The notes beneath the pieces are model-generated. The model was not told where the DNA came from. It saw nothing but the letters and a program-made list of their open reading frames with translations, and did not search any database. Below, one piece after another: positions 1 to 49,280 of a stretch of DNA of 49,280 nt (positions within the stretch are counted from its first letter, which is position 1; the number at the start of each line of letters is the position of its first letter). Source of the DNA: Bacteroidales bacterium (GTDB lineage Bacteria > Bacteroidota > Bacteroidia > Bacteroidales > WCHB1-69); the NCBI GenBank assembly GCA_017438945.1, contig JAFRUI010000004.1, positions 1 to 49,280 of the forward strand, written 5' to 3'. Position numbers and translations under genes: made by a program.

Positions 1-1
1 C

Positions 2-976
2 ACCAAAAGCATGTCCGCCGGAACTGGGAAAGAATATCCCGTGGTGGCGGATGTCAACGGCGACGGAGCGGCGGAAATCGTAACCTGCGGCAAGGTAAAC
101 AGCGGGCTCGGATGGGTCGGCGGACAACTATGGGTCATTGGCGGTATCCACCCTTGGGCACCGGCGCGGCCAGTCTGGAACCAGTACATGTACAACGTCA
201 CCAACATCAACAAGGATCTCACTGTGCCTATGCCGCTTTTCGACAATGCCACCGTATTCACCGACCCGCAAGGTGTGGTGCGCCGCCCGTTCAACAATTT
301 CCTGCAGCAGGCCACCACCCTCGACCAGTATGGGCGGCCGTTTGCGGAGTTGGCGAATCTCTCCATCTCGGGCGAGCCGTATGTGGAGTTTGAAGGTGAC
401 GCGGTTTTTGTGGAAATGGAAGTTTGTAACACAGGAGAGACAGCTCTTTTACCACCAATGTCTGTATCTGTCTATACGGTTTCCGGTGAGTTGGTGCAGA
501 CGGAGGTACTTGCGCAGGGACTTTTGCCGAACGAGTGCGTAACCATTGCATTGTCAATAAGTCAAGAAATGATGAGGCAGTTTGACAATCCCTATCCGCT
601 TCGCATAGCCGTCAACGACAACGGGGAGGGTACGGCGCAGTATGGCGGACTGCAGCCCGAATGCGACACAACGGACAATTTCACCCACATTGACGGTCGG
701 CCGTGCCAGATGACCGTTCCCAACGTCATCACTCCAAATGGCGACGGGATTAATGATGTTTTCGAGCCGCAGCTGGAAGGCGAGTTCGTCAGCATGGGAA
801 TGGAGATTTTTGACCGTTGGGGCAAGCGTGTTTACCGTCAGGAGAGCAAAGAGTTGCTTCGCTGGGATGCCACCGGTATGTCAGACGGGGTCTATTTCTG
901 CACCATAGAATACCATTGTCGCATGAATAGCAATCAAAAAAGAAGTACCCACACCAGTATCACGGTGGTACGATGA
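2..976 (+). CDS. Secreted protein with type B T9SS C-terminal sorting domain (5' truncated)
   Basis: The reading frame is already open at the left edge, so the true start lies outside the window and the ATG at 11 is probably internal. The first visible residues contain an FG-GAP/VCBS-like motif (YPVVADVNGDGAAEIV), typical of beta-propeller surface proteins. A middle stretch resembles a CARDB/Ig-like beta domain. The last ~85 residues, from VPNVITPNGDGINDVF through FDRWGKRVYR to DGVYFCTIEY, are a clear gliding-motility-associated (CHU_C, type B) sorting domain, which directs export through the outer membrane by the type IX system. The protein is therefore likely surface-attached or released. 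Its exact function cannot be told from the fragment. It may be a client of a PorP/SprF-like protein such as the one at 21945. Confidence 0.85.
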   Translation, partial: TKSMSAGTGKEYPVVADVNGDGAAEIVTCGKVNSGLGWVGGQLWVIGGIHPWAPARPVWNQYMYNVTNINKDLTVPMPLFDNATVFTDPQGVVRRPFNNFLQQATTLDQYGRPFAELANLSISGEPYVEFEGDAVFVEMEVCNTGETALLPPMSVSVYTVSGELVQTEVLAQGLLPNECVTIALSISQEMMRQFDNPYPLRIAVNDNGEGTAQYGGLQPECDTTDNFTHIDGRPCQMTVPNVITPNGDGINDVFEPQLEGEFVSMGMEIFDRWGKRVYRQESKELLRWDATGMSDGVYFCTIEYHCRMNSNQKRSTHTSITVVR

Positions 977-990
977 AAAGGAAATAATTG

Positions 991-998
991 TATCTTTG
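991..998 (+). promoter_or_regulatory. Bacteroidota -7 box (TATCTTTG) for the aldolase cassette
   Basis: The sequence matches the TAnnTTTG consensus and lies about 30 bases before the ATG at 1027, between the sorting-domain gene and the glycan cassette. It suggests that the cassette has its own transcript. No clear -33 element was identified. Confidence 0.6.
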
Positions 999-1026
999 CC
1001 GAATGATTGTATAATACAATGAGTTT

Positions 1027-2574
1027 ATGGAGCTACTATTGAAGAAAACACAGATACTGGATTGTACGCTTCGCGATGGCGGTTATTACAATGACTGGGA
1101 TTTCAATGATAGCATTGTGGAGGCGTATATTAATGGAATTAACAACTTGCCAATAGATTATATTGAGGTTGGATACCGAAGCAAGCCTACAGAGGAGTAT
1201 CAAGGCAAATTTGGGTATTCACCAGTCCATGAGCTTCGGCAGATTCGGCAACAGACGAACAAGAAAATTGCCGTAATGCTCAATGAGAAAAGTACGAAAC
1301 CTGCTGATTTGCAACAATTAACAGAACCCATTCAAGGCCTTGTTGATATGGTTCGTCTGGCAGTGGCGCCAGATAATCTACAACGTGCCACCACATTGGC
1401 AAAGGCTGTGAAAGAACAAGGCTTCGAGGTGGCTTTCAACATTATGTATATGTCCACATGGAACCAATACGAGAATTTCTATGAAAATCTGAAAGCGCTG
1501 AATGGTATAGTGGATATTGTGAATATGGTCGATTCTTTCGGAGGGGTGATGCCTAATGATGTGACAACCATTGTGGATAAATTACGACAAACAATCAGCT
1601 GCAAGATAGGCTTTCACGGTCATAACAATCTTCAGATGGGATTAATCAACACGCTGACAGCCATCAATTGTGGCATTGACTCTGTTGATTGCACTATACT
1701 TGGCATGGGAAGAGGGGCTGGCAACTTGAACACCGAATTGCTGTTGTCCTATCTTAACAGCAAAGGACTCGATGTGGATTTCAATACCATGAGTGAGGTG
1801 ATCACCGCTTTTCAGCCACTTTATGAAACATATCGTTGGGGGACCCAGCTGCCATATATGATTTCCGGAGCCAATTCACTCCCTCAAAAGGAAGTGATGT
1901 CTCTGGTAACCAATCGCGTGTATTCTTTTGACAGTGTGATTCGCGGGCTGCAGAATAAGAAAAACAAAGTCGCGGACAATGCCAAATACCCAATCTTATC
2001 CGAAGATAAATTTGACGATGTGGTTATCATTGGAGGCGGTGTTTCCCCGTTGGATCACCTGGAGGCTATTGTCCAGTTCGTCCGACAAAAACAATCGGTG
2101 GCGTTGGTTTTCGCCTCTTCCCGTCATGTCGCCTATTATCAGGACCTGGACGTGCCGGAATTCTTTTGCTTGATGGGGCGTGAGGCAAAACGTTTGGCTA
2201 AGAATGCAAAACAACCTTTTACAGGCAAGTGTGTCCTCCTTCCATATCCGCGAAAGTTAGGGACCGAAGTGCCGGATTTCGCTACTGACAAAACGTTTGA
2301 GTTGTCAGGAATCAGCTTCACAGATCATTATTTGGATTCTTGTACAACATTGGCCATTGAAACGGCACTTTGTCTTTCCAATAAGAATATATATGTAGTT
2401 GGATACGATGGTTATGCCTCGACGGTTCTTTCTGAAAAAGAAATAGCATTAACTAATGAGAACAGAACGCTTTTTGAGGATTACCACAAATACACAGGGA
2501 ACAGACTTGTGTCACTCACCAAATCACTTTACCAAGAATTAAATGTTGTGTCGATTTATCAATTCATGAAATGA
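1027..2574 (+). CDS. DRE-TIM (HMGL-like) pyruvate aldolase with C-terminal Rossmann-like domain
   Basis: Residues ~8-270 form an HMGL-like TIM barrel: LDCTLRDGG at 11-19 (catalytic Arg16, metal ligand Asp17), HGHNNL at 197-202 (metal-binding histidines) and GMGRGAGN at 226-233. This pattern is closest to 4-hydroxy-2-oxovalerate-type aldolases, which use a divalent metal to make or break a C-C bond with pyruvate. Residues ~330-515 form a second domain starting VVIIGGGVSPLDHLEAIV that resembles Rossmann-type DUF115/MptE-like domains; its role is unknown. The stop overlaps the start of the CMP-sugar synthetase by 4 bases. With a phosphatase and a GT52-like transferase downstream, I infer that it condenses pyruvate with a sugar aldehyde to make an ulosonic acid. 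Substrate and direction are not shown by the sequence. Confidence 0.8.
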   Translation: MELLLKKTQILDCTLRDGGYYNDWDFNDSIVEAYINGINNLPIDYIEVGYRSKPTEEYQGKFGYSPVHELRQIRQQTNKKIAVMLNEKSTKPADLQQLTEPIQGLVDMVRLAVAPDNLQRATTLAKAVKEQGFEVAFNIMYMSTWNQYENFYENLKALNGIVDIVNMVDSFGGVMPNDVTTIVDKLRQTISCKIGFHGHNNLQMGLINTLTAINCGIDSVDCTILGMGRGAGNLNTELLLSYLNSKGLDVDFNTMSEVITAFQPLYETYRWGTQLPYMISGANSLPQKEVMSLVTNRVYSFDSVIRGLQNKKNKVADNAKYPILSEDKFDDVVIIGGGVSPLDHLEAIVQFVRQKQSVALVFASSRHVAYYQDLDVPEFFCLMGREAKRLAKNAKQPFTGKCVLLPYPRKLGTEVPDFATDKTFELSGISFTDHYLDSCTTLAIETALCLSNKNIYVVGYDGYASTVLSEKEIALTNENRTLFEDYHKYTGNRLVSLTKSLYQELNVVSIYQFMK

Positions 2575-3275
2575 TGAAAGAAACGATTGCATTTTTCCTT
2601 CCCACCCGAAAAGGTAGCGAGAGGGTAAAAAATAAAAATACGCGCCCCTTTGCCGATGTGGAGGATGGGTTAATGGGAAATAAAATCTCTCAGCTTGTAC
2701 AATCACGACGGATTGACGAGATTATTGTCAGCTCAAATGACGAAGATTGCATGAGAATTGCTCAAAAGTATCATGATTCGCGTATCCGGATATGTGAACG
2801 GCCAGAGTTTTTGTGTACCAGTCAGACCAATCTCCAGGATTTGATTATGTATGTGCCTACTATTACCTCTGCCAATCATATTCTTTGGGGACACGTGACA
2901 ACGCCAATAATTGGGGCGGAAGAATATGACAAAGCCATTGAGAAATATTTTTTCGCACTGGAAGAAGGGTACGATTCGCTAGTCGGTGTAAAGGAATTAC
3001 GTAACTTCCTGTTGAATCGGGATGGCAGGATTATAAATAATACAACAGATATCCCCTGGCCTCGAACCCAAGATCTGGAAACCCTGTATGAGATAAATCA
3101 CACGATGTTCATTGCGAGTCGGAAAATCTATGAAGAAAAGAAGAACCGTTTAGGCGATCATCCTTATTTGTATGTTATGAATGAGCTCGTGTCTTTTGAC
3201 ATCGATTGGGAGGATGATTTCAAAATAGCAGAAATGATTTATGCGTATATGAAAAACAATGGTTTAAAGAAGTAG
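2571..3275 (+). CDS. CMP-ulosonate (acylneuraminate-like) cytidylyltransferase
   Basis: This 234-residue protein activates a nonulosonic or related acid sugar with CTP. The N-terminal signature FLPTRKGSERVKNKNTRPF is the nucleotide-binding segment of the NeuA/KdsB-type fold. Later motifs such as IIVSSNDEDCMRIAQ and WGHVTTPIIGAEEYD match the CMP-sialate synthetase pattern. The start is ATG at 2571, overlapping the aldolase stop (ATGA); a second ATG at 2574 is equally possible. It sits in an operon with an aldolase, a HAD phosphatase and a GT52-like transferase. No NeuB-like synthase, NeuC-like epimerase or acetyltransferase lies beside it, so the sugar it activates is unknown. KdsB is less likely because the sequence follows the neuraminate group. 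Confidence 0.85.
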   Translation: MMKETIAFFLPTRKGSERVKNKNTRPFADVEDGLMGNKISQLVQSRRIDEIIVSSNDEDCMRIAQKYHDSRIRICERPEFLCTSQTNLQDLIMYVPTITSANHILWGHVTTPIIGAEEYDKAIEKYFFALEEGYDSLVGVKELRNFLLNRDGRIINNTTDIPWPRTQDLETLYEINHTMFIASRKIYEEKKNRLGDHPYLYVMNELVSFDIDWEDDFKIAEMIYAYMKNNGLKK

Positions 3276-3284
3276 AAATTCGTA

Positions 3285-3935
3285 ATGTCCAAATATAAAA
3301 CCATCATTTTTGATCTTGACGGCACTTTGGCGGACACTTCCGAAGGCATTTACAATTGCATCCGCTATGCACAGAAGATGATGAAACTGCCGCCGATAAC
3401 GGATGCACAGATGCGCTCGCACATCGGGCCGCCTATGCACGAGTCTTACGAACGCAATTTTCACCTTTCCGGCGCAGATTTGGAGAAAGCAATCGGTTAC
3501 CACAAGGAATACGCTTTGACAAAAGGGCTGTATGAAGCCTCTTTGTATGAAGGGATTCCAGAATTGTTGTCCCAATTAAAGAAGCAGGGCATTCACCTTG
3601 CAGTGGCAACCCTGAAATATGAGGAAACCGCACAAAAAATGCTTACTTTCCTTAATATCGCCCACTTTTTTGAAGTGATATGCGGAGCTTTGCCCGATGT
3701 GAAACTGACCAAAGCCCAATTGCTTGAAAAGTGCATCCAACTGTGCCACGGCACAAAAGACACATCTCTTCTTGTCGGGGACAGCTCATACGACGCTCTC
3801 GGCGCACAGGATGCCGGTATCGACTTTTTAGGAGTGACTTATGGCTTCGGTTTTGCGAACCAGCAGGAGGTTGATGAATTTCCGAACGTGGGGTGCGCGA
3901 AAACGGTAAATGAGATTGGAAGGTTATTGTCATAA
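3285..3935 (+). CDS. HAD-superfamily phosphatase (Gph-like)
   Basis: This 216-residue HAD hydrolase carries motif I FDLDGTLADT (Asp10 nucleophile, Asp12), a helical cap domain at ~15-85, a motif II-like segment in HLAVATLKYEE and motif IV LVGDSSYDALGAQDAG. Size and cap type match phosphoglycolate phosphatase-like enzymes. It starts 9 bases after the cytidylyltransferase, so it is probably co-transcribed. A natural role would be removing the phosphate from an ulosonate phosphate before CMP activation, by analogy with NeuNAc-9-P or KDN-9-P phosphatases; this is inference. It is not GmhB-like: GmhB enzymes lack this cap and carry a different motif I context, so it is unlikely to complete the heptose pathway further downstream. 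Confidence 0.8.
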   Translation: MSKYKTIIFDLDGTLADTSEGIYNCIRYAQKMMKLPPITDAQMRSHIGPPMHESYERNFHLSGADLEKAIGYHKEYALTKGLYEASLYEGIPELLSQLKKQGIHLAVATLKYEETAQKMLTFLNIAHFFEVICGALPDVKLTKAQLLEKCIQLCHGTKDTSLLVGDSSYDALGAQDAGIDFLGVTYGFGFANQQEVDEFPNVGCAKTVNEIGRLLS

Positions 3936-3956
3936 CGTGAAATCAGAATTTTTACA

Positions 3957-5030
3957 ATGAAGAACACTATCATTAAATCTCAGGACGGAAAACTTGAAGT
4001 CAAATACAGCGAGGTGCAAAACTCCTGCATGTGTGTGTCGCTGTTTGCACTCCTCCAATACCTCCTGTTGTTTGATGAAGATACCATCAAAAAGCGCACC
4101 TGCTATTTCCTTGGCTATGCGGTCAATGAAGATATCAGCAGAAAATTGCCCGGCTATCATTTCAAGGTCAAGCAGACCGTCAACAAAACATTTACTCCAA
4201 GCAGATGGATGGACAAGCTTTCGTTACGGATTTTCCGAAACTGCAAATACCCGTTCATTCAAAACACCAAAATTTATGCTCAAGATTTGGGTTTCCTTTC
4301 CTCTTTGATAGGGCGGCAATCATACACTATGTTGGCGGATGCCCCGAATTTCCTCACCATGAATATGCAACCCGACAGTGCGGAATACCAAAGGCATCTT
4401 CATCGGAACAATACCTTGCAGGGGAAATTGGAAAAACTGCTTTATGGTAATGTGGCGGTGCATACATTAGGCGATAATCCCCAATGTGTAGCGTTTTATC
4501 TTACGGAAAAGAACCATTCGCCCGTGTTAGACAACAAAAAGGTGATTATCAATTCGTTCCAGGAACTATGGCAGAAATCGTCTGACACAAAAAAGCAGTT
4601 CATTATGGATTTGTTTGGGGTGAACACGGATGATGCGCAAAAACTGATAGGGAAAAACATCATGTTTCTCACCCAACCTTTGGTGCAGGACAATATTCTC
4701 CAGGAAAATGAATATTTGACCTTGTTGCAGTCCATTTTCAACCACTATGATCGTTCGAAGGTGATCATCAAAACGCATCCGAGGGACGCTTTCCCATATC
4801 GGCAATATTTTCCTGACATTGAGGTGTATGACAAGAAAGTCAACATCCAGTTGCTGTTATTGTCGGGGGTCCGCCTTCAGAAAGCCGTCACGATTTGTTC
4901 CTCTTCCATCAATGCGTTTCCCAATGAGGTGGAGGCGGATTGGTTTGGCACCGGTTTACATCCGAATTTGCGTCAATTCTATGGAGAAGAAATGAAACCT
5001 TTCAGGCCATATAACCAAATGTCTTTGTAA
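3957..5030 (+). CDS. GT52-like (sialyltransferase-type) glycosyltransferase
   Basis: This 357-residue protein has no signal peptide. Features resembling family GT52 (lipooligosaccharide sialyltransferases) are an N-terminal CVSLFALLQYLLL strand-helix, the segment IMFLTQPLVQD near residue 235, IIKTHPRD near 265 (a conserved His-Pro of the nucleotide-binding lobe) and TICSSSINAF near 315, which corresponds to the serine-rich CMP-contact loop. It follows the CMP-sugar synthetase and phosphatase in the same operon with a 21-base gap. The likely role is transfer of the CMP-activated acid sugar to a surface glycan. The assignment rests on motif resemblance, not on a search; a related polysialyltransferase-type family would also fit. 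Confidence 0.6.
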   Translation: MKNTIIKSQDGKLEVKYSEVQNSCMCVSLFALLQYLLLFDEDTIKKRTCYFLGYAVNEDISRKLPGYHFKVKQTVNKTFTPSRWMDKLSLRIFRNCKYPFIQNTKIYAQDLGFLSSLIGRQSYTMLADAPNFLTMNMQPDSAEYQRHLHRNNTLQGKLEKLLYGNVAVHTLGDNPQCVAFYLTEKNHSPVLDNKKVIINSFQELWQKSSDTKKQFIMDLFGVNTDDAQKLIGKNIMFLTQPLVQDNILQENEYLTLLQSIFNHYDRSKVIIKTHPRDAFPYRQYFPDIEVYDKKVNIQLLLLSGVRLQKAVTICSSSINAFPNEVEADWFGTGLHPNLRQFYGEEMKPFRPYNQMSL

Positions 5031-5040
5031 TTGTTTGCGT

Positions 5041-5886
5041 ATGACAATAAAACGTTTTTTTTACAGAAGTGCCGTACGTGGTTTGGAGCAGCTTTGCCTT
5101 CTTCATGGTTCCAATCGGTGTGCCAAGTCTTGTCTTTCGCTTGAAAGTCTGCCGGAAGGCAATAAACACACGGATATTATCACTGTTGCTTTTAATAATG
5201 CGCAAATAATACCGTTAAACGTTGAATATGTTGAAAAATATTACCAAGATGACCACACGCATATTATAGCGGACAATTCATCAGATCCGAAAAGCGCTGA
5301 TTTGATTAGGAAATTCTGTGAGGAGAATAAAGTTGCTTATATCCGAGTGCCGAAGAATCACCTCAATATTTTCAGCGGCAGCTACAATCACGCAACCGCT
5401 TTGAATTGGGTATATAAATATGTGGTTCGGAAACGGAATCCAGCCTATTTTGGTTTCATTGACCATGATTTGTTCCCGACAAAACCCATCAGTCTTGTGA
5501 ATCTGTTAGATGTTCAGCATATTTATGGCCCATTACGTAAACGAGGGGAATATTGGTATCTGTCTGCCATTCTCTCTTTCTTTGATTATCTTTATGTGAA
5601 AGACAAAAAGGTCGATTTTTTGCCAGTCAAGTATGATAATGAGCATTATTTGGATTCAGGAGGCGGGAATTGGAGTGACATATATTCTAAAATGAACATG
5701 TCTGAAATCCATTTCTGCGAAGAGAGAATGGAAAACTTCAGAGAGGGGAACAATCGCCATCAAGATCAGGTGGAGATTTTTGATGATATGTGGTTGCATA
5801 CCATTAATGGTTCCTATTGGAAAAAAATCAGTGTTCAGAAAGAAAATATAATCACAGAATTAATCCAAAAATATGAACACAAATGA
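5041..5886 (+). CDS. GT-A fold glycosyltransferase-like protein
   Basis: This 281-residue protein has a core resembling family 2-type transferases: HTDIITVAFNNAQII, then HIIADNSSDPKS, then FGFIDHDLFPTKP, where DHD sits in the position of the usual DxD metal motif. A later GGGNWSDIYSK segment may be the acceptor side. I chose ATG at 5041; a TTG two codons upstream (5035) would also keep the frame. It is the last gene of the + strand cassette, 10 bases after the GT52-like gene, and converges on the GT2 gene at 5912. The donor and acceptor sugars are unknown. The DHD in place of DxD is somewhat unusual but occurs in divergent GT-A enzymes. Confidence 0.6.
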   Translation: MTIKRFFYRSAVRGLEQLCLLHGSNRCAKSCLSLESLPEGNKHTDIITVAFNNAQIIPLNVEYVEKYYQDDHTHIIADNSSDPKSADLIRKFCEENKVAYIRVPKNHLNIFSGSYNHATALNWVYKYVVRKRNPAYFGFIDHDLFPTKPISLVNLLDVQHIYGPLRKRGEYWYLSAILSFFDYLYVKDKKVDFLPVKYDNEHYLDSGGGNWSDIYSKMNMSEIHFCEERMENFREGNNRHQDQVEIFDDMWLHTINGSYWKKISVQKENIITELIQKYEHK

Positions 5887-5911
5887 CGATGATATAAATG
5901 GCGAATAGCGG

Positions 5912-6814
5912 TCACTTTCCCACTAACCCCTTCGTCACATTCCATCTGAACTGAATCAGCTTCCAACCTTTTTTCGGGAAACCAGTAAGAGTATGACCGA
6001 TGCACAGCACGATGGAGGCCGCCCACCTGATGCATTCTGAAATTAACCGTTTCGCATACTTCCACTTCCCGATCGCTAACGTCCGCATCCGCTCGCTTTG
6101 GCCAATAGAGTAGGTCAAGCGGTCGAAATAGTCTTTGCTAAGCTTTTTCTCTGGAATCAGATGGTATAAGATAGCATCGGGAAGATAAAAGAATCGCATA
6201 CCCTGCGCGATCATCTTGTCGAAAATGTCTTTTTCTTCTGCACCGACCAGACTGTCGCCTTTCCGCCCCAGATCCACATTGAACAATCCTACTTTCTCGA
6301 AAACTGAGGTTCGGTAGGCAGCATTACCACCACCAGGAAAGTCATTTTGAGGGAATTCCCTGATTTTGTCCCCAAGATACTTATATCCCGTAATCAGTGC
6401 TTTGGTAAAATGCGACATCCAATCGGGTTCTTGTGTCTCATATTGCGGGATAATCGGACCACCGGCGGCATCAATGTCAGGATATTGGTTGAAAAAATCG
6501 TAGTAGGTTTGCAGATACTCGTTGTTGACCAAGGCGTCATCGTCCACATACACCAGAATGTCGCCTGCACTTTCCTTAATGCCCCGGTTTCGGGCATGGG
6601 AAAGTCCCTGATTGGTTTCCACAAAATAGCGGAAGCGCACATCAGGAAAATCCCGCACAAAGCGGTCGCACTCGCCACATGTGTTGTCTGTGCAGTTGTT
6701 GTCTACCAAGACAATCTCGTACTTTTCCGGCAACAGCGTGTTCTCAGCCAGACTTTTCAGTACATTGTAAATGTACTTGTCGCGATTGTAGGTGCAGATG
6801 ATAACGGAAAGCAT
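5912..6814 (-). CDS. Family 2 glycosyltransferase
   Basis: This 300-residue GT2 enzyme starts with LSVIICTYNRDKYI, contains VLVDNNCTDNT and NQGLSHARNRG, and has the DxD motif in VYVDDDALVNNEY near residue 92. The GGGNAAYRTSVFEKVGLFN and GAEEKDIFDKMIAQG segments are the usual acceptor and catalytic-base region (ED-like). A C-terminal hydrophobic stretch (IRWAASIVLCIGHTLTGF) could be a membrane-associated helix. It follows the YfhO gene by 16 bases on the same strand, so the two are probably one transcript. The likely job is adding a hexose to a lipid-linked surface glycan; the substrate is unknown. Confidence 0.85.
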   Translation of the reverse strand: MLSVIICTYNRDKYIYNVLKSLAENTLLPEKYEIVLVDNNCTDNTCGECDRFVRDFPDVRFRYFVETNQGLSHARNRGIKESAGDILVYVDDDALVNNEYLQTYYDFFNQYPDIDAAGGPIIPQYETQEPDWMSHFTKALITGYKYLGDKIREFPQNDFPGGGNAAYRTSVFEKVGLFNVDLGRKGDSLVGAEEKDIFDKMIAQGMRFFYLPDAILYHLIPEKKLSKDYFDRLTYSIGQSERMRTLAIGKWKYAKRLISECIRWAASIVLCIGHTLTGFPKKGWKLIQFRWNVTKGLVGK

Positions 6815-6830
6815 AGTCTAAGGATGGTGG

Positions 6831-9311
6831 TTAGTTATTGGTTGCTTCTTTCCTCGGCTTACGGTAATACAGCACCAATGAGCCCGCAACCACTAAAACA
6901 AACAAAATGGAGCAAATCACGGATATTTTGTCCAACTTGTGCATCAGCGGAGCCTCATTCCTGAACTCAATCTTGTGCTCGCCAGCGGGGATGACCATGG
7001 CACGCAGGATGTAGTTGGCGCGGAAATAGTCGGCTGGTTTGCCGTCGATATAGGCGCGCCAGTCGGGGGCGTAATAGACCTCCGAGAAGACAGCCAGCTG
7101 ATCTTTGGCACTCTTGGACTTATAGACCACATAGTCAGGGTTATACGGTTTCTGGTGCTCCATGGCAATGACGGCGTTACTGTCGCGTTCCAGGTTCTTG
7201 CCCTGCACCATTTCGGCGAAACGCTTGTCAATGACAGCCGTGTCAGCTGGGTTCAACTCATTCAGTGCCAAAATCTCCGCGTTGGCATCCTCCACCAACT
7301 GGAACTGGTCTACGAACCAAGCATTGCCCAAAGCGTCGGGATTTCGCTGCACCATGGGCTGACCGCCTTGTCCGGGCATCACAACGTAGCGGGTGTTCAG
7401 CATGTTGAGCACACCGGGGTTGATATGGCGAGAGAGATAGAAGTCGATAATGTCCTGGTAACGGCGAAGTTTCGCTGCACTGTAACCGCCGATCTGGTGG
7501 TGGAAAGCAGACGGGTAAGAGTCGTTGAAGGTGTTCACCGAGAGGTCAAACACACGATAGTCTTCGTCCTTGAACTGGGCGGCATACTGGTCCAGCATTT
7601 GGTCGGTCTCTGAGGGTTTGAGTTTGAGACGCTTCTCGCTGACGAAATTGGAGTCGTTGAGGTAGCGGCGATCGACACCCCACAGGTCGAACAACACCAA
7701 GCAGGCCAACACCCCGATAATGATGCCGGATTGCTTGATTTTCTCGTTGATGAAGAGCCATAAGAATATAGCGGACACTAAAATCAGGATGAGCGAACGC
7801 CAAGAGTCAGCCATGAAGAGGGCTTTTCTGTCTTTCACCAACACATCTCTGATCATATCCCATTGGTTGCCATATTGTGCGGCCATCTGTGTGTCGCTGG
7901 CGCCTGAGAATGAGAAATTGCCCGAGAGCGCCATCATCAACAGGATGAAACCGGCGGTAATGCCTGTGGAAATATAAAGCCCGAGATTCAGTTTCTTTTT
8001 ATCAACCGGATTGTCTTTGTCGAAGATGGTTTTCAACGCCAAAACGGCCATCAAGACCATCGTTACGTTGGCCATCACCAAACTCATCGACGGTGTGCGG
8101 AACTTGTTGTAAAGTGGCAGGTGGTCGAACAGGAAGCTGTTGAAGCCCATCAGGTTCTTGCCCCAAGACATCAGAATGGCGAGAATGGTGGCAATGAGAA
8201 TCCACCAGCGTTCAGGACCTTTCACCACGAACATTCCCAGCACAAACAGGAAGATGATGATGGCTCCGAAATAGACGGGGCCGGAGGTGAAAGGCTGGTC
8301 ACCCCAGTAGAGCGGAGCTTGTTTCTGACGGAAGTTCTTGTAAAATTCGGAATCGGTGCCGACAGTCTCACCGGATCCACCGCCGTATGCGCCGGGCACA
8401 AGCAGCGTGTAGGTCTCGCCCTTGCCATAACTCCAATTGTATGCGTAGTCGATGTCCAACCCGTCAGATGCAGTAATGGACTTGGCTTCTCCTTCCTTAT
8501 ACAAATCTTCCGGTGTGACGGTGATTTCGGAGCCGCCACGCATGGTGTATTTCACATATTCCTGGTTGATGAAGAGAATCCGGGCGTTGGCACCGACAGC
8601 AAATCCGGCGCCCACCAGCATCACGGCCAACCCCACGAGAAGGGGTTTGAACGATTTGTCCTTTATCGCATAAATCAGATAAACAACGCCTAAAATGAGG
8701 GTGATTATCAGCGTGTAATAGGTGATTTGGATGTGGTTGCAGGCAATCTGAATGCCCAAAGCCAGTGTGAACAGAATACCGCCACACAAATATTTCTCAC
8801 GTTTCAAAATCAGCAGAATACCGCCAATAATCGGCGCCATCATAGACATGGCGTATGCTTTTGTGATATGTCCGGCCTCAATAATGATGATATTGTAACT
8901 CCCCAATCCGAACGCCAAAGCGCCTAACAGGCTTAGCCATGGCGACAAACCGAGAGCGAGTAATGCCACATAAAAACCAAGCAAGTAAAAAAGGATAATC
9001 CCTACGTTAGTTGCAAGATCGAAAGAGGACAAGTTCAAACAGTTTTGGATTTTGTTGAACACAGACTTGGTCGGTGGTGATGTCACCTGATATGCCGGCA
9101 TACCACTGAACATAGAACTGGTCCATGTGGTGTATTCTCCGGTTTTGTCATGAAAGTCCTGCTGCTCTTTGGCCATGGCCTGCCATTTCATGGTATCACC
9201 TTGCATGATGACTTTGCCGTCAAAGGCAGGGGACATATAGATGGCGGCTATCAGGAAAAAGAACAGGATGATGCCACAATGGATAAGGGTTTTCTTCAGA
9301 ATCGGTTTCAT
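6831..9311 (-). CDS. YfhO-family integral membrane protein
   Basis: This 826-residue protein has a short cytoplasmic N-terminus, a first membrane helix (IILFFFLIAAIYMSPAF), about a dozen further hydrophobic helices up to ~residue 560, a large extracytoplasmic C-terminal domain, and a last helix (ISVICSILFVLVVAGSLVLYY) followed by a positive tail. This layout and the QGDTMKWQAMAKEQ segment after helix 1 match YfhO proteins, which are related to GT-C membrane glycosyltransferases; some family members take part in lipoteichoic acid or glycolipid glycosylation. The start is 36 bases downstream of a TACTTTTG box. The downstream GT2 gene supports a role in lipid-linked sugar transfer, but the actual reaction is unknown. 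Confidence 0.85.
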   Translation of the reverse strand: MKPILKKTLIHCGIILFFFLIAAIYMSPAFDGKVIMQGDTMKWQAMAKEQQDFHDKTGEYTTWTSSMFSGMPAYQVTSPPTKSVFNKIQNCLNLSSFDLATNVGIILFYLLGFYVALLALGLSPWLSLLGALAFGLGSYNIIIIEAGHITKAYAMSMMAPIIGGILLILKREKYLCGGILFTLALGIQIACNHIQITYYTLIITLILGVVYLIYAIKDKSFKPLLVGLAVMLVGAGFAVGANARILFINQEYVKYTMRGGSEITVTPEDLYKEGEAKSITASDGLDIDYAYNWSYGKGETYTLLVPGAYGGGSGETVGTDSEFYKNFRQKQAPLYWGDQPFTSGPVYFGAIIIFLFVLGMFVVKGPERWWILIATILAILMSWGKNLMGFNSFLFDHLPLYNKFRTPSMSLVMANVTMVLMAVLALKTIFDKDNPVDKKKLNLGLYISTGITAGFILLMMALSGNFSFSGASDTQMAAQYGNQWDMIRDVLVKDRKALFMADSWRSLILILVSAIFLWLFINEKIKQSGIIIGVLACLVLFDLWGVDRRYLNDSNFVSEKRLKLKPSETDQMLDQYAAQFKDEDYRVFDLSVNTFNDSYPSAFHHQIGGYSAAKLRRYQDIIDFYLSRHINPGVLNMLNTRYVVMPGQGGQPMVQRNPDALGNAWFVDQFQLVEDANAEILALNELNPADTAVIDKRFAEMVQGKNLERDSNAVIAMEHQKPYNPDYVVYKSKSAKDQLAVFSEVYYAPDWRAYIDGKPADYFRANYILRAMVIPAGEHKIEFRNEAPLMHKLDKISVICSILFVLVVAGSLVLYYRKPRKEATNN

Positions 9312-9346
9312 ATTTCCTATGTTTTTATTTCAAATTTTTAAGGCTG

Positions 9347-9354
9347 CAAAAGTA
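9347..9354 (-). promoter_or_regulatory. -7 box (TACTTTTG) for the YfhO-GT2 unit
   Basis: Read on the minus strand, this box lies about 36 bases before the YfhO start. It stands back to back with the + strand box at 9367, making a divergent promoter in the 82-base gap. Confidence 0.6.
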
Positions 9355-9366
9355 CGAAAAAATACC

Positions 9367-9374
9367 TATCTTTG
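9367..9374 (+). promoter_or_regulatory. -7 box (TATCTTTG) for the GT4 gene
   Basis: This TAnnTTTG match ends 19 bases before the ATG at 9394. Its position rules out the longer open frame that begins at 9241, which would overlap the divergent YfhO gene. Confidence 0.6.
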
Positions 9375-9393
9375 CCGTTTGAATTTGCATCTT

Positions 9394-10524
9394 ATGAAAA
9401 TCATCATTCTCGGAACAGCATACCCTTATCGCGGGGGATTGGCGACGTTCAACGAACGCCTCGCTGGCGAGTACCAGAGACAAGGGCACGAAGTGGAAAT
9501 GTACACCTTTACCCTGCAATATCCCAATTTCCTTTTTCCCGGGAAGACCCAGTTCAGTCCAGACCCGGCACCGAAGGAATTGACAATATACCGCAAAGTA
9601 CACTCCTGTAACCCGTTCAATTGGTTGAAAGTGGGCAAGGAACTTTCCAAAAAACGTCCTGATGTGCTCGTTTTCGCATATTGGATGTCGTTTATGGCCC
9701 CTTGCATGGGCACGATTGCACGCAAAGTGCGGCGCAATCACCATACCAAGATTATTGCGCTGGTCCACAACATGATACCTCACGAACCGAATGTTCTGGA
9801 CAAGATTCTGCCATCCTATTTCGTGAAGTCCATGGACGGATTCATGGCGCTGTCGGAATCGGTCGTCAAAGACATTGAGAAATTCGACAAACGCAACTGC
9901 CCCAAGCGGTTCTCTCCGCATCCCATCTATGACCATTACGGGGAACGGCTTCCCCGAGAGACAGCCCTTTCCTTGCTAAACCTCAGTCCAGATTCCCGTT
10001 ATGCACTGTTTTTTGGATTTATCCGTGCCTACAAAGGGCTGGATTTGCTGTTGGGAGCTTTTGCCGACGACCGGCTTCGCCAACAGAACGTGAAGCTTAT
10101 CGTGGCTGGCGAGTTCTACGGTGACTCTGAACCTTATCTCAAGCAAATCAAAGATTTAGGAATCGAAGACAGGGTGGTGCTCTGCACGGATTTCATCCCC
10201 GACGGCGAAGTGAACCGTTATTTCAGCGCGGCGGATATCGTGGCGCAACCATACAAGACCGCTACACAAAGCGGGGTCACCCAAATCGCCTTCCATTTCG
10301 AAAAACCTATGCTGGTGACGAATGTGGGAGGCCTGCCCGAAATTGTTCCCGATGGCAAAATCGGTTACGTAACAGAACCCGATGCCAAACAAATCGCTGA
10401 TGCCCTATACCGTTTCTTCCAGGAGCACAAACAAGAGGAATTTGAACGGAATGTGGCCGAAGAGAAGAAAAAATACGCTTGGTCAAGGTTTGTGGAGGTG
10501 ATGGATGAGGTGATACACGAATAA
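9394..10524 (+). CDS. Family 4 glycosyltransferase
   Basis: This 376-residue GT-B enzyme has an N-terminal acceptor lobe starting MKIIILGTAYPYRGGLATFNERL with the glycine-rich loop YRGG. The C-terminal lobe contains ALFFGFIRAYKGLDLLLGAF, VKLIVAGEFYG and the donor-binding segment from QSGVTQIAFHFEKP to VTNVGGLPE, as in GT4 retaining transferases; the usual glutamate of the E-x7-E motif appears here as Q-x9-E or similar, so the exact motif is relaxed. The frame is open upstream to 9241, but I chose ATG 9394 because it follows a -7 box and gives a normal N-terminus. It precedes the heptose genes, which have their own promoter at 10567. It is likely part of surface polysaccharide assembly. Confidence 0.85.
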   Translation: MKIIILGTAYPYRGGLATFNERLAGEYQRQGHEVEMYTFTLQYPNFLFPGKTQFSPDPAPKELTIYRKVHSCNPFNWLKVGKELSKKRPDVLVFAYWMSFMAPCMGTIARKVRRNHHTKIIALVHNMIPHEPNVLDKILPSYFVKSMDGFMALSESVVKDIEKFDKRNCPKRFSPHPIYDHYGERLPRETALSLLNLSPDSRYALFFGFIRAYKGLDLLLGAFADDRLRQQNVKLIVAGEFYGDSEPYLKQIKDLGIEDRVVLCTDFIPDGEVNRYFSAADIVAQPYKTATQSGVTQIAFHFEKPMLVTNVGGLPEIVPDGKIGYVTEPDAKQIADALYRFFQEHKQEEFERNVAEEKKKYAWSRFVEVMDEVIHE

Positions 10525-10566
10525 TAACGGGAAAACCCACAGGGCTGCCAATATTCGCAATTTGTG

Positions 10567-10574
10567 TATATTTG
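10567..10574 (+). promoter_or_regulatory. -7 box (TATATTTG) for the heptose operon
   Basis: This TAnnTTTG match lies about 65 bases before the hddA ATG at 10640, in the 115-base gap after the GT4 gene. It indicates separate transcription of the heptose genes with a leader of roughly 60 bases. Confidence 0.55.
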
Positions 10575-10639
10575 CATTTCCGTTTTTATAGAGAAATCAG
10601 AATTCAAACAAGGACTAAATAGCTGAATATCATTCGATT

Positions 10640-11677
10640 ATGATAATCCGAAGTAAAGCTCCCCTCCGATTAGGTCTCGCCGGCGGCGGTACCGATGTCT
10701 CGCCGTTTTCCGACATTTACGGCGGCACCATCCTTAACGCCACGGTGAACATGTACGCCTACACTACCTTGGAACCGCTGGACAACGGACAGATTGTGTT
10801 TGAAAATCCAGCCAAGGAAGATTTTGGAGAAACCTTTGACGCTGCCGATGAGATATCGCCGGAGGGTTATTTCATCCTTCACAAAGGGGTCTATAACCGC
10901 ATCGTCAAGCAGTTCACGCACAAGCCATTGTCGTTCAAGATGAGTACGTTTGTGGATGCGCCTCCCGGCTCAGGTTTGGGTACTTCCTCCACCTTGGTCG
11001 TTTCGATTCTCGGCGCATTCGTGGAGTGGCTGAAGCTCCCGCTCGGTGAATATGACATTGCGAAGCTCGCATACGAGATTGAACGAATAGACCTGCAAAT
11101 GGCCGGTGGCAAACAGGACCAATATGCCGCCACTTTCGGTGGTTTTAACTACATGGAATTCATCGGCGATAACGTGATCGTCAATCCGTTACATATCCGT
11201 CAACGCTATTCTGACGAGCTTGCGCACAACTTAGTGCTTTACCATACCGCCACCAGTCACGTGTCCGCACAAATTATTGAAGAACAGCAGAAGAATGTCC
11301 AGGCGAAAAAACAGAAGTCTATCGATGCGATGCTGGCCCTGAAAGAACAGGCAGCCCAGATGAAAGAGGTTCTGCTGAAAGGCGATCTGGATGCCATCGG
11401 AAAGATTCTGGACGAAGGGTGGAAACACAAGAAACAGATGGCCGACAGCGTTTCCAATGCATTCATTGATGAGGTGTACGAGGAGGCCATGAGTGCGGGC
11501 GCCACCGGCGGAAAGATCTCCGGTGCTGGCGGCGGCGGATTTATGTTTTTCTACTGCCCCTCCAACGCCCGATATAAGGTCATCGACCATCTCGCAAAAT
11601 TCGGTGGCCAGTCGAAACGTTACGAATTTGTCACCGAGGGACTCAAAACGTGGACGATGGATGATAAGATGATGTGA
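10640..11677 (+). CDS. hddA: D-glycero-alpha-D-manno-heptose 7-phosphate kinase
   Basis: This 345-residue GHMP kinase phosphorylates C1 of heptose 7-phosphate in the GDP-D-glycero-alpha-D-manno-heptose route, which feeds S-layer, capsule or O-antigen synthesis. It starts IIRSKAPLRLGLAGGGTDVSPF, the signature of the HddA/fucokinase-like group, has the phosphate-binding motif PPGSGLGTSS at 108-117, the basic/catalytic segment around QMAGGKQDQYAATFGG, and the C-terminal GHMP motif GGKISGAGGGGFMFFY. It is followed within 7 bases by hddC and then gmhA, which makes the heptose assignment strong over other GHMP sugars. Length is normal. Confidence 0.92.
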   Translation: MIIRSKAPLRLGLAGGGTDVSPFSDIYGGTILNATVNMYAYTTLEPLDNGQIVFENPAKEDFGETFDAADEISPEGYFILHKGVYNRIVKQFTHKPLSFKMSTFVDAPPGSGLGTSSTLVVSILGAFVEWLKLPLGEYDIAKLAYEIERIDLQMAGGKQDQYAATFGGFNYMEFIGDNVIVNPLHIRQRYSDELAHNLVLYHTATSHVSAQIIEEQQKNVQAKKQKSIDAMLALKEQAAQMKEVLLKGDLDAIGKILDEGWKHKKQMADSVSNAFIDEVYEEAMSAGATGGKISGAGGGGFMFFYCPSNARYKVIDHLAKFGGQSKRYEFVTEGLKTWTMDDKMM

Positions 11678-11684
11678 TGATAAG

Positions 11685-12389
11685 ATGATGGATGTTGAGA
11701 TTAAAGAAGCGATTATTTTGGCCGGCGGACTCGGCACACGGCTTCAAGGCGTGGTCAAAGACCTGCCCAAGCCGATGGCATCAGTCAACGGAAGGCCTTT
11801 TTTAACGTATATTTTGGACTATCTAATTGATTATGAATACCAAAGAGTTGTTTTATCGGTGGGCTACCTACATGAAAAAATTGTGGATTATTTCGGAGAG
11901 AGATATAAAACCCTGGAGATTGACTATGCCGTGGAAACGGAACCGTTAGGCACCGGCGGAGGCATTCTGTTTGCCATGTCCAAGTGCACGTCCGACAATG
12001 TACTTGTGATTAATGGCGATACGATGTTCAAGGTTGATTTGGATGCTTTTGAGCACTTTCATCAGGAGAAAAACAGTTTGCTTTCCATCGTGCTCCGCGA
12101 AGTGGAAGATGTGTCCCGATACGGAAGCGTTTCTGTTGGTTATGACGGACTGATCACGATGTTTTCCGAAAAGCAGGTTTCGGTAGGCAGTGGTTTCATC
12201 AACGGCGGTGTTTATCTCATCAGCAAAAAATTATTTGAGAAATATCCCCAACCCAAGATGTTTTCATTCGAGAAAGACCTTATGACCAAATACTATACGC
12301 AAGAATGCTTTTACGCTATGCCCTCTGATGGATACTTCATTGACATCGGAATTCCCGAAGATTATGCCCGGGCGCAGAGAGAATTGTAA
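11685..12389 (+). CDS. hddC: D-glycero-alpha-D-manno-heptose 1-phosphate guanylyltransferase
   Basis: This 234-residue nucleotidyltransferase makes GDP-heptose from GTP and heptose 1-phosphate. It shows the nucleotide loop ILAGGLGTRLQ at 11-21, the PKPM segment at 28-31, the product-binding YAVETEPLGTGGGILFA and the metal site VINGDTMF. It ends FIDIGIPEDYARAQRE, the usual tail of this group. ATG 11685 was chosen, and 11688 is an in-frame alternative. Its place between hddA and gmhA fixes the substrate; by motif alone a mannose-1-P or glucose-1-P transferase would also be possible. Confidence 0.9.
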   Translation: MMDVEIKEAIILAGGLGTRLQGVVKDLPKPMASVNGRPFLTYILDYLIDYEYQRVVLSVGYLHEKIVDYFGERYKTLEIDYAVETEPLGTGGGILFAMSKCTSDNVLVINGDTMFKVDLDAFEHFHQEKNSLLSIVLREVEDVSRYGSVSVGYDGLITMFSEKQVSVGSGFINGGVYLISKKLFEKYPQPKMFSFEKDLMTKYYTQECFYAMPSDGYFIDIGIPEDYARAQREL

Positions 12390-12393
12390 CCGA

Positions 12394-12416
12394 GGTGTAT
12401 GCGATACACCCCTACA
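12394..12416. repeat. Degenerate member of the palindromic repeat family
   Basis: Just after hddC there is a GGTGTAT-gcg-ATACACC hairpin (7-base arms) followed by CCTACA. The right side matches the terminus of the larger palindrome at 34705-34785, while the left terminus (TGTAGG) is missing. It could act as a weak hairpin in the hddC-gmhA gap. Confidence 0.5.
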
Positions 12417-12433
12417 AGTTGCTTATCACAATT

Positions 12434-12468
12434 AACCTTTGAACTTTGAACCTTAAACCTTAAACCAA
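12434..12468. repeat. Heptanucleotide-period array before gmhA
   Basis: Five consecutive 7-base units are seen: AACCTTT, GAACTTT, GAACCTT, AAACCTT, AAACCAA. The array ends two bases before the gmhA ATG. The unit drifts while the 7-base phase is kept, as in the other intergenic arrays of this window. Confidence 0.75.
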
Positions 12469-12470
12469 TA

Positions 12471-13046
12471 ATGAATTCCCGAATACCCCAATCCATCGAA
12501 CAATCCATCGCCGTGAAACAGGCGATTTTAGATAATCCCGAATTTCAAAGCCGTATCCAACAGGCGGCGGAGATGATTACCACATCGCTGCGGGGCGGTG
12601 GCAAAATCCACTTCTGCGGCAATGGCGGCAGCGCGGCAGACGCCCAGCACCTCGCCGCCGAGCTCTCCGGCCGTTTCTACTTTGACCGGCCGCCGCTCAA
12701 TGCCGAAGCCCTCCACTGCAACACCTCCTACCTCACCGCTGTGGGCAACGACTACGGCTACGACCTCATCTTCTCGAGGCTTCTGCGCGGCACCGCCAAG
12801 GCCGGTGACGTCGTTGTGGGCATCTCCACTTCGGGCAATTCCAAGAATATCCTCAAAGCTTTCGAGGTGGCCAAAGAGATGGGCGTGAAAATCATCGCTA
12901 TGACCGGAGAAACCGGCGGCGCGATGAAAGACTACGCCGACATTCTGCTGAATGCACCCTCCAAGGATACCCCCCGCATCCAGGAAAGCCACATTATGCT
13001 CGGACATATCATCTGCGAACTCGTCGAAACCGCAATGTTCGGCTAA
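12471..13046 (+). CDS. gmhA: Sedoheptulose 7-phosphate isomerase
   Basis: This 191-residue SIS-domain enzyme converts sedoheptulose 7-phosphate to D-glycero-D-manno-heptose 7-phosphate, the first step of the GDP-heptose route. The motif FCGNGGSAADAQHLAAELSGRF is the family signature: the GNGGS loop binds phosphate and the following Asp/His region is catalytic. VGISTSGNSKNILKA is the second SIS phosphate loop, and ESHIMLGHIICELVE carries a conserved C-terminal histidine. Length is normal. It lies 81 bases after hddC with a heptad array and a small hairpin between. Three of the four enzymes of the pathway are adjacent; the phosphatase GmhB is not seen in this window. Confidence 0.93.
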   Translation: MNSRIPQSIEQSIAVKQAILDNPEFQSRIQQAAEMITTSLRGGGKIHFCGNGGSAADAQHLAAELSGRFYFDRPPLNAEALHCNTSYLTAVGNDYGYDLIFSRLLRGTAKAGDVVVGISTSGNSKNILKAFEVAKEMGVKIIAMTGETGGAMKDYADILLNAPSKDTPRIQESHIMLGHIICELVETAMFG

Positions 13047-13073
13047 AGGGTTAGAAATAGCAGAGTCTAATCA

Positions 13074-13101
13074 ATAGTCATAATTATAGTCATAGTTAAA
13101 C
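13074..13101. repeat. ATAGTC-type hexamer array directly before a start codon
   Basis: The units ATAGTC, ATAATT, ATAGTC, ATAGTT, then AAAC, lead straight into the ATG at 13102. The same hexamer family recurs before the next gene (13861-13891). Confidence 0.65.
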
Positions 13102-13839
13102 ATGCGTACCCTCTTATACATCATACGAACCATCAACGTACTTAAAACCCTCTGGTTCAATTTCAAAGTGTTTCCCTTCGCGGTGGCGAAGAAATTGCCG
13201 GTTTGGTTGTACGGGAAGGTGACCTTCCGCAGTCTGGCGGGGAAAATCGTCATCAACGGACCAATCAGCTCCGGGATGATCCGAATTGGGAAGAACGACC
13301 ATTACGTGGACACCGCCATCCAGCAGTGCATCTGGAACGTGCGCGGCACCGTTATCTTCAACGGACCCGTCATCTTCGGTCACGGCTCCTACGTGGTGGT
13401 CTCCGACAACGCGACACTGGAGTTCGGCGAAAGGGAATCCTATTTCGGCACCAACCTCAAAATTTTCTGCTTCGACAAGATTGTCATCGGCAGCAACGTG
13501 CGCGCCGCCTGGGACTGCCAATTCATGGACACGACGTTCCACTATGTGCAGAACCTCAACCGCAACGGGGAGATCGGGCCGCTGACCAAACCCATTATCC
13601 TCGGTGAGGACATCTGGGTCGGAAACCGGACCACCTTCACCAAGGGAGCGGTCGTGCCGAGCAAAACCATCATCGCATCCAATAGCCTGGTAAACAAGGA
13701 CTTCTCGAACATCGAACCCTACACAATGTTGGCGGGAATGCCAGCCTCCGTGAAAGCGACAGGCATGAAACGCATCTTTGATTTGGACATCCAGCGTGAA
13801 ATGGACGAAAAATATAATTATGTTCGAACCCATCTGTAA
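13102..13839 (+). CDS. Hexapeptide-repeat (LbH) acyltransferase
   Basis: This 245-residue protein has a middle and C-terminal part made of left-handed beta-helix hexapeptide turns (for example VIFGHGSYVVVSDNATLEFG and PIILGEDIWVGNRTTFTKGAVV), ending ASNSLVNKDFSNIEPYTMLAGMPASVKATG, the usual close of O-acetyltransferases that use acetyl-CoA. A histidine in DTTFHYV is a candidate catalytic base. The first 40 residues contain two amphipathic or hydrophobic stretches (LLYIIRTINVLKTLWFNF), which could dock it at the membrane. It sits in the heptose operon, so O-acetylation of the polysaccharide is the natural inference. The substrate is unknown. Confidence 0.8.
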   Translation: MRTLLYIIRTINVLKTLWFNFKVFPFAVAKKLPVWLYGKVTFRSLAGKIVINGPISSGMIRIGKNDHYVDTAIQQCIWNVRGTVIFNGPVIFGHGSYVVVSDNATLEFGERESYFGTNLKIFCFDKIVIGSNVRAAWDCQFMDTTFHYVQNLNRNGEIGPLTKPIILGEDIWVGNRTTFTKGAVVPSKTIIASNSLVNKDFSNIEPYTMLAGMPASVKATGMKRIFDLDIQREMDEKYNYVRTHL

Positions 13840-13860
13840 ATAGTGAGCAGTGAATTTTCA

Positions 13861-13891
13861 ATAGTCTAAGTCTAAGTCATAGTTATAGTCA
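13861..13891. repeat. ATAGTC-type hexamer array directly before a start codon
   Basis: The units ATAGTC, TAAGTC, TAAGTC, ATAGTT, ATAGTC and one A lead into the ATG at 13892. They use the same unit and the same position relative to the start as the array at 13074. Confidence 0.7.
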
Positions 13892-15031
13892 ATGTCAATA
13901 AGAAACAACATAGCCGCAGTTTATCATGCCATCCAACTCGCACGGATGTATCCGCTTTCACGGCGGATGAAGGTGATGCGCGACTATATCTCCCTCTATC
14001 GCTCCAAAGGGCTTACACATGAGGAGTATTACGAGTTTGAATTTGAGAAACGGAGCGAGGAGTTTCGTCAGAATTTCTTGGGGCTGAACGAACAGCATTT
14101 CTACTTGGATCTGCTTAATCCATTGAAATATATGTCATTGGCTCGTAACAAGTATGTGGCGCATAAGATGCTGGAAAACACAGGTATAAGAACATCCGAG
14201 CTCTATTGTTACTACCAACCTGAGGCGCGTTATACAGTTCATGCTGAATGTGCCGGAAATCTCGCCGGAGTGTTGCAAATCCTGAAAGCCAAAGGGGTGC
14301 AATCCTGTGTCATCAAGACCACGGAAAGTTCACATGGCGATAATGTCTGGGTGATCAAGAGCATTGGTTATCAAGATGATGATGCTATAATGACCCGTTT
14401 TGACGGAGAGGAGCTGACCCTCTCGTCCGTTTTGGGCGAGGAGGCGCTGATTTTCGAAAGCGTGGTGCGCCAGACCGACCAATTTGCCGCATTCAATGAC
14501 TCTTCGGTCAACACGGTGCGCTTCATGACCGCGCTCTATCCGGACGGTTCTGCGAAGGTCATCGCCACCTTTATCAAAATCGGTAGGACAGGCCGTTGTG
14601 TCGATAATGCCGGTGGTGGCGGGAACGTGGATGTCTGCGTCGATGTGGAAACCGGCGAAATCCGCCACGCCATCCAGTTTGACGGCTGGCACAACGTAAA
14701 AGACATTGACTGCCACCCCGACAACGGCAATCTGCTGAACGGGGTCATCATCGAAAACTGGGAAGCCATAAAATCGGAAGTAATCCGTTTTCAACAAGCG
14801 TTTCCGTATTGTAAAGTCGCAGGCTGGGACATCGCCATCACCGATGAAGGGCCGGTCGTCATCGAAATCAACGATTTTTGGGACCGCACCGGACAGTTTT
14901 TCATCCGCAAGGGCTGGCGCAACGAAATACGGGAGTGCTATTTGGCGTGGGCGAAGACAGGAAAGGACTACATGGTCTATCCGCAACGTCTTCCTTTGGA
15001 CGACAAAAATTTAACGGCGAAGTTTCAATAG
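13892..15031 (+). CDS. Sugar-transfer-associated ATP-grasp protein
   Basis: This 379-residue protein resembles the ATPgrasp_ST family found in capsule and LPS loci. An N-terminal helical part (1-90) is followed by an ATP-grasp fold: CVIKTTESSHGDNVWVI (lysine-bearing ATP lobe), ALIFESVVRQTDQFAAFNDSSVNTVRFMT (the typical hinge and NTVR motif), and VAGWDIAITDEGPVVIEINDFWDRTG, which supplies the metal-binding acidic residues and the E-x-N motif. It probably joins an acyl or amino-acyl group to a sugar precursor; the exact reaction is not known for the family. It is the last gene of the heptose operon, and its stop codon lies inside the terminator hairpin. Confidence 0.8.
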   Translation: MSIRNNIAAVYHAIQLARMYPLSRRMKVMRDYISLYRSKGLTHEEYYEFEFEKRSEEFRQNFLGLNEQHFYLDLLNPLKYMSLARNKYVAHKMLENTGIRTSELYCYYQPEARYTVHAECAGNLAGVLQILKAKGVQSCVIKTTESSHGDNVWVIKSIGYQDDDAIMTRFDGEELTLSSVLGEEALIFESVVRQTDQFAAFNDSSVNTVRFMTALYPDGSAKVIATFIKIGRTGRCVDNAGGGGNVDVCVDVETGEIRHAIQFDGWHNVKDIDCHPDNGNLLNGVIIENWEAIKSEVIRFQQAFPYCKVAGWDIAITDEGPVVIEINDFWDRTGQFFIRKGWRNEIRECYLAWAKTGKDYMVYPQRLPLDDKNLTAKFQ

Positions 15032-15052
15032 AAATTTCGCCGTTAAATTTTT
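15007..15052. terminator. Hairpin terminator at the end of the heptose operon
   Basis: A perfect 15-base stem (15007-15021 with 15036-15050, arm AAATTTAACGGCGAA) encloses a 14-base loop and is followed by T residues. The A/T flanks also pair, so it can work from both strands. The left arm is coding sequence of the ATP-grasp gene and the loop holds its TAG. Confidence 0.85.
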
Positions 15053-15083
15053 ATATATCAAGCTGTTATAGGTTATAAGTCGC

Positions 15084-15118
15084 TAACAGCTAAAAGCTAA
15101 AAGCCAACAGCTAATATA
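15084..15118. repeat. Heptanucleotide-period array between convergent genes
   Basis: Units TAACAGC, TAAAAGC, TAAAAGC, CAACAGC, TAATATA. The end of the array overlaps the stop codon of the minus-strand reductase gene (15111). The TAAAAGC unit also occurs in the array at 38100-38232. Confidence 0.7.
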
Positions 15119-15920
15119 TAAACGGGAACACCCGTTTCAGACGCTTTTTCTCCATGATTTCACCAAATTCAATTTTGTAGTGCTGGTAAATAGCGTTGGC
15201 GCGCGGCACGAGGTTGGCGAAGGTCCAGATGAAGAACACCAGACCAGAAATGGACCATGTGAGGATAGCGAATCCGAGCCACTCCATCAGCTCGCCGAAA
15301 TAGTTGGCACTCGTAACGTATTCAAACATAAAGCCTTCTGGCAAATAATGTTTTGTATCCTCATCGTTTTTGCGCAAATGGCGGATGATGTAGTCCGAAC
15401 GCAGGTTGACGTAGAATCCGAAAATGAAGATAATGACACCGATGATGAACTGCGGTGACCAAAGCCACGCCACATCCGTGTATGAAAGTCCCAACACATG
15501 ATAATTCTGTTTGTAAGATTCGAAGAAGATCCAGTAGCCTTGCATCATAGCGTTCAGGATGTTGAAAGCAATACCCATAAACATGACAGCAAGAGACATC
15601 TGACTCTTCTTCCCTCTCATCAGCCAGGGGAAAATGAGTGACCTCTGGAAATAGTGGATTTCAAAAATCAGCAGAAAGACCATCGGGACAATGTCAAAAC
15701 GGTGCGGGGATGCCAACCAGATAATGATCATGGCTAAGAAGATGGGGAATTCCATCAGAAACCAAGCCAACTTATTATTAATGGTCTTACCCCATTTGCT
15801 AGTGGTGAACATGCCGTAACCGGCTTTCACAAAGTAAAGGGAGATGAAAACCACCACGGCGATACCAATCATCACCCAAAGGTATATGTTAAAAGCTGTG
15901 GTATAAAACTCAGGACTCAT
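15111..15920 (-). CDS. Steroid 5-alpha-reductase (SRD5A)-like membrane protein
   Basis: This 269-residue protein has about six to seven membrane helices. It follows the eukaryotic SRD5A pattern along its whole length: AWFLMEFPIF at 52-61, HYFQR at 89-93, GFYVNLRSDYIIRHLRK at 168-184, then ANYFGELMEW at 205-214 and the tail KRVFPFIY. From memory of human SRD5A2, E57, Y91 and R94 have counterparts here (E57, Y90, R93), while Gln56 is replaced by Met. Such enzymes reduce a 4,5 double bond of a 3-oxo-4-ene steroid with NADPH. Gut Bacteroidota are known to carry such reductases acting on bile acid or steroid intermediates. A different enone lipid remains possible. It starts 19 bases after sppA, so it is probably co-transcribed. 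Confidence 0.85.
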   Translation of the reverse strand: MSPEFYTTAFNIYLWVMIGIAVVVFISLYFVKAGYGMFTTSKWGKTINNKLAWFLMEFPIFLAMIIIWLASPHRFDIVPMVFLLIFEIHYFQRSLIFPWLMRGKKSQMSLAVMFMGIAFNILNAMMQGYWIFFESYKQNYHVLGLSYTDVAWLWSPQFIIGVIIFIFGFYVNLRSDYIIRHLRKNDEDTKHYLPEGFMFEYVTSANYFGELMEWLGFAILTWSISGLVFFIWTFANLVPRANAIYQHYKIEFGEIMEKKRLKRVFPFIY

Positions 15921-15939
15921 AATTTGCTGTTTTTTAAAG

Positions 15940-17751
15940 TTACTCGATTGTGATAATCATAGGCATGCGAGCTTGCACACCACTGTTGCCCAACACCTGC
16001 TGCACTCCGTCAAACAAATAGTAGAACTGTCCCATTTTTTGACGCAAAGCAGCATCCACTTCCTCGTCTTTCATGTTGAAAATCAAAGAGAACCAATCCT
16101 TTTGTGCCGGATAATAGGTGATGTCGTACTTGTCAATGGAGGCTAACTCTGCGGCTTTGGCAATGGCATCGTTGATGTTGCCCATCGCATCCACCAGACC
16201 GAGGCCTAACGCATCGCTGCCAGCCCATACACGTCCTTGTCCGATGCTGTCCACGTAGGCGACATCCAAATGACGTCCATCTGCCACACGTTTCGTGAAC
16301 GTAGCGTAAATGTCTTCGATGGAGGCTTGCAGCTTCTGGCTTTCCAGTTCGTCCATCGGACGGTACAGACCGCCCGGGACGGAATGTTTGTTGGAGCCCA
16401 CCTCATCCATTGTGATGCCAAGCTTATTCTTCATGAATTTCTGCAATGAGGGAACCATACCGAACACACCGATGGAACCGGTGATGGTGTTGGGTTCCGC
16501 GAAAATGTAGTCGGCGTTGCAGGATATGTAGTAACCGCCGGAAGCCGCATAGTCGCCCATGGAGACCACCACTTTCTTGCCGGCTTTCTTGGCGAGTTCA
16601 ATCTCGCGCCAGATATTTTCAGAAGCTAACGCGCTGCCGCCAGGGGAGTTGACGCGCAACACAATGGCCTTCACGTTGTCGTTCCTATACACTTTGCGGA
16701 ATTCCTTGACGAACGTTTCGGAATAGATGCCGCGCTCGCTATCGCCCTTACCATCAGAAATATTGCCATAGGCATACATCACTGCCACTTTGTCGGTGTT
16801 GATTTCTTTATTGGAAATAGTCTTAGCGTATTGGTTGACAGACACGTAGTTAACCTTGTCTTTCTCGCCCAGATTCAGCTTTGTCTTGATCATTTTCTCC
16901 GCTTCATCAGGATAAGCCAACTTATCGACCAATTTCAAGCTCAAAGATTCTTGAGGGGAAGAGCAAAGTAAGTTATCGGCAATATTATTCAGCTGATCCA
17001 CAGAGAGTTTACGTGATTTGGCGACATCTTGCACCAAAACTGTCCACAAGGAGTTTGCCAGTGTAGACATCTGTTCGCGGTTTGCCTCGCTCATCTTATC
17101 CAAGAAGTAAGGTTCCACCGCGCTCTTGAACTGTCCGTGGCGGAAAATCTGCACATCTACATCCAGTTTGTCTATGAGATTCTTGTAAAACATGAGCTGG
17201 AACGCGTAGCCTCTGAAGCTTAAATCGCCGGAAGGGTTGAGCAAAATCTTGTCGGCGGCGGTGGCCATATAGTAGGCGTTTTGCGTATATAAATCGCTAT
17301 AAGAGTAGATGAACTTGCCAGATTTCTTAAATTCCATCAAAGCATCGCGAATGGCTTTTGTGGAGGCGGGCGAAGCGGACACAGTCTTGGACTTCAGATA
17401 GATACCCTTTATTTTGGGATCCCCTGCCGCCGCATTGATGGCTGCCAAAATGTTGTTCAAGCCCAGTCCTTCTTGCATATAATCACCAAAGCTGAAGGGT
17501 ATTTCCACGGCTCGCTCATTGATGGACGCGGACAGATCCAGCAAAAGAACGCTGTTGTCTTTTACATTTGTAGAAGCGGTCGAAGAACCCATCTTCTCAA
17601 AAGAGGCAATCATTCCGAGAAACATCAGAACGCTCAGAATGGAAACAATAATGGAGGCGAGCACGAAACCCACCATTGAACCTAACACCACACGCCAGAA
17701 TTTGCGCGAACGGGTTTCGGGTTTACTGTTTTGTTCGATATTTTCGTTCAT
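15940..17751 (-). CDS. sppA: Signal peptide peptidase SppA (67K type)
   Basis: This 603-residue protein has one N-terminal membrane helix (~21-49) and two tandem S49 protease domains. The general base Lys209 lies in GQFKSAVEPY of the first half, and the nucleophile Ser404 in GDYAASGGYYIS of the second, the same layout as the E. coli enzyme. The glycine-rich VNSPGGSA at 368-374 forms the oxyanion site. It degrades cleaved signal peptides and other membrane peptides, with the active site facing the periplasm. It is followed by the SRD5A-like gene and preceded by a methyltransferase on the same strand. Length matches the long-form family. Confidence 0.95.
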   Translation of the reverse strand: MNENIEQNSKPETRSRKFWRVVLGSMVGFVLASIIVSILSVLMFLGMIASFEKMGSSTASTNVKDNSVLLLDLSASINERAVEIPFSFGDYMQEGLGLNNILAAINAAAGDPKIKGIYLKSKTVSASPASTKAIRDALMEFKKSGKFIYSYSDLYTQNAYYMATAADKILLNPSGDLSFRGYAFQLMFYKNLIDKLDVDVQIFRHGQFKSAVEPYFLDKMSEANREQMSTLANSLWTVLVQDVAKSRKLSVDQLNNIADNLLCSSPQESLSLKLVDKLAYPDEAEKMIKTKLNLGEKDKVNYVSVNQYAKTISNKEINTDKVAVMYAYGNISDGKGDSERGIYSETFVKEFRKVYRNDNVKAIVLRVNSPGGSALASENIWREIELAKKAGKKVVVSMGDYAASGGYYISCNADYIFAEPNTITGSIGVFGMVPSLQKFMKNKLGITMDEVGSNKHSVPGGLYRPMDELESQKLQASIEDIYATFTKRVADGRHLDVAYVDSIGQGRVWAGSDALGLGLVDAMGNINDAIAKAAELASIDKYDITYYPAQKDWFSLIFNMKDEEVDAALRQKMGQFYYLFDGVQQVLGNSGVQARMPMIITIE

Positions 17752-17839
17752 ACTGAATTGTTTTAATTTTTCATTATTTATATTCTTGCCCTTTTAAAAT
17801 CCCTCTGTTTTTTTCATCGCCTCATCGTATCATCGTCTT

Positions 17840-18661
17840 TCATCGTCCCTTCACAAACACCATGTTAATTCCCCAAAAAGCATGGCGGCGCAAAAATGCA
17901 TTTTTCTTCCATATCTTTTGCTCTTTTTCTATATTTTTTTGCAATTTTTTTTCATTAAAGCAGGGGGACGGCAGGAAACGTATGTATTGGAGGCTGTTTT
18001 CGTCCATTTGGAAGCCTGCCTTTTCGAAATGCTTTCGCCATATTTTTTCCGGACGAATATTTTCATTCCCCATCAGCACCTCTTTTTTCAAGGTGTCATC
18101 ATACATGGAAATCACCCGTTTGTTGCCCCGTTGCGCGAAAAGCATCGCACTTTTGATCCAACAGCCGCCATTTTCTTCAATCAGAATCAGTTTTCCGTCG
18201 GGTTTGAGCACACGGCGGAAAATCGGCAAGGCTTCATCCAACGGTTCTATGTGGTGCAGTGTGTCTTGCAAGATAATGTAGTCAAAGCTGTTTTCCTCCA
18301 TGTTTTGATCAAAGAGGTTAGCGTACTGGAAGGTGCAGAGCGAGGTGTCGCCGTATTGGTTCCAAAATTGGCGGCGGCGTTCCCACTCTTCTGGGTAATA
18401 CTCCAGCGTAGTACCATAAACAGGCTGCCCTTTCATGGCGAAATAGAAGCCCGTGGTACCGTAGCCGCAGCCGCAGTCCCAGATTTTCGGATGCTTGTCG
18501 AGGTCAATGTGGCGGTCTAAATATTCCAACCGCTGCAAAAAATAGGCCTTGCGGAACTGCTGGCGCGACGGAGATCCATCGGTTAGTTTATAATAAGGAT
18601 AAAGGCCTCTGTTTTGGCGCAGCTCCTCACAAAGATGTTCGTAAAAGACCTCCCTCTGCAT
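17840..18661 (-). CDS. Class I SAM-dependent methyltransferase
   Basis: This 273-residue protein has the SAM-binding motif I IWDCGCGYGTTGFYFAM near residues 60-76, a second acidic position in TLEYYPEEWERR, and the post-I/II/III motifs FDYIILQDTLHHIEPLDEALP and GKLILIEENGGCW. The N-terminal ~55 residues form a helical cap. It starts 14 bases after typA on the same strand, so the two are likely translated from one message. The substrate is not evident; the methyltransferase 11/25 group is broad and covers lipids, quinones and small molecules. Confidence 0.75.
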   Translation of the reverse strand: MQREVFYEHLCEELRQNRGLYPYYKLTDGSPSRQQFRKAYFLQRLEYLDRHIDLDKHPKIWDCGCGYGTTGFYFAMKGQPVYGTTLEYYPEEWERRRQFWNQYGDTSLCTFQYANLFDQNMEENSFDYIILQDTLHHIEPLDEALPIFRRVLKPDGKLILIEENGGCWIKSAMLFAQRGNKRVISMYDDTLKKEVLMGNENIRPEKIWRKHFEKAGFQMDENSLQYIRFLPSPCFNEKKLQKNIEKEQKIWKKNAFLRRHAFWGINMVFVKGR

Positions 18662-18675
18662 GATTTACGTGCAAA

Positions 18676-20490
18676 TTAATTGTCGGACGTGCGTTTTTCG
18701 GCGCGTTTGCGCTCTGTTTCGTCAAGGATGATCTTGCGCACGCGCAGACTCTGCGGCGTGATTTCCAGATATTCGTCTTTGGCGATGAACTCCATGTACT
18801 GCTCCAACGAGTATTTGATGGCCGGGGCGAGAATCAGCTTCTCGTCGGAACCGGCGGCGCGCATGTTCGACAGTTTCTTGGATTTGCAGACGTTGACCAC
18901 CAGGTCGGTTTGACGGATATGCTCGCCGATGACCTGTCCGGCATACACCGGGTCGTTCGGCTCAATGAAGAAGCGGCCGCGATCCTGCAGTTTGTTCAGC
19001 GAGTAGGCGTAGGCTTGACCAGTCTCCATGGCGATGAGCGAACCGGCGTGACGACCCGCTATTTCACCCTTCCACGGTTGGAATTCGATGAAACGGTGCG
19101 AGATGATGGCCTCGCCTTCGGTGGCAGTCAGCAGTTGGTTGGTCAGTCCGATAAGACCGCGGGACGGAATGTTGAAGTTGAGGTGAACGCGGTCGTTGAC
19201 GGTGTCCATGGACATCAGGTCGCCCTTCTTCCGGGACACGTAGTCGATGACGCGGCTCGACATCTCTTCCGGAACCAGCACCGTGAGCTGCTCCACAGGT
19301 TCGCACTTCTGCCCGTCAATTTCCTTGATAATCACTTGGGGCTGACCCACTTGCAACTCATAACCCTCACGACGCATCGTCTCAATGAGGATGGAGAGGT
19401 GCAGGATGCCGCGCCCGAAGACGTTCATGCGGTCAGGGGAGTCGGTCTCCTCAATGCGCATGGCGAGGTTTTTCTCCAACTCGGCAAAGAGACGGTCGCG
19501 CAAGTGTCTGGATGTGACGTATTTACCCTCTTTTCCGAAGAACGGGGAGTTGTTGATGGTGAAAAGCATACTCATGGTCGGTTCATCCACCTTGATGGGC
19601 GGTAGCTGCTCCGGATTCTCGGCATCCGCCACGGTGTCGCCAATCTCGAAATCGTCCAGACCGAGCAGCGCGCAGATTTCACCCGCCTCCACCGGATTCT
19701 TGTACTTTTCCTTGCCAAGTCCCTCAAACACATACAGTTCCTTGATTTTGGAGGTTTGCACAGTGCCGTCACGTTTCACTAAGGAGACGGTCTGTCCCCA
19801 TTGGATGGTGCCGCGTTTGACACGTCCCACGGCGATACGTCCCACGTATGAGGAGTAGTCGAGGGAGGAGATCATCATCTGCAGGTTGCCGGGCTCCACT
19901 TTCGGGGCGGGGATGTGCTCGATGATGGTGTCGAGGAGGTAGGAAATGTCGGAGGTCGGGGTGTTCCAGTCGGGACCCATCCAACCGTTCTTGGCGGAAC
20001 CATAGACGGTCGGGAAATCTAACTGCTCGTCGGAGGCGCCGAGGTTGAACATCAGTTCGAAAACGGCCTCTTGAGCAAGGTCGGGATGACAGTTGGGCTT
20101 ATCCACTTTGTTGATGACCACGATAGGCTTAAGTCCCAGTTCGATAGCCTTTTGCGTCACGAAACGGGTTTGCGGCATCGGGCCTTCAAAAGCATCGACC
20201 ACGAGGAGCACACCGTCGGCCATGTTGAGCACGCGCTCCACTTCTCCGCCGAAGTCACTGTGGCCTGGAGTGTCTATCACATTGATTTTAACCCCTTTAT
20301 ATCTTACGGAAACATTCTTGGACAAAATTGTGATTCCGCGTTCTCTTTCCAAATCATTGTTATCCAGCACCAAATCTTGCACTTGTTGGTTCTCGCGGAA
20401 AAGGTGAGATTGATATAAAATTCTGTCCACGAGCGTAGTTTTGCCATGGTCAACGTGTGCAATGATGGCGATGTTTCTGATATTCTGCAT
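18676..20490 (-). CDS. typA: Ribosome-associated GTPase TypA/BipA
   Basis: This 604-residue translational GTPase begins [26 protein letters not shown]-loop AHVDHGKT, switch region [26 protein letters not shown] and NKVDKP. Domains II, III, V and the BipA-specific C-terminal domain follow, ending in the conserved [17 protein letters not shown]. It acts on the ribosome in 50S assembly and stress or cold adaptation. A TTG nine codons upstream extends the frame, but that position falls inside the TATCTTTG promoter box, so I chose the ATG at 20490. Confidence 0.96.
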
Positions 20491-20514
20491 TTTACATATT
20501 TTTGAAAAAACTTG

Positions 20515-20522
20515 CAAAGATA
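20515..20522 (-). promoter_or_regulatory. -7 box (TATCTTTG) for typA
   Basis: This TAnnTTTG match on the minus strand lies 25 bases before the typA ATG at 20490 and rules out the upstream TTG as a start. Confidence 0.6.
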
Positions 20523-20645
20523 CACTTTTTTTGACTATAACTATGTCCTTATCACAGAGTTCTCTTCAAGATCCATTGTTTTAGGTTTTTATTGACTTTT
20601 ATACTTGTTGGAATTATCTCCTTCCGCGTGTATTTGTAATTTGTC

Positions 20646-20653
20646 TATCTTTG
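20646..20653 (+). promoter_or_regulatory. -7 box (TATCTTTG) for rarA
   Basis: This TAnnTTTG match lies 20 bases before the rarA ATG at 20673, in the divergent gap with typA. Confidence 0.6.
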
Positions 20654-20672
20654 CGCGGTCAAAATCCGTGTC

Positions 20673-22955
20673 ATGCAAAAACAGCCGTTGGCAGAAATCC
20701 TTCGCCCGCACTCCATTGAGGGCTACATCGGTCAGGAGCACCTGATGGGTGAAGGGGCGGTGTTGCGCACGGCCATCGAGAGCGGCAACATCCAGTCGAT
20801 GATTTTCTGGGGACCTCCGGGCGTGGGCAAGACCACTCTCGCGCTGTTGATCGCGCAGTCCATTGACGCAGAGTTCTTCACCCTCAGCGCCATCAGTAGC
20901 GGCGTGAAGGATATCCGCGAGGTCATCGACAAGGCCAAAAAGTCCGAGAAACGCTGCATCCTCTTCATCGATGAAATCCACCGTTTCTCCAAGTCGCAGC
21001 AAGACTCGTTGCTCGGCGCGGTGGAGCAGGGCGTGGTCACGCTCATAGGCGCCACCACCGAAAACCCCTCTTTCGAAGTCATCTCCCCCCTACTCTCCCG
21101 CTGCCAAGTCTATGTTCTGAAAGAACTCTCCAAAGACAATCTAGAGCATCTTTTACAAACTGCTATCCATTATCTGGAAGGGCAGATGAACTGCAAAATC
21201 AAATTAGAAAACACGGAAGCATTGATGCGCATTTCCGGCGGCGATGCCCGTAAACTGCTGAATGCCATTGAATTGGTTTCCTGGATGACCCCGCCTGTGG
21301 ATGGTGTGATCACGCTCACCCGTGAGCAAATCATCCACGTCATCCAACAAAATCTAGCACTATATGACAAGAAGGGCGAGCAACATTACGACATCATCTC
21401 CGCGTTTATCAAATCGTTGCGCGGCAGCGATCCCAATGCGGCGGTCTATTGGATGGCCCGGATGCTCGTAGCCGGCGAGGACCCGCTCTTTATCGCCCGC
21501 CGCATGGTCATCCTCGCCTCCGAAGACATCGGCAACGCCAACCCTAACGCGCTGCTCCTGGCCAACAACTGCTTCCAAGCAGTGAACGTCATCGGGATGC
21601 CGGAAGCTCGGATTGTATTGTCACAAACTGCTGTGTATCTGGCATCTTCGCCCAAGAGCAATGCCTCCTATATGGCCATCGAGAATGCCTACGGGCTGGT
21701 CAAGCAGACCGGCGACCTCCCCGTGCCGATGCACATCCGCAACGCCCCGACCAAGCTCATGAAGGAACTTGGCTACCACAAGGGCTACCAATACGCTCAC
21801 GATTACGAACACAACTTCGTGAACCAGGAGTTCCTGCCCGAACAGATTGCAGGCACCAAACTCTACGAACCACAGAACAACCCCCGCGAGAACGAACTGC
21901 GACGGTACCTGAGAAGTTGCTGGAACGAAAAATACCGCTATGTGATGCTGTTGTTGATGGCGCTGACTTTTTTTTTTAAGATAGCTTTCGCCCAAGATTA
22001 CCACTTTTCCCAGTTTTATGCGAATCCGACAGGCGTGAACCCTGCCCTGACAGCCGCTTTCGACGGGGTGGTGCGCGGAGGTGTCATCATGCGGTCACAG
22101 TGGCTTGCGGTGACCAAACCGTTCCTGACAATGGGGGCGGAAGTCGATGGCGCCGTCTACAAAAACCACCGGCGGCAGGAACTGTTAGGCATCGGGCTCA
22201 CCTTCAACGGCGACAAAGCCGGCGACGTGAACTACAGCTCCGTGCAGGCCATCCTGTCCATGTCGTACATCAAAAACATCGGCCGGCACAGCCGACACAA
22301 ATTCGGGTTGGGACTTTACGGCGGCATCATCAACAACCATTTCGATTTCGACCTGAGCACTTGGGACAACCAATTCGTAGATGGAATTTTCCATCCGTAT
22401 TTGCCTGCTGGCGAGAACTTTGAGACAATCCATCGACTATATGCGGATTTCGGAGCCGGAATGTTCTGGAGTTATCTGCCCACCAAAACCGTGCTTCTGC
22501 GGGCGGCCGTCAGCGCAGCACACATCAACATGCCTTTCTACGGCTTTGGCGAGACCAACGCACGCTTGCCTGTAAAATACACCGCCCATTTCTATTCGCA
22601 GATTGCCCTCACTCGTGAAGTGTCTTTGTCTCCAATGTTTTATGCATCCTGGCAGCGCTCTTTCAGCGAATATCTTTTTGGTTGCAATGTGGAGTATTTC
22701 AACAAGAAAAACAGCTACACCACAGTCTATACGCTGGGTGGCGGACTGTTCTATCGCTGGAGTGACGCTCTGGTTTTCAACGGGTTTGTAAGCTGGCAGA
22801 ACCTCCGCTTCTCCATCGCGTATGACGTGAACGTGTCTCCGTTCGTAGTGGCCACCCATGGGCGCGGCGGCATGGAAATCGCCATCTCCTACATATTCAA
22901 GAAAAGAACTATTACAAGAATCGGGAAGGAACCTTGCCCGTATGACATTATGTAA
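20673..22955 (+). CDS. rarA: Replication-associated recombination ATPase RarA, joined in frame to a PorP/SprF-like protein
   Basis: The frame runs 760 codons without a stop. Codons 1-423 are a full-length RarA/MgsA: P-loop GPPGVGKT at 47-54, Walker B DEIH at 100-103, sensor ATTENPSFE, and the C-terminal oligomerisation domain with ASEDIGNANPNAL, ending NNPRENELRRYLRSCWNEKYRY, where family members normally stop. RarA acts at stalled forks in the cytosol. From codon 425 the frame continues as MLLLMALTFFFKIAFAQ, a typical signal peptide, then a T9SS-associated barrel protein. A TGA overlapping the second ATG (TGATG at 21944-21948 region, shifted frame) suggests two normal overlapping genes separated by a one-base change. 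Whether this is a true fusion, an assembly indel or a slippage site is open. Confidence 0.85.
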   Translation: MQKQPLAEILRPHSIEGYIGQEHLMGEGAVLRTAIESGNIQSMIFWGPPGVGKTTLALLIAQSIDAEFFTLSAISSGVKDIREVIDKAKKSEKRCILFIDEIHRFSKSQQDSLLGAVEQGVVTLIGATTENPSFEVISPLLSRCQVYVLKELSKDNLEHLLQTAIHYLEGQMNCKIKLENTEALMRISGGDARKLLNAIELVSWMTPPVDGVITLTREQIIHVIQQNLALYDKKGEQHYDIISAFIKSLRGSDPNAAVYWMARMLVAGEDPLFIARRMVILASEDIGNANPNALLLANNCFQAVNVIGMPEARIVLSQTAVYLASSPKSNASYMAIENAYGLVKQTGDLPVPMHIRNAPTKLMKELGYHKGYQYAHDYEHNFVNQEFLPEQIAGTKLYEPQNNPRENELRRYLRSCWNEKYRYVMLLLMALTFFFKIAFAQDYHFSQFYANPTGVNPALTAAFDGVVRGGVIMRSQWLAVTKPFLTMGAEVDGAVYKNHRRQELLGIGLTFNGDKAGDVNYSSVQAILSMSYIKNIGRHSRHKFGLGLYGGIINNHFDFDLSTWDNQFVDGIFHPYLPAGENFETIHRLYADFGAGMFWSYLPTKTVLLRAAVSAAHINMPFYGFGETNARLPVKYTAHFYSQIALTREVSLSPMFYASWQRSFSEYLFGCNVEYFNKKNSYTTVYTLGGGLFYRWSDALVFNGFVSWQNLRFSIAYDVNVSPFVVATHGRGGMEIAISYIFKKRTITRIGKEPCPYDIM
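21945..22955 (+). CDS. PorP/SprF-family type IX secretion outer-membrane protein
   Basis: This is a 336-residue product if started at the internal ATG at 21945, which directly follows the RarA C-terminus in the same frame. The signal peptide (MLLLMALTFFFKIAFAQ) is followed by DYHFSQFYANPTGVNPALTAAF, the family hallmark, and then alternating beta strands consistent with an outer-membrane barrel. The C-terminus (MEIAISYIFKK) is a terminal barrel strand followed by a short tail. PorP/SprF proteins serve the type IX system, often for clients with type B sorting domains. The following gene encodes the common PD40/OmpA partner. An independent start is biologically more plausible than export as one chain with a cytosolic ATPase. 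Confidence 0.8.
   Translation: MLLLMALTFFFKIAFAQDYHFSQFYANPTGVNPALTAAFDGVVRGGVIMRSQWLAVTKPFLTMGAEVDGAVYKNHRRQELLGIGLTFNGDKAGDVNYSSVQAILSMSYIKNIGRHSRHKFGLGLYGGIINNHFDFDLSTWDNQFVDGIFHPYLPAGENFETIHRLYADFGAGMFWSYLPTKTVLLRAAVSAAHINMPFYGFGETNARLPVKYTAHFYSQIALTREVSLSPMFYASWQRSFSEYLFGCNVEYFNKKNSYTTVYTLGGGLFYRWSDALVFNGFVSWQNLRFSIAYDVNVSPFVVATHGRGGMEIAISYIFKKRTITRIGKEPCPYDIM
21968..21977 (+). other. 10-T homopolymer at the RarA-PorP junction
   Basis: Ten consecutive T residues encode the Phe run inside the PorP signal peptide. With 9 T the frame meets TAG a few codons later, and with 11 T it meets TAA at once. The tract therefore decides whether RarA-framed translation enters PorP. It is a candidate for slippage, phase variation or a sequencing length error. 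Confidence 0.7.
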
Positions 22956-22976
22956 TGGTTATGGGTTATTGGTTAT
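22956..22976. repeat. Heptanucleotide-period array after porP-like gene
   Basis: Units TGGTTAT, GGGTTAT, TGGTTAT. It contains GGTTATGGGTTATTG, which also occurs at 28001 and, inverted, at 33721 and 33735. Confidence 0.7.
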
Positions 22977-23010
22977 TGAAGCTGGTGTAGAGAGAAACTG
23001 AATATAAAGA

Positions 23011-24594
23011 ATGCAGGGTAAGTCGGTTATATTAAAGGTTTTATGGATTGCCGTCATGGTGTTTTCTTTGTGGGTTTCCGCAAGGGCGCAGAACGGCGAT
23101 ACTTCTGTTTTGCCCACAACAGATTCCATCATCGTGACTATAAAACCCTTGCCTTCAACCATAAATTCTCATTTTTCGGAATATGCCGGAAAATTACTGC
23201 CCGATTCTACGTTTCTATTCACCGCCATGCGCAATGATGCCGCCGAGGATGTCGAGCATTTCTTTGAAACAAACTGGTATTGCTACTTATACGAATCAAA
23301 AGCATTGCCAGACGGAAAGTTTGCCTTATCCAAGCCGCTGCCGACGGCCATCAACCATCCTAAGTACTTTAACAGCAACTTCTGTCTGAGTGAAGACGGC
23401 CAACGGATGATTCTGACACGCTGTGTCCGCATAGGAGACGGTGACCTGCATTGCGAACTGTGGCAAACCGAAAAACACGGCAATAACTGGCAGAAACCGA
23501 AGAAGTTACCCTCTTCAATAAACGAGAACAACTGCTCCACGATGCAACCTTGTTTGGTGCAAACCTCCGATTATGAGATCCTTTACTTCGTTTCCGACCG
23601 TCCCGGCGGATATGGGAAATCCGACATCTGGTACTCCATTTCCAAAAACGGCCATTTCCAGTCCCCTGTCAATCTCGGACCCATCATCAACACGGAAGGC
23701 GACGAAGTGACCCCGTTTTATGACAAAGCCCACAACATGCTCTATTTCAGCTCGGACGAACATCACAGCATCGGTGATTTCGACATCTTTTGCAGTGAAG
23801 GGGCTTTGGGACGCTGGCAACCGGTAAAACATCTCGAAAAACCCTTCAACTCAGTCTATAACGATTTCTATTTTTCTGTAAATCAAGATGGGAAGAGTGC
23901 TTTTCTTTCTTCTAACAGGCCCTATCAGGATTTGGTCAGTGACGACACCTGCTGCAACGACATCTTTTACGTGCAATGGTCTTATCCACAGAAAGATACA
24001 GTACTTCTTCCTCCTGAACCTGACATACACGAGAAAATCGCCTCCGTGTTGCCCATCACGCTCTATTTCCAAAATGACTATCCTGATCCGAAATCCGTTT
24101 CCGACACCACGGATAAAGACTATCTGGAATTGTACAACACTTATATAGGTGAAATTCAGGAATATATCCACAAATCAGGAGAAGGTTTGAGCGGTGAAGA
24201 ACAACGCAGAGCGATGTATGCGGTGGCAGGCTTTATGCGCGACTCCGTGCAGACAGGTTATGTGCGACTGCAAATGCTAACGAAATACTTGCAAGAGGCA
24301 ATGGAGAACGGCGACTCCGTGGAACTGGCAATCTATGGATTTGCCAGTCCGTTACATAACAGCCAATATAACAAACACTTATCTTCCAGAAGAATTGTCA
24401 GTTTGCTGAATTATCTGCGCAAGGCGGATAAAGGCTACCTGGCTCCATACCTCTCAAGGGAAAAAACGGGGTTGAACATTGTCAGGTACCCCGAAGGCGC
24501 TGTGAATCATTCTTTTGAAACAGATGAGGTACGCGAGACTGTATTCGGATTGAAAGCGGCGAAAGACCGGAGAATCGTGATAACAGGTCATTAA
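23011..24594 (+). CDS. PD40-repeat / OmpA-like cell envelope protein
   Basis: This 527-residue protein has an N-terminal signal peptide (WIAVMVFSLWVSARAQ). Residues ~45-320 hold WD40-like PD40 beta-propeller blades (for example SDYEILYFVSDRPGGYGKSDIWY and HNMLYFSSDEHHSIGDFDIF). The C-terminal ~170 residues resemble an OmpA-like peptidoglycan-binding domain (LPITLYFQNDYPDP, then VELAIYGFASPLHNSQYNKHLSSRRIVSLLNYL). A PorP/SprF protein followed by such a PD40/OmpA protein is a common Bacteroidota pair linked to T9SS export of type B clients, with the OmpA-like domain tying the barrel to the cell wall. The gap to the PorP-like gene is 55 bases and includes a heptad array. The OmpA domain is divergent. 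Confidence 0.75.
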   Translation: MQGKSVILKVLWIAVMVFSLWVSARAQNGDTSVLPTTDSIIVTIKPLPSTINSHFSEYAGKLLPDSTFLFTAMRNDAAEDVEHFFETNWYCYLYESKALPDGKFALSKPLPTAINHPKYFNSNFCLSEDGQRMILTRCVRIGDGDLHCELWQTEKHGNNWQKPKKLPSSINENNCSTMQPCLVQTSDYEILYFVSDRPGGYGKSDIWYSISKNGHFQSPVNLGPIINTEGDEVTPFYDKAHNMLYFSSDEHHSIGDFDIFCSEGALGRWQPVKHLEKPFNSVYNDFYFSVNQDGKSAFLSSNRPYQDLVSDDTCCNDIFYVQWSYPQKDTVLLPPEPDIHEKIASVLPITLYFQNDYPDPKSVSDTTDKDYLELYNTYIGEIQEYIHKSGEGLSGEEQRRAMYAVAGFMRDSVQTGYVRLQMLTKYLQEAMENGDSVELAIYGFASPLHNSQYNKHLSSRRIVSLLNYLRKADKGYLAPYLSREKTGLNIVRYPEGAVNHSFETDEVRETVFGLKAAKDRRIVITGH

Positions 24595-24627
24595 CTACGG
24601 CAATTCTTTTCTATGTCGTAATTTTTA

Positions 24628-24635
24628 TATTTTTG
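24628..24635 (+). promoter_or_regulatory. -7 box (TATTTTTG) for the MBOAT-AlgX unit
   Basis: This TAnnTTTG match ends 17 bases before the MBOAT ATG at 24653. Confidence 0.55.
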
Positions 24636-24652
24636 CTCAATTTTTTTCACGA

Positions 24653-26068
24653 ATGGTTTTCAGTAGCATTGAGTTTATTTTCTACTTTCTCCCTTTGGTC
24701 TTGCTGGTGTACTACCTTGTACCGGACAAAGCCAAGAATGCGGTGCTGCTGATGGCCTCTCTCGTGTTCTATGCTTGGGGCGCTCCCGACTTTTTCCCGA
24801 TTTTTGTCGCTTCCATGATATGCAACTTTTTGATCACAAACAAGATGCATAGAACGGAGAGCCTTAAGTCCAAAAAGGGGTGGTTGGCCTTGTCGATGGT
24901 GCTGAATATTGGCTTATTGGCCTATTTCAAGTACATGAACTTTTTTGTGGACAATGTGAATGCGCTTTTGCAGCTCACCCACCACGCCGCACTCCAGTTC
25001 ACCCGCGTGGCCTTGCCCGTGGGAATCTCCTTTTTTACTTTCCAATCCATTAGCTATACGGTTGATGTCTATCGAAAGGTTTCTGCGCCGCTGAATCGCT
25101 GGTACGACTACATGCTGTATATCTCCCTGTTCCCGCAGTTGATTGCCGGTCCGATTATCCGGTACAACACGATTGCGGACCAATTGGTTTCAAGGTCGAT
25201 CCCAATGGAGGCTCGGGTGGGAGGATTCATGCGTTTTACCATCGGATTGGGCAAAAAAGTACTAATCGCCAACACATTAGCCGTTTTTGCGGATGAAGTC
25301 TTCGCCATGGATTTTGGTTCGATGTCTTCGGGTACCGCATGGCTGGGCATTCTCGCATACACTTTCCAGATTTACTTTGACTTTTCAGGTTATTCCGATA
25401 TGGCTATCGGCATTGGACGAATGCTGGGGTTCCGGTTCGGAGAGAATTTCAACGTGCCTTATATCAGTCAGAGCATCAGCGAGTTTTGGAGGCGCTGGCA
25501 CATCACGCTGGGTGGATTCATGAAGGAGTATCTTTACATTCCGCTTGGCGGGAACCGGGTGTCGCCTGGCCGAACCTACTTCAATCTCTGGGTGGTCTTT
25601 CTGATTTCCGGACTCTGGCATGGCGCCTCCTGGAACTTTGTCCTCTGGGGGGTGTTCCACGGCACTTTTCTGATCCTTGACCGATTGTTCATGGTTGGTT
25701 TTTTGAAAAAAATGGGACGATTACCGGCAATTCTGCTCACCTTCCTCGTGGTTATGCTCGGATGGGTCGTTTTCCGTGCGGAGACGGTAGGCGACGCGCT
25801 TCATTTTTACCAGGCGTTATTTGCGTTCCGTCAAGGGACATCGGCGGCCATCGCCCCGCAATTCCTCCTTTTCCTGCTGCTGGCCATCCTATTTTCCTTT
25901 TCTCCCGCTTTCCGCCTCGGCGACAGATGTATGGGCGGGCTTTTTGCCGAAACACATTCCAAAACCGCCACCATCGTCCTTTTCACAATTTCAATGCTGC
26001 TGTTTTTCATTTCGGTTGGCAATCTCGCCGTCACTGATTTCAACCCGTTCATATATTTCCGATTCTGA
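24653..26068 (+). CDS. MBOAT-family polysaccharide O-acyltransferase (AlgI-like)
   Basis: This 471-residue protein has roughly ten membrane helices. The conserved MBOAT segments are present: QLIAGPIIRYNTIADQL, FWRRWHITLGGFMKEYLYIPLGGNR and ISGLWHGASWNFVLWGVFHG, which includes the invariant catalytic histidine. AlgI-like proteins move an acetyl group across the membrane for periplasmic or surface O-acetylation. The TGA stop overlaps the ATG of the next gene, an AlgX/AlgJ-like protein, so the two are translationally coupled and form a typical two-part O-acetylation system. The polysaccharide target may be one of the surface glycans encoded elsewhere in the window; that link is inference. Confidence 0.93.
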   Translation: MVFSSIEFIFYFLPLVLLVYYLVPDKAKNAVLLMASLVFYAWGAPDFFPIFVASMICNFLITNKMHRTESLKSKKGWLALSMVLNIGLLAYFKYMNFFVDNVNALLQLTHHAALQFTRVALPVGISFFTFQSISYTVDVYRKVSAPLNRWYDYMLYISLFPQLIAGPIIRYNTIADQLVSRSIPMEARVGGFMRFTIGLGKKVLIANTLAVFADEVFAMDFGSMSSGTAWLGILAYTFQIYFDFSGYSDMAIGIGRMLGFRFGENFNVPYISQSISEFWRRWHITLGGFMKEYLYIPLGGNRVSPGRTYFNLWVVFLISGLWHGASWNFVLWGVFHGTFLILDRLFMVGFLKKMGRLPAILLTFLVVMLGWVVFRAETVGDALHFYQALFAFRQGTSAAIAPQFLLFLLLAILFSFSPAFRLGDRCMGGLFAETHSKTATIVLFTISMLLFFISVGNLAVTDFNPFIYFRF

Positions 26069-27372
26069 TGAAAAAAAACTTATATCATACTGTCCTGTTT
26101 GCCATTTTTATGGTTGTGCTGTGCCTTCCCGTGTTTCAGCAGGTCAGTCATGTGTTCAAGTTTAAGGAGTTGGGAGGATTCACCGCCCCGCTGGAGCCGG
26201 TCAAATTGAGTTGGAAAACGTTTCGGGACCAAAGTTGGCAGAATTACGAGCAAAAGTTCCTCCAACGGAATTTCGGATTCAGGAATTTGTATATTCGGTC
26301 TTATAACCAATTTGTTTACAGCCTGTTCCATCAAACAACAAATCATAATATTGTGATAGGGAAGCATGACGAGCTTTTCTTGAGACAATATACGGACGTG
26401 TTTACGGGAAAAACGTTGCACGACCGCTATGGTACGGTGGACAGTGCGCGGGCCGACATGCAAAGGAATGTGATGGAAACCCGTCGTATCGCGGACAGCC
26501 TAAAAAAGTATGGCACGGATCTTATTGTGGTGCTTGCCCCTTCGAAACCGCTGATTTACCCCGAATATCTGCCGGATGACATGCAACAGGAGCATAATCC
26601 TTTCTCCATACAGGAGGAATATGCAGAATTGTATGCGCAAGCCGGCATCGAACACATCAACTTTGTTCCTCTTTTTCGTCAGATGAAAAAGAAGGAACCG
26701 TATCCTCTCTATACGAAGTACGGCACGCATTGGGCCTATTCCACCATGCCGTTTGTGGCGGACACGATATTGCAGAAGATTGCCTCGGTCAAGGGATATG
26801 CCATGCCGCATACCGTCTGCCTGGACAGTAACATTTCCGTCCGCTACCGGAGTGGCGACAAAGAACTGGAGAAACAGTTGAACTTGCTGTTCCCGTTACG
26901 GCATGCGCGGATTCCAACCCCGAAATTCACGTTACAGGACGAATCGAAATACCATAAGCCCAAGATATTGGTGGTCGGAGACAGTTATTTCTCGCAACTT
27001 AATAATACCGATTTCACGAAAGCGTTCCATTCATTGGGCTATTGGAAGTATAATGAAACAACATCCGATGGGGTGAAAATTCCTTACTTAAAGCGCTATG
27101 AGATCTTGACAGAATCAGATGTGATTCTGGTCATTTTTACGGACATGCATGCTTATGACTACTTCTTCGGGTTTATTAAAACCGTAGACAGGGCGCTGGA
27201 CGACGGCCCCGACTTTGATGCGGAGAATGCCATTGAAACCTATGTGAAGAGGATTAAATCGTCAACGAACTGGTATAACAACGTTAAAAAGCAGGCGCAA
27301 GAAAGAGGAATGAGCCTTGAGGAAAGCCTACGAGAAAACGCCCGATGGGCTTTTGAAAAGGATCATAAATAG
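26068..27372 (+). CDS. AlgX/AlgJ-like SGNH-fold O-acetyltransferase partner
   Basis: This 434-residue protein has an N-terminal signal anchor (HTVLFAIFMVVLCLPVF). The extracytoplasmic domain shows the SGNH features of AlgJ/AlgX: a GDSYFSQ nucleophile block near residue 308, the YTKYGTHWAYS segment near 213-223 with the His that pairs with an upstream acidic residue, and LIVVLAPSKPLIYPEYLP. It would take the acetyl group delivered by the MBOAT protein and place it on a polysaccharide in the periplasm. The start codon overlaps the MBOAT stop. The C-terminal ~90 residues are helical and charged, without a recognised domain. Confidence 0.88.
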   Translation: MKKNLYHTVLFAIFMVVLCLPVFQQVSHVFKFKELGGFTAPLEPVKLSWKTFRDQSWQNYEQKFLQRNFGFRNLYIRSYNQFVYSLFHQTTNHNIVIGKHDELFLRQYTDVFTGKTLHDRYGTVDSARADMQRNVMETRRIADSLKKYGTDLIVVLAPSKPLIYPEYLPDDMQQEHNPFSIQEEYAELYAQAGIEHINFVPLFRQMKKKEPYPLYTKYGTHWAYSTMPFVADTILQKIASVKGYAMPHTVCLDSNISVRYRSGDKELEKQLNLLFPLRHARIPTPKFTLQDESKYHKPKILVVGDSYFSQLNNTDFTKAFHSLGYWKYNETTSDGVKIPYLKRYEILTESDVILVIFTDMHAYDYFFGFIKTVDRALDDGPDFDAENAIETYVKRIKSSTNWYNNVKKQAQERGMSLEESLRENARWAFEKDHK

Positions 27373-27379
27373 CAGATCC

Positions 27380-27991
27380 TCATTCGTTCTGCAGCGTACC
27401 CCATTTCTTTATTCCCAAAATAACCAGTCCCGCCAAGAATGCTGCGAGGAGCAAACCGCACAGGATGTCAAACGGATAATGAACCCCCACGTAGATGCGG
27501 CTGTAACAGCTCAACAAGGTGACACCGAAAACGAACAACCCCAACAGCCAACGCCGCCTGACCTTCTTCCGAAGGAAATAGAAAAAGAGCAGTGAAGTGG
27601 TCATATAGTTGATAGCGTGATTCGAGGGACAGCTGTATTTACCTCCCTTATAATAAGTTCCGTCTCTCTTCTGAAGCAAATGCACCTGATAGTCCCCGTG
27701 ATATTCAGCATCATGCGATGGGCGCAGACGTTGCACCGTGGGCTTGAGTACACGCGCACCTATTGCATCAGCCATCAGCGTTACAGCAGCTATAAGCAGT
27801 ATAATTTTCCACGACTGCTTGCGATAGAAATAGACGATCAGCAAGGATAAAATCAGGGAAAAGAGCAACCCGAACGGGGTACTGGTAATCACCCACATCA
27901 CCTTGTCCCAGAAAGGCGAGTTATGGCTGTTGATGAATTGGAACAGGTTTTTGTCCCAGTCGAATGCGGGAGAGTGGAAAAATTCGGTCAT
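27380..27991 (-). CDS. PAP2-family membrane phosphatase
   Basis: This 203-residue protein has about five membrane helices. The three phosphatase motifs are present: KPTVQRLRPSHD (motif 1), CPSNHAINYMTT (motif 2, catalytic His) and SRIYVGVHYPFDILCG (motif 3, nucleophilic His). Such proteins dephosphorylate undecaprenyl diphosphate, lipid A or other phospholipids at the outer face of the inner membrane. It follows GtrA by 36 bases on the same strand after a GT39 gene, so recycling of a polyprenyl carrier or lipid A modification fits the context. Which lipid is used cannot be read from the sequence. Confidence 0.9.
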   Translation of the reverse strand: MTEFFHSPAFDWDKNLFQFINSHNSPFWDKVMWVITSTPFGLLFSLILSLLIVYFYRKQSWKIILLIAAVTLMADAIGARVLKPTVQRLRPSHDAEYHGDYQVHLLQKRDGTYYKGGKYSCPSNHAINYMTTSLLFFYFLRKKVRRRWLLGLFVFGVTLLSCYSRIYVGVHYPFDILCGLLLAAFLAGLVILGIKKWGTLQNE

Positions 27992-27999
27992 TTTATGAA

Positions 28000-28034
28000 T
28001 GGTTATGGGTTATTGAAGGTTAGAGGGTTAGAAG
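28000..28034. repeat. Heptanucleotide-period array between GtrA and PAP2 genes
   Basis: Units TGGTTAT, GGGTTAT, TGAAGGT, TAGAGGG, TTAGAAG. The array touches the GtrA stop codon (28028-28030). It shares GGTTATGGGTTATTG with the array at 22956. Confidence 0.6.
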
Positions 28035-28411
28035 GTGAAGAAATAGTTCATAGTGAAATTCCAAATGGTGACGACGCCGATGGCGAAGAGTTTCGACAGA
28101 TAGAAATTCAGTTTCAATTTGTCGTGTAGGAGATAGATGACGAGATTATTGATGCCCAATCCTATGATGGCGATTATCAGGAATTTGCCGTATTCAACGG
28201 GGATTTCCGCGCTGGTACTTCTGAAGGTCCAGAGGCGGTTCCAGATGTAGTTGTTGGTAGCAGCAAGAACGAAACCAATGGAGTTGGAAACATACTTGTT
28301 CCAGCCGAACTTCTCCTTGCAGAGCCATGTTGTGCCAAAATCGACCACCATGCCCGAAAAGCCGACCACGCAGAACTTCAGGAATTTGAGTATCAATGTG
28401 CTGTTAATCAT
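28028..28411 (-). CDS. GtrA-family membrane protein
   Basis: This 127-residue protein has four predicted membrane helices. It begins LKFLKFCVVGFSGMVVDFGTTWLC and contains NSIGFVLAATNNYIWNRLWTF, the pattern of GtrA proteins, which are thought to flip polyprenyl-phosphate-linked sugars. It overlaps the end of the GT39 gene by 8 bases, consistent with a pair in which GtrA moves the lipid-linked sugar and the GT39 enzyme uses it on the outer face. Confidence 0.9.
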   Translation of the reverse strand: MINSTLILKFLKFCVVGFSGMVVDFGTTWLCKEKFGWNKYVSNSIGFVLAATNNYIWNRLWTFRSTSAEIPVEYGKFLIIAIIGLGINNLVIYLLHDKLKLNFYLSKLFAIGVVTIWNFTMNYFFTF

Positions 28412-30062
28412 GGATTTTGATTTTAAGGGGAAGGCTGTTCACAGATCGGTTAACTATGTTATCCAAACAGATGACAACAGGGGCCTCAGGGAGGTATTTG
28501 ACAACAGTGTTGCAACGCAGGCTCTCTCCGGCGGGGATGACCATTCCTGAGTCAATGGGACATGTTATGGGGGAAAATCCGCTGTCTTGCAGATAAACAG
28601 CGTGAAGCGAGACGGGAAATTCAGGATTGTCGAACACAAAATCCGTTTTATATGGATTGTACAAAGCAAGATCTAGATAGAGGGAATCGTTCGTAATCCT
28701 GTAGTTATCAACACTTACCTGAATACGATTAGTGCCTTGGAATGCTTTTGTCTTGTGGAGATAAAAAGAGACACCGTCCTTTTCAATCAAATCATAACCT
28801 CTAGGCACTCCGCGTTGATACACATTGGGGTTGATGATATCGACGGGGTTGCCCTGAATATCCTTGTCAAACTGCCAAATGTCGAACTGGGTCTTCCGGT
28901 TGTATAATGAGCTGATTTGCATGGCGTTTTCACCCGTATAAAAGCAGTACAGAGAGGGAGCCTGGAAGGAACTCACAAACACCACAGGGGTATGCCCGCA
29001 GTATTCATGAATCACCGCAAACTTTTTCCGGTCTCCAAGGATATTCAGGAAATTCCTGTTCAGTAACGGCGGTGCCGCGAAACGCAATACCGTCAGTATC
29101 AAGGCTATCGGCACAACGCCCCGCATCAACCACTTGTGCCAATGTTCTTTACGCAATTCCTGCCATAGCATGATCATCATTGGCACGGAGGCTGCCACGG
29201 TCCAATGGGGCTCCGCATGACCCTTGAGGGTCATTACCCAGAAGAAGAGAATAAAACCGGCTATGGTAACAAGGCACGCCCGCTCGAAAGAGTCGTCTGT
29301 TTTTCGTTTCTGCCAACAGAAATAGAGAACAATGCAAAAACATACCGGATTGAATACCGCCAGCTGATTAGGAAGGTATTCCAGAAGAGAAAGCAAGTGA
29401 AAGCCCTCATTGCGGTCTAACAAATGGTATTGGAAGCTGGGGAATCCGTTGCGTACCTGCCAAAGGATATGCGGTACAAACAGCACGGCGGCCAACAACA
29501 TTGCCACCCACATTCTCCTGTCTTTCAACAGTTTGAGATTCGAAAGCAGGACAAATCCGACCACAAGTACAGCCATATATTTGCTGTAGGACATAGCAGC
29601 CATCGTCACGCCGAGAGCGGAAGCAAGTACCCATGTCGGTTTGTGAAGGTAGAGTTTATAGAGGTAGAAAAAGAGTGCGGTGAAAAAAAGCAGCGGTGCA
29701 TCAGGAGTGGTTATGAAACCATAGACCGAGAACATCACAAGTGAGACGGCGACGGCGAAAAATGCCCACACTTCATTGTATGTCGGGGATTTGTGTGGCA
29801 AAATCTTCCAAATAAGCCAAACAGTTCCGCCATGAAGCAAGACGGTGGCAAAGCGGATGGAAAGATTTCCTTTGAAAAGTGTGCCACTGAAAGCGGTGAG
29901 CAACGCCACCATCGGCGGGTGGTCGTAATAGCCCCAGTCAAGAAACCGTCCATAGAGCGAATAGTATGCCTCATCCGAGAAAACAGGGGTGAAGATGGCC
30001 TGTAGCAGGTCGGCTAACACCCAAAGTGCCAACAAGATATAGAAGAGTTTCTGCGGTTTCAT
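28404..30062 (-). CDS. GT39/ArnT-like membrane glycosyltransferase
   Basis: This 552-residue GT-C enzyme has an N-terminal helix (LFYILLALWVLADLLQAIF) followed by the acidic loop FSDEAYYSLYGRFLDWGYYDHPPMVALL. The Asp-Glu pair in this first periplasmic loop is the catalytic/metal site of PMT and ArnT-like enzymes. About ten further helices run to ~residue 340, and a soluble periplasmic beta-rich domain makes up the C-terminal ~200 residues. It uses a polyprenyl-phosphate sugar donor. I chose ATG 30062 because the longer frame (to 30116) runs through the promoter box at 30071 and into the upstream hairpin. It forms an operon with GtrA and PAP2. Confidence 0.88.
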   Translation of the reverse strand: MKPQKLFYILLALWVLADLLQAIFTPVFSDEAYYSLYGRFLDWGYYDHPPMVALLTAFSGTLFKGNLSIRFATVLLHGGTVWLIWKILPHKSPTYNEVWAFFAVAVSLVMFSVYGFITTPDAPLLFFTALFFYLYKLYLHKPTWVLASALGVTMAAMSYSKYMAVLVVGFVLLSNLKLLKDRRMWVAMLLAAVLFVPHILWQVRNGFPSFQYHLLDRNEGFHLLSLLEYLPNQLAVFNPVCFCIVLYFCWQKRKTDDSFERACLVTIAGFILFFWVMTLKGHAEPHWTVAASVPMMIMLWQELRKEHWHKWLMRGVVPIALILTVLRFAAPPLLNRNFLNILGDRKKFAVIHEYCGHTPVVFVSSFQAPSLYCFYTGENAMQISSLYNRKTQFDIWQFDKDIQGNPVDIINPNVYQRGVPRGYDLIEKDGVSFYLHKTKAFQGTNRIQVSVDNYRITNDSLYLDLALYNPYKTDFVFDNPEFPVSLHAVYLQDSGFSPITCPIDSGMVIPAGESLRCNTVVKYLPEAPVVICLDNIVNRSVNSLPLKIKIHD

Positions 30063-30070
30063 AACGGCGG

Positions 30071-30078
30071 CAAAAATA
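30071..30078 (-). promoter_or_regulatory. -7 box (TATTTTTG) for the GT39-GtrA-PAP2 operon
   Basis: This minus-strand TAnnTTTG match lies 8 bases before the GT39 ATG and directly after the tRNA terminator. If it is used, the transcript would be nearly leaderless. Confidence 0.5.
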
Positions 30079-30082
30079 CATA

Positions 30083-30122
30083 AAAAATGTGGAGACGACG
30101 TACACATCATCTCCACATTTTT
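30083..30122 (-). terminator. Hairpin terminator behind tRNA-Cys
   Basis: On the minus strand a 13-base stem (arm AAAAATGTGGAGA at 30083-30095 pairing with 30110-30122) and a 14-base loop are followed by T residues, immediately after the tRNA 3' end. It separates the tRNA from the GT39 operon. Confidence 0.85.
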
Positions 30123-30123
30123 G

Positions 30124-30194
30124 AGGTCTCGTCCAGATTCGAACTGGAGTCAACGGTTTTGCAGACCGGTACCTAACCACTCGGCCACGAGACC
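30124..30194 (-). tRNA. tRNA-Cys (anticodon GCA)
   Basis: A 71-base cloverleaf is seen on the minus strand. The 7-base acceptor stem GGTCTCG/CGAGACC is perfect, the anticodon loop is CTGCAAA (GCA, cysteine), and the T arm has GTTCGAATC. The unpaired base 73 is U, the cysteine identity base. CCA is not encoded. The D arm contains GAGTGGTTAGG. It has its own -7 box upstream and a terminator downstream. Confidence 0.95.
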
Positions 30195-30209
30195 TTGATT
30201 TTGGAGCGG

Positions 30210-30217
30210 CAAAAATA
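30210..30217 (-). promoter_or_regulatory. -7 box (TATTTTTG) for tRNA-Cys
   Basis: This minus-strand TAnnTTTG match lies 15 bases before the tRNA 5' end. Confidence 0.55.
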
Positions 30218-30311
30218 CACTTTTTTTTGAAACGACACACCCTCAAGGAAAAAAAATGTCAAGACACGTGATTTGTCACTTTTTTCGTACCCGTCAAATC
30301 ACCAAAAAATG

Positions 30312-30319
30312 TATTTTTG
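30312..30319 (+). promoter_or_regulatory. -7 box (TATTTTTG) for the subtilase pair
   Basis: This TAnnTTTG match lies 13 bases before the ATG at 30333 and shows that the upstream in-frame ATG at 30273 is not the start. Confidence 0.6.
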
Positions 30320-30332
30320 CAGGTTTTTATAT

Positions 30333-31994
30333 ATGAAAAATATGATAAAGAAACTATACTTTTTGATTTTGAGTTGTGGAATGTCTTTCGCCATTTTTGC
30401 ACAAAATCCCACTTGTTATCGTATTTACTTGAGTGACAAAAACAACTCGCCATATTCTATCGAAAATCCCTCGGAATATCTTTCACAACGGGCTATTGAC
30501 AAGCGCATCCGCTTCAACATCCCTGTCACAGAGCAAGATCTTCCCGTGAACCCGCAATACAAACAACAGATTCTTGCCCAAGAACCTCTAATACAGCTAC
30601 TTTCTGTCTCGAAATGGATGAACACCGTCACCATTTACTGTCCAGACAGTACCATTGTGCCACAAATCTTGAACCTTCCTTTCGTGGATTCCATCAAGGC
30701 CGTGGGCAACTACATCTTGTACGATGCCCCTGTGTACCAGAGCCTTGAGAATCCTGTCCCCATGGTTCACAGTTCTTCTAACCCTTCAAAGGAGGCCATC
30801 GATTATGGCAATGGACTGGCACAGATCGCCCTGCTTAACGGAATACCGTTGCACGAAGACGGTTTCCTTGGAGAAGGGATGCTCATTGCCGTGCTCGACG
30901 GTGGTTTTCTGGGTATTGAGACCACCACATTCTACCAGCAATTGGTCAATGAAGGACGCTTTTTCGGTCATTATTCGCTGATGCCTAACTTTGTAGATAC
31001 GATAGGGGGCATCTCACAAGAAGTGCACGGCACGATAGTGACTTCCGCCATCGCCGCCAACACCAACGGCGAGTTAGTGGGCACAGCTCCTGGTGCTTCT
31101 TACGCGCTGATCCATACCGAATGGGTGGGTTCCGAGGAAATGATCGAAGAGGACTTCTGGGCCAATGGCGCTGAAATCGCTGATAGCCTCGGCGCGGATG
31201 TCATCAACTCTTCGTTAGGCTACCGCATGTTCCCGGATTTCCCGCAATCCGACATCACCTACGCAAACATGGATGGTGTACACGGCATCGCCTCACGCTG
31301 TGCCACCATTCTCGGACAGAAGGGTGTAATCGTCTGTGTGGCAGCAGGCAATGACGGAAATGGTGAGTTCTACTACGTCAACCGTCCGGGAGATGCCTTC
31401 GACATCCTCTGTGTGGGTGCCTGCAGATCCGACAGCACCATCGCCGAATTTTCGTCACACGGTCCCTCTTATGACGGCCGTGTGAAACCCGACATCACCT
31501 CCATGGGCGTGCAGACCGCCTGTTACCACCCTAACGACATGCTCGCGTATGCCAACGGCACCAGTTTGGCCACACCGGTCGCTGCCGGACTCTGTGCCTG
31601 CCTCTGGCAAGCCATGCCCCAATACACTTCCACGGAGATCATGCAGATGATCCGCGAAAGCGGCCACCTTTACAACAACCCCAATCCCGATTTCGGCTAC
31701 GGCATCCCCAACTTCTACAAAGTCTATGCTTCCCACGTTGGCATCAACGACTACAACCCGCTGAACATCAGCGTCTATCCTAATCCTGTCACCGACAAGC
31801 TAATCCTCACCAACACCGACGGCAACATTCAATCCGTCAGCATCTACAACGCCGCCTGCCAACTCGTTTTGCAACACGCTGTCAACGGAAACCCGCTCAT
31901 TGAAATCAATGTAACATCCTTACCGGAAGGGTTTTATGTCGGCACCGCCACGATGAAAGATAATCAGAAAGCCACGTTTAAGTTTGTGAAATAA
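30333..31994 (+). CDS. Subtilase (S8) with type A T9SS sorting domain, copy 1
   Basis: This 553-residue secreted protease has a signal peptide (MIKKLYFLILSCGMSFAIFAQ). A pro-region-like segment (~25-150) contains LSQRAIDKR and LPVNPQYKQQIL. The S8 catalytic domain has Asp189 (AVLDGGF), His232 (VHGT), oxyanion Asn340 (AAGNDGN) and Ser411 (NGTSLATPVAAG). The last ~70 residues, from ISVYPNPVTDKL, form a type A sorting domain for export through the type IX system and surface attachment. The frame is open upstream to 30273, but ATG 30333 gives a clean signal peptide just after a promoter box. The next gene is a close paralogue in tandem. Substrate unknown. Confidence 0.93.
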   Translation: MKNMIKKLYFLILSCGMSFAIFAQNPTCYRIYLSDKNNSPYSIENPSEYLSQRAIDKRIRFNIPVTEQDLPVNPQYKQQILAQEPLIQLLSVSKWMNTVTIYCPDSTIVPQILNLPFVDSIKAVGNYILYDAPVYQSLENPVPMVHSSSNPSKEAIDYGNGLAQIALLNGIPLHEDGFLGEGMLIAVLDGGFLGIETTTFYQQLVNEGRFFGHYSLMPNFVDTIGGISQEVHGTIVTSAIAANTNGELVGTAPGASYALIHTEWVGSEEMIEEDFWANGAEIADSLGADVINSSLGYRMFPDFPQSDITYANMDGVHGIASRCATILGQKGVIVCVAAGNDGNGEFYYVNRPGDAFDILCVGACRSDSTIAEFSSHGPSYDGRVKPDITSMGVQTACYHPNDMLAYANGTSLATPVAAGLCACLWQAMPQYTSTEIMQMIRESGHLYNNPNPDFGYGIPNFYKVYASHVGINDYNPLNISVYPNPVTDKLILTNTDGNIQSVSIYNAACQLVLQHAVNGNPLIEINVTSLPEGFYVGTATMKDNQKATFKFVK

Positions 31995-32025
31995 AGTATC
32001 ATTTTTTGTCCAAAACTTATAAAAA

Positions 32026-33705
32026 ATGAAGCGTTTGTCACTGATATGGTTTGTTTTAGGGTTAGCGGTTTCGCTTTTCGGCCAAGCCCCGACCTGCTAC
32101 CGTGTCTATTTGAGTGACAAGAACAATACGCCCTATTCCATCAACAACCCGTCAGCCTATTTGTCGCAGCGTGCCATCGACAAGCGTATGCGCTTCAGTA
32201 TTCCCATCACAGAGCAGGATCTACCCATAAATCCGCAATACAAGCAACAGATTTTGGCTTTGGATTCGCAGATGCAGCCGTTGGCCGTCTCCAAATGGAT
32301 GAATACCTTTACGGTGTATTGCCCTGACAGCACGGTCATTCCGCAAATTTTAGACTTGCCGTTTGTGGATTCAATTCTGCCAGTCGGTGCTTATCAGCTT
32401 CATGATAACCCTGTAGCGCAAGCTGTTCCCGAAAACCAAGCACCCATAATCCAAAACACAATCTCTCCCAGCAAAGACACGATGGACTATGGCAAGGGGT
32501 TTGTTCAGATAGCTTTGAACAATGGTCATCTGTTACATTCGGAAGGCTTTCGTGGCGAAGGAATGCTCATTGCCGTAATTGATGCCGGTTTTAGAATAAT
32601 TGAGGAAACCCCTTATTATCAAGACCTTGTGAGCAGTGGTCGTTTTTTGGGCAAATATTCATTGTTACCTAATTTAGTGGATACACTATCCGTTGGAGGA
32701 TATGAAGGCGACCATGGAACAGATATCACATCCGTTATGGCGGCTAATTCCCCCGGAGAATTAATAGGTACAGCCCCCGCTGCCTCCTTCGTTTTAATTC
32801 ACTCTGAATGGGTTGGTTCTGAGCAACTTGTGGAAGAGGATTTCTGGGCCAGGGCTGCCGAAATCGCTGACAGTATCGGTGCCGATGTTGTCAATTCCTC
32901 GTTGGGTTATTGTGATTTCCGAGACTTCCCACAAGCTAATTACCCCCATGCTGAGCTCGATGGACAACATAGTGTCGCTTCGCGCTGCGCCACCATTTTA
33001 GGGGAAAAAGGTATTGTGGTTTGTGTCAGTGCGGGAAACCATGGGAATGACTCCTTATATTACATAGGTCGTCCGGCCGATGCCTTTGATATACTAACTA
33101 TAGGAGCGTGTACCTCCGACAGTCTCATTGCTGGATTCTCGTCTCACGGTTATACAGCGGACAGTCGTGTTAAACCTGATGTCACCGCACATGGAGTTCA
33201 TACATTTTGTTTTACTCCTTATCCCTATTATCCATACAATTTTGTTATGCTTGGATATTATTCTGGCACAAGTATGTCCTGTCCCATCATTGCTGGTCTC
33301 AGTGCCTGTCTCTGGCAGGCCATGCCCCAGTACACCTCAACGGAAATCATGCAGATAATCCGCGAAAGCAGCCACCTCTACAACAACCCTAATCCCGATT
33401 TCGGCTACGGCATCCCGGACTTTTACAAAGCCTACAAGACCCACATCTGTAGCAGCGAGCAAAAACCTTTGCCACTCGGCGTCTATCCGAACCCCGTCAC
33501 CGACAAACTCCACCTCATCAACCACGACGGCAATATCCAGTCCATCAGCATCTACAACGCCGCCGGCCAACTCGTCCTGCAACATACCACCCCGCAATCC
33601 TTCTTCCTTGAAATTGATGTAACGCACTTGTCTCAAGGTTTTTACGTCGGAACGGCCACGCTTGAAGGAAACCATAAAGCTACGTTTAAGTTTGTGAAAA
33701 AGTGA
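32026..33705 (+). CDS. Subtilase (S8) with type A T9SS sorting domain, copy 2
   Basis: This 559-residue protein is a tandem paralogue of the preceding gene, 31 bases downstream. It has the same layout: signal peptide (LIWFVLGLAVSLFGQ), pro-region with LSQRAIDKR, catalytic Asp186 (AVIDAGF), His230 (DHGT), oxyanion Asn338 (SAGNHGN), Ser416 (SGTSMSCPIIAG), and a type A sorting domain from LGVYPNPVTDKL. The pro-region and the sorting domain are nearly identical to copy 1, whereas the catalytic middle has diverged and looks more A/T-rich at third positions. The loop before the catalytic serine is longer and rich in Tyr/Pro (TPYPYYPYNF), which may change specificity. Confidence 0.93.
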   Translation: MKRLSLIWFVLGLAVSLFGQAPTCYRVYLSDKNNTPYSINNPSAYLSQRAIDKRMRFSIPITEQDLPINPQYKQQILALDSQMQPLAVSKWMNTFTVYCPDSTVIPQILDLPFVDSILPVGAYQLHDNPVAQAVPENQAPIIQNTISPSKDTMDYGKGFVQIALNNGHLLHSEGFRGEGMLIAVIDAGFRIIEETPYYQDLVSSGRFLGKYSLLPNLVDTLSVGGYEGDHGTDITSVMAANSPGELIGTAPAASFVLIHSEWVGSEQLVEEDFWARAAEIADSIGADVVNSSLGYCDFRDFPQANYPHAELDGQHSVASRCATILGEKGIVVCVSAGNHGNDSLYYIGRPADAFDILTIGACTSDSLIAGFSSHGYTADSRVKPDVTAHGVHTFCFTPYPYYPYNFVMLGYYSGTSMSCPIIAGLSACLWQAMPQYTSTEIMQIIRESSHLYNNPNPDFGYGIPDFYKAYKTHICSSEQKPLPLGVYPNPVTDKLHLINHDGNIQSISIYNAAGQLVLQHTTPQSFFLEIDVTHLSQGFYVGTATLEGNHKATFKFVKK

Positions 33706-33720
33706 TCAGGCAACAAGCTT

Positions 33721-33755
33721 CAATAACCCATAACCAATAACCCATAACCATTCAA
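33721..33755. repeat. Heptanucleotide-period array before purC
   Basis: Units CAATAAC, CCATAAC, CAATAAC, CCATAAC, CATTCAA end two bases before the purC ATG. The CAATAACCCATAACC word is the inverse of the one at 22957 and 28001. Confidence 0.8.
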
Positions 33756-33757
33756 TA

Positions 33758-34702
33758 ATGAACGCCTTAACAAAAACCAATTACCAATTCCCGAACCAAA
33801 AATCGGTGTATCACGGAAAAGTCCGTGACGTCTATTTCTTGGACGATGTGTTAGTGATGGTCGCCAGCGACCGCATCAGCGCCTTCGATGTCATTTTACC
33901 GAAGGGTATTCCTTACAAAGGTCAGATCCTCAACCAGATAGCTTCCAAGTTCTTGGATGCCACCAGCGACATCTGCCCGAATTGGAAGATGGCCTCCCCC
34001 GACCCGATGGTCACGGTGGGCCGCACCTGCAAGGGCTTCCCGGTGGAGATGATCGTGCGCGGCTACCTCTGCGGCAGCGCATGGCGCTTCTACAAGAACG
34101 GCGGCCGCAACCTCTGCGGCAACATCCTGCCCGACGGCATGAAGGAGAACCAGAAGTTCCCCGTGCCGCTCATCACCCCGACCACTAAGGCCGAACAGGG
34201 CGAACACGACGCCGACATCTCCAAGGAGGAAATCCTTGCCAAGGGACTCGTCTCCCCTGAAGATTACGCCGTTTTGGAAGATTACACGATGAAGCTCTTC
34301 TTGCGCGGCACGGAAATCGCAGCCAAGAAGGGACTTATCCTCGTGGATACCAAGTACGAATTCGGCAAAGTGGATGACAAAATCTACCTCATTGATGAGA
34401 TCCATACTCCCGACTCCTCCCGTTACTTCTACGCCCAGGGCTACGAAGAGCAGTTCGCCAAAGGGCTGCCGCAGAAGCAGTTGTCGAAGGAGTTTGTGCG
34501 CGAATGGCTGATGGCCAACGGCTTCCAAGGACAGGAAGGCCAGCAAGTGCCCGAAATGACCGAAGAGGTCGTCAACGGTATCACCAACCGCTACATCGAG
34601 CTCTACGAGCATATCACCGGCGAAAAGTTCGTCCCCGCCCCCGCCGACAACGTGGAGCAACGGATTTATGACAATGTCACGAAATGGCTCGCGAATAGAT
34701 AA
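33758..34702 (+). CDS. purC: Phosphoribosylaminoimidazole-succinocarboxamide synthase
   Basis: This 314-residue enzyme joins aspartate to CAIR in purine synthesis, using ATP. It has the N-terminal [29 protein letters not shown] signature, the [15 protein letters not shown] segment, and [12 protein letters not shown] with [12 protein letters not shown], which holds the metal-binding Asp and Glu and the conserved DS motif. The length and insertions match the longer Bacteroidota/eukaryote-like form. No other purine genes are adjacent. Confidence 0.96.
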
Positions 34703-34704
34703 AA

Positions 34705-34785
34705 TGTAGGGACGTATCGCATACGTCCATGCAACGGACGTATGCAATATGGATTTGCGACGGACGTATGCGATACGTCCCTACA
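34705..34785. repeat. Large palindromic repeat after purC
   Basis: Perfect 24-base inverted arms (34705-34728 and 34762-34785) begin TGTAGGGACGTATCGC and end with its complement. The 33-base centre contains a further partial copy (GGACGTATGCAATATGG). It belongs to a family of palindromes in this window with TGTAG(G/A)G(A/G)CG ends. It may act as a hairpin terminator for purC. Confidence 0.85.
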
Positions 34786-34790
34786 AAATA

Positions 34791-34811
34791 ATAACCCATA
34801 ACCATTAAAAG
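34791..34811. repeat. Short heptanucleotide-period array before the CoA-disulfide reductase gene
   Basis: Units ATAACCC, ATAACCA, TTAAAAG lie directly between the palindrome and the ATG at 34813. The same CATAACC word occurs before purC. Confidence 0.55.
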
Positions 34812-34812
34812 A

Positions 34813-36486
34813 ATGAAATACGTCATCATAGGCGGCGTGGCAGGCGGAGCATCGGCGGCCGCACGACTGAGAAGACTCAGTGAAGATGCTGAAATCATCA
34901 TGTTCGAGAAAGGCGAACACATCTCGTACGCCAACTGCGGAATGCCCTACTACATCGGCAACACGATTGAGGAGCGCAAGCGGTTGTTCGTGCAGACCCC
35001 CGTGTCGTTCGGCAACCGTTACGATGTGGACGTCAGGACGTTGCAGGAGGTGACGGCTATCGACCGCGAGGCGCACACCGTGGAGGTCAAGAACCTGCGC
35101 AACGGCAAGACCTACACCGAGGACTATGACATCCTCTTGCTGTCGCCCGGCGCCGAACCGGTAATTCCCGAACTGCCCGGCATCCACAGCGAGAAGATCT
35201 TCACCCTTCGCAGCGTCAGCGACTGCGACAAAATCAAGATGCAAGCCGTTGAATCACTGAAAGATAACGCAAAAGCAGTTATCATCGGTGGTGGCTTCAT
35301 CGGATTGGAGATGGCAGAGAACCTGCACAAGATCGGCTACCAGATTACGGTAGTGGAGAAGGCCGGCCACATCCTCACGCCCGTGGATGAACCTATCGCC
35401 GCCATCGCGGAGAAGCATCTGAGAGACAAGGGCGTGCAGCTGATTACTGGTAACGGCATCAGCGGGTTTGAGGAAAGCGGCGACCAGCTGATCGTCTGTC
35501 TCGAAGACGGGCAGAAGTTATCCTGCGACCTCGCGGTACTGAGCATCGGCGTGCGTCCGAACACCGCATTGGCCGAAGCCGCCGGTCTGGAAATCGGCCG
35601 GGGTATCAAGGTCAACGAGTATCTGCAGACCTCCGATGAGCGCATCTTCGCTGTGGGCGACGCCATCGAGTTCCCGCATCCGGTGACGGGTGTTCCGTAC
35701 TGCAACTTCCTTGCGGGTCCCGCGAATGCGCAAGCCCGTATCGCCGCCATGAACATGGTCTATCCCGAAAGCGTGGTCTATCAAGGCTCTGTGGGCACCG
35801 CCATCGCCAAGATTTTCGACTTGGCCGTGGCCAGCACCGGTCTGAACGAAGCGGCTTTGCAACGGGCGAACCTCGCCTACGAGACCGTCATCGTACACCC
35901 CGCGGCGCACGCCACCTACTACCCCGGCAGCACCCCGATGTCGCTGAAACTGAACTTCTCCATGGAGGACGGCACGATTTACGGCGCACAGGCTATCGGG
36001 AATCAAAATATTGACAAACAGATTGATACTATCTCCCTCTTGCTCAAGCACCATGGAACTATCTTCGACCTGGTAAACAGCGAGCATACCTACGCGCCGC
36101 CGTTCGGCTCAGCCAAGAGTCCCGTGATGTTCGCCGGCATGGTGGCGGAGAACATCTTCGCCCACTTGATGAACCCGATTCACGTGCGCCAGTTAGACGA
36201 AATGATTGACAACAAGGAGGACTTCTTCCTCTTGGATGTTCGCGAACTGCCTGAATACAAGAGCGGCACGATTGAAGGGGCGACCCGCTATTCCGTGGAT
36301 GAGCTGCGCGAGTTCTTAGAAGAGATTCCCGAAGGCAAAAAGATTGTGGCCTTCTGCGAGGTCGGTCTGCGCGGCTATGTGGCCTCCCGCATCCTCATGC
36401 AGAACGGTTTCGACGAGGTGTATAATTTGATTGGGGGGATGCGGACGTACCGACTGATTGGGCGGCACAATGTAATTCAGAATTAA
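34813..36486 (+). CDS. CoA-disulfide reductase-like flavoprotein with rhodanese domain
   Basis: This 557-residue protein has an FAD-binding Rossmann fold (VIIGGVAGGASAAARLRR) with the single redox cysteine Cys42 in SYANCGMPYY, an NAD(P)H-binding fold (AVIIGGGFIGLEMAENL), the FAD contact IFAVGDAIE, and a dimerisation domain to ~455. A C-terminal rhodanese domain carries Cys515 in AFCEVGLRG. This is the CoADR-RHD type, known in other bacteria as CoA-disulfide, CoA-persulfide or polysulfide reductases that use CoA as cofactor. The likely role is thiol or sulfane-sulfur handling in the cytosol. No sulfur genes are adjacent. Confidence 0.9.
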   Translation: MKYVIIGGVAGGASAAARLRRLSEDAEIIMFEKGEHISYANCGMPYYIGNTIEERKRLFVQTPVSFGNRYDVDVRTLQEVTAIDREAHTVEVKNLRNGKTYTEDYDILLLSPGAEPVIPELPGIHSEKIFTLRSVSDCDKIKMQAVESLKDNAKAVIIGGGFIGLEMAENLHKIGYQITVVEKAGHILTPVDEPIAAIAEKHLRDKGVQLITGNGISGFEESGDQLIVCLEDGQKLSCDLAVLSIGVRPNTALAEAAGLEIGRGIKVNEYLQTSDERIFAVGDAIEFPHPVTGVPYCNFLAGPANAQARIAAMNMVYPESVVYQGSVGTAIAKIFDLAVASTGLNEAALQRANLAYETVIVHPAAHATYYPGSTPMSLKLNFSMEDGTIYGAQAIGNQNIDKQIDTISLLLKHHGTIFDLVNSEHTYAPPFGSAKSPVMFAGMVAENIFAHLMNPIHVRQLDEMIDNKEDFFLLDVRELPEYKSGTIEGATRYSVDELREFLEEIPEGKKIVAFCEVGLRGYVASRILMQNGFDEVYNLIGGMRTYRLIGRHNVIQN

Positions 36487-36576
36487 GAATTAAAAATTAA
36501 GAATGATAAATGCTGTTGCCTGTTCCCTATTGCCTTTTGCATGATCACTGTTCACTAATCACTGATCACAAAAAAT
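36478..36576. repeat. Long heptanucleotide-period array before hutH
   Basis: Units are CAGAATT, AAGAATT, AAAAATT, AAGAATG, ATAAATG, then one extra base, then TGTTGCC, TGTTCCC, TATTGCC, TTTTGCA, TGATCAC, TGTTCAC, TAATCAC, TGATCAC. Three unrelated unit types follow each other with the 7-base period kept. The left end overlaps the stop codon of the reductase gene. Confidence 0.8.
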
Positions 36577-36605
36577 CAAAAATAACAATAAAAAATCGTA
36601 ATAAA

Positions 36606-38099
36606 ATGAAAAAACACCAAATTTCAACCAAGTTTCTCAGCATTGAGAAAGTATCAAAAATCATTGAGCGCAAGCAGAAGATTGAACTGTCCGAAGAGGC
36701 GATTGCGGCGGTGAAGAAGTGCCGCGACTTCTTGGACACCAAAGCAGCCAAGAGCGCGGAACCGATTTACGGCGTGACCACCGGCTTCGGTTCTCTCTGC
36801 AACAAGCACATCTCTGCCAAGGATTTATCGACCTTGCAACGCAACCTCGTCATTTCACACGCCTGCGGCGTGGGCGAAGAGGTGCCGCAAGAAATCGTGC
36901 AACTCATGCTGCTCCTGAAAGTGCAATCCTTGTCCTACGGTCACTCCGGTGTACAGCTTGACACCATCCAACGACTGGTGGACTTCTACAACAAGGGCGT
37001 ATATCCCGTTGTGTATCAACAAGGTTCACTCGGAGCTTCCGGTGACCTGGCTCCGCTGGCGCATCTTTCATTGCCTATCATCGGCATGGGTGAAGTTTAT
37101 TACCGCAACAAAAAATACTCTGCCGCCGAAATCAACGAGAAATTCGGTTGGAAGCCCATCACGCTGAAGTCCAAAGAGGGCCTTGCCCTGCTTAACGGTA
37201 CGCAGTTCATGAGTTCCTATGCCGTCTGGTTGCTGATGAAGGCCCGCAAGCTCAGCTGGCTCGCCGACATTATCGGAGCCATCTCCTTGGAGGCTTTCGA
37301 CGGCCGCATCGAACCGTTCAATATGCTCGTGCATCTTGTACGCCCACATGCCGGACAAATCACCACGGCTGCTCATATCTCGCAACTGCTTGAAGGTTCG
37401 GAAATTATCGCCCAACACAAAGAGCACGTGCAGGATCCCTACTCCTTCCGCTGCATGCCGCAGGTACACGGTGCGTCCAAAGATGCCATCGAGCACGTGC
37501 AGAACGTGGTCGAGACCGAAATCAACTCCGTCACCGACAACCCGACGGTCTTCCCAGACGAGGACATCATCGTCAGCGCGGGTAACTTCCACGGTCAGCC
37601 GTTGGCATTGGTCTTGGACTTCCTCTCCATCGCCATGGCAGAGCTCGGCAACATCTCCGAACGCCGTATCTATCAACTGATTGGCGGCAAGCGTGGTCTG
37701 CCGTCCTTCCTCGTGAAGAACCCCGGACTCAACTCCGGCTTCATGATTCCGCAGTATGCCGCCGCCTCTATCGTGAACCAAAACAAGGTCTTCACGATGC
37801 CCTGCTCCACCGACTCCATCGAATCATCACAAGGTCAGGAGGACCACGTGAGTATGGGGGCCAACGCCGCCACGAAGTGCTACTTGGTGGTCAACAACGT
37901 GGAGAAGATCCTCGGCATCGAGCTGTTCAACGCCGCCCAAGCCCTCGACTTCCGCAAACCGCTGAAGAGCTCCGAATTCATCGAGGAGTTTGTGAAAATC
38001 TATCGTGAATACGTACCGTTCGTGGAGAACGACACCTACATGCACGAACTGATCCAGAAGTCCATCGACTTCATCAAGGGCGTGCGGGTGGTGATGTAA
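36606..38099 (+). CDS. hutH: Histidine ammonia-lyase
   Basis: This 497-residue MIO enzyme removes ammonia from histidine to give urocanate. The cofactor-forming Ala144-Ser145-Gly146 lies in GSLGASGDLAPLAHL. The selectivity position reads Ser84-His85 (NLVISHACGVG), which points to histidine rather than tyrosine or phenylalanine. Tyr55 in YGVTTGFG is the lid tyrosine. Further family segments are PQVHGASKDAI and SSQGQEDHVSMGANAA. The frame is open back to 36510, but that extension is low-complexity heptad repeat, so ATG 36606 is used. No hutU, hutI or ftcD is nearby, which is unusual for the pathway. Confidence 0.92.
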   Translation: MKKHQISTKFLSIEKVSKIIERKQKIELSEEAIAAVKKCRDFLDTKAAKSAEPIYGVTTGFGSLCNKHISAKDLSTLQRNLVISHACGVGEEVPQEIVQLMLLLKVQSLSYGHSGVQLDTIQRLVDFYNKGVYPVVYQQGSLGASGDLAPLAHLSLPIIGMGEVYYRNKKYSAAEINEKFGWKPITLKSKEGLALLNGTQFMSSYAVWLLMKARKLSWLADIIGAISLEAFDGRIEPFNMLVHLVRPHAGQITTAAHISQLLEGSEIIAQHKEHVQDPYSFRCMPQVHGASKDAIEHVQNVVETEINSVTDNPTVFPDEDIIVSAGNFHGQPLALVLDFLSIAMAELGNISERRIYQLIGGKRGLPSFLVKNPGLNSGFMIPQYAAASIVNQNKVFTMPCSTDSIESSQGQEDHVSMGANAATKCYLVVNNVEKILGIELFNAAQALDFRKPLKSSEFIEEFVKIYREYVPFVENDTYMHELIQKSIDFIKGVRVVM

Positions 38100-38232
38100 C
38101 CAGCTATTGGTTGTTGGCTGTTAGCTATTGGCTTATTCACTGGCGAGATTCTTTAGACATTGGACTTGAGACTTGGGACTTAAAAAATGCCAATAGCTAA
38201 TAGCCAAAAGCTAAAAGCTAAAAGCTGAAAGA
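38100..38232. repeat. Long heptanucleotide-period array after hutH
   Basis: Nineteen consecutive 7-base units (133 bases) with no phase break are seen. Runs of similar units follow each other: TTGGTTG/TTGGCTG/TTAGCTA/TTGGCTT, then GACATTG/GACTTGA/GACTTGG/GACTTAA, then CAATAGC/TAATAGC/CAAAAGC/TAAAAGC/TAAAAGC. The first and last thirds are inverted relative to each other: TTAGCTATTGGC (38121-38132) pairs with GCCAATAGCTAA (38189-38200). It starts one base after the hutH stop. Confidence 0.85.
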
Positions 38233-38255
38233 TACAAACGATAATATTGTTAACG

Positions 38256-38756
38256 ATGAAAAAGTTCAGTATCGGTATTATAGTCATTCTCTTGGTAATC
38301 GCCACATTCGGTTGCCGGCGCGAGCCGAAATACTCCATTGTTCCGCACATCGAGTTCGTTTCGTTGGAGAAAGTCGATAATGGCACCGGTCATGACAGCC
38401 AAGCGGAGTTAACCATCTATTTCCAGGATGGCGACGGGGATATTGGCCTGGATGAAACAGACCGAAATCCGGTTTTCGCCGTTGATTCTCCATACTACTA
38501 CAATTTTTTCATCCATCTATACGAAAAGCAGCAAGGTGAATGGGTGGAATTAGAGTTACCCACGCCATTGCATTCCCGCATCCCGCATCTTAGCAATGAC
38601 GTGCCAGAATCCATCGAAGGCAAGTTGTCCATCCTTACGTTCATCAACAACCCATATTCCCCGTACGACACGGTGCGGCTCTCTTGCTACCTTGTGGACC
38701 GCGCCCTGCATCACAGTGACACCATTTTCACCCCAGAAATAATCGTAAAAAAATGA
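38256..38756 (+). CDS. Small lipoprotein with DGDGDIGL motif
   Basis: This 166-residue protein has a lipoprotein signal peptide (MKKFSIGIIVILLVIATFGC; lipobox ATFGC), so it is predicted to be membrane-anchored in the periplasm or at the cell surface. It contains LTIYFQDGDGDIGLDETD, a motif common in small Bacteroidota lipoproteins with an immunoglobulin-like fold; the Asp-rich loop could bind calcium. ATG 38256 is preferred to the in-frame TTG at 38247. Its stop overlaps the nadC ATG by 4 bases, so the two are translationally coupled although no functional link is evident. Confidence 0.75.
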   Translation: MKKFSIGIIVILLVIATFGCRREPKYSIVPHIEFVSLEKVDNGTGHDSQAELTIYFQDGDGDIGLDETDRNPVFAVDSPYYYNFFIHLYEKQQGEWVELELPTPLHSRIPHLSNDVPESIEGKLSILTFINNPYSPYDTVRLSCYLVDRALHHSDTIFTPEIIVKK

Positions 38757-39598
38757 AAATAACAGATAAAGTTAAAGAACTGATAGCATTAACGTTACAA
38801 GAGGACATCGGTAACGGTGACCACTCCTCGCTCTCCTGCATCCCAGCGGAGGCACAAGGTGACATGAAGCTGCTCATCAAGCAAGATGGTGTTCTTGCCG
38901 GGGTCGATGTAGCCCGCGAGGTGCTGCGCCAAGTCGACGAGAACATCCGCATGGAGCTGTTGCTTCCCGATGGCACCGACGTGAAAAAAGGCGACATCGC
39001 CTTCACCTTGCACGGCTCTTCACGCAACATGTTAACGGCTGAACGTACGCTCCTGAACTTCATGCAGCGCATGAGCGGTATCGCCACCACAACTCGCGAA
39101 TATGTTGATTTGGTGAAAGATACGGACGTCACTCTGCTCGACACGCGCAAGACAACCCCCAACATGCGCATTTTCGAGAAGTATGCCGTGACGGTTGGTG
39201 GAGCGCAAAACCACCGCTTCGGTCTATACGACATGATGATGCTCAAGGACAACCACATCGACTTTGCCGGCGGCATCGAAAAAGCCATTGACGCTGCCAA
39301 CAAATATCTGAAAGACAACAATTTGCAGTTGAATATCGAGATTGAAACCCGCAGTCTGAAGGATGTCCAGCGCGTGCTGGATCACGGTGGCGTACAGCGC
39401 ATCATGTTCGACAATTTCACTCCGGACATGATCCGCGAAGGCGTGAAGATGGTGGATCACCGCATGGAAACCGAAGCATCCGGTGGCATCGTGCGCGAAA
39501 CCCTACATGACTACGCTGTCACTGGCGTCGATTTCATCTCCGTCGGTGCCTTCACCCACCAGATCAAGAGCTTGGATATGAGCCTCAAAGCCCTTTGA
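38753..39598 (+). CDS. nadC: Nicotinate-nucleotide pyrophosphorylase (carboxylating)
   Basis: This 281-residue enzyme converts quinolinate and PRPP to nicotinate mononucleotide in NAD synthesis. Family segments are LTLQEDIGNGDHSS at the N-terminus, LTAERTLLNFMQRMSGIATTT, LLDTRKTTPNMRIFEKYAVTVGGAQNHR (the conserved Arg/Lys/His quinolinate site), MLKDNHI, and the C-terminal TGVDFISVGAFTH phosphate loop. Length is normal. nadA and nadB are not in the window. It is followed 9 bases later by yihY. Confidence 0.96.
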   Translation: MKITDKVKELIALTLQEDIGNGDHSSLSCIPAEAQGDMKLLIKQDGVLAGVDVAREVLRQVDENIRMELLLPDGTDVKKGDIAFTLHGSSRNMLTAERTLLNFMQRMSGIATTTREYVDLVKDTDVTLLDTRKTTPNMRIFEKYAVTVGGAQNHRFGLYDMMMLKDNHIDFAGGIEKAIDAANKYLKDNNLQLNIEIETRSLKDVQRVLDHGGVQRIMFDNFTPDMIREGVKMVDHRMETEASGGIVRETLHDYAVTGVDFISVGAFTHQIKSLDMSLKAL

Positions 39599-39607
39599 AC
39601 CTTGACG

Positions 39608-40606
39608 ATGAAACGATTTTTCCGATATGCGAAACTGAAACTCCGACAATGGAGCAATGATCTGGAACGTGTTCCAGGTTTCGGGAAGGTTGTGGCAAAA
39701 TCAAAAACCATGACGCTTCCCGGTCTGATGAAAGTGCCGCTTTACGATGTGATGCGGTTCTTCGGGCAGTCGTTGAGCAAGGGGGTGGTTTTCCAGCGCG
39801 CCGCCGCTATCACCTACCGGGTTTTCGTTGCCGTGATCCCCATGATCATCGCTCTGTTCTCCGCCATCGCCTTTTTCGGGGAGGATTTCCGTCTCACCCT
39901 GATGTCTTTGCTCGAATCCATCACGCCCGTTTATGTATGGCCGGCCATCTCCGGAATGATCACAGATGTGGTGATGCGCCAAAACGGTACCTTGTCGTCC
40001 TTCATGTTCATTATTGGTATCTATTTCACTATCGTTTGCATCAACGGTATTCTGGTGGCCATGACTTCGTCCTATTACACCGAAGAAAAGCGCAACATTT
40101 TCAATCAGATTATGCTTAGTGCTAAGCTTATGTTGCTGACCTTTCTCATCATAGTGATGGTGGCAGCCTTTTTCATTCTGGCATCGCTGACCATCCGGTA
40201 CGTCCACACAAATTACGTTAACAATCCGCTCCTATATTATTTTGTGGTTCACTTCATCAAATGGCTGTTAGTGTATGCCGCGGTCTATTTTCTCATCAGT
40301 ATTTTTTACTATCTGGCTCCTGTCAAGCGCGGTGACTACAAATTCTTCTCCGCCGGATCCTCTACGTGTACTATTTTATTAGTGGTATTGATATGGCTTC
40401 TCAACATCTATTTCTCCAATTTCGACAACTACAACCTGATTTACGGCTCTTTGGGTGCCATTTTCGCCATTTTGCTGTGGATTAACTGGAGCGCTGCCAT
40501 CTTTCTGATTTGCTATGACTTGAATGTCAGCATTGCCAAGGCAAAAAGTGAGAATAAGAAGCTGAGCGATCAATTGGAACAAAACATTATGAATGATAAA
40601 GAATAA
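39608..40606 (+). CDS. YihY/BrkB-family membrane protein
   Basis: This 332-residue protein has six membrane helices. The conserved N-terminal segment FQRAAAITYRVFVAVIPMIIALFSAIAFF is the family pattern (normally ALA.RTLLALVPLL), and IYGSLGAIFAILLWINWSAAIFLICYDLN is the conserved last helix pair. The function of the family is unsettled; it was once wrongly called RNase BN. I chose ATG 39608 over the TTG at 39602. It is followed after 9 bases by a small membrane protein gene. Confidence 0.88.
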   Translation: MKRFFRYAKLKLRQWSNDLERVPGFGKVVAKSKTMTLPGLMKVPLYDVMRFFGQSLSKGVVFQRAAAITYRVFVAVIPMIIALFSAIAFFGEDFRLTLMSLLESITPVYVWPAISGMITDVVMRQNGTLSSFMFIIGIYFTIVCINGILVAMTSSYYTEEKRNIFNQIMLSAKLMLLTFLIIVMVAAFFILASLTIRYVHTNYVNNPLLYYFVVHFIKWLLVYAAVYFLISIFYYLAPVKRGDYKFFSAGSSTCTILLVVLIWLLNIYFSNFDNYNLIYGSLGAIFAILLWINWSAAIFLICYDLNVSIAKAKSENKKLSDQLEQNIMNDKE

Positions 40607-40615
40607 TTTGCTACT

Positions 40616-41008
40616 ATGGACTTCGATTTAGTATTATACATTATCCTTATAGTGGGCAGCATATTATTGTCCGTCGTCAAAACGTTGAAAAAAGACGAGG
40701 CGGCACGCCAGACAAACAAGAACAGGGGTGGACGCCCGATTGTGGTTGAAGATATCCATGAGGAAGAGGATGTACAGCCGCAAAGGAAGGCAAGAGTCGC
40801 ACCACAACCTGAACAAAAAGACGAATATTTCTCCTACGAAACGATGAGCGAACGCGATTTCGAGCAGGAATTCGCCCAAAACGTGGAGGAGGAAACTACC
40901 ATCTCCTCCGTTCAGAATAAACCGGACACCAAAATCAACCTTTCCTTGGATGAGGAGGAAGTGTACAAAGGAGTGGTCTGGTCGGAGATCCTGAAACGGA
41001 AGTATTGA
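40616..41008 (+). CDS. Small single-helix membrane protein, unknown function
   Basis: This 130-residue protein has one N-terminal membrane helix (FDLVLYIILIVGSILLSVV). A charged, low-complexity middle is rich in Glu, Lys and Gln. The conserved-looking tail EEVYKGVVWSEILKRKY is a short motif seen at the C-terminus of small Bacteroidota proteins of unknown role. It lies 9 bases after yihY and is closed by the palindrome at 41011, so it is probably the last gene of the nadC-yihY unit. No enzymatic domain is visible. Confidence 0.65.
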   Translation: MDFDLVLYIILIVGSILLSVVKTLKKDEAARQTNKNRGGRPIVVEDIHEEEDVQPQRKARVAPQPEQKDEYFSYETMSERDFEQEFAQNVEEETTISSVQNKPDTKINLSLDEEEVYKGVVWSEILKRKY

Positions 41009-41010
41009 AA

Positions 41011-41040
41011 TGTAGGGGCGAATAATTATTCGCCCCTACA
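41011..41040. repeat. Perfect 30-base palindrome
   Basis: The 15-base arm TGTAGGGGCGAATAA is followed directly by its complement, with no loop. It belongs to the same family as 34705-34785 by its TGTAGGG end, and sits three bases after the stop of the small membrane protein gene. Confidence 0.85.
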
Positions 41041-41059
41041 TTAACCACATCTTAAAATA

Positions 41060-41092
41060 AAAACGGGAAATCCATTGCGGATTTCCCGTTTT
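41060..41092. terminator. Strong hairpin terminator between convergent genes
   Basis: A 14-base perfect stem (41060-41073 with 41079-41092, arm AAAACGGGAAATCC) encloses a 5-base loop, with A/T flanks on both sides. It lies between the + strand yihY unit and the minus-strand TonB gene and can serve both. Confidence 0.88.
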
Positions 41093-41114
41093 GTTTTCGC
41101 ATTAACAATCAGAA

Positions 41115-41804
41115 TTATTGTCTGAACGTGACGGGCACCTGATAGTAGCAGCGAACGGGTTTGCCGTTCTTTTTGCCAGGGTTCCATTTCGGCATGGACA
41201 TAACGCCACGGACGGCTTCTTTGTCGCAATCGGGGAACAACGGGACTTTGACCTTAGCGTTGCTCACTCGGCCGTCCTTCTCAACGACGAACTCTATGAG
41301 CACAGTGCCTGTGATACCCGTGTTACGAGCCACTTCGGGATATTGGATCTCGCGGGTCAGAAAAGCATTGAGCGCTTCGGGGCCGCCAGGAAACTCGGGC
41401 ATTATCTCTGTCCATGTCTCCGGTGGTTCTTCTCCTGACGATTCTTCCAACAATTCCACTTTTGTGTCTTCAATGTCAGGAATGACATCATCTTGGGTAA
41501 CTTCAACATCAAATGAAATATCCATATCCACGTGCACATTATTGTCCACGAGTTGCAGGATAACCTCTGTTTGAGGTGGTTGTTGTTGGGGAGGCGGTGG
41601 TGGGGTTTGGTCGGTGGCGAGAACATCATCATCCATGACAGTGATGAAGTCGTCATCCTGTAGTTCAAACGCTGGCGCTCTGTCTTCGCTGGCAAAAAGT
41701 TCGAAACCTGCATAAATAAGACTAAGCACCACAACGAATCCGACTAACGCGAAAAGTCCGCGTTTGTTTTCCAGATTTCCCTTGTCTGATTTCTTTGTAA
41801 CCAT
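41115..41804 (-). CDS. TonB-family energy transducer, copy 1
   Basis: This 229-residue protein has a cytoplasmic start, one membrane helix (GLFALVGFVVVLSLIYAGFELF), a linker with a proline run (TPPPPPQQQPP) and an acidic stretch, and a C-terminal TonB domain: LNAFLTREIQYPEVARNTGITGTVLIEFVVEKDGRVSNAKV and VRGVMSMPKWNPGKKNGKPVRCYYQVPVTF. It passes proton-motive energy from an ExbBD-type motor to outer-membrane receptors. The next gene upstream (42001-42690) is a close paralogue; the TonB domains are almost identical while the linker differs. No exbB/exbD or receptor is adjacent. A terminator and no clear promoter lie between the two copies. Confidence 0.92.
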   Translation of the reverse strand: MVTKKSDKGNLENKRGLFALVGFVVVLSLIYAGFELFASEDRAPAFELQDDDFITVMDDDVLATDQTPPPPPQQQPPQTEVILQLVDNNVHVDMDISFDVEVTQDDVIPDIEDTKVELLEESSGEEPPETWTEIMPEFPGGPEALNAFLTREIQYPEVARNTGITGTVLIEFVVEKDGRVSNAKVKVPLFPDCDKEAVRGVMSMPKWNPGKKNGKPVRCYYQVPVTFRQ

Positions 41805-41893
41805 TTTTTCGGGTTTTTACGTGAAACATTCTTGTTCGGCAAGTCTCCTTGCTTTATTAGAACAACGGAAATAGAAAACATTTTATTGCACAA

Positions 41894-41921
41894 AAAAAGG
41901 AACCCGAATGGATTCCTTTTT
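41894..41921 (-). terminator. Hairpin terminator between the two TonB genes
   Basis: A 9-base stem (AAAAAGGAA at 41894-41902 with TTCCTTTTT at 41913-41921) encloses a 10-base loop. On the minus strand it is followed by a T run. It closes the gene at 42001-42690. Confidence 0.75.
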
Positions 41922-41947
41922 ATATCGTAATATTTGGTTAAAGAATC

Positions 41948-41996
41948 AGGAACTGGCAACGTTCAACATGAAACTTGAATCCTGAAACCTGAAACC
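41948..41996. repeat. Heptanucleotide-period array between TonB genes
   Basis: Units AGGAACT, GGCAACG, TTCAACA, TGAAACT, TGAATCC, TGAAACC, TGAAACC keep a strict 7-base phase and end four bases before the stop codon of the TonB gene at 42001. Confidence 0.75.
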
Positions 41997-42000
41997 AGAG

Positions 42001-42690
42001 TTATTGTCTGAAGGTGACGGGCACCTGGTAGAAACAGCGGACGGGCTTGCCCATGTTCTTACCGGGTTTCCATTTCGGCATGGCCATGACACCACGGACA
42101 GCTTCCTTGTCGCATTCAGGGAACAAGGGGACTTTGACCTTGGCGTTACTGACGCGACCGTCTTTCTCGACGACGAACTCGATCAGCACGGTGCCGGTGA
42201 TACCATTGTTACGGGCGACTTCGGGATATTGGATTTCGCGGGTCAGGAAAGCGTTGAGGGCTTCAGGACCACCAGGGAATTCAGGCATCTCTTCTGTAAA
42301 CATCAACGGGGGTTCTTCCTCTGCAACATCCTCGACCACATCAATCTGCTCATCTGAAATGTCGAGCACCACATCATCCTCGTTGAACTCAACATCAAAG
42401 GAGAGATCTGTATTAACCTTGATATTATCCTCCACAATGTTCAGCACAACTTCTTGTTGCTGTTGTTGCGGCTCTGGTGGCGGGGGAGGAGTCTGGTCGG
42501 TGGCGATCACATCATCATCCACCACTGTGATGAACTCATCGTCCTGCAACTCAAATGCGGGAGCCTTATCTTCATTGGCGAAAAGCTCGAAACCAGCGTA
42601 GATAAGACCTAAAACCACGGCAAATCCGACAAGAAGGAACAAGCCACGCTTGTTTTCCAAATTTCCTTTGTCTGTTTTCTTTGCGATCAT
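42001..42690 (-). CDS. TonB-family energy transducer, copy 2
   Basis: This 229-residue protein is a paralogue of the gene at 41115-41804 and has the same length. Its membrane helix is GLFLLVGFAVVLGLIYAGFELF; the linker has a Pro/Gln run (TPPPPPEPQQQQQ) followed by an acidic region rich in Asp and Glu; the TonB C-terminal domain reads YPEVARNNGITGTVLIEFVVEKDGRVS. It has its own -7 box at 42733 and a terminator at 41894, so it may be expressed apart from copy 1. The divergent linker may tune reach or partner choice across the periplasm. Confidence 0.92.
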   Translation of the reverse strand: MIAKKTDKGNLENKRGLFLLVGFAVVLGLIYAGFELFANEDKAPAFELQDDEFITVVDDDVIATDQTPPPPPEPQQQQQEVVLNIVEDNIKVNTDLSFDVEFNEDDVVLDISDEQIDVVEDVAEEEPPLMFTEEMPEFPGGPEALNAFLTREIQYPEVARNNGITGTVLIEFVVEKDGRVSNAKVKVPLFPECDKEAVRGVMAMPKWKPGKNMGKPVRCFYQVPVTFRQ

Positions 42691-42732
42691 AACTTTATGT
42701 TTTTACTTTAAAATACACTTTTAATCGGTCTG

Positions 42733-42740
42733 CAAAAATA
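42733..42740 (-). promoter_or_regulatory. -7 box (TATTTTTG) for TonB copy 2
   Basis: This minus-strand TAnnTTTG match lies 43 bases before the ATG at 42690. The rest of the 42691-42934 gap holds an A/T-rich stretch and, at its right end, a heptad array; no gene is seen there. Confidence 0.55.
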
Positions 42741-42895
42741 CTCTTTTTTTTAATACAACGTGCGGTGTTGAAAATTTATTTTATGATGAGGAATATTTTG
42801 TGGTTTATCGTTGAACCATGACCATTGGCATTGCCATTGATTTTTGACCCCAGGGCTTTCAAGGAAGATGTTTTTATATTATTGCGGTTATATGG

Positions 42896-42937
42896 TCCAT
42901 TCTACATTCTTCATTCTACATTCATAATTCATAATTA
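42896..42937. repeat. Heptanucleotide-period array after the GH92 gene
   Basis: Units TCCATTC, TACATTC, TTCATTC, TACATTC, ATAATTC, ATAATTA. The last unit contains the GH92 stop codon (42935-42937). Confidence 0.75.
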
Positions 42938-45340
42938 TTCCAGCGAGTACGGCTTCTCCGTGAACCACTTCTTGTTCGGCTTGCTGCCCATCGTGAAGAC
43001 GAGCTCGCCGCCGGCCATGATCTGCTCATAGGTGATGTAGGCGGTGTGCAGCGGCTTGCCGTTGAGTGTCACCGACTGGACGTAGCAGTTCTGGTCGCTG
43101 ACATTGGGGGCCTTGATGGTCAAGGTGTTGCCGTTTTGCAGCTGGAGGACGTTTTCGGGCAGGTAGGGCGCCCCGAAGACATATTGGCCGCTGGCGGGAC
43201 AGACGGGATAGAAGCCCATCGCGCTGAAGATGTACCAGGCTGACATCTGTCCGCAGTCGTCGTTGCCACACAGCCCGTCGAGGTGGTTGCGGTACATCTT
43301 GTTCATCACCTCGCGCACGCGCAACTGCGTCTTCCACGGCTGGGAGGTCCACATGTAGAGGTACGGAATGTGGTGGCTGGGCTCGTTGCCGTGCACGTAG
43401 CCGCCCAACATGCCCTCGCGGGTAACATCCTCGGTCTCTGCGAAGAACTTGTCGGGTACGTACATCGTGAAAAGCTCGTCCAAGCGGTTCACGAAGACCT
43501 TGTCGCCGCCCATGATCTTGATCAAGCCGTTGACATCATGCGGCACATAGAACGAGTAGTTCCAGCTGTTGCCCTCGATGAAGCCCTCGTTGGAGGTGGA
43601 GAGCAGATCGGCGGGCGTCTTCCAACTGCCGTCCTCGTAGCGTGCTTGCGCGAAGCCCGTTTCCGGATTGAAGACGTTCTTGAAGTTCAGCGCGCGCTGA
43701 CGGTAAGTCTCCTTCATCTTTTCATATCCAGAAGCAATTTTGCCTTTGTCGATCAGATTGTAAATCACCCAATCTTCGTAGGAGTTTTCCAAGGTAATGG
43801 AGGTGCCGACAGCAGACTTGTTGTATGGAACATAACCCAGTTTTTTGTACAGGTCAGTGTGGTCATAATAGTCTAAGTTTGCGCTGTTTAGGATATACGG
43901 CATGGCATTGATAAGAACTCCATTCATTTTCACATTTTCCCCGTAAAAATTCGGATGGTGACAGAGATAGTTGTCTGCCACCGCCGACACGCCGTGATAG
44001 CCAATCATACACCAGTTCTCATTGCCTGCATGACTCCAAATGGGCAAGATTTGATGGACGCTTTGCTCGGCGTGGTCTATCATAGAGGAAACCATATCGC
44101 AAGCAGCTTTCGGGTCAATGATGTTCAGTAGCGGGTGTTCGGCGCGGTAGGTGTCCCACAAGGAAAAAATCGTATAGTTGGTATGACCTTCTTCATTCTG
44201 ATGTATATTGTGGTCAATCCCGCGGTATTTTCCGTCAACGTCTTGATAGATAGATGGATTGATCATCGTATGGTAAAGCGAAGTGTAGAACATCGCAAGT
44301 TGGTCGGGAGTGCCTTCTGCCTCGTAGATGCCGAGTTTGTCATTCCAAGCTTTCTGCGTGCTTTGAAAAATTTCATCGAAAGAAAGGCGATGAAAAGCGT
44401 CTGATGTGGTACCATTGGCATTCTGCTGCCGGTAAGGACGCAGAGCCTCAGCTTCTAAATTTATCTTTGCTCCCTCCGTGCTGACTGCGGAAAGAGCCAC
44501 TTGCACTTCAAGCACAGGGTCATCATCTTGCTCAAACTCTATCCAAGCCACCACCTTGCGTCCTGCCATTTCAGGGAAGTCGTGGTTAAGGTCAAAGCGT
44601 TTCCAGAAGCCGTTGTAGTCCTGTTTCCCGAAATCCTGGTAGCCGTAGTGCGCCACGGGTTTGCTGAAGTGGATGGCGAAATAGACGTAGTTCTCCCGTG
44701 CCCAGCCGTTGGTGATGCGGTAGCCCGTCAGTGTCCAAGGGTCTTCCATCCGCAGGGAGGCCCACAGCACCTTGCCGTCGTAGTTGTAGAGACAGTGGTT
44801 GAGACCGACAATGAGCTTCTGGGTTTCGCCTTTGGGGTAGGTGTATTTGTGGATGCCGCAGTGCGGGGTGGCGGTGAGCTGCACGAGGATGTCGTCGTCG
44901 CTGAGGCGCACCTCGTAGTAGCCAGGCGAGGCCTTCTCTGTGGCGTGGCTGAAGCGTGAGCGGTAGCCGCCGTCGGGGTTGTCGGCGGTGCCGGGGTTGA
45001 GTTGCACCTCGCCGGTGAAGGGCATCAGCAGGATGTCGCCCATATCGGAGTGGCCGGTGCCGCTGAAGTGGGTGTGGCTGAAGCCCACGATGGTCTTGTC
45101 GCGGTACTGGTAGCCGGCGCAGTAGTCATAGACGCCCGGCTGATACTTTCCGTTGATGTTGTGGGGGATGGTGTCCGTGTCGGGACTCACCTGCACGCCC
45201 CCGAAGGGGTAGCACGCGCCGGGGAAGGTGTGCCCCATACCGTTGGTCCCGATCATCGGGTTAACATACTGGGTATAATCGCGTTGCGCGGTAGCGGTAA
45301 CCATAGCGAGGAGGATTATGGGGGTGATTATCTTTCGCAT
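42935..45340 (-). CDS. GH92 alpha-mannosidase
   Basis: This 801-residue enzyme has a signal peptide (IITPIILLAMVTATAQ). It begins with the family pattern YTQYVNPMIGTNGMGHTFPGACYPFGGVQVSPDT, an N-terminal beta-sandwich, followed by the (alpha/alpha)6 barrel. GNEPSHHIPYLY carries the probable catalytic acid glutamate and CGNDDCGQMSAWYIFSAMGFYP the metal/base aspartates. GH92 enzymes are calcium-dependent exo-mannosidases, mostly on alpha-1,2 or other linkages of N-glycans and yeast mannan, acting in the periplasm or at the surface. No SusC/D pair is adjacent, so it is not in a classic polysaccharide utilisation locus. It has a -7 box at 45359 and diverges from a lipoprotein esterase. Confidence 0.95.
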   Translation of the reverse strand: MRKIITPIILLAMVTATAQRDYTQYVNPMIGTNGMGHTFPGACYPFGGVQVSPDTDTIPHNINGKYQPGVYDYCAGYQYRDKTIVGFSHTHFSGTGHSDMGDILLMPFTGEVQLNPGTADNPDGGYRSRFSHATEKASPGYYEVRLSDDDILVQLTATPHCGIHKYTYPKGETQKLIVGLNHCLYNYDGKVLWASLRMEDPWTLTGYRITNGWARENYVYFAIHFSKPVAHYGYQDFGKQDYNGFWKRFDLNHDFPEMAGRKVVAWIEFEQDDDPVLEVQVALSAVSTEGAKINLEAEALRPYRQQNANGTTSDAFHRLSFDEIFQSTQKAWNDKLGIYEAEGTPDQLAMFYTSLYHTMINPSIYQDVDGKYRGIDHNIHQNEEGHTNYTIFSLWDTYRAEHPLLNIIDPKAACDMVSSMIDHAEQSVHQILPIWSHAGNENWCMIGYHGVSAVADNYLCHHPNFYGENVKMNGVLINAMPYILNSANLDYYDHTDLYKKLGYVPYNKSAVGTSITLENSYEDWVIYNLIDKGKIASGYEKMKETYRQRALNFKNVFNPETGFAQARYEDGSWKTPADLLSTSNEGFIEGNSWNYSFYVPHDVNGLIKIMGGDKVFVNRLDELFTMYVPDKFFAETEDVTREGMLGGYVHGNEPSHHIPYLYMWTSQPWKTQLRVREVMNKMYRNHLDGLCGNDDCGQMSAWYIFSAMGFYPVCPASGQYVFGAPYLPENVLQLQNGNTLTIKAPNVSDQNCYVQSVTLNGKPLHTAYITYEQIMAGGELVFTMGSKPNKKWFTEKPYSLE

Positions 45341-45358
45341 ATTATTAATTTAAGACGG

Positions 45359-45366
45359 CAAAAGTA
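45359..45366 (-). promoter_or_regulatory. -7 box (TACTTTTG) for the GH92 gene
   Basis: This minus-strand TAnnTTTG match lies 18 bases before the GH92 ATG, in the divergent gap shared with the esterase gene. Confidence 0.6.
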
Positions 45367-45420
45367 CATATTATTTCGTTTTATGAACCAGTGGCTGCAG
45401 CGAGTCTAAAATAAAATTCC

Positions 45421-45428
45421 TATTTTTG
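45421..45428 (+). promoter_or_regulatory. -7 box (TATTTTTG) for the esterase gene
   Basis: This TAnnTTTG match lies 26 bases before the ATG at 45455. The two boxes in the 114-base gap make a divergent promoter. Confidence 0.6.
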
Positions 45429-45454
45429 CCACCGAAAACCAATACCGAACGGTT

Positions 45455-47182
45455 ATGGGAAAAAGATTCTTCTTTGTTTTCACCGTCACCATTCTGCTGT
45501 CGATAGCGGCCTCTTCCTGCCACAGGAGCAACCTTTCCCTCGACAGTGGAACCTGCTATATGACCCAAATCAACGACAAGACCATCGTAGTCAGAATCGA
45601 TGGTATATGCAACAAAAGTTTGATAATCAATGCTTTTCAAACCGATTCGCTCAATGCTGAGCCCAAGCCGTTGGTTTTCGAAATCGCGACTAACGGGAAG
45701 GGCGGCACATTGGAGGGCGCGAGTCTTCAGCACCCCGCCAAAGTGCGATGGCGTTTCGGACAGAACCGGTTGGTCTGCCGTTGCCGGAGCGCGGAACTGC
45801 CCCGGAGGTTCACCTTGGAACGGTGCGAAACCGACACGGTCCGCTACAGCCGTCAGCTCCTCGACTCACTCTACGATGTGAAGGAGACTGTCGATGTGGA
45901 ATATGCCCGCGCCAACGGTTTTTGGAGCAGCTACCCCGATGAGGACAAGCCCTTTTCGGCCATCTACACGGAACGGCTTCCGCAGCTGGCCGACACAAAT
46001 GTCATCCCACTGTGCATGGACATTTACGAGCCCGAGGACCATTCCGACGCCATGCGTCCTTTGATCGTGCTGATTCACGGCGGGGCGTTCTATAACGGCG
46101 ACAAACAAGACGAAACCTACGTGAAATGGTGCCGCCACTACGCTTCCTTGGGCTATGTGGCCGTGTCCGTCAATTACCGCATGGGCTTTCTGCCTTACAA
46201 AAACGCCATCGACTGCGCCGGTTACCGCGCCACCCAAGATGTGAATGCCGCCATTCGATATTTGCTGCATCACGCTGACACTTACAGAATTAACCCCGAT
46301 TGGATTTTCACGTGGGGCACGAGTGCGGGAGGCATCACGGCGCTGAATGTCGCGTTTATGAAGGATGGAAACCGGCCGAAGTCCGTCCTGCAAGAGGGCA
46401 AAATCGCCAAATTGAACCCGAAATTCACGGAGACGTTCAAAATCAAGGCCGTGGCGAACATGTGGGGAGCCGTACACGACACATGCATCCTCGCCAACAG
46501 CCGCATACCCATCATCTCGTTCCACGGCGACGCAGACGGCATCGTGCCATACGGCTACGGGCAGCCATTTTTGAAATTGTTGGCCTCTTCGCTGACGAGC
46601 GAGATGAAGAACCAGCTCCAGCGTTTCCTGTCTGAACATGCCAACCCATCGGAGCATCGTGATGGGGCGTTGGATAATCATCCCGTAACGATTAGCGTGT
46701 GGGATCCGGTGGCGGAAAAGGTACAGGAGTGGGTTCAATCCTTCTCGGTGCCCGTTTGGGACAAGATTGTCTCGCCCATGTACGGCTCTGCGTGCATCCA
46801 CGAATACCTTGACAGACACGGTGTTCGCAATCAACTGTTCACCGTAGCGGGCGCGGACCAGCACAGCCTCCATGTCGATGAGCACCGTAACATAGTTCCC
46901 TATTTCTACACCATCCAAGACTCCGTGGCGCGGTTCTTCTACGAGGAAATGGTACCTAAGCCCGTAAACCTGCATCAAGAAAGTGCGGGATCCCCATTCT
47001 TCCGTATTGACAACACGGACATCGCCGAAATACATTGGCAGGTGAATGGTGGCGTGTTGTTGGAAAAGTCCGACAATCGTGCAAGGGTGGTGTTCTTCGG
47101 GGATGCGAAGCGGCACGTTGTCCGTGTGTCCGGACGATATAAGAACGGAGTGGAGTTTAACGAAGAAGTCTCAATGGCTTAG
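45455..47182 (+). CDS. Lipoprotein alpha/beta-hydrolase (carboxylesterase-like)
   Basis: This 575-residue protein has a lipoprotein signal peptide with Cys22 (lipobox AASSC). Residues ~185-490 are a carboxylesterase-type alpha/beta-hydrolase: oxyanion loop HGGAF at 208-212, nucleophile Ser290 in WGTSAGG, a probable acid in SFHGDADGIVPYG, and a histidine in GADQHSLHVDE. An N-terminal beta-rich domain (~25-140) and a C-terminal PKD/Ig-like module (IAEIHWQVNGGVLLE to VRVSGRYKNGVEF) flank it. It probably removes ester groups from glycans or other envelope substrates. It diverges from GH92, so it may deacylate substrates for mannose removal; this is inference. Confidence 0.82.
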   Translation: MGKRFFFVFTVTILLSIAASSCHRSNLSLDSGTCYMTQINDKTIVVRIDGICNKSLIINAFQTDSLNAEPKPLVFEIATNGKGGTLEGASLQHPAKVRWRFGQNRLVCRCRSAELPRRFTLERCETDTVRYSRQLLDSLYDVKETVDVEYARANGFWSSYPDEDKPFSAIYTERLPQLADTNVIPLCMDIYEPEDHSDAMRPLIVLIHGGAFYNGDKQDETYVKWCRHYASLGYVAVSVNYRMGFLPYKNAIDCAGYRATQDVNAAIRYLLHHADTYRINPDWIFTWGTSAGGITALNVAFMKDGNRPKSVLQEGKIAKLNPKFTETFKIKAVANMWGAVHDTCILANSRIPIISFHGDADGIVPYGYGQPFLKLLASSLTSEMKNQLQRFLSEHANPSEHRDGALDNHPVTISVWDPVAEKVQEWVQSFSVPVWDKIVSPMYGSACIHEYLDRHGVRNQLFTVAGADQHSLHVDEHRNIVPYFYTIQDSVARFFYEEMVPKPVNLHQESAGSPFFRIDNTDIAEIHWQVNGGVLLEKSDNRARVVFFGDAKRHVVRVSGRYKNGVEFNEEVSMA

Positions 47183-47185
47183 CTT

Positions 47186-47647
47186 ATGAAAACGTTCAAG
47201 TTTTTGCTTTGCGCGATGGTGCAGTGGACGTGGGGAATTGTCCAGAACGCCATCGGGCTGCTTCTGTTCCTGGTGTTCCTCCCGAACCGGCACTTTGTCT
47301 TCCGGTCGAGCGTGGTGACTTGTTGGAAAATCCCTTACAGCGCCGGATGCGGGATGTTCATCTTCCTGAACGACACGGACTTGTGCGAAAGCGACAAAGG
47401 GGCGATTTCAAAGATGGACTACGACTTGCTGGTGCACGAATACGGGCACTGTCTGCAGTCCATCCTGTTGGGACCGCTGTTTTTACCGGTCATCGCCATT
47501 CCTTCCATCCTTTGGGCCGCCCTGCCCTGTTTTGAACGACTCCGGAAGAGGAAAAGGATGTCGTATTATGAGCTGTACTGCGAGAAGTGGGCGAACCGGT
47601 TCGGCGACCGGGTGTGCGGGAACCGGCGGGTGTTTTGCCGGGGTTGA
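47186..47647 (+). CDS. Small membrane protein with HEYGH zinc-binding-like motif
   Basis: This 153-residue protein has two main hydrophobic segments (~5-30 and ~90-112). HEYGHCLQSILLGPLFLPVI holds an HExxH motif at the start of the second helix, the pattern of zinc metallopeptidases with the active site near the membrane. A GCGMFIFLNDTD stretch and a basic Cys-rich tail follow. It starts 3 bases after the esterase stop, so it is in the same operon. The product is small for a known membrane peptidase; the third zinc ligand is not obvious, although ELYCEKWANRFGD downstream is a candidate. Activity is unproven. Confidence 0.65.
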   Translation: MKTFKFLLCAMVQWTWGIVQNAIGLLLFLVFLPNRHFVFRSSVVTCWKIPYSAGCGMFIFLNDTDLCESDKGAISKMDYDLLVHEYGHCLQSILLGPLFLPVIAIPSILWAALPCFERLRKRKRMSYYELYCEKWANRFGDRVCGNRRVFCRG

Positions 47648-47705
47648 CCATGATCTCCACGAATCGCGGGGATTTGCACGGAAAAAATACGGTTTTTGTG
47701 ATGAG

Positions 47706-47726
47706 TGAACAGTGAACAGTGATTAA
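47706..47726. repeat. Short heptanucleotide-period array
   Basis: Units TGAACAG, TGAACAG, TGATTAA lie in the 230-base gap after the HEYGH gene. The rest of the gap holds the promoter of the next gene and nothing else recognisable. Confidence 0.55.
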
Positions 47727-47767
47727 TCAGGGTATTTCCATTTTCGTGTGTGTGTTCGAAATTTATG

Positions 47768-47775
47768 TACATTTG
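47768..47775 (+). promoter_or_regulatory. -7 box (TACATTTG) for the small secreted protein
   Basis: This TAnnTTTG match lies about 100 bases before the ATG at 47878, which would give an unusually long leader of roughly 95 bases. Confidence 0.5.
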
Positions 47776-47877
47776 CACTTTCATATTCAGTCCCTGTTCA
47801 AGGGATTTCGCAGGGTTAGAGAGTATGACGCAATTAGTTGAATAATAGATATCTTCTCAATAAAAGCAGGAACAATT

Positions 47878-48420
47878 ATGAAACGTATTATTATCTCTTT
47901 TGTCGTTCTTTTATTTGCTGTGACCGCATGGGGCCAAAGTGGGTCAACGACAAAATTTTTCTCATGGAAAGGACTTTCCATTAACTATCCAGACAATTAT
48001 ACCATCACAAATAAAGGGTATGATCGACAAAACAAATCATACTCTTTTATTTGCACGACCACAGATGAAGAAAATGTCTCTATGGTCACTATCGGTTTCT
48101 CGAAAAATTTGGCAAAAGATCTTTCCACAAGTCTTGCGCGGAAAGTCTTTTTCAAAGAAATCATACCCGCTATAGCTTCCGAGTTGGAGGCAGGAGAAGA
48201 TTCGTTCAAGTCTCTAAAGACTGGTGATATCAAGGAGTTTCCCATACCTCATCCCAATGTTTCCGCTGACTACACTGCTACAGTGGAAGGCATTGATATT
48301 CAAGGTGAAATTGTAGTATTTATACAGAAGAATTTCATTGTCACCTGCGTTCTTACCACAGACTCTCCCCAGCACGTGCAGGAGCTCGAAGAAATTATTA
48401 AAACCATTATCGTGAAATAA
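47878..48420 (+). CDS. Small secreted protein of unknown function
   Basis: This 180-residue protein has a clear signal peptide (MKRIIISFVVLLFAVTAWGQ). The mature part begins SGSTTKFFSWKGLSINYPDNYTI and is an alternating beta/alpha pattern similar in outline to PsbP/DUF1795-type folds (GLSINYPDNYTI, FICTTTDEENVSMVTIG, FIVTCVLTTDSPQHVQELEEIIKTI). No catalytic motif is visible. It is expected in the periplasm. The preceding leader of about 95 bases may carry control elements, but no known riboswitch was recognised. Confidence 0.65.
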   Translation: MKRIIISFVVLLFAVTAWGQSGSTTKFFSWKGLSINYPDNYTITNKGYDRQNKSYSFICTTTDEENVSMVTIGFSKNLAKDLSTSLARKVFFKEIIPAIASELEAGEDSFKSLKTGDIKEFPIPHPNVSADYTATVEGIDIQGEIVVFIQKNFIVTCVLTTDSPQHVQELEEIIKTIIVK

Positions 48421-48451
48421 CGATATCCAAGCCTTTCGTGGTCTATTACCA

Positions 48452-48479
48452 GTGGAGACGTACCATGGCGCGTCTCTAC
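48452..48479. repeat. Palindromic repeat with GTAGAGACG-type end
   Basis: Near-perfect arms (GTGGAGACG at 48452-48460 and CGTCTCTAC at 48471-48479, one mismatch) lie around a CCATGG centre. The termini resemble those of the palindromes at 34705 and 41011. Confidence 0.7.
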
Positions 48480-48480
48480 C

Positions 48481-48585
48481 TCATCCCGCCTTCGTCTGCA
48501 CGTGCGCGATATAGGTGCCGGGGGCGAGGTTAGGGTAAACGGGAAATGCAACCTCACGGGCAGAATCTTCCAAAATTCCAGGCGA
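48481..48585 (-). pseudogene. Possible remnant of a type A T9SS sorting domain
   Basis: On the minus strand a 34-codon frame ending in TGA (48481-48483) reads EVAFPVYPNLAPGTYIAHVQ near its end. It resembles the last strands of a sorting domain (…LAPGTYI…V.T). No intact upstream coding sequence is found in this frame; stops and a frame change interrupt it. It is probably a decayed 3' end of a former surface protein gene, next to a palindromic element. The rest of the 358-base gap (48421-48778) holds only that palindrome and a promoter box. Confidence 0.35.
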
Positions 48586-48745
48586 TCAATCCGATGCACC
48601 GCTAGGTGTTGTTTTGTGCATTTTCTGCAATTTGCCATTTTCTTTCCGGGAACAGCCACTTTTCAATCGTAAAATGTCACTTTTATTATTTTGATATTTA
48701 GCAAGTTAAATATCATTGGCTCTTGAATTGTTTGCTTTTATTTTA

Positions 48746-48753
48746 TAACTTTG
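48746..48753 (+). promoter_or_regulatory. -7 box (TAACTTTG) for the right-edge gene
   Basis: This TAnnTTTG match lies 26 bases before the ATG at 48779. Confidence 0.55.
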
Positions 48754-48778
48754 CAGGCAACAACTTTAAAATTTAGAG

Positions 48779-49280
48779 ATGAAAAAGAACGAGGCTGAAC
48801 TTGTTGATAATATCCATGCAGACGGACACCCGCCAGATAAACTAAAAACGCAAAATATGAAGAAACAAAAAAGTCATTCTCCTGAACTGATAAGCAGACC
48901 TTTAGTCACTAGAGCTTCTCAGGAAAATGACGCTGCAAAGATACAAAAAACATTAGAACTTACAAAAGAAAAATTAAACAGTCTTGCCGAAAGTTATAAA
49001 CATGTCAAAGAACCGAAAGGGTTTATTTTTGATTTGAAAACAGCATTGGGCATGAACCCGAAGAGTGCCAGTGGTTATGCTGTTTTTGAAATAGATGAAA
49101 GCCAGATGAAGGTTTCCATAAGGGTCAGCAACCATCATGCAAACGCCGGGAAATATTTGGAGCACGATGCTAACGATTTCAATCTAAGCATCATGGTGTC
49201 CAAGAGGTATCGTAAGAACACCTTTCAAGCTAATCCGGACGTGGTATTGGAAGAATATGTCTATATGGGACGCCAATTAG
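48779..49280 (+). CDS. Unrecognised protein, 3' truncated at the window edge
   Basis: The open frame starts at ATG 48779 and runs off the right edge; 167 codons are visible. The first ~65 residues are polar, Lys/Glu-rich and without a signal peptide, with a coiled-coil-like stretch AAKIQKTLELTKEKLNSLAESY. From residue ~77 there is a compact domain (FIFDLKTALGMNPKSASGYAVFEI, then MKVSIRVSNHHANAGKYLEHD, then FNLSIMVSKRYRKNTF). The tone is that of small nuclease-like or polyvalent-protein domains of phages and conjugative elements, but I do not recognise the family. The lower G+C by eye and unusual content could mark the start of an accessory region. Confidence 0.6.
   Translation, partial: MKKNEAELVDNIHADGHPPDKLKTQNMKKQKSHSPELISRPLVTRASQENDAAKIQKTLELTKEKLNSLAESYKHVKEPKGFIFDLKTALGMNPKSASGYAVFEIDESQMKVSIRVSNHHANAGKYLEHDANDFNLSIMVSKRYRKNTFQANPDVVLEEYVYMGRQL

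Follow-up and report, generated by a model that had tools for sequence, protein, structure and literature searches.

The gene run at positions 1027-5886 of the DNA analysed here (the window, 49,280 nucleotides of a Bacteroidales contig) raises the question of whether an acidic sugar destined for CMP activation can be built by a pyruvate aldolase. To our knowledge, the known bacterial CMP-ulosonic acids are all built by PEP-dependent synthases, and pathway annotation therefore looks for NeuB or KdsA. The features of the run are as follows.

991..998, + strand: TATCTTTG, candidate -7 promoter element of the Bacteroidota type
1027..2574, + strand: two-domain aldolase, 515 aa (ORF list, Pfam)
Aldolase residues 8-254: DRE-TIM/HMGL domain of the catalytic part; match to 3dxi over residues 9-317
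Aldolase residues ~319-515, nt 1981-2571: C-terminal domain, weakly MptE-like
2571..3275, + strand: predicted CMP-ulosonate synthetase, NeuA-like (CTP_transf_3), 234 aa
3285..3935, + strand: HAD_2 phosphatase, phosphoglycolate-phosphatase-like, 216 aa
3957..5030, + strand: GT52/polysialyltransferase-like glycosyltransferase, 357 aa (Pfam)
5035..5886, + strand: GT2-like glycosyltransferase, 283 aa counted from TTG (Pfam)

As originally predicted, the first four genes are collinear on the + strand, with a 4-base overlap followed by gaps of 9 and 21 bases in the ORF coordinates. The GT2-like gene, 4 bases past the GT52-like gene, is the fifth of the run and lies beyond 1027-5030; its start is more likely at ATG 5041 than at the TTG. 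Counterparts of all five genes, ordered alike, are present at locus L002, whose GT2-like protein is 82% identical to that of the window. Upstream, 28 bases separate TATCTTTG from the aldolase start codon. The motif agrees with TAnnTTTG, which we take to be the consensus of the Bacteroidota -7 element, but the match is weak because the + strand of the window holds 23 TAnnTTTG.

We consider it probable from the sequence that the enzymes of this run build a 3-deoxy-2-ulosonic acid, activate it with CMP and transfer it to a surface polysaccharide, with a pyruvate aldol reaction as the entry step rather than NeuB or KdsA. In the DRE-TIM domain, pyruvate would be bound to the metal as its enolate and attack an aldose or an aldose phosphate; the resulting 4-hydroxy-2-oxo acid would be a 3-deoxy-2-ulosonic acid or its phosphate. 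The phosphate would be removed by the HAD phosphatase where an HAD gene exists. The acid would then be activated with CTP by a NeuA- or KdsB-type enzyme, established as to family and presumed as to activity, and a transferase of a CMP-ulosonate family, here the GT52/POLYST protein, would attach it to a glycan.

The window aldolase scores 92.9 bits against HMGL-like PF00682 (Pfam cut-off 29). Its nearest NCBIfam aldolase models are those of the 4-hydroxy-2-oxovalerate aldolases, PRK08195 and TIGR03217, whose cut-offs are missed by far (115.2 bits against a cut-off of 229, and 100.2 bits against one of 286); the earlier description as a 4-hydroxy-2-oxovalerate type is therefore correct at the superfamily level only. 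Residues 9-317 match 3dxi, a solved 'putative aldolase' chain of 320 aa (E 4.2e-129), which we take to be Bvu_2661 of Bacteroides vulgatus with the conserved-domain name DRE_TIM_HOA_like. It shares the catalytic domain but is without the C-terminal domain. Behind 3dxi, the top-ranking solved structures are 4-hydroxy-2-oxovalerate aldolases, as are the top-ranking family models.

Arg16, Asp17, His197, His199 and a GxGxGxxN loop are invariant in the alignment of two-domain sequences (31/31). The four residues align with 4lrs, a solved relative. Presumably, Arg16 is the catalytic arginine, while Asp17 and the HxH pair His197/His199 correspond to the metal ligands of known relatives; the metal site presupposed in the original prediction thus appears to be kept throughout the set. 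Tyr20, Tyr21 and Arg51 distinguish the two-domain aldolases from single-domain relatives. Tyr20, present in all 31, stands where the 4-hydroxy-2-oxovalerate aldolase 4lrs has a His behind RDG(S), and since we take that His to be catalytic, the aldolase chemistry may differ. 4-Hydroxy-2-oxovalerate aldolases carry a C-terminal dehydrogenase-communication domain, which was not found in the window aldolase among Pfam matches at E 0.1. Compared with the DmpG/BphI type, then, the DRE-TIM barrel, the Arg-Asp pair, the HxH motif and the glycine-rich loop are shared, whereas the window enzyme falls under the family cut-offs, has Tyr20 for His and carries another C-terminal domain.

That extra C-terminal domain (residues ~319-515), already noticed in the original prediction, is real. 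It comes closest to MptE-like PF01973, with 12.2 bits in the window protein (gathering score 34.6; E 0.15). Matches to PF01973 at E <=1 were obtained for the C-terminal domains of 13 of the 14 family members (best 1.9e-4), and the probability was 32% when the domain's profile was compared with that of MptE-like proteins encoded nearby. On scores of this size, we make the MptE-like assignment only weakly. A search of solved structures with the profile of the domain found none, and three weak matches of the neighbouring MptE-like profile to solved structures were set aside as without meaning.

Thirty-three positions are invariant across the C-terminal domains of 14 sequences, and the domain is found together with a synthetase in 28/28 loci. 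The domain is always present in this aldolase subfamily, and our guess is that the product, or the CMP form of the product, is bound there. The same constancy would suit a scheme in which the substrate of the synthetase is a small 4-hydroxy-2-oxo acid other than a sugar, or a different acid, and the essential chemistry resides in this domain and not in the barrel. We regard this scheme as quite improbable: many of the 33 positions are changed in the three Leisingera proteins, whereas the four barrel residues named above are kept in all 31 sequences, and KdsB/NeuA-type enzymes use 3-deoxy-ulosonic acids as substrates.

The window synthetase scores 35.9 bits against CTP_transf_3 PF02348 (cut-off 22.6) and stays far under the PseF TIGR03584 cut-off (63.2 vs 205.7 bits). 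An N-terminal R-x-G-S-x5-K-N motif and a C-terminal acidic motif are present and align with 6ifd and 1eyr; we take both to be motifs of the CMP-ulosonate synthetases (NeuA/KdsB superfamily). Arg13, Lys22 and Asp216 are invariant in 28/28 partner synthetases.

A same-strand CTP_transf_3 gene lies no more than three genes downstream of the two-domain aldolase at each of the 28 Bacteroidota loci, and Pfam confirms PF02348 membership for every partner (28/28). The two genes directly adjoin in 23/28 loci, with gaps of -38 to +47 bases. Since CMP-synthetases make up only 3/231 of the ORFs that these loci contain beyond the fourth place from the aldolase, the linkage is more than chance. The loci are partly related; L003-L007 and L010-L013 form close groups. 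Locus L015 (Megasphaera, 28%, no CMP-synthetase downstream) stands outside the 28 because the C-terminal profile gives no match to it, and G533 was left out, its match sharing coordinates and E-value with G010. The aldolase gave two partial matches in phage records, covering 47% and 40% of the query.

Of the 28 partner synthetases, 19 are NeuA-like and 9 KdsB-like. Mapped on the aldolase tree, the KdsB label changes four times and all labels together five times (L015 being a third label); at least three changes of partner type are forced by well-supported branches, and the sister aldolases of L073 and L074 have different partner types. Leisingera, of another phylum, has the order aldolase-KdsB-HAD on 3/3 plasmids, as read from PLSDB gene tables, which are incomplete; its aldolases are ~27.5% identical over 98% of the protein. 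Downstream of single-domain relatives, a synthetase was seen at 0/10 loci, of which L134 is without downstream sequence and L136 has two ORFs only; the ten come from 11 matches, with G821 left out.

These observations bear on whether the genes are merely neighbours, by chance clustering or as shared surface-polysaccharide cargo, with the aldolase playing no role in the CMP sugar. The loci do lie for the most part in polysaccharide gene regions, in which CMP-synthetases may be more frequent than usual. However, the contrast of 28/28 with 3/231, the partner changes on the aldolase tree and the recurrence of the gene order in Leisingera make mere neighbourhood highly improbable. Because partners of the KdsB type occur, the product could also be an acid other than a nonulosonic acid. 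The substrate class common to NeuA and KdsB is the 3-deoxy-2-ulosonic acid.

The four genes had been regarded as one set. The aldolase-synthetase core of this set is conserved (28/28), whereas the HAD gene, seen in at least 12/28 loci including the window, and the GT52-like gene, seen in at least 2/28, lie outside it; both counts are lower bounds because the labels were assigned by BLAST (1e-7) with a reference set drawn in part from the same loci, with a Pfam re-check for the CMP-synthetase only. The window HAD scores 125 bits against HAD_2 PF13419 (cut-off 23.8), phosphoglycolate phosphatases leading its listed NCBIfam matches, and it belongs to a different subfamily from the HAD of L014, L072-L080 and Leisingera. 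The GT52-like protein exceeds the gathering scores of PF07922 (56.8 vs 26.1 bits) and POLYST PF07388 (32.7 vs 23.3 bits).

Genes near the aldolase loci include GT52/POLYST (window), GT29 (L014) and MptE-like genes, all transferase families using CMP-ulosonates. An HpcH/HpaI-type pyruvate aldolase is present in 4/28 loci, assigned by Pfam and NCBIfam in L014 and by BLAST to the L014 protein in L072, L073 and L076. A KDG-kinase-like gene follows the synthetase in L128 and L131, among the part of the loci examined for it. Both kinds of gene are in keeping with 2-keto-3-deoxy-acid chemistry. A conserved aldose-supplying gene was not found among the labelled genes of the loci.

The absence of NeuB, on which the prediction turned, was followed across carrier genomes. 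A model search found no NeuB match in the window genome, which is 63% complete, and NeuB is absent from 22/27 aldolase-carrier genomes, some of them incomplete or of unclear completeness. It is present in the other 5/27, counting as NeuB the L075 NeuB-like protein, which is over PF03102 and under the NeuB_NnaB and PseI cut-offs; in G334 it lies 2.7 kb downstream of the aldolase-linked synthetase. NeuB therefore does not always accompany the aldolase and is no constant part of the system. NeuB-model matches in G008 (L017) and G014 (L016) were rejected, as both pass the PRK08673 and TIGR01361 cut-offs for DAHP synthases. Taken with the linkage in 28/28 loci and on 3/3 Leisingera plasmids, the 22 genomes lend genomic support to the suggestion that the aldolase may stand in for NeuB.

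KdsA is over cut-off in 8 of the 14 carriers tested, implying that a ulosonate pool is already there in those genomes. The DRE-TIM enzyme might then extend, trim or branch a ulosonic acid that comes from a PEP-dependent synthase such as KdsA or NeuB, or perform a Claisen-type acyl-CoA condensation, before the synthetase activates the product. Acyl-CoA-using synthases do occur among DRE-TIM enzymes according to model matches, NeuB occurs in the five carriers mentioned, and PEP-dependent DAHP synthases occur in carrier genomes, as shown for G008. We nevertheless consider such a modifying role unlikely, in that the top solved relatives and family models after 3dxi are 4-hydroxy-2-oxovalerate aldolases, and four genomes, G009-G012, carry the module while neither NeuB nor KdsA over cut-off was found there by model searches. 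KdsA-model matches in these four are weak (34-39 bits, in frames of 377-389 aa) and, judged from sequence, are probably DAHP synthases. Their sole CTP_transf_3 match is the aldolase-linked gene.

An aldolase that makes ordinary Kdo from pyruvate and arabinose 5-phosphate, as a parallel or replacement source of CMP-Kdo, has to be weighed at the same point. KdsB-like partners account for 9/28 loci, and the four that were scanned all pass the PRK13368 and PRK05450.1-5 cut-offs; a KpsF/KdsD-type SIS/CBS gene lies near the aldolase in L009 and is over the TIGR00393 cut-off in G008. Yet the same four proteins score 131-148 bits against TIGR00466 (kdsB), below its cut-off of 155.2, and 19/28 partners are NeuA-like. 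G001-G008 own KdsA over cut-off and a strong KdsB-like match (174-195 bits) apart from the aldolase-linked gene, which would make a second route to Kdo superfluous in these genomes. In G009-G012, KdsB and KdsD were not found over cut-off, KdsD giving only weak partial matches. On balance, we give the Kdo reading a low probability.

WaaA was found in G009-G012, and its presence there without KdsA, KdsB or KdsD over cut-off had suggested that the aldolase replaces KdsA. As a general replacement for the Kdo of lipopolysaccharide, this idea was rejected. The family to which G009 belongs was represented by 119 genomes, 71 of them with a KdsA match over cut-off. Three (G009, G010 and G497) contain the aldolase, and G497 has KdsA as well. 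Of the 48 genomes in which KdsA did not reach its cut-off, 46 are also without the aldolase, so the aldolase is no general explanation of KdsA loss.

The preferred reading, a pyruvate aldol entry to a CMP-ulosonate, can be set against known systems. The NeuB/PseI/LegI pathways likewise place a CMP-ulosonate synthetase and a sialyltransferase-like transferase after carbon-carbon bond formation, but their entry enzyme is a NeuB-type synthase and not a DRE-TIM aldolase. The Kdo pathway (KdsD-KdsA-KdsC-KdsB) has the same order of condensation, HAD phosphatase and CMP-synthetase, with a KdsB-like partner matched in 9/28 loci; here, however, the aldolase takes the place of KdsA, and KdsC is not among the best 25 listed matches of the window HAD. 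A laboratory synthesis of CMP-sialic acid combines ManNAc and pyruvate with an aldolase and a CMP-sialic acid synthetase (PMC7729866). That cascade also joins pyruvate to an aldose before CTP is used, whereas the pair proposed here would serve biosynthesis in nature, its aldolase being a metal-dependent DRE-TIM enzyme.

No aldolase-entry pathway of this kind was found described in the literature, as judged from the listed titles and opening lines of abstracts. We tentatively raise, as a possibility that we hold to be rather doubtful, a third route into CMP-ulosonic acids that exists in nature alongside NeuB and KdsA, in which a metal-dependent pyruvate aldolase fused to a glycosyltransferase-like (MptE-like) domain makes the acid and hands it to the synthetase, the synthetase and phosphatase having been repeatedly replaced. 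In G009-G012, this entry would be the sole CMP-ulosonate source, perhaps for the sugar linking lipid A and core.

If the aldol entry is true, acid-sugar pathways would have been missed in genomes without NeuB, and gut and marine bacteria may carry ulosonic acids whose chains are of other lengths. The unassigned aldolase group with the solved structure 3dxi would gain a testable function, and a metal-dependent aldolase would be on offer for the synthesis of acid sugars from pyruvate. Because the aldolase keeps to a sugar-activating synthetase, some bacteria appear to make cell-surface acidic sugars via a pyruvate-using aldolase and not the usual synthase.

The candidate pathway genes occupy one strand near the contig start, with an overlap of 4 bases followed by gaps of 9, 21 and 4 bases.

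1027-5886, plus strand: run of five genes; Pfam domains in order HMGL-like (aldolase), CTP_transf_3 (CMP-synthetase), HAD_2, GT52/POLYST and GT2-like
11-976, just upstream: CHU_C domain (type IX secretion) in the encoded protein; frame open to the contig start
10640-13046: genes nearest HddA, HddC and GmhA of the GDP-D-glycero-D-manno-heptose pathway, all under curated cut-offs
41115-41804 and 42001-42690, minus strand: two tandem paralogues, each 229 aa long and sharing 77% identity

The G+C content of the run is 0.422, compared with 0.493 in the remainder of the window. No match to the aldolase profile was obtained in the three same-genus genomes searched, which suggests that the run is an accessory gene set. 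In the nearest relative, locus L002, the aldolase is 74% identical, and all five genes are shared in the same order.

The catalytic domain of the window aldolase is a DRE-TIM barrel, for which the top solved match is 3dxi, a 'putative aldolase' (E 4.2e-129, residues 9-317). Its original assignment to the 4-hydroxy-2-oxovalerate aldolase type is retained as kinship but not as membership, since the protein scores well under the cut-offs of that family. When 31 two-domain sequences (28 from Bacteroidota and three from Leisingera) were aligned with 10 single-domain relatives, Arg16, Asp17, His197, His199 and the glycine-rich loop were invariant in all 31, as were Tyr20, Tyr21 and Arg51, at which the single-domain relatives carry Leu, Met and Lys, Ile or Leu, respectively. 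The 4-hydroxy-2-oxovalerate aldolase 4lrs has His after RDG(S), whereas the two-domain enzymes have Tyr there. The C-terminal domain (197 residues) gives weak matches to MptE-like PF01973, with E ≤1 in 13 of 14 members and 1.9e-4 at best. A profile of this domain made from 14 of the Bacteroidota aldolases recovers all 28 of them and, weakly, the three Leisingera proteins (33-34 bits), in which many of the C-terminal positions invariant among Bacteroidota are changed; it matches neither the Megasphaera locus L015, nor the 10 single-domain aldolases, nor any other ORF in the set.

The original idea that such an aldolase feeds a CMP-linked acid sugar gains support from comparison, since its pairing with a CMP-synthetase is conserved in two phyla. 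The 28 two-domain loci comprise the window, 13 of 14 loci from one search (L002-L014, L015 being excluded), nine regions of eight genomes found among 395 phylum genomes, and five from searches of the order and of the G009 family; they are not fully independent, because L003-L007 and L010-L013 form close groups. In all 28, a same-strand synthetase gene, confirmed by Pfam as CTP_transf_3, lies at most three genes downstream of the aldolase, directly adjoining it in 23. As background, of 231 ORFs at these loci separated from the aldolase by over four places, 3 have such a gene within three genes, and none of 10 single-domain loci has a downstream CMP-synthetase (one lacks downstream sequence and one has two ORFs only). 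The two-domain aldolase is uncommon, occurring in 9 of 395 phylum and 6 of 393 order genomes, the window genome included in each. Genome G126 holds two copies of the module (L072, L073) about 20 kb apart, with differing synthetases.

In the second phylum, all three plasmid records with matches covering at least 80% of the aldolase query are from Leisingera, and in each the existing annotation by others places aldolase, 3-deoxy-manno-octulosonate cytidylyltransferase and HAD hydrolase end to end. Gene tables around two single-domain plasmid matches list no cytidylyltransferase nearby; in one, the next gene is annotated as HAD-IA hydrolase.

At the single-domain loci L133-L142 a gene of about 100 aa, which scans of L133 and L140 identify as a type II chorismate mutase, often directly precedes the aldolase, making a separate two-gene unit in this order. 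In L015 (5755-12509), genes that look CDP-sugar-like by eye are followed by a 535-aa aldolase of another subfamily and a TPP-dependent enzyme, possibly a branched-sugar pathway.

The proposed absence of NeuB alongside the aldolase holds for 22 of 27 carrier genomes in a PF03102 search, but not for G334, G216, G019, G217 and G610. A further match, in G008, was rejected as a DAHP synthase. In G334 the NeuB-like gene (L075, 13640-14680) lies 2.7 kb downstream of the aldolase-linked synthetase and adjoins a gene resembling, by eye, SpsF. Among the first 14 genomes, KdsA scores over cut-off in eight (G001-G008) and not in G000, the window genome (63% complete), G009-G012 or G013. The four genomes G009-G012 (completeness not given) agree in having neither NeuB nor KdsA over cut-off, their weak KdsA-model matches probably being DAHP synthases, and the single CTP_transf_3 match in each is the aldolase-linked gene. 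These four Bacteroidales genomes encode the Kdo transferase WaaA (L081-L084), with no KdsA, KdsB or KdsD over cut-off. KdsA over cut-off is missing from 48 of the 119 genomes in the G009 family, 46 of which also lack the aldolase.

The partner is NeuA-like in 19 of the 28 loci and KdsB-like in nine. On the aldolase tree, with partnerless L015 included, the KdsB label needs four changes and the NeuA label five, at least three of each being forced by well-supported branches. The sister aldolases of L073 and L074 have NeuA-like and KdsB-like partners, respectively, and L132 has both. The HAD proteins fall into two subfamilies with 23% identity between them, one in L014 and L072-L080 (10 loci) and the other in the window and L002; the Leisingera HAD is closer to the former (30%, E 5e-24, vs 22%, E 1e-4). 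By BLAST labels, no HAD gene was seen in 16 of the 28 loci.

Accessory genes include an HpcH/HpaI-type aldolase in L014 (the one domain-scanned), L072, L073 and L076; an NAD-dependent epimerase in L073, L074 and L076; and, downstream of the synthetase in L128 and L131, a KDG-kinase-like gene under curated kinase cut-offs, its L131 product having 2-keto-3-deoxygluconate kinase as nearest solved chain. Transferase candidates are as follows.

GT52/POLYST: window (Pfam), L002 (BLAST)
GT29: L014
MptE-like: L005, L009 (over cut-off); L003, L004, L006, L007 (BLAST); L129, L008 (under cut-off)

Known bacterial ulosonic acids are made via PEP-dependent synthases. A literature search, with most subscription papers beyond its coverage, found no natural aldolase/CMP-synthetase pathway of this kind. 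Laboratory syntheses employ an aldolase and then CMP-sialic acid synthetase (PMC7729866). What was observed directly is how the genes are ordered and linked, which families they belong to, which residues are conserved and how frequent NeuB and KdsA are; the putative route would comprise pyruvate enolate chemistry on an aldose, dephosphorylation, activation and transfer. The constancy of the aldolase while synthetase and phosphatase change is as would be expected of an enzyme whose product is a (phosphorylated) 3-deoxy-2-ulosonic acid.
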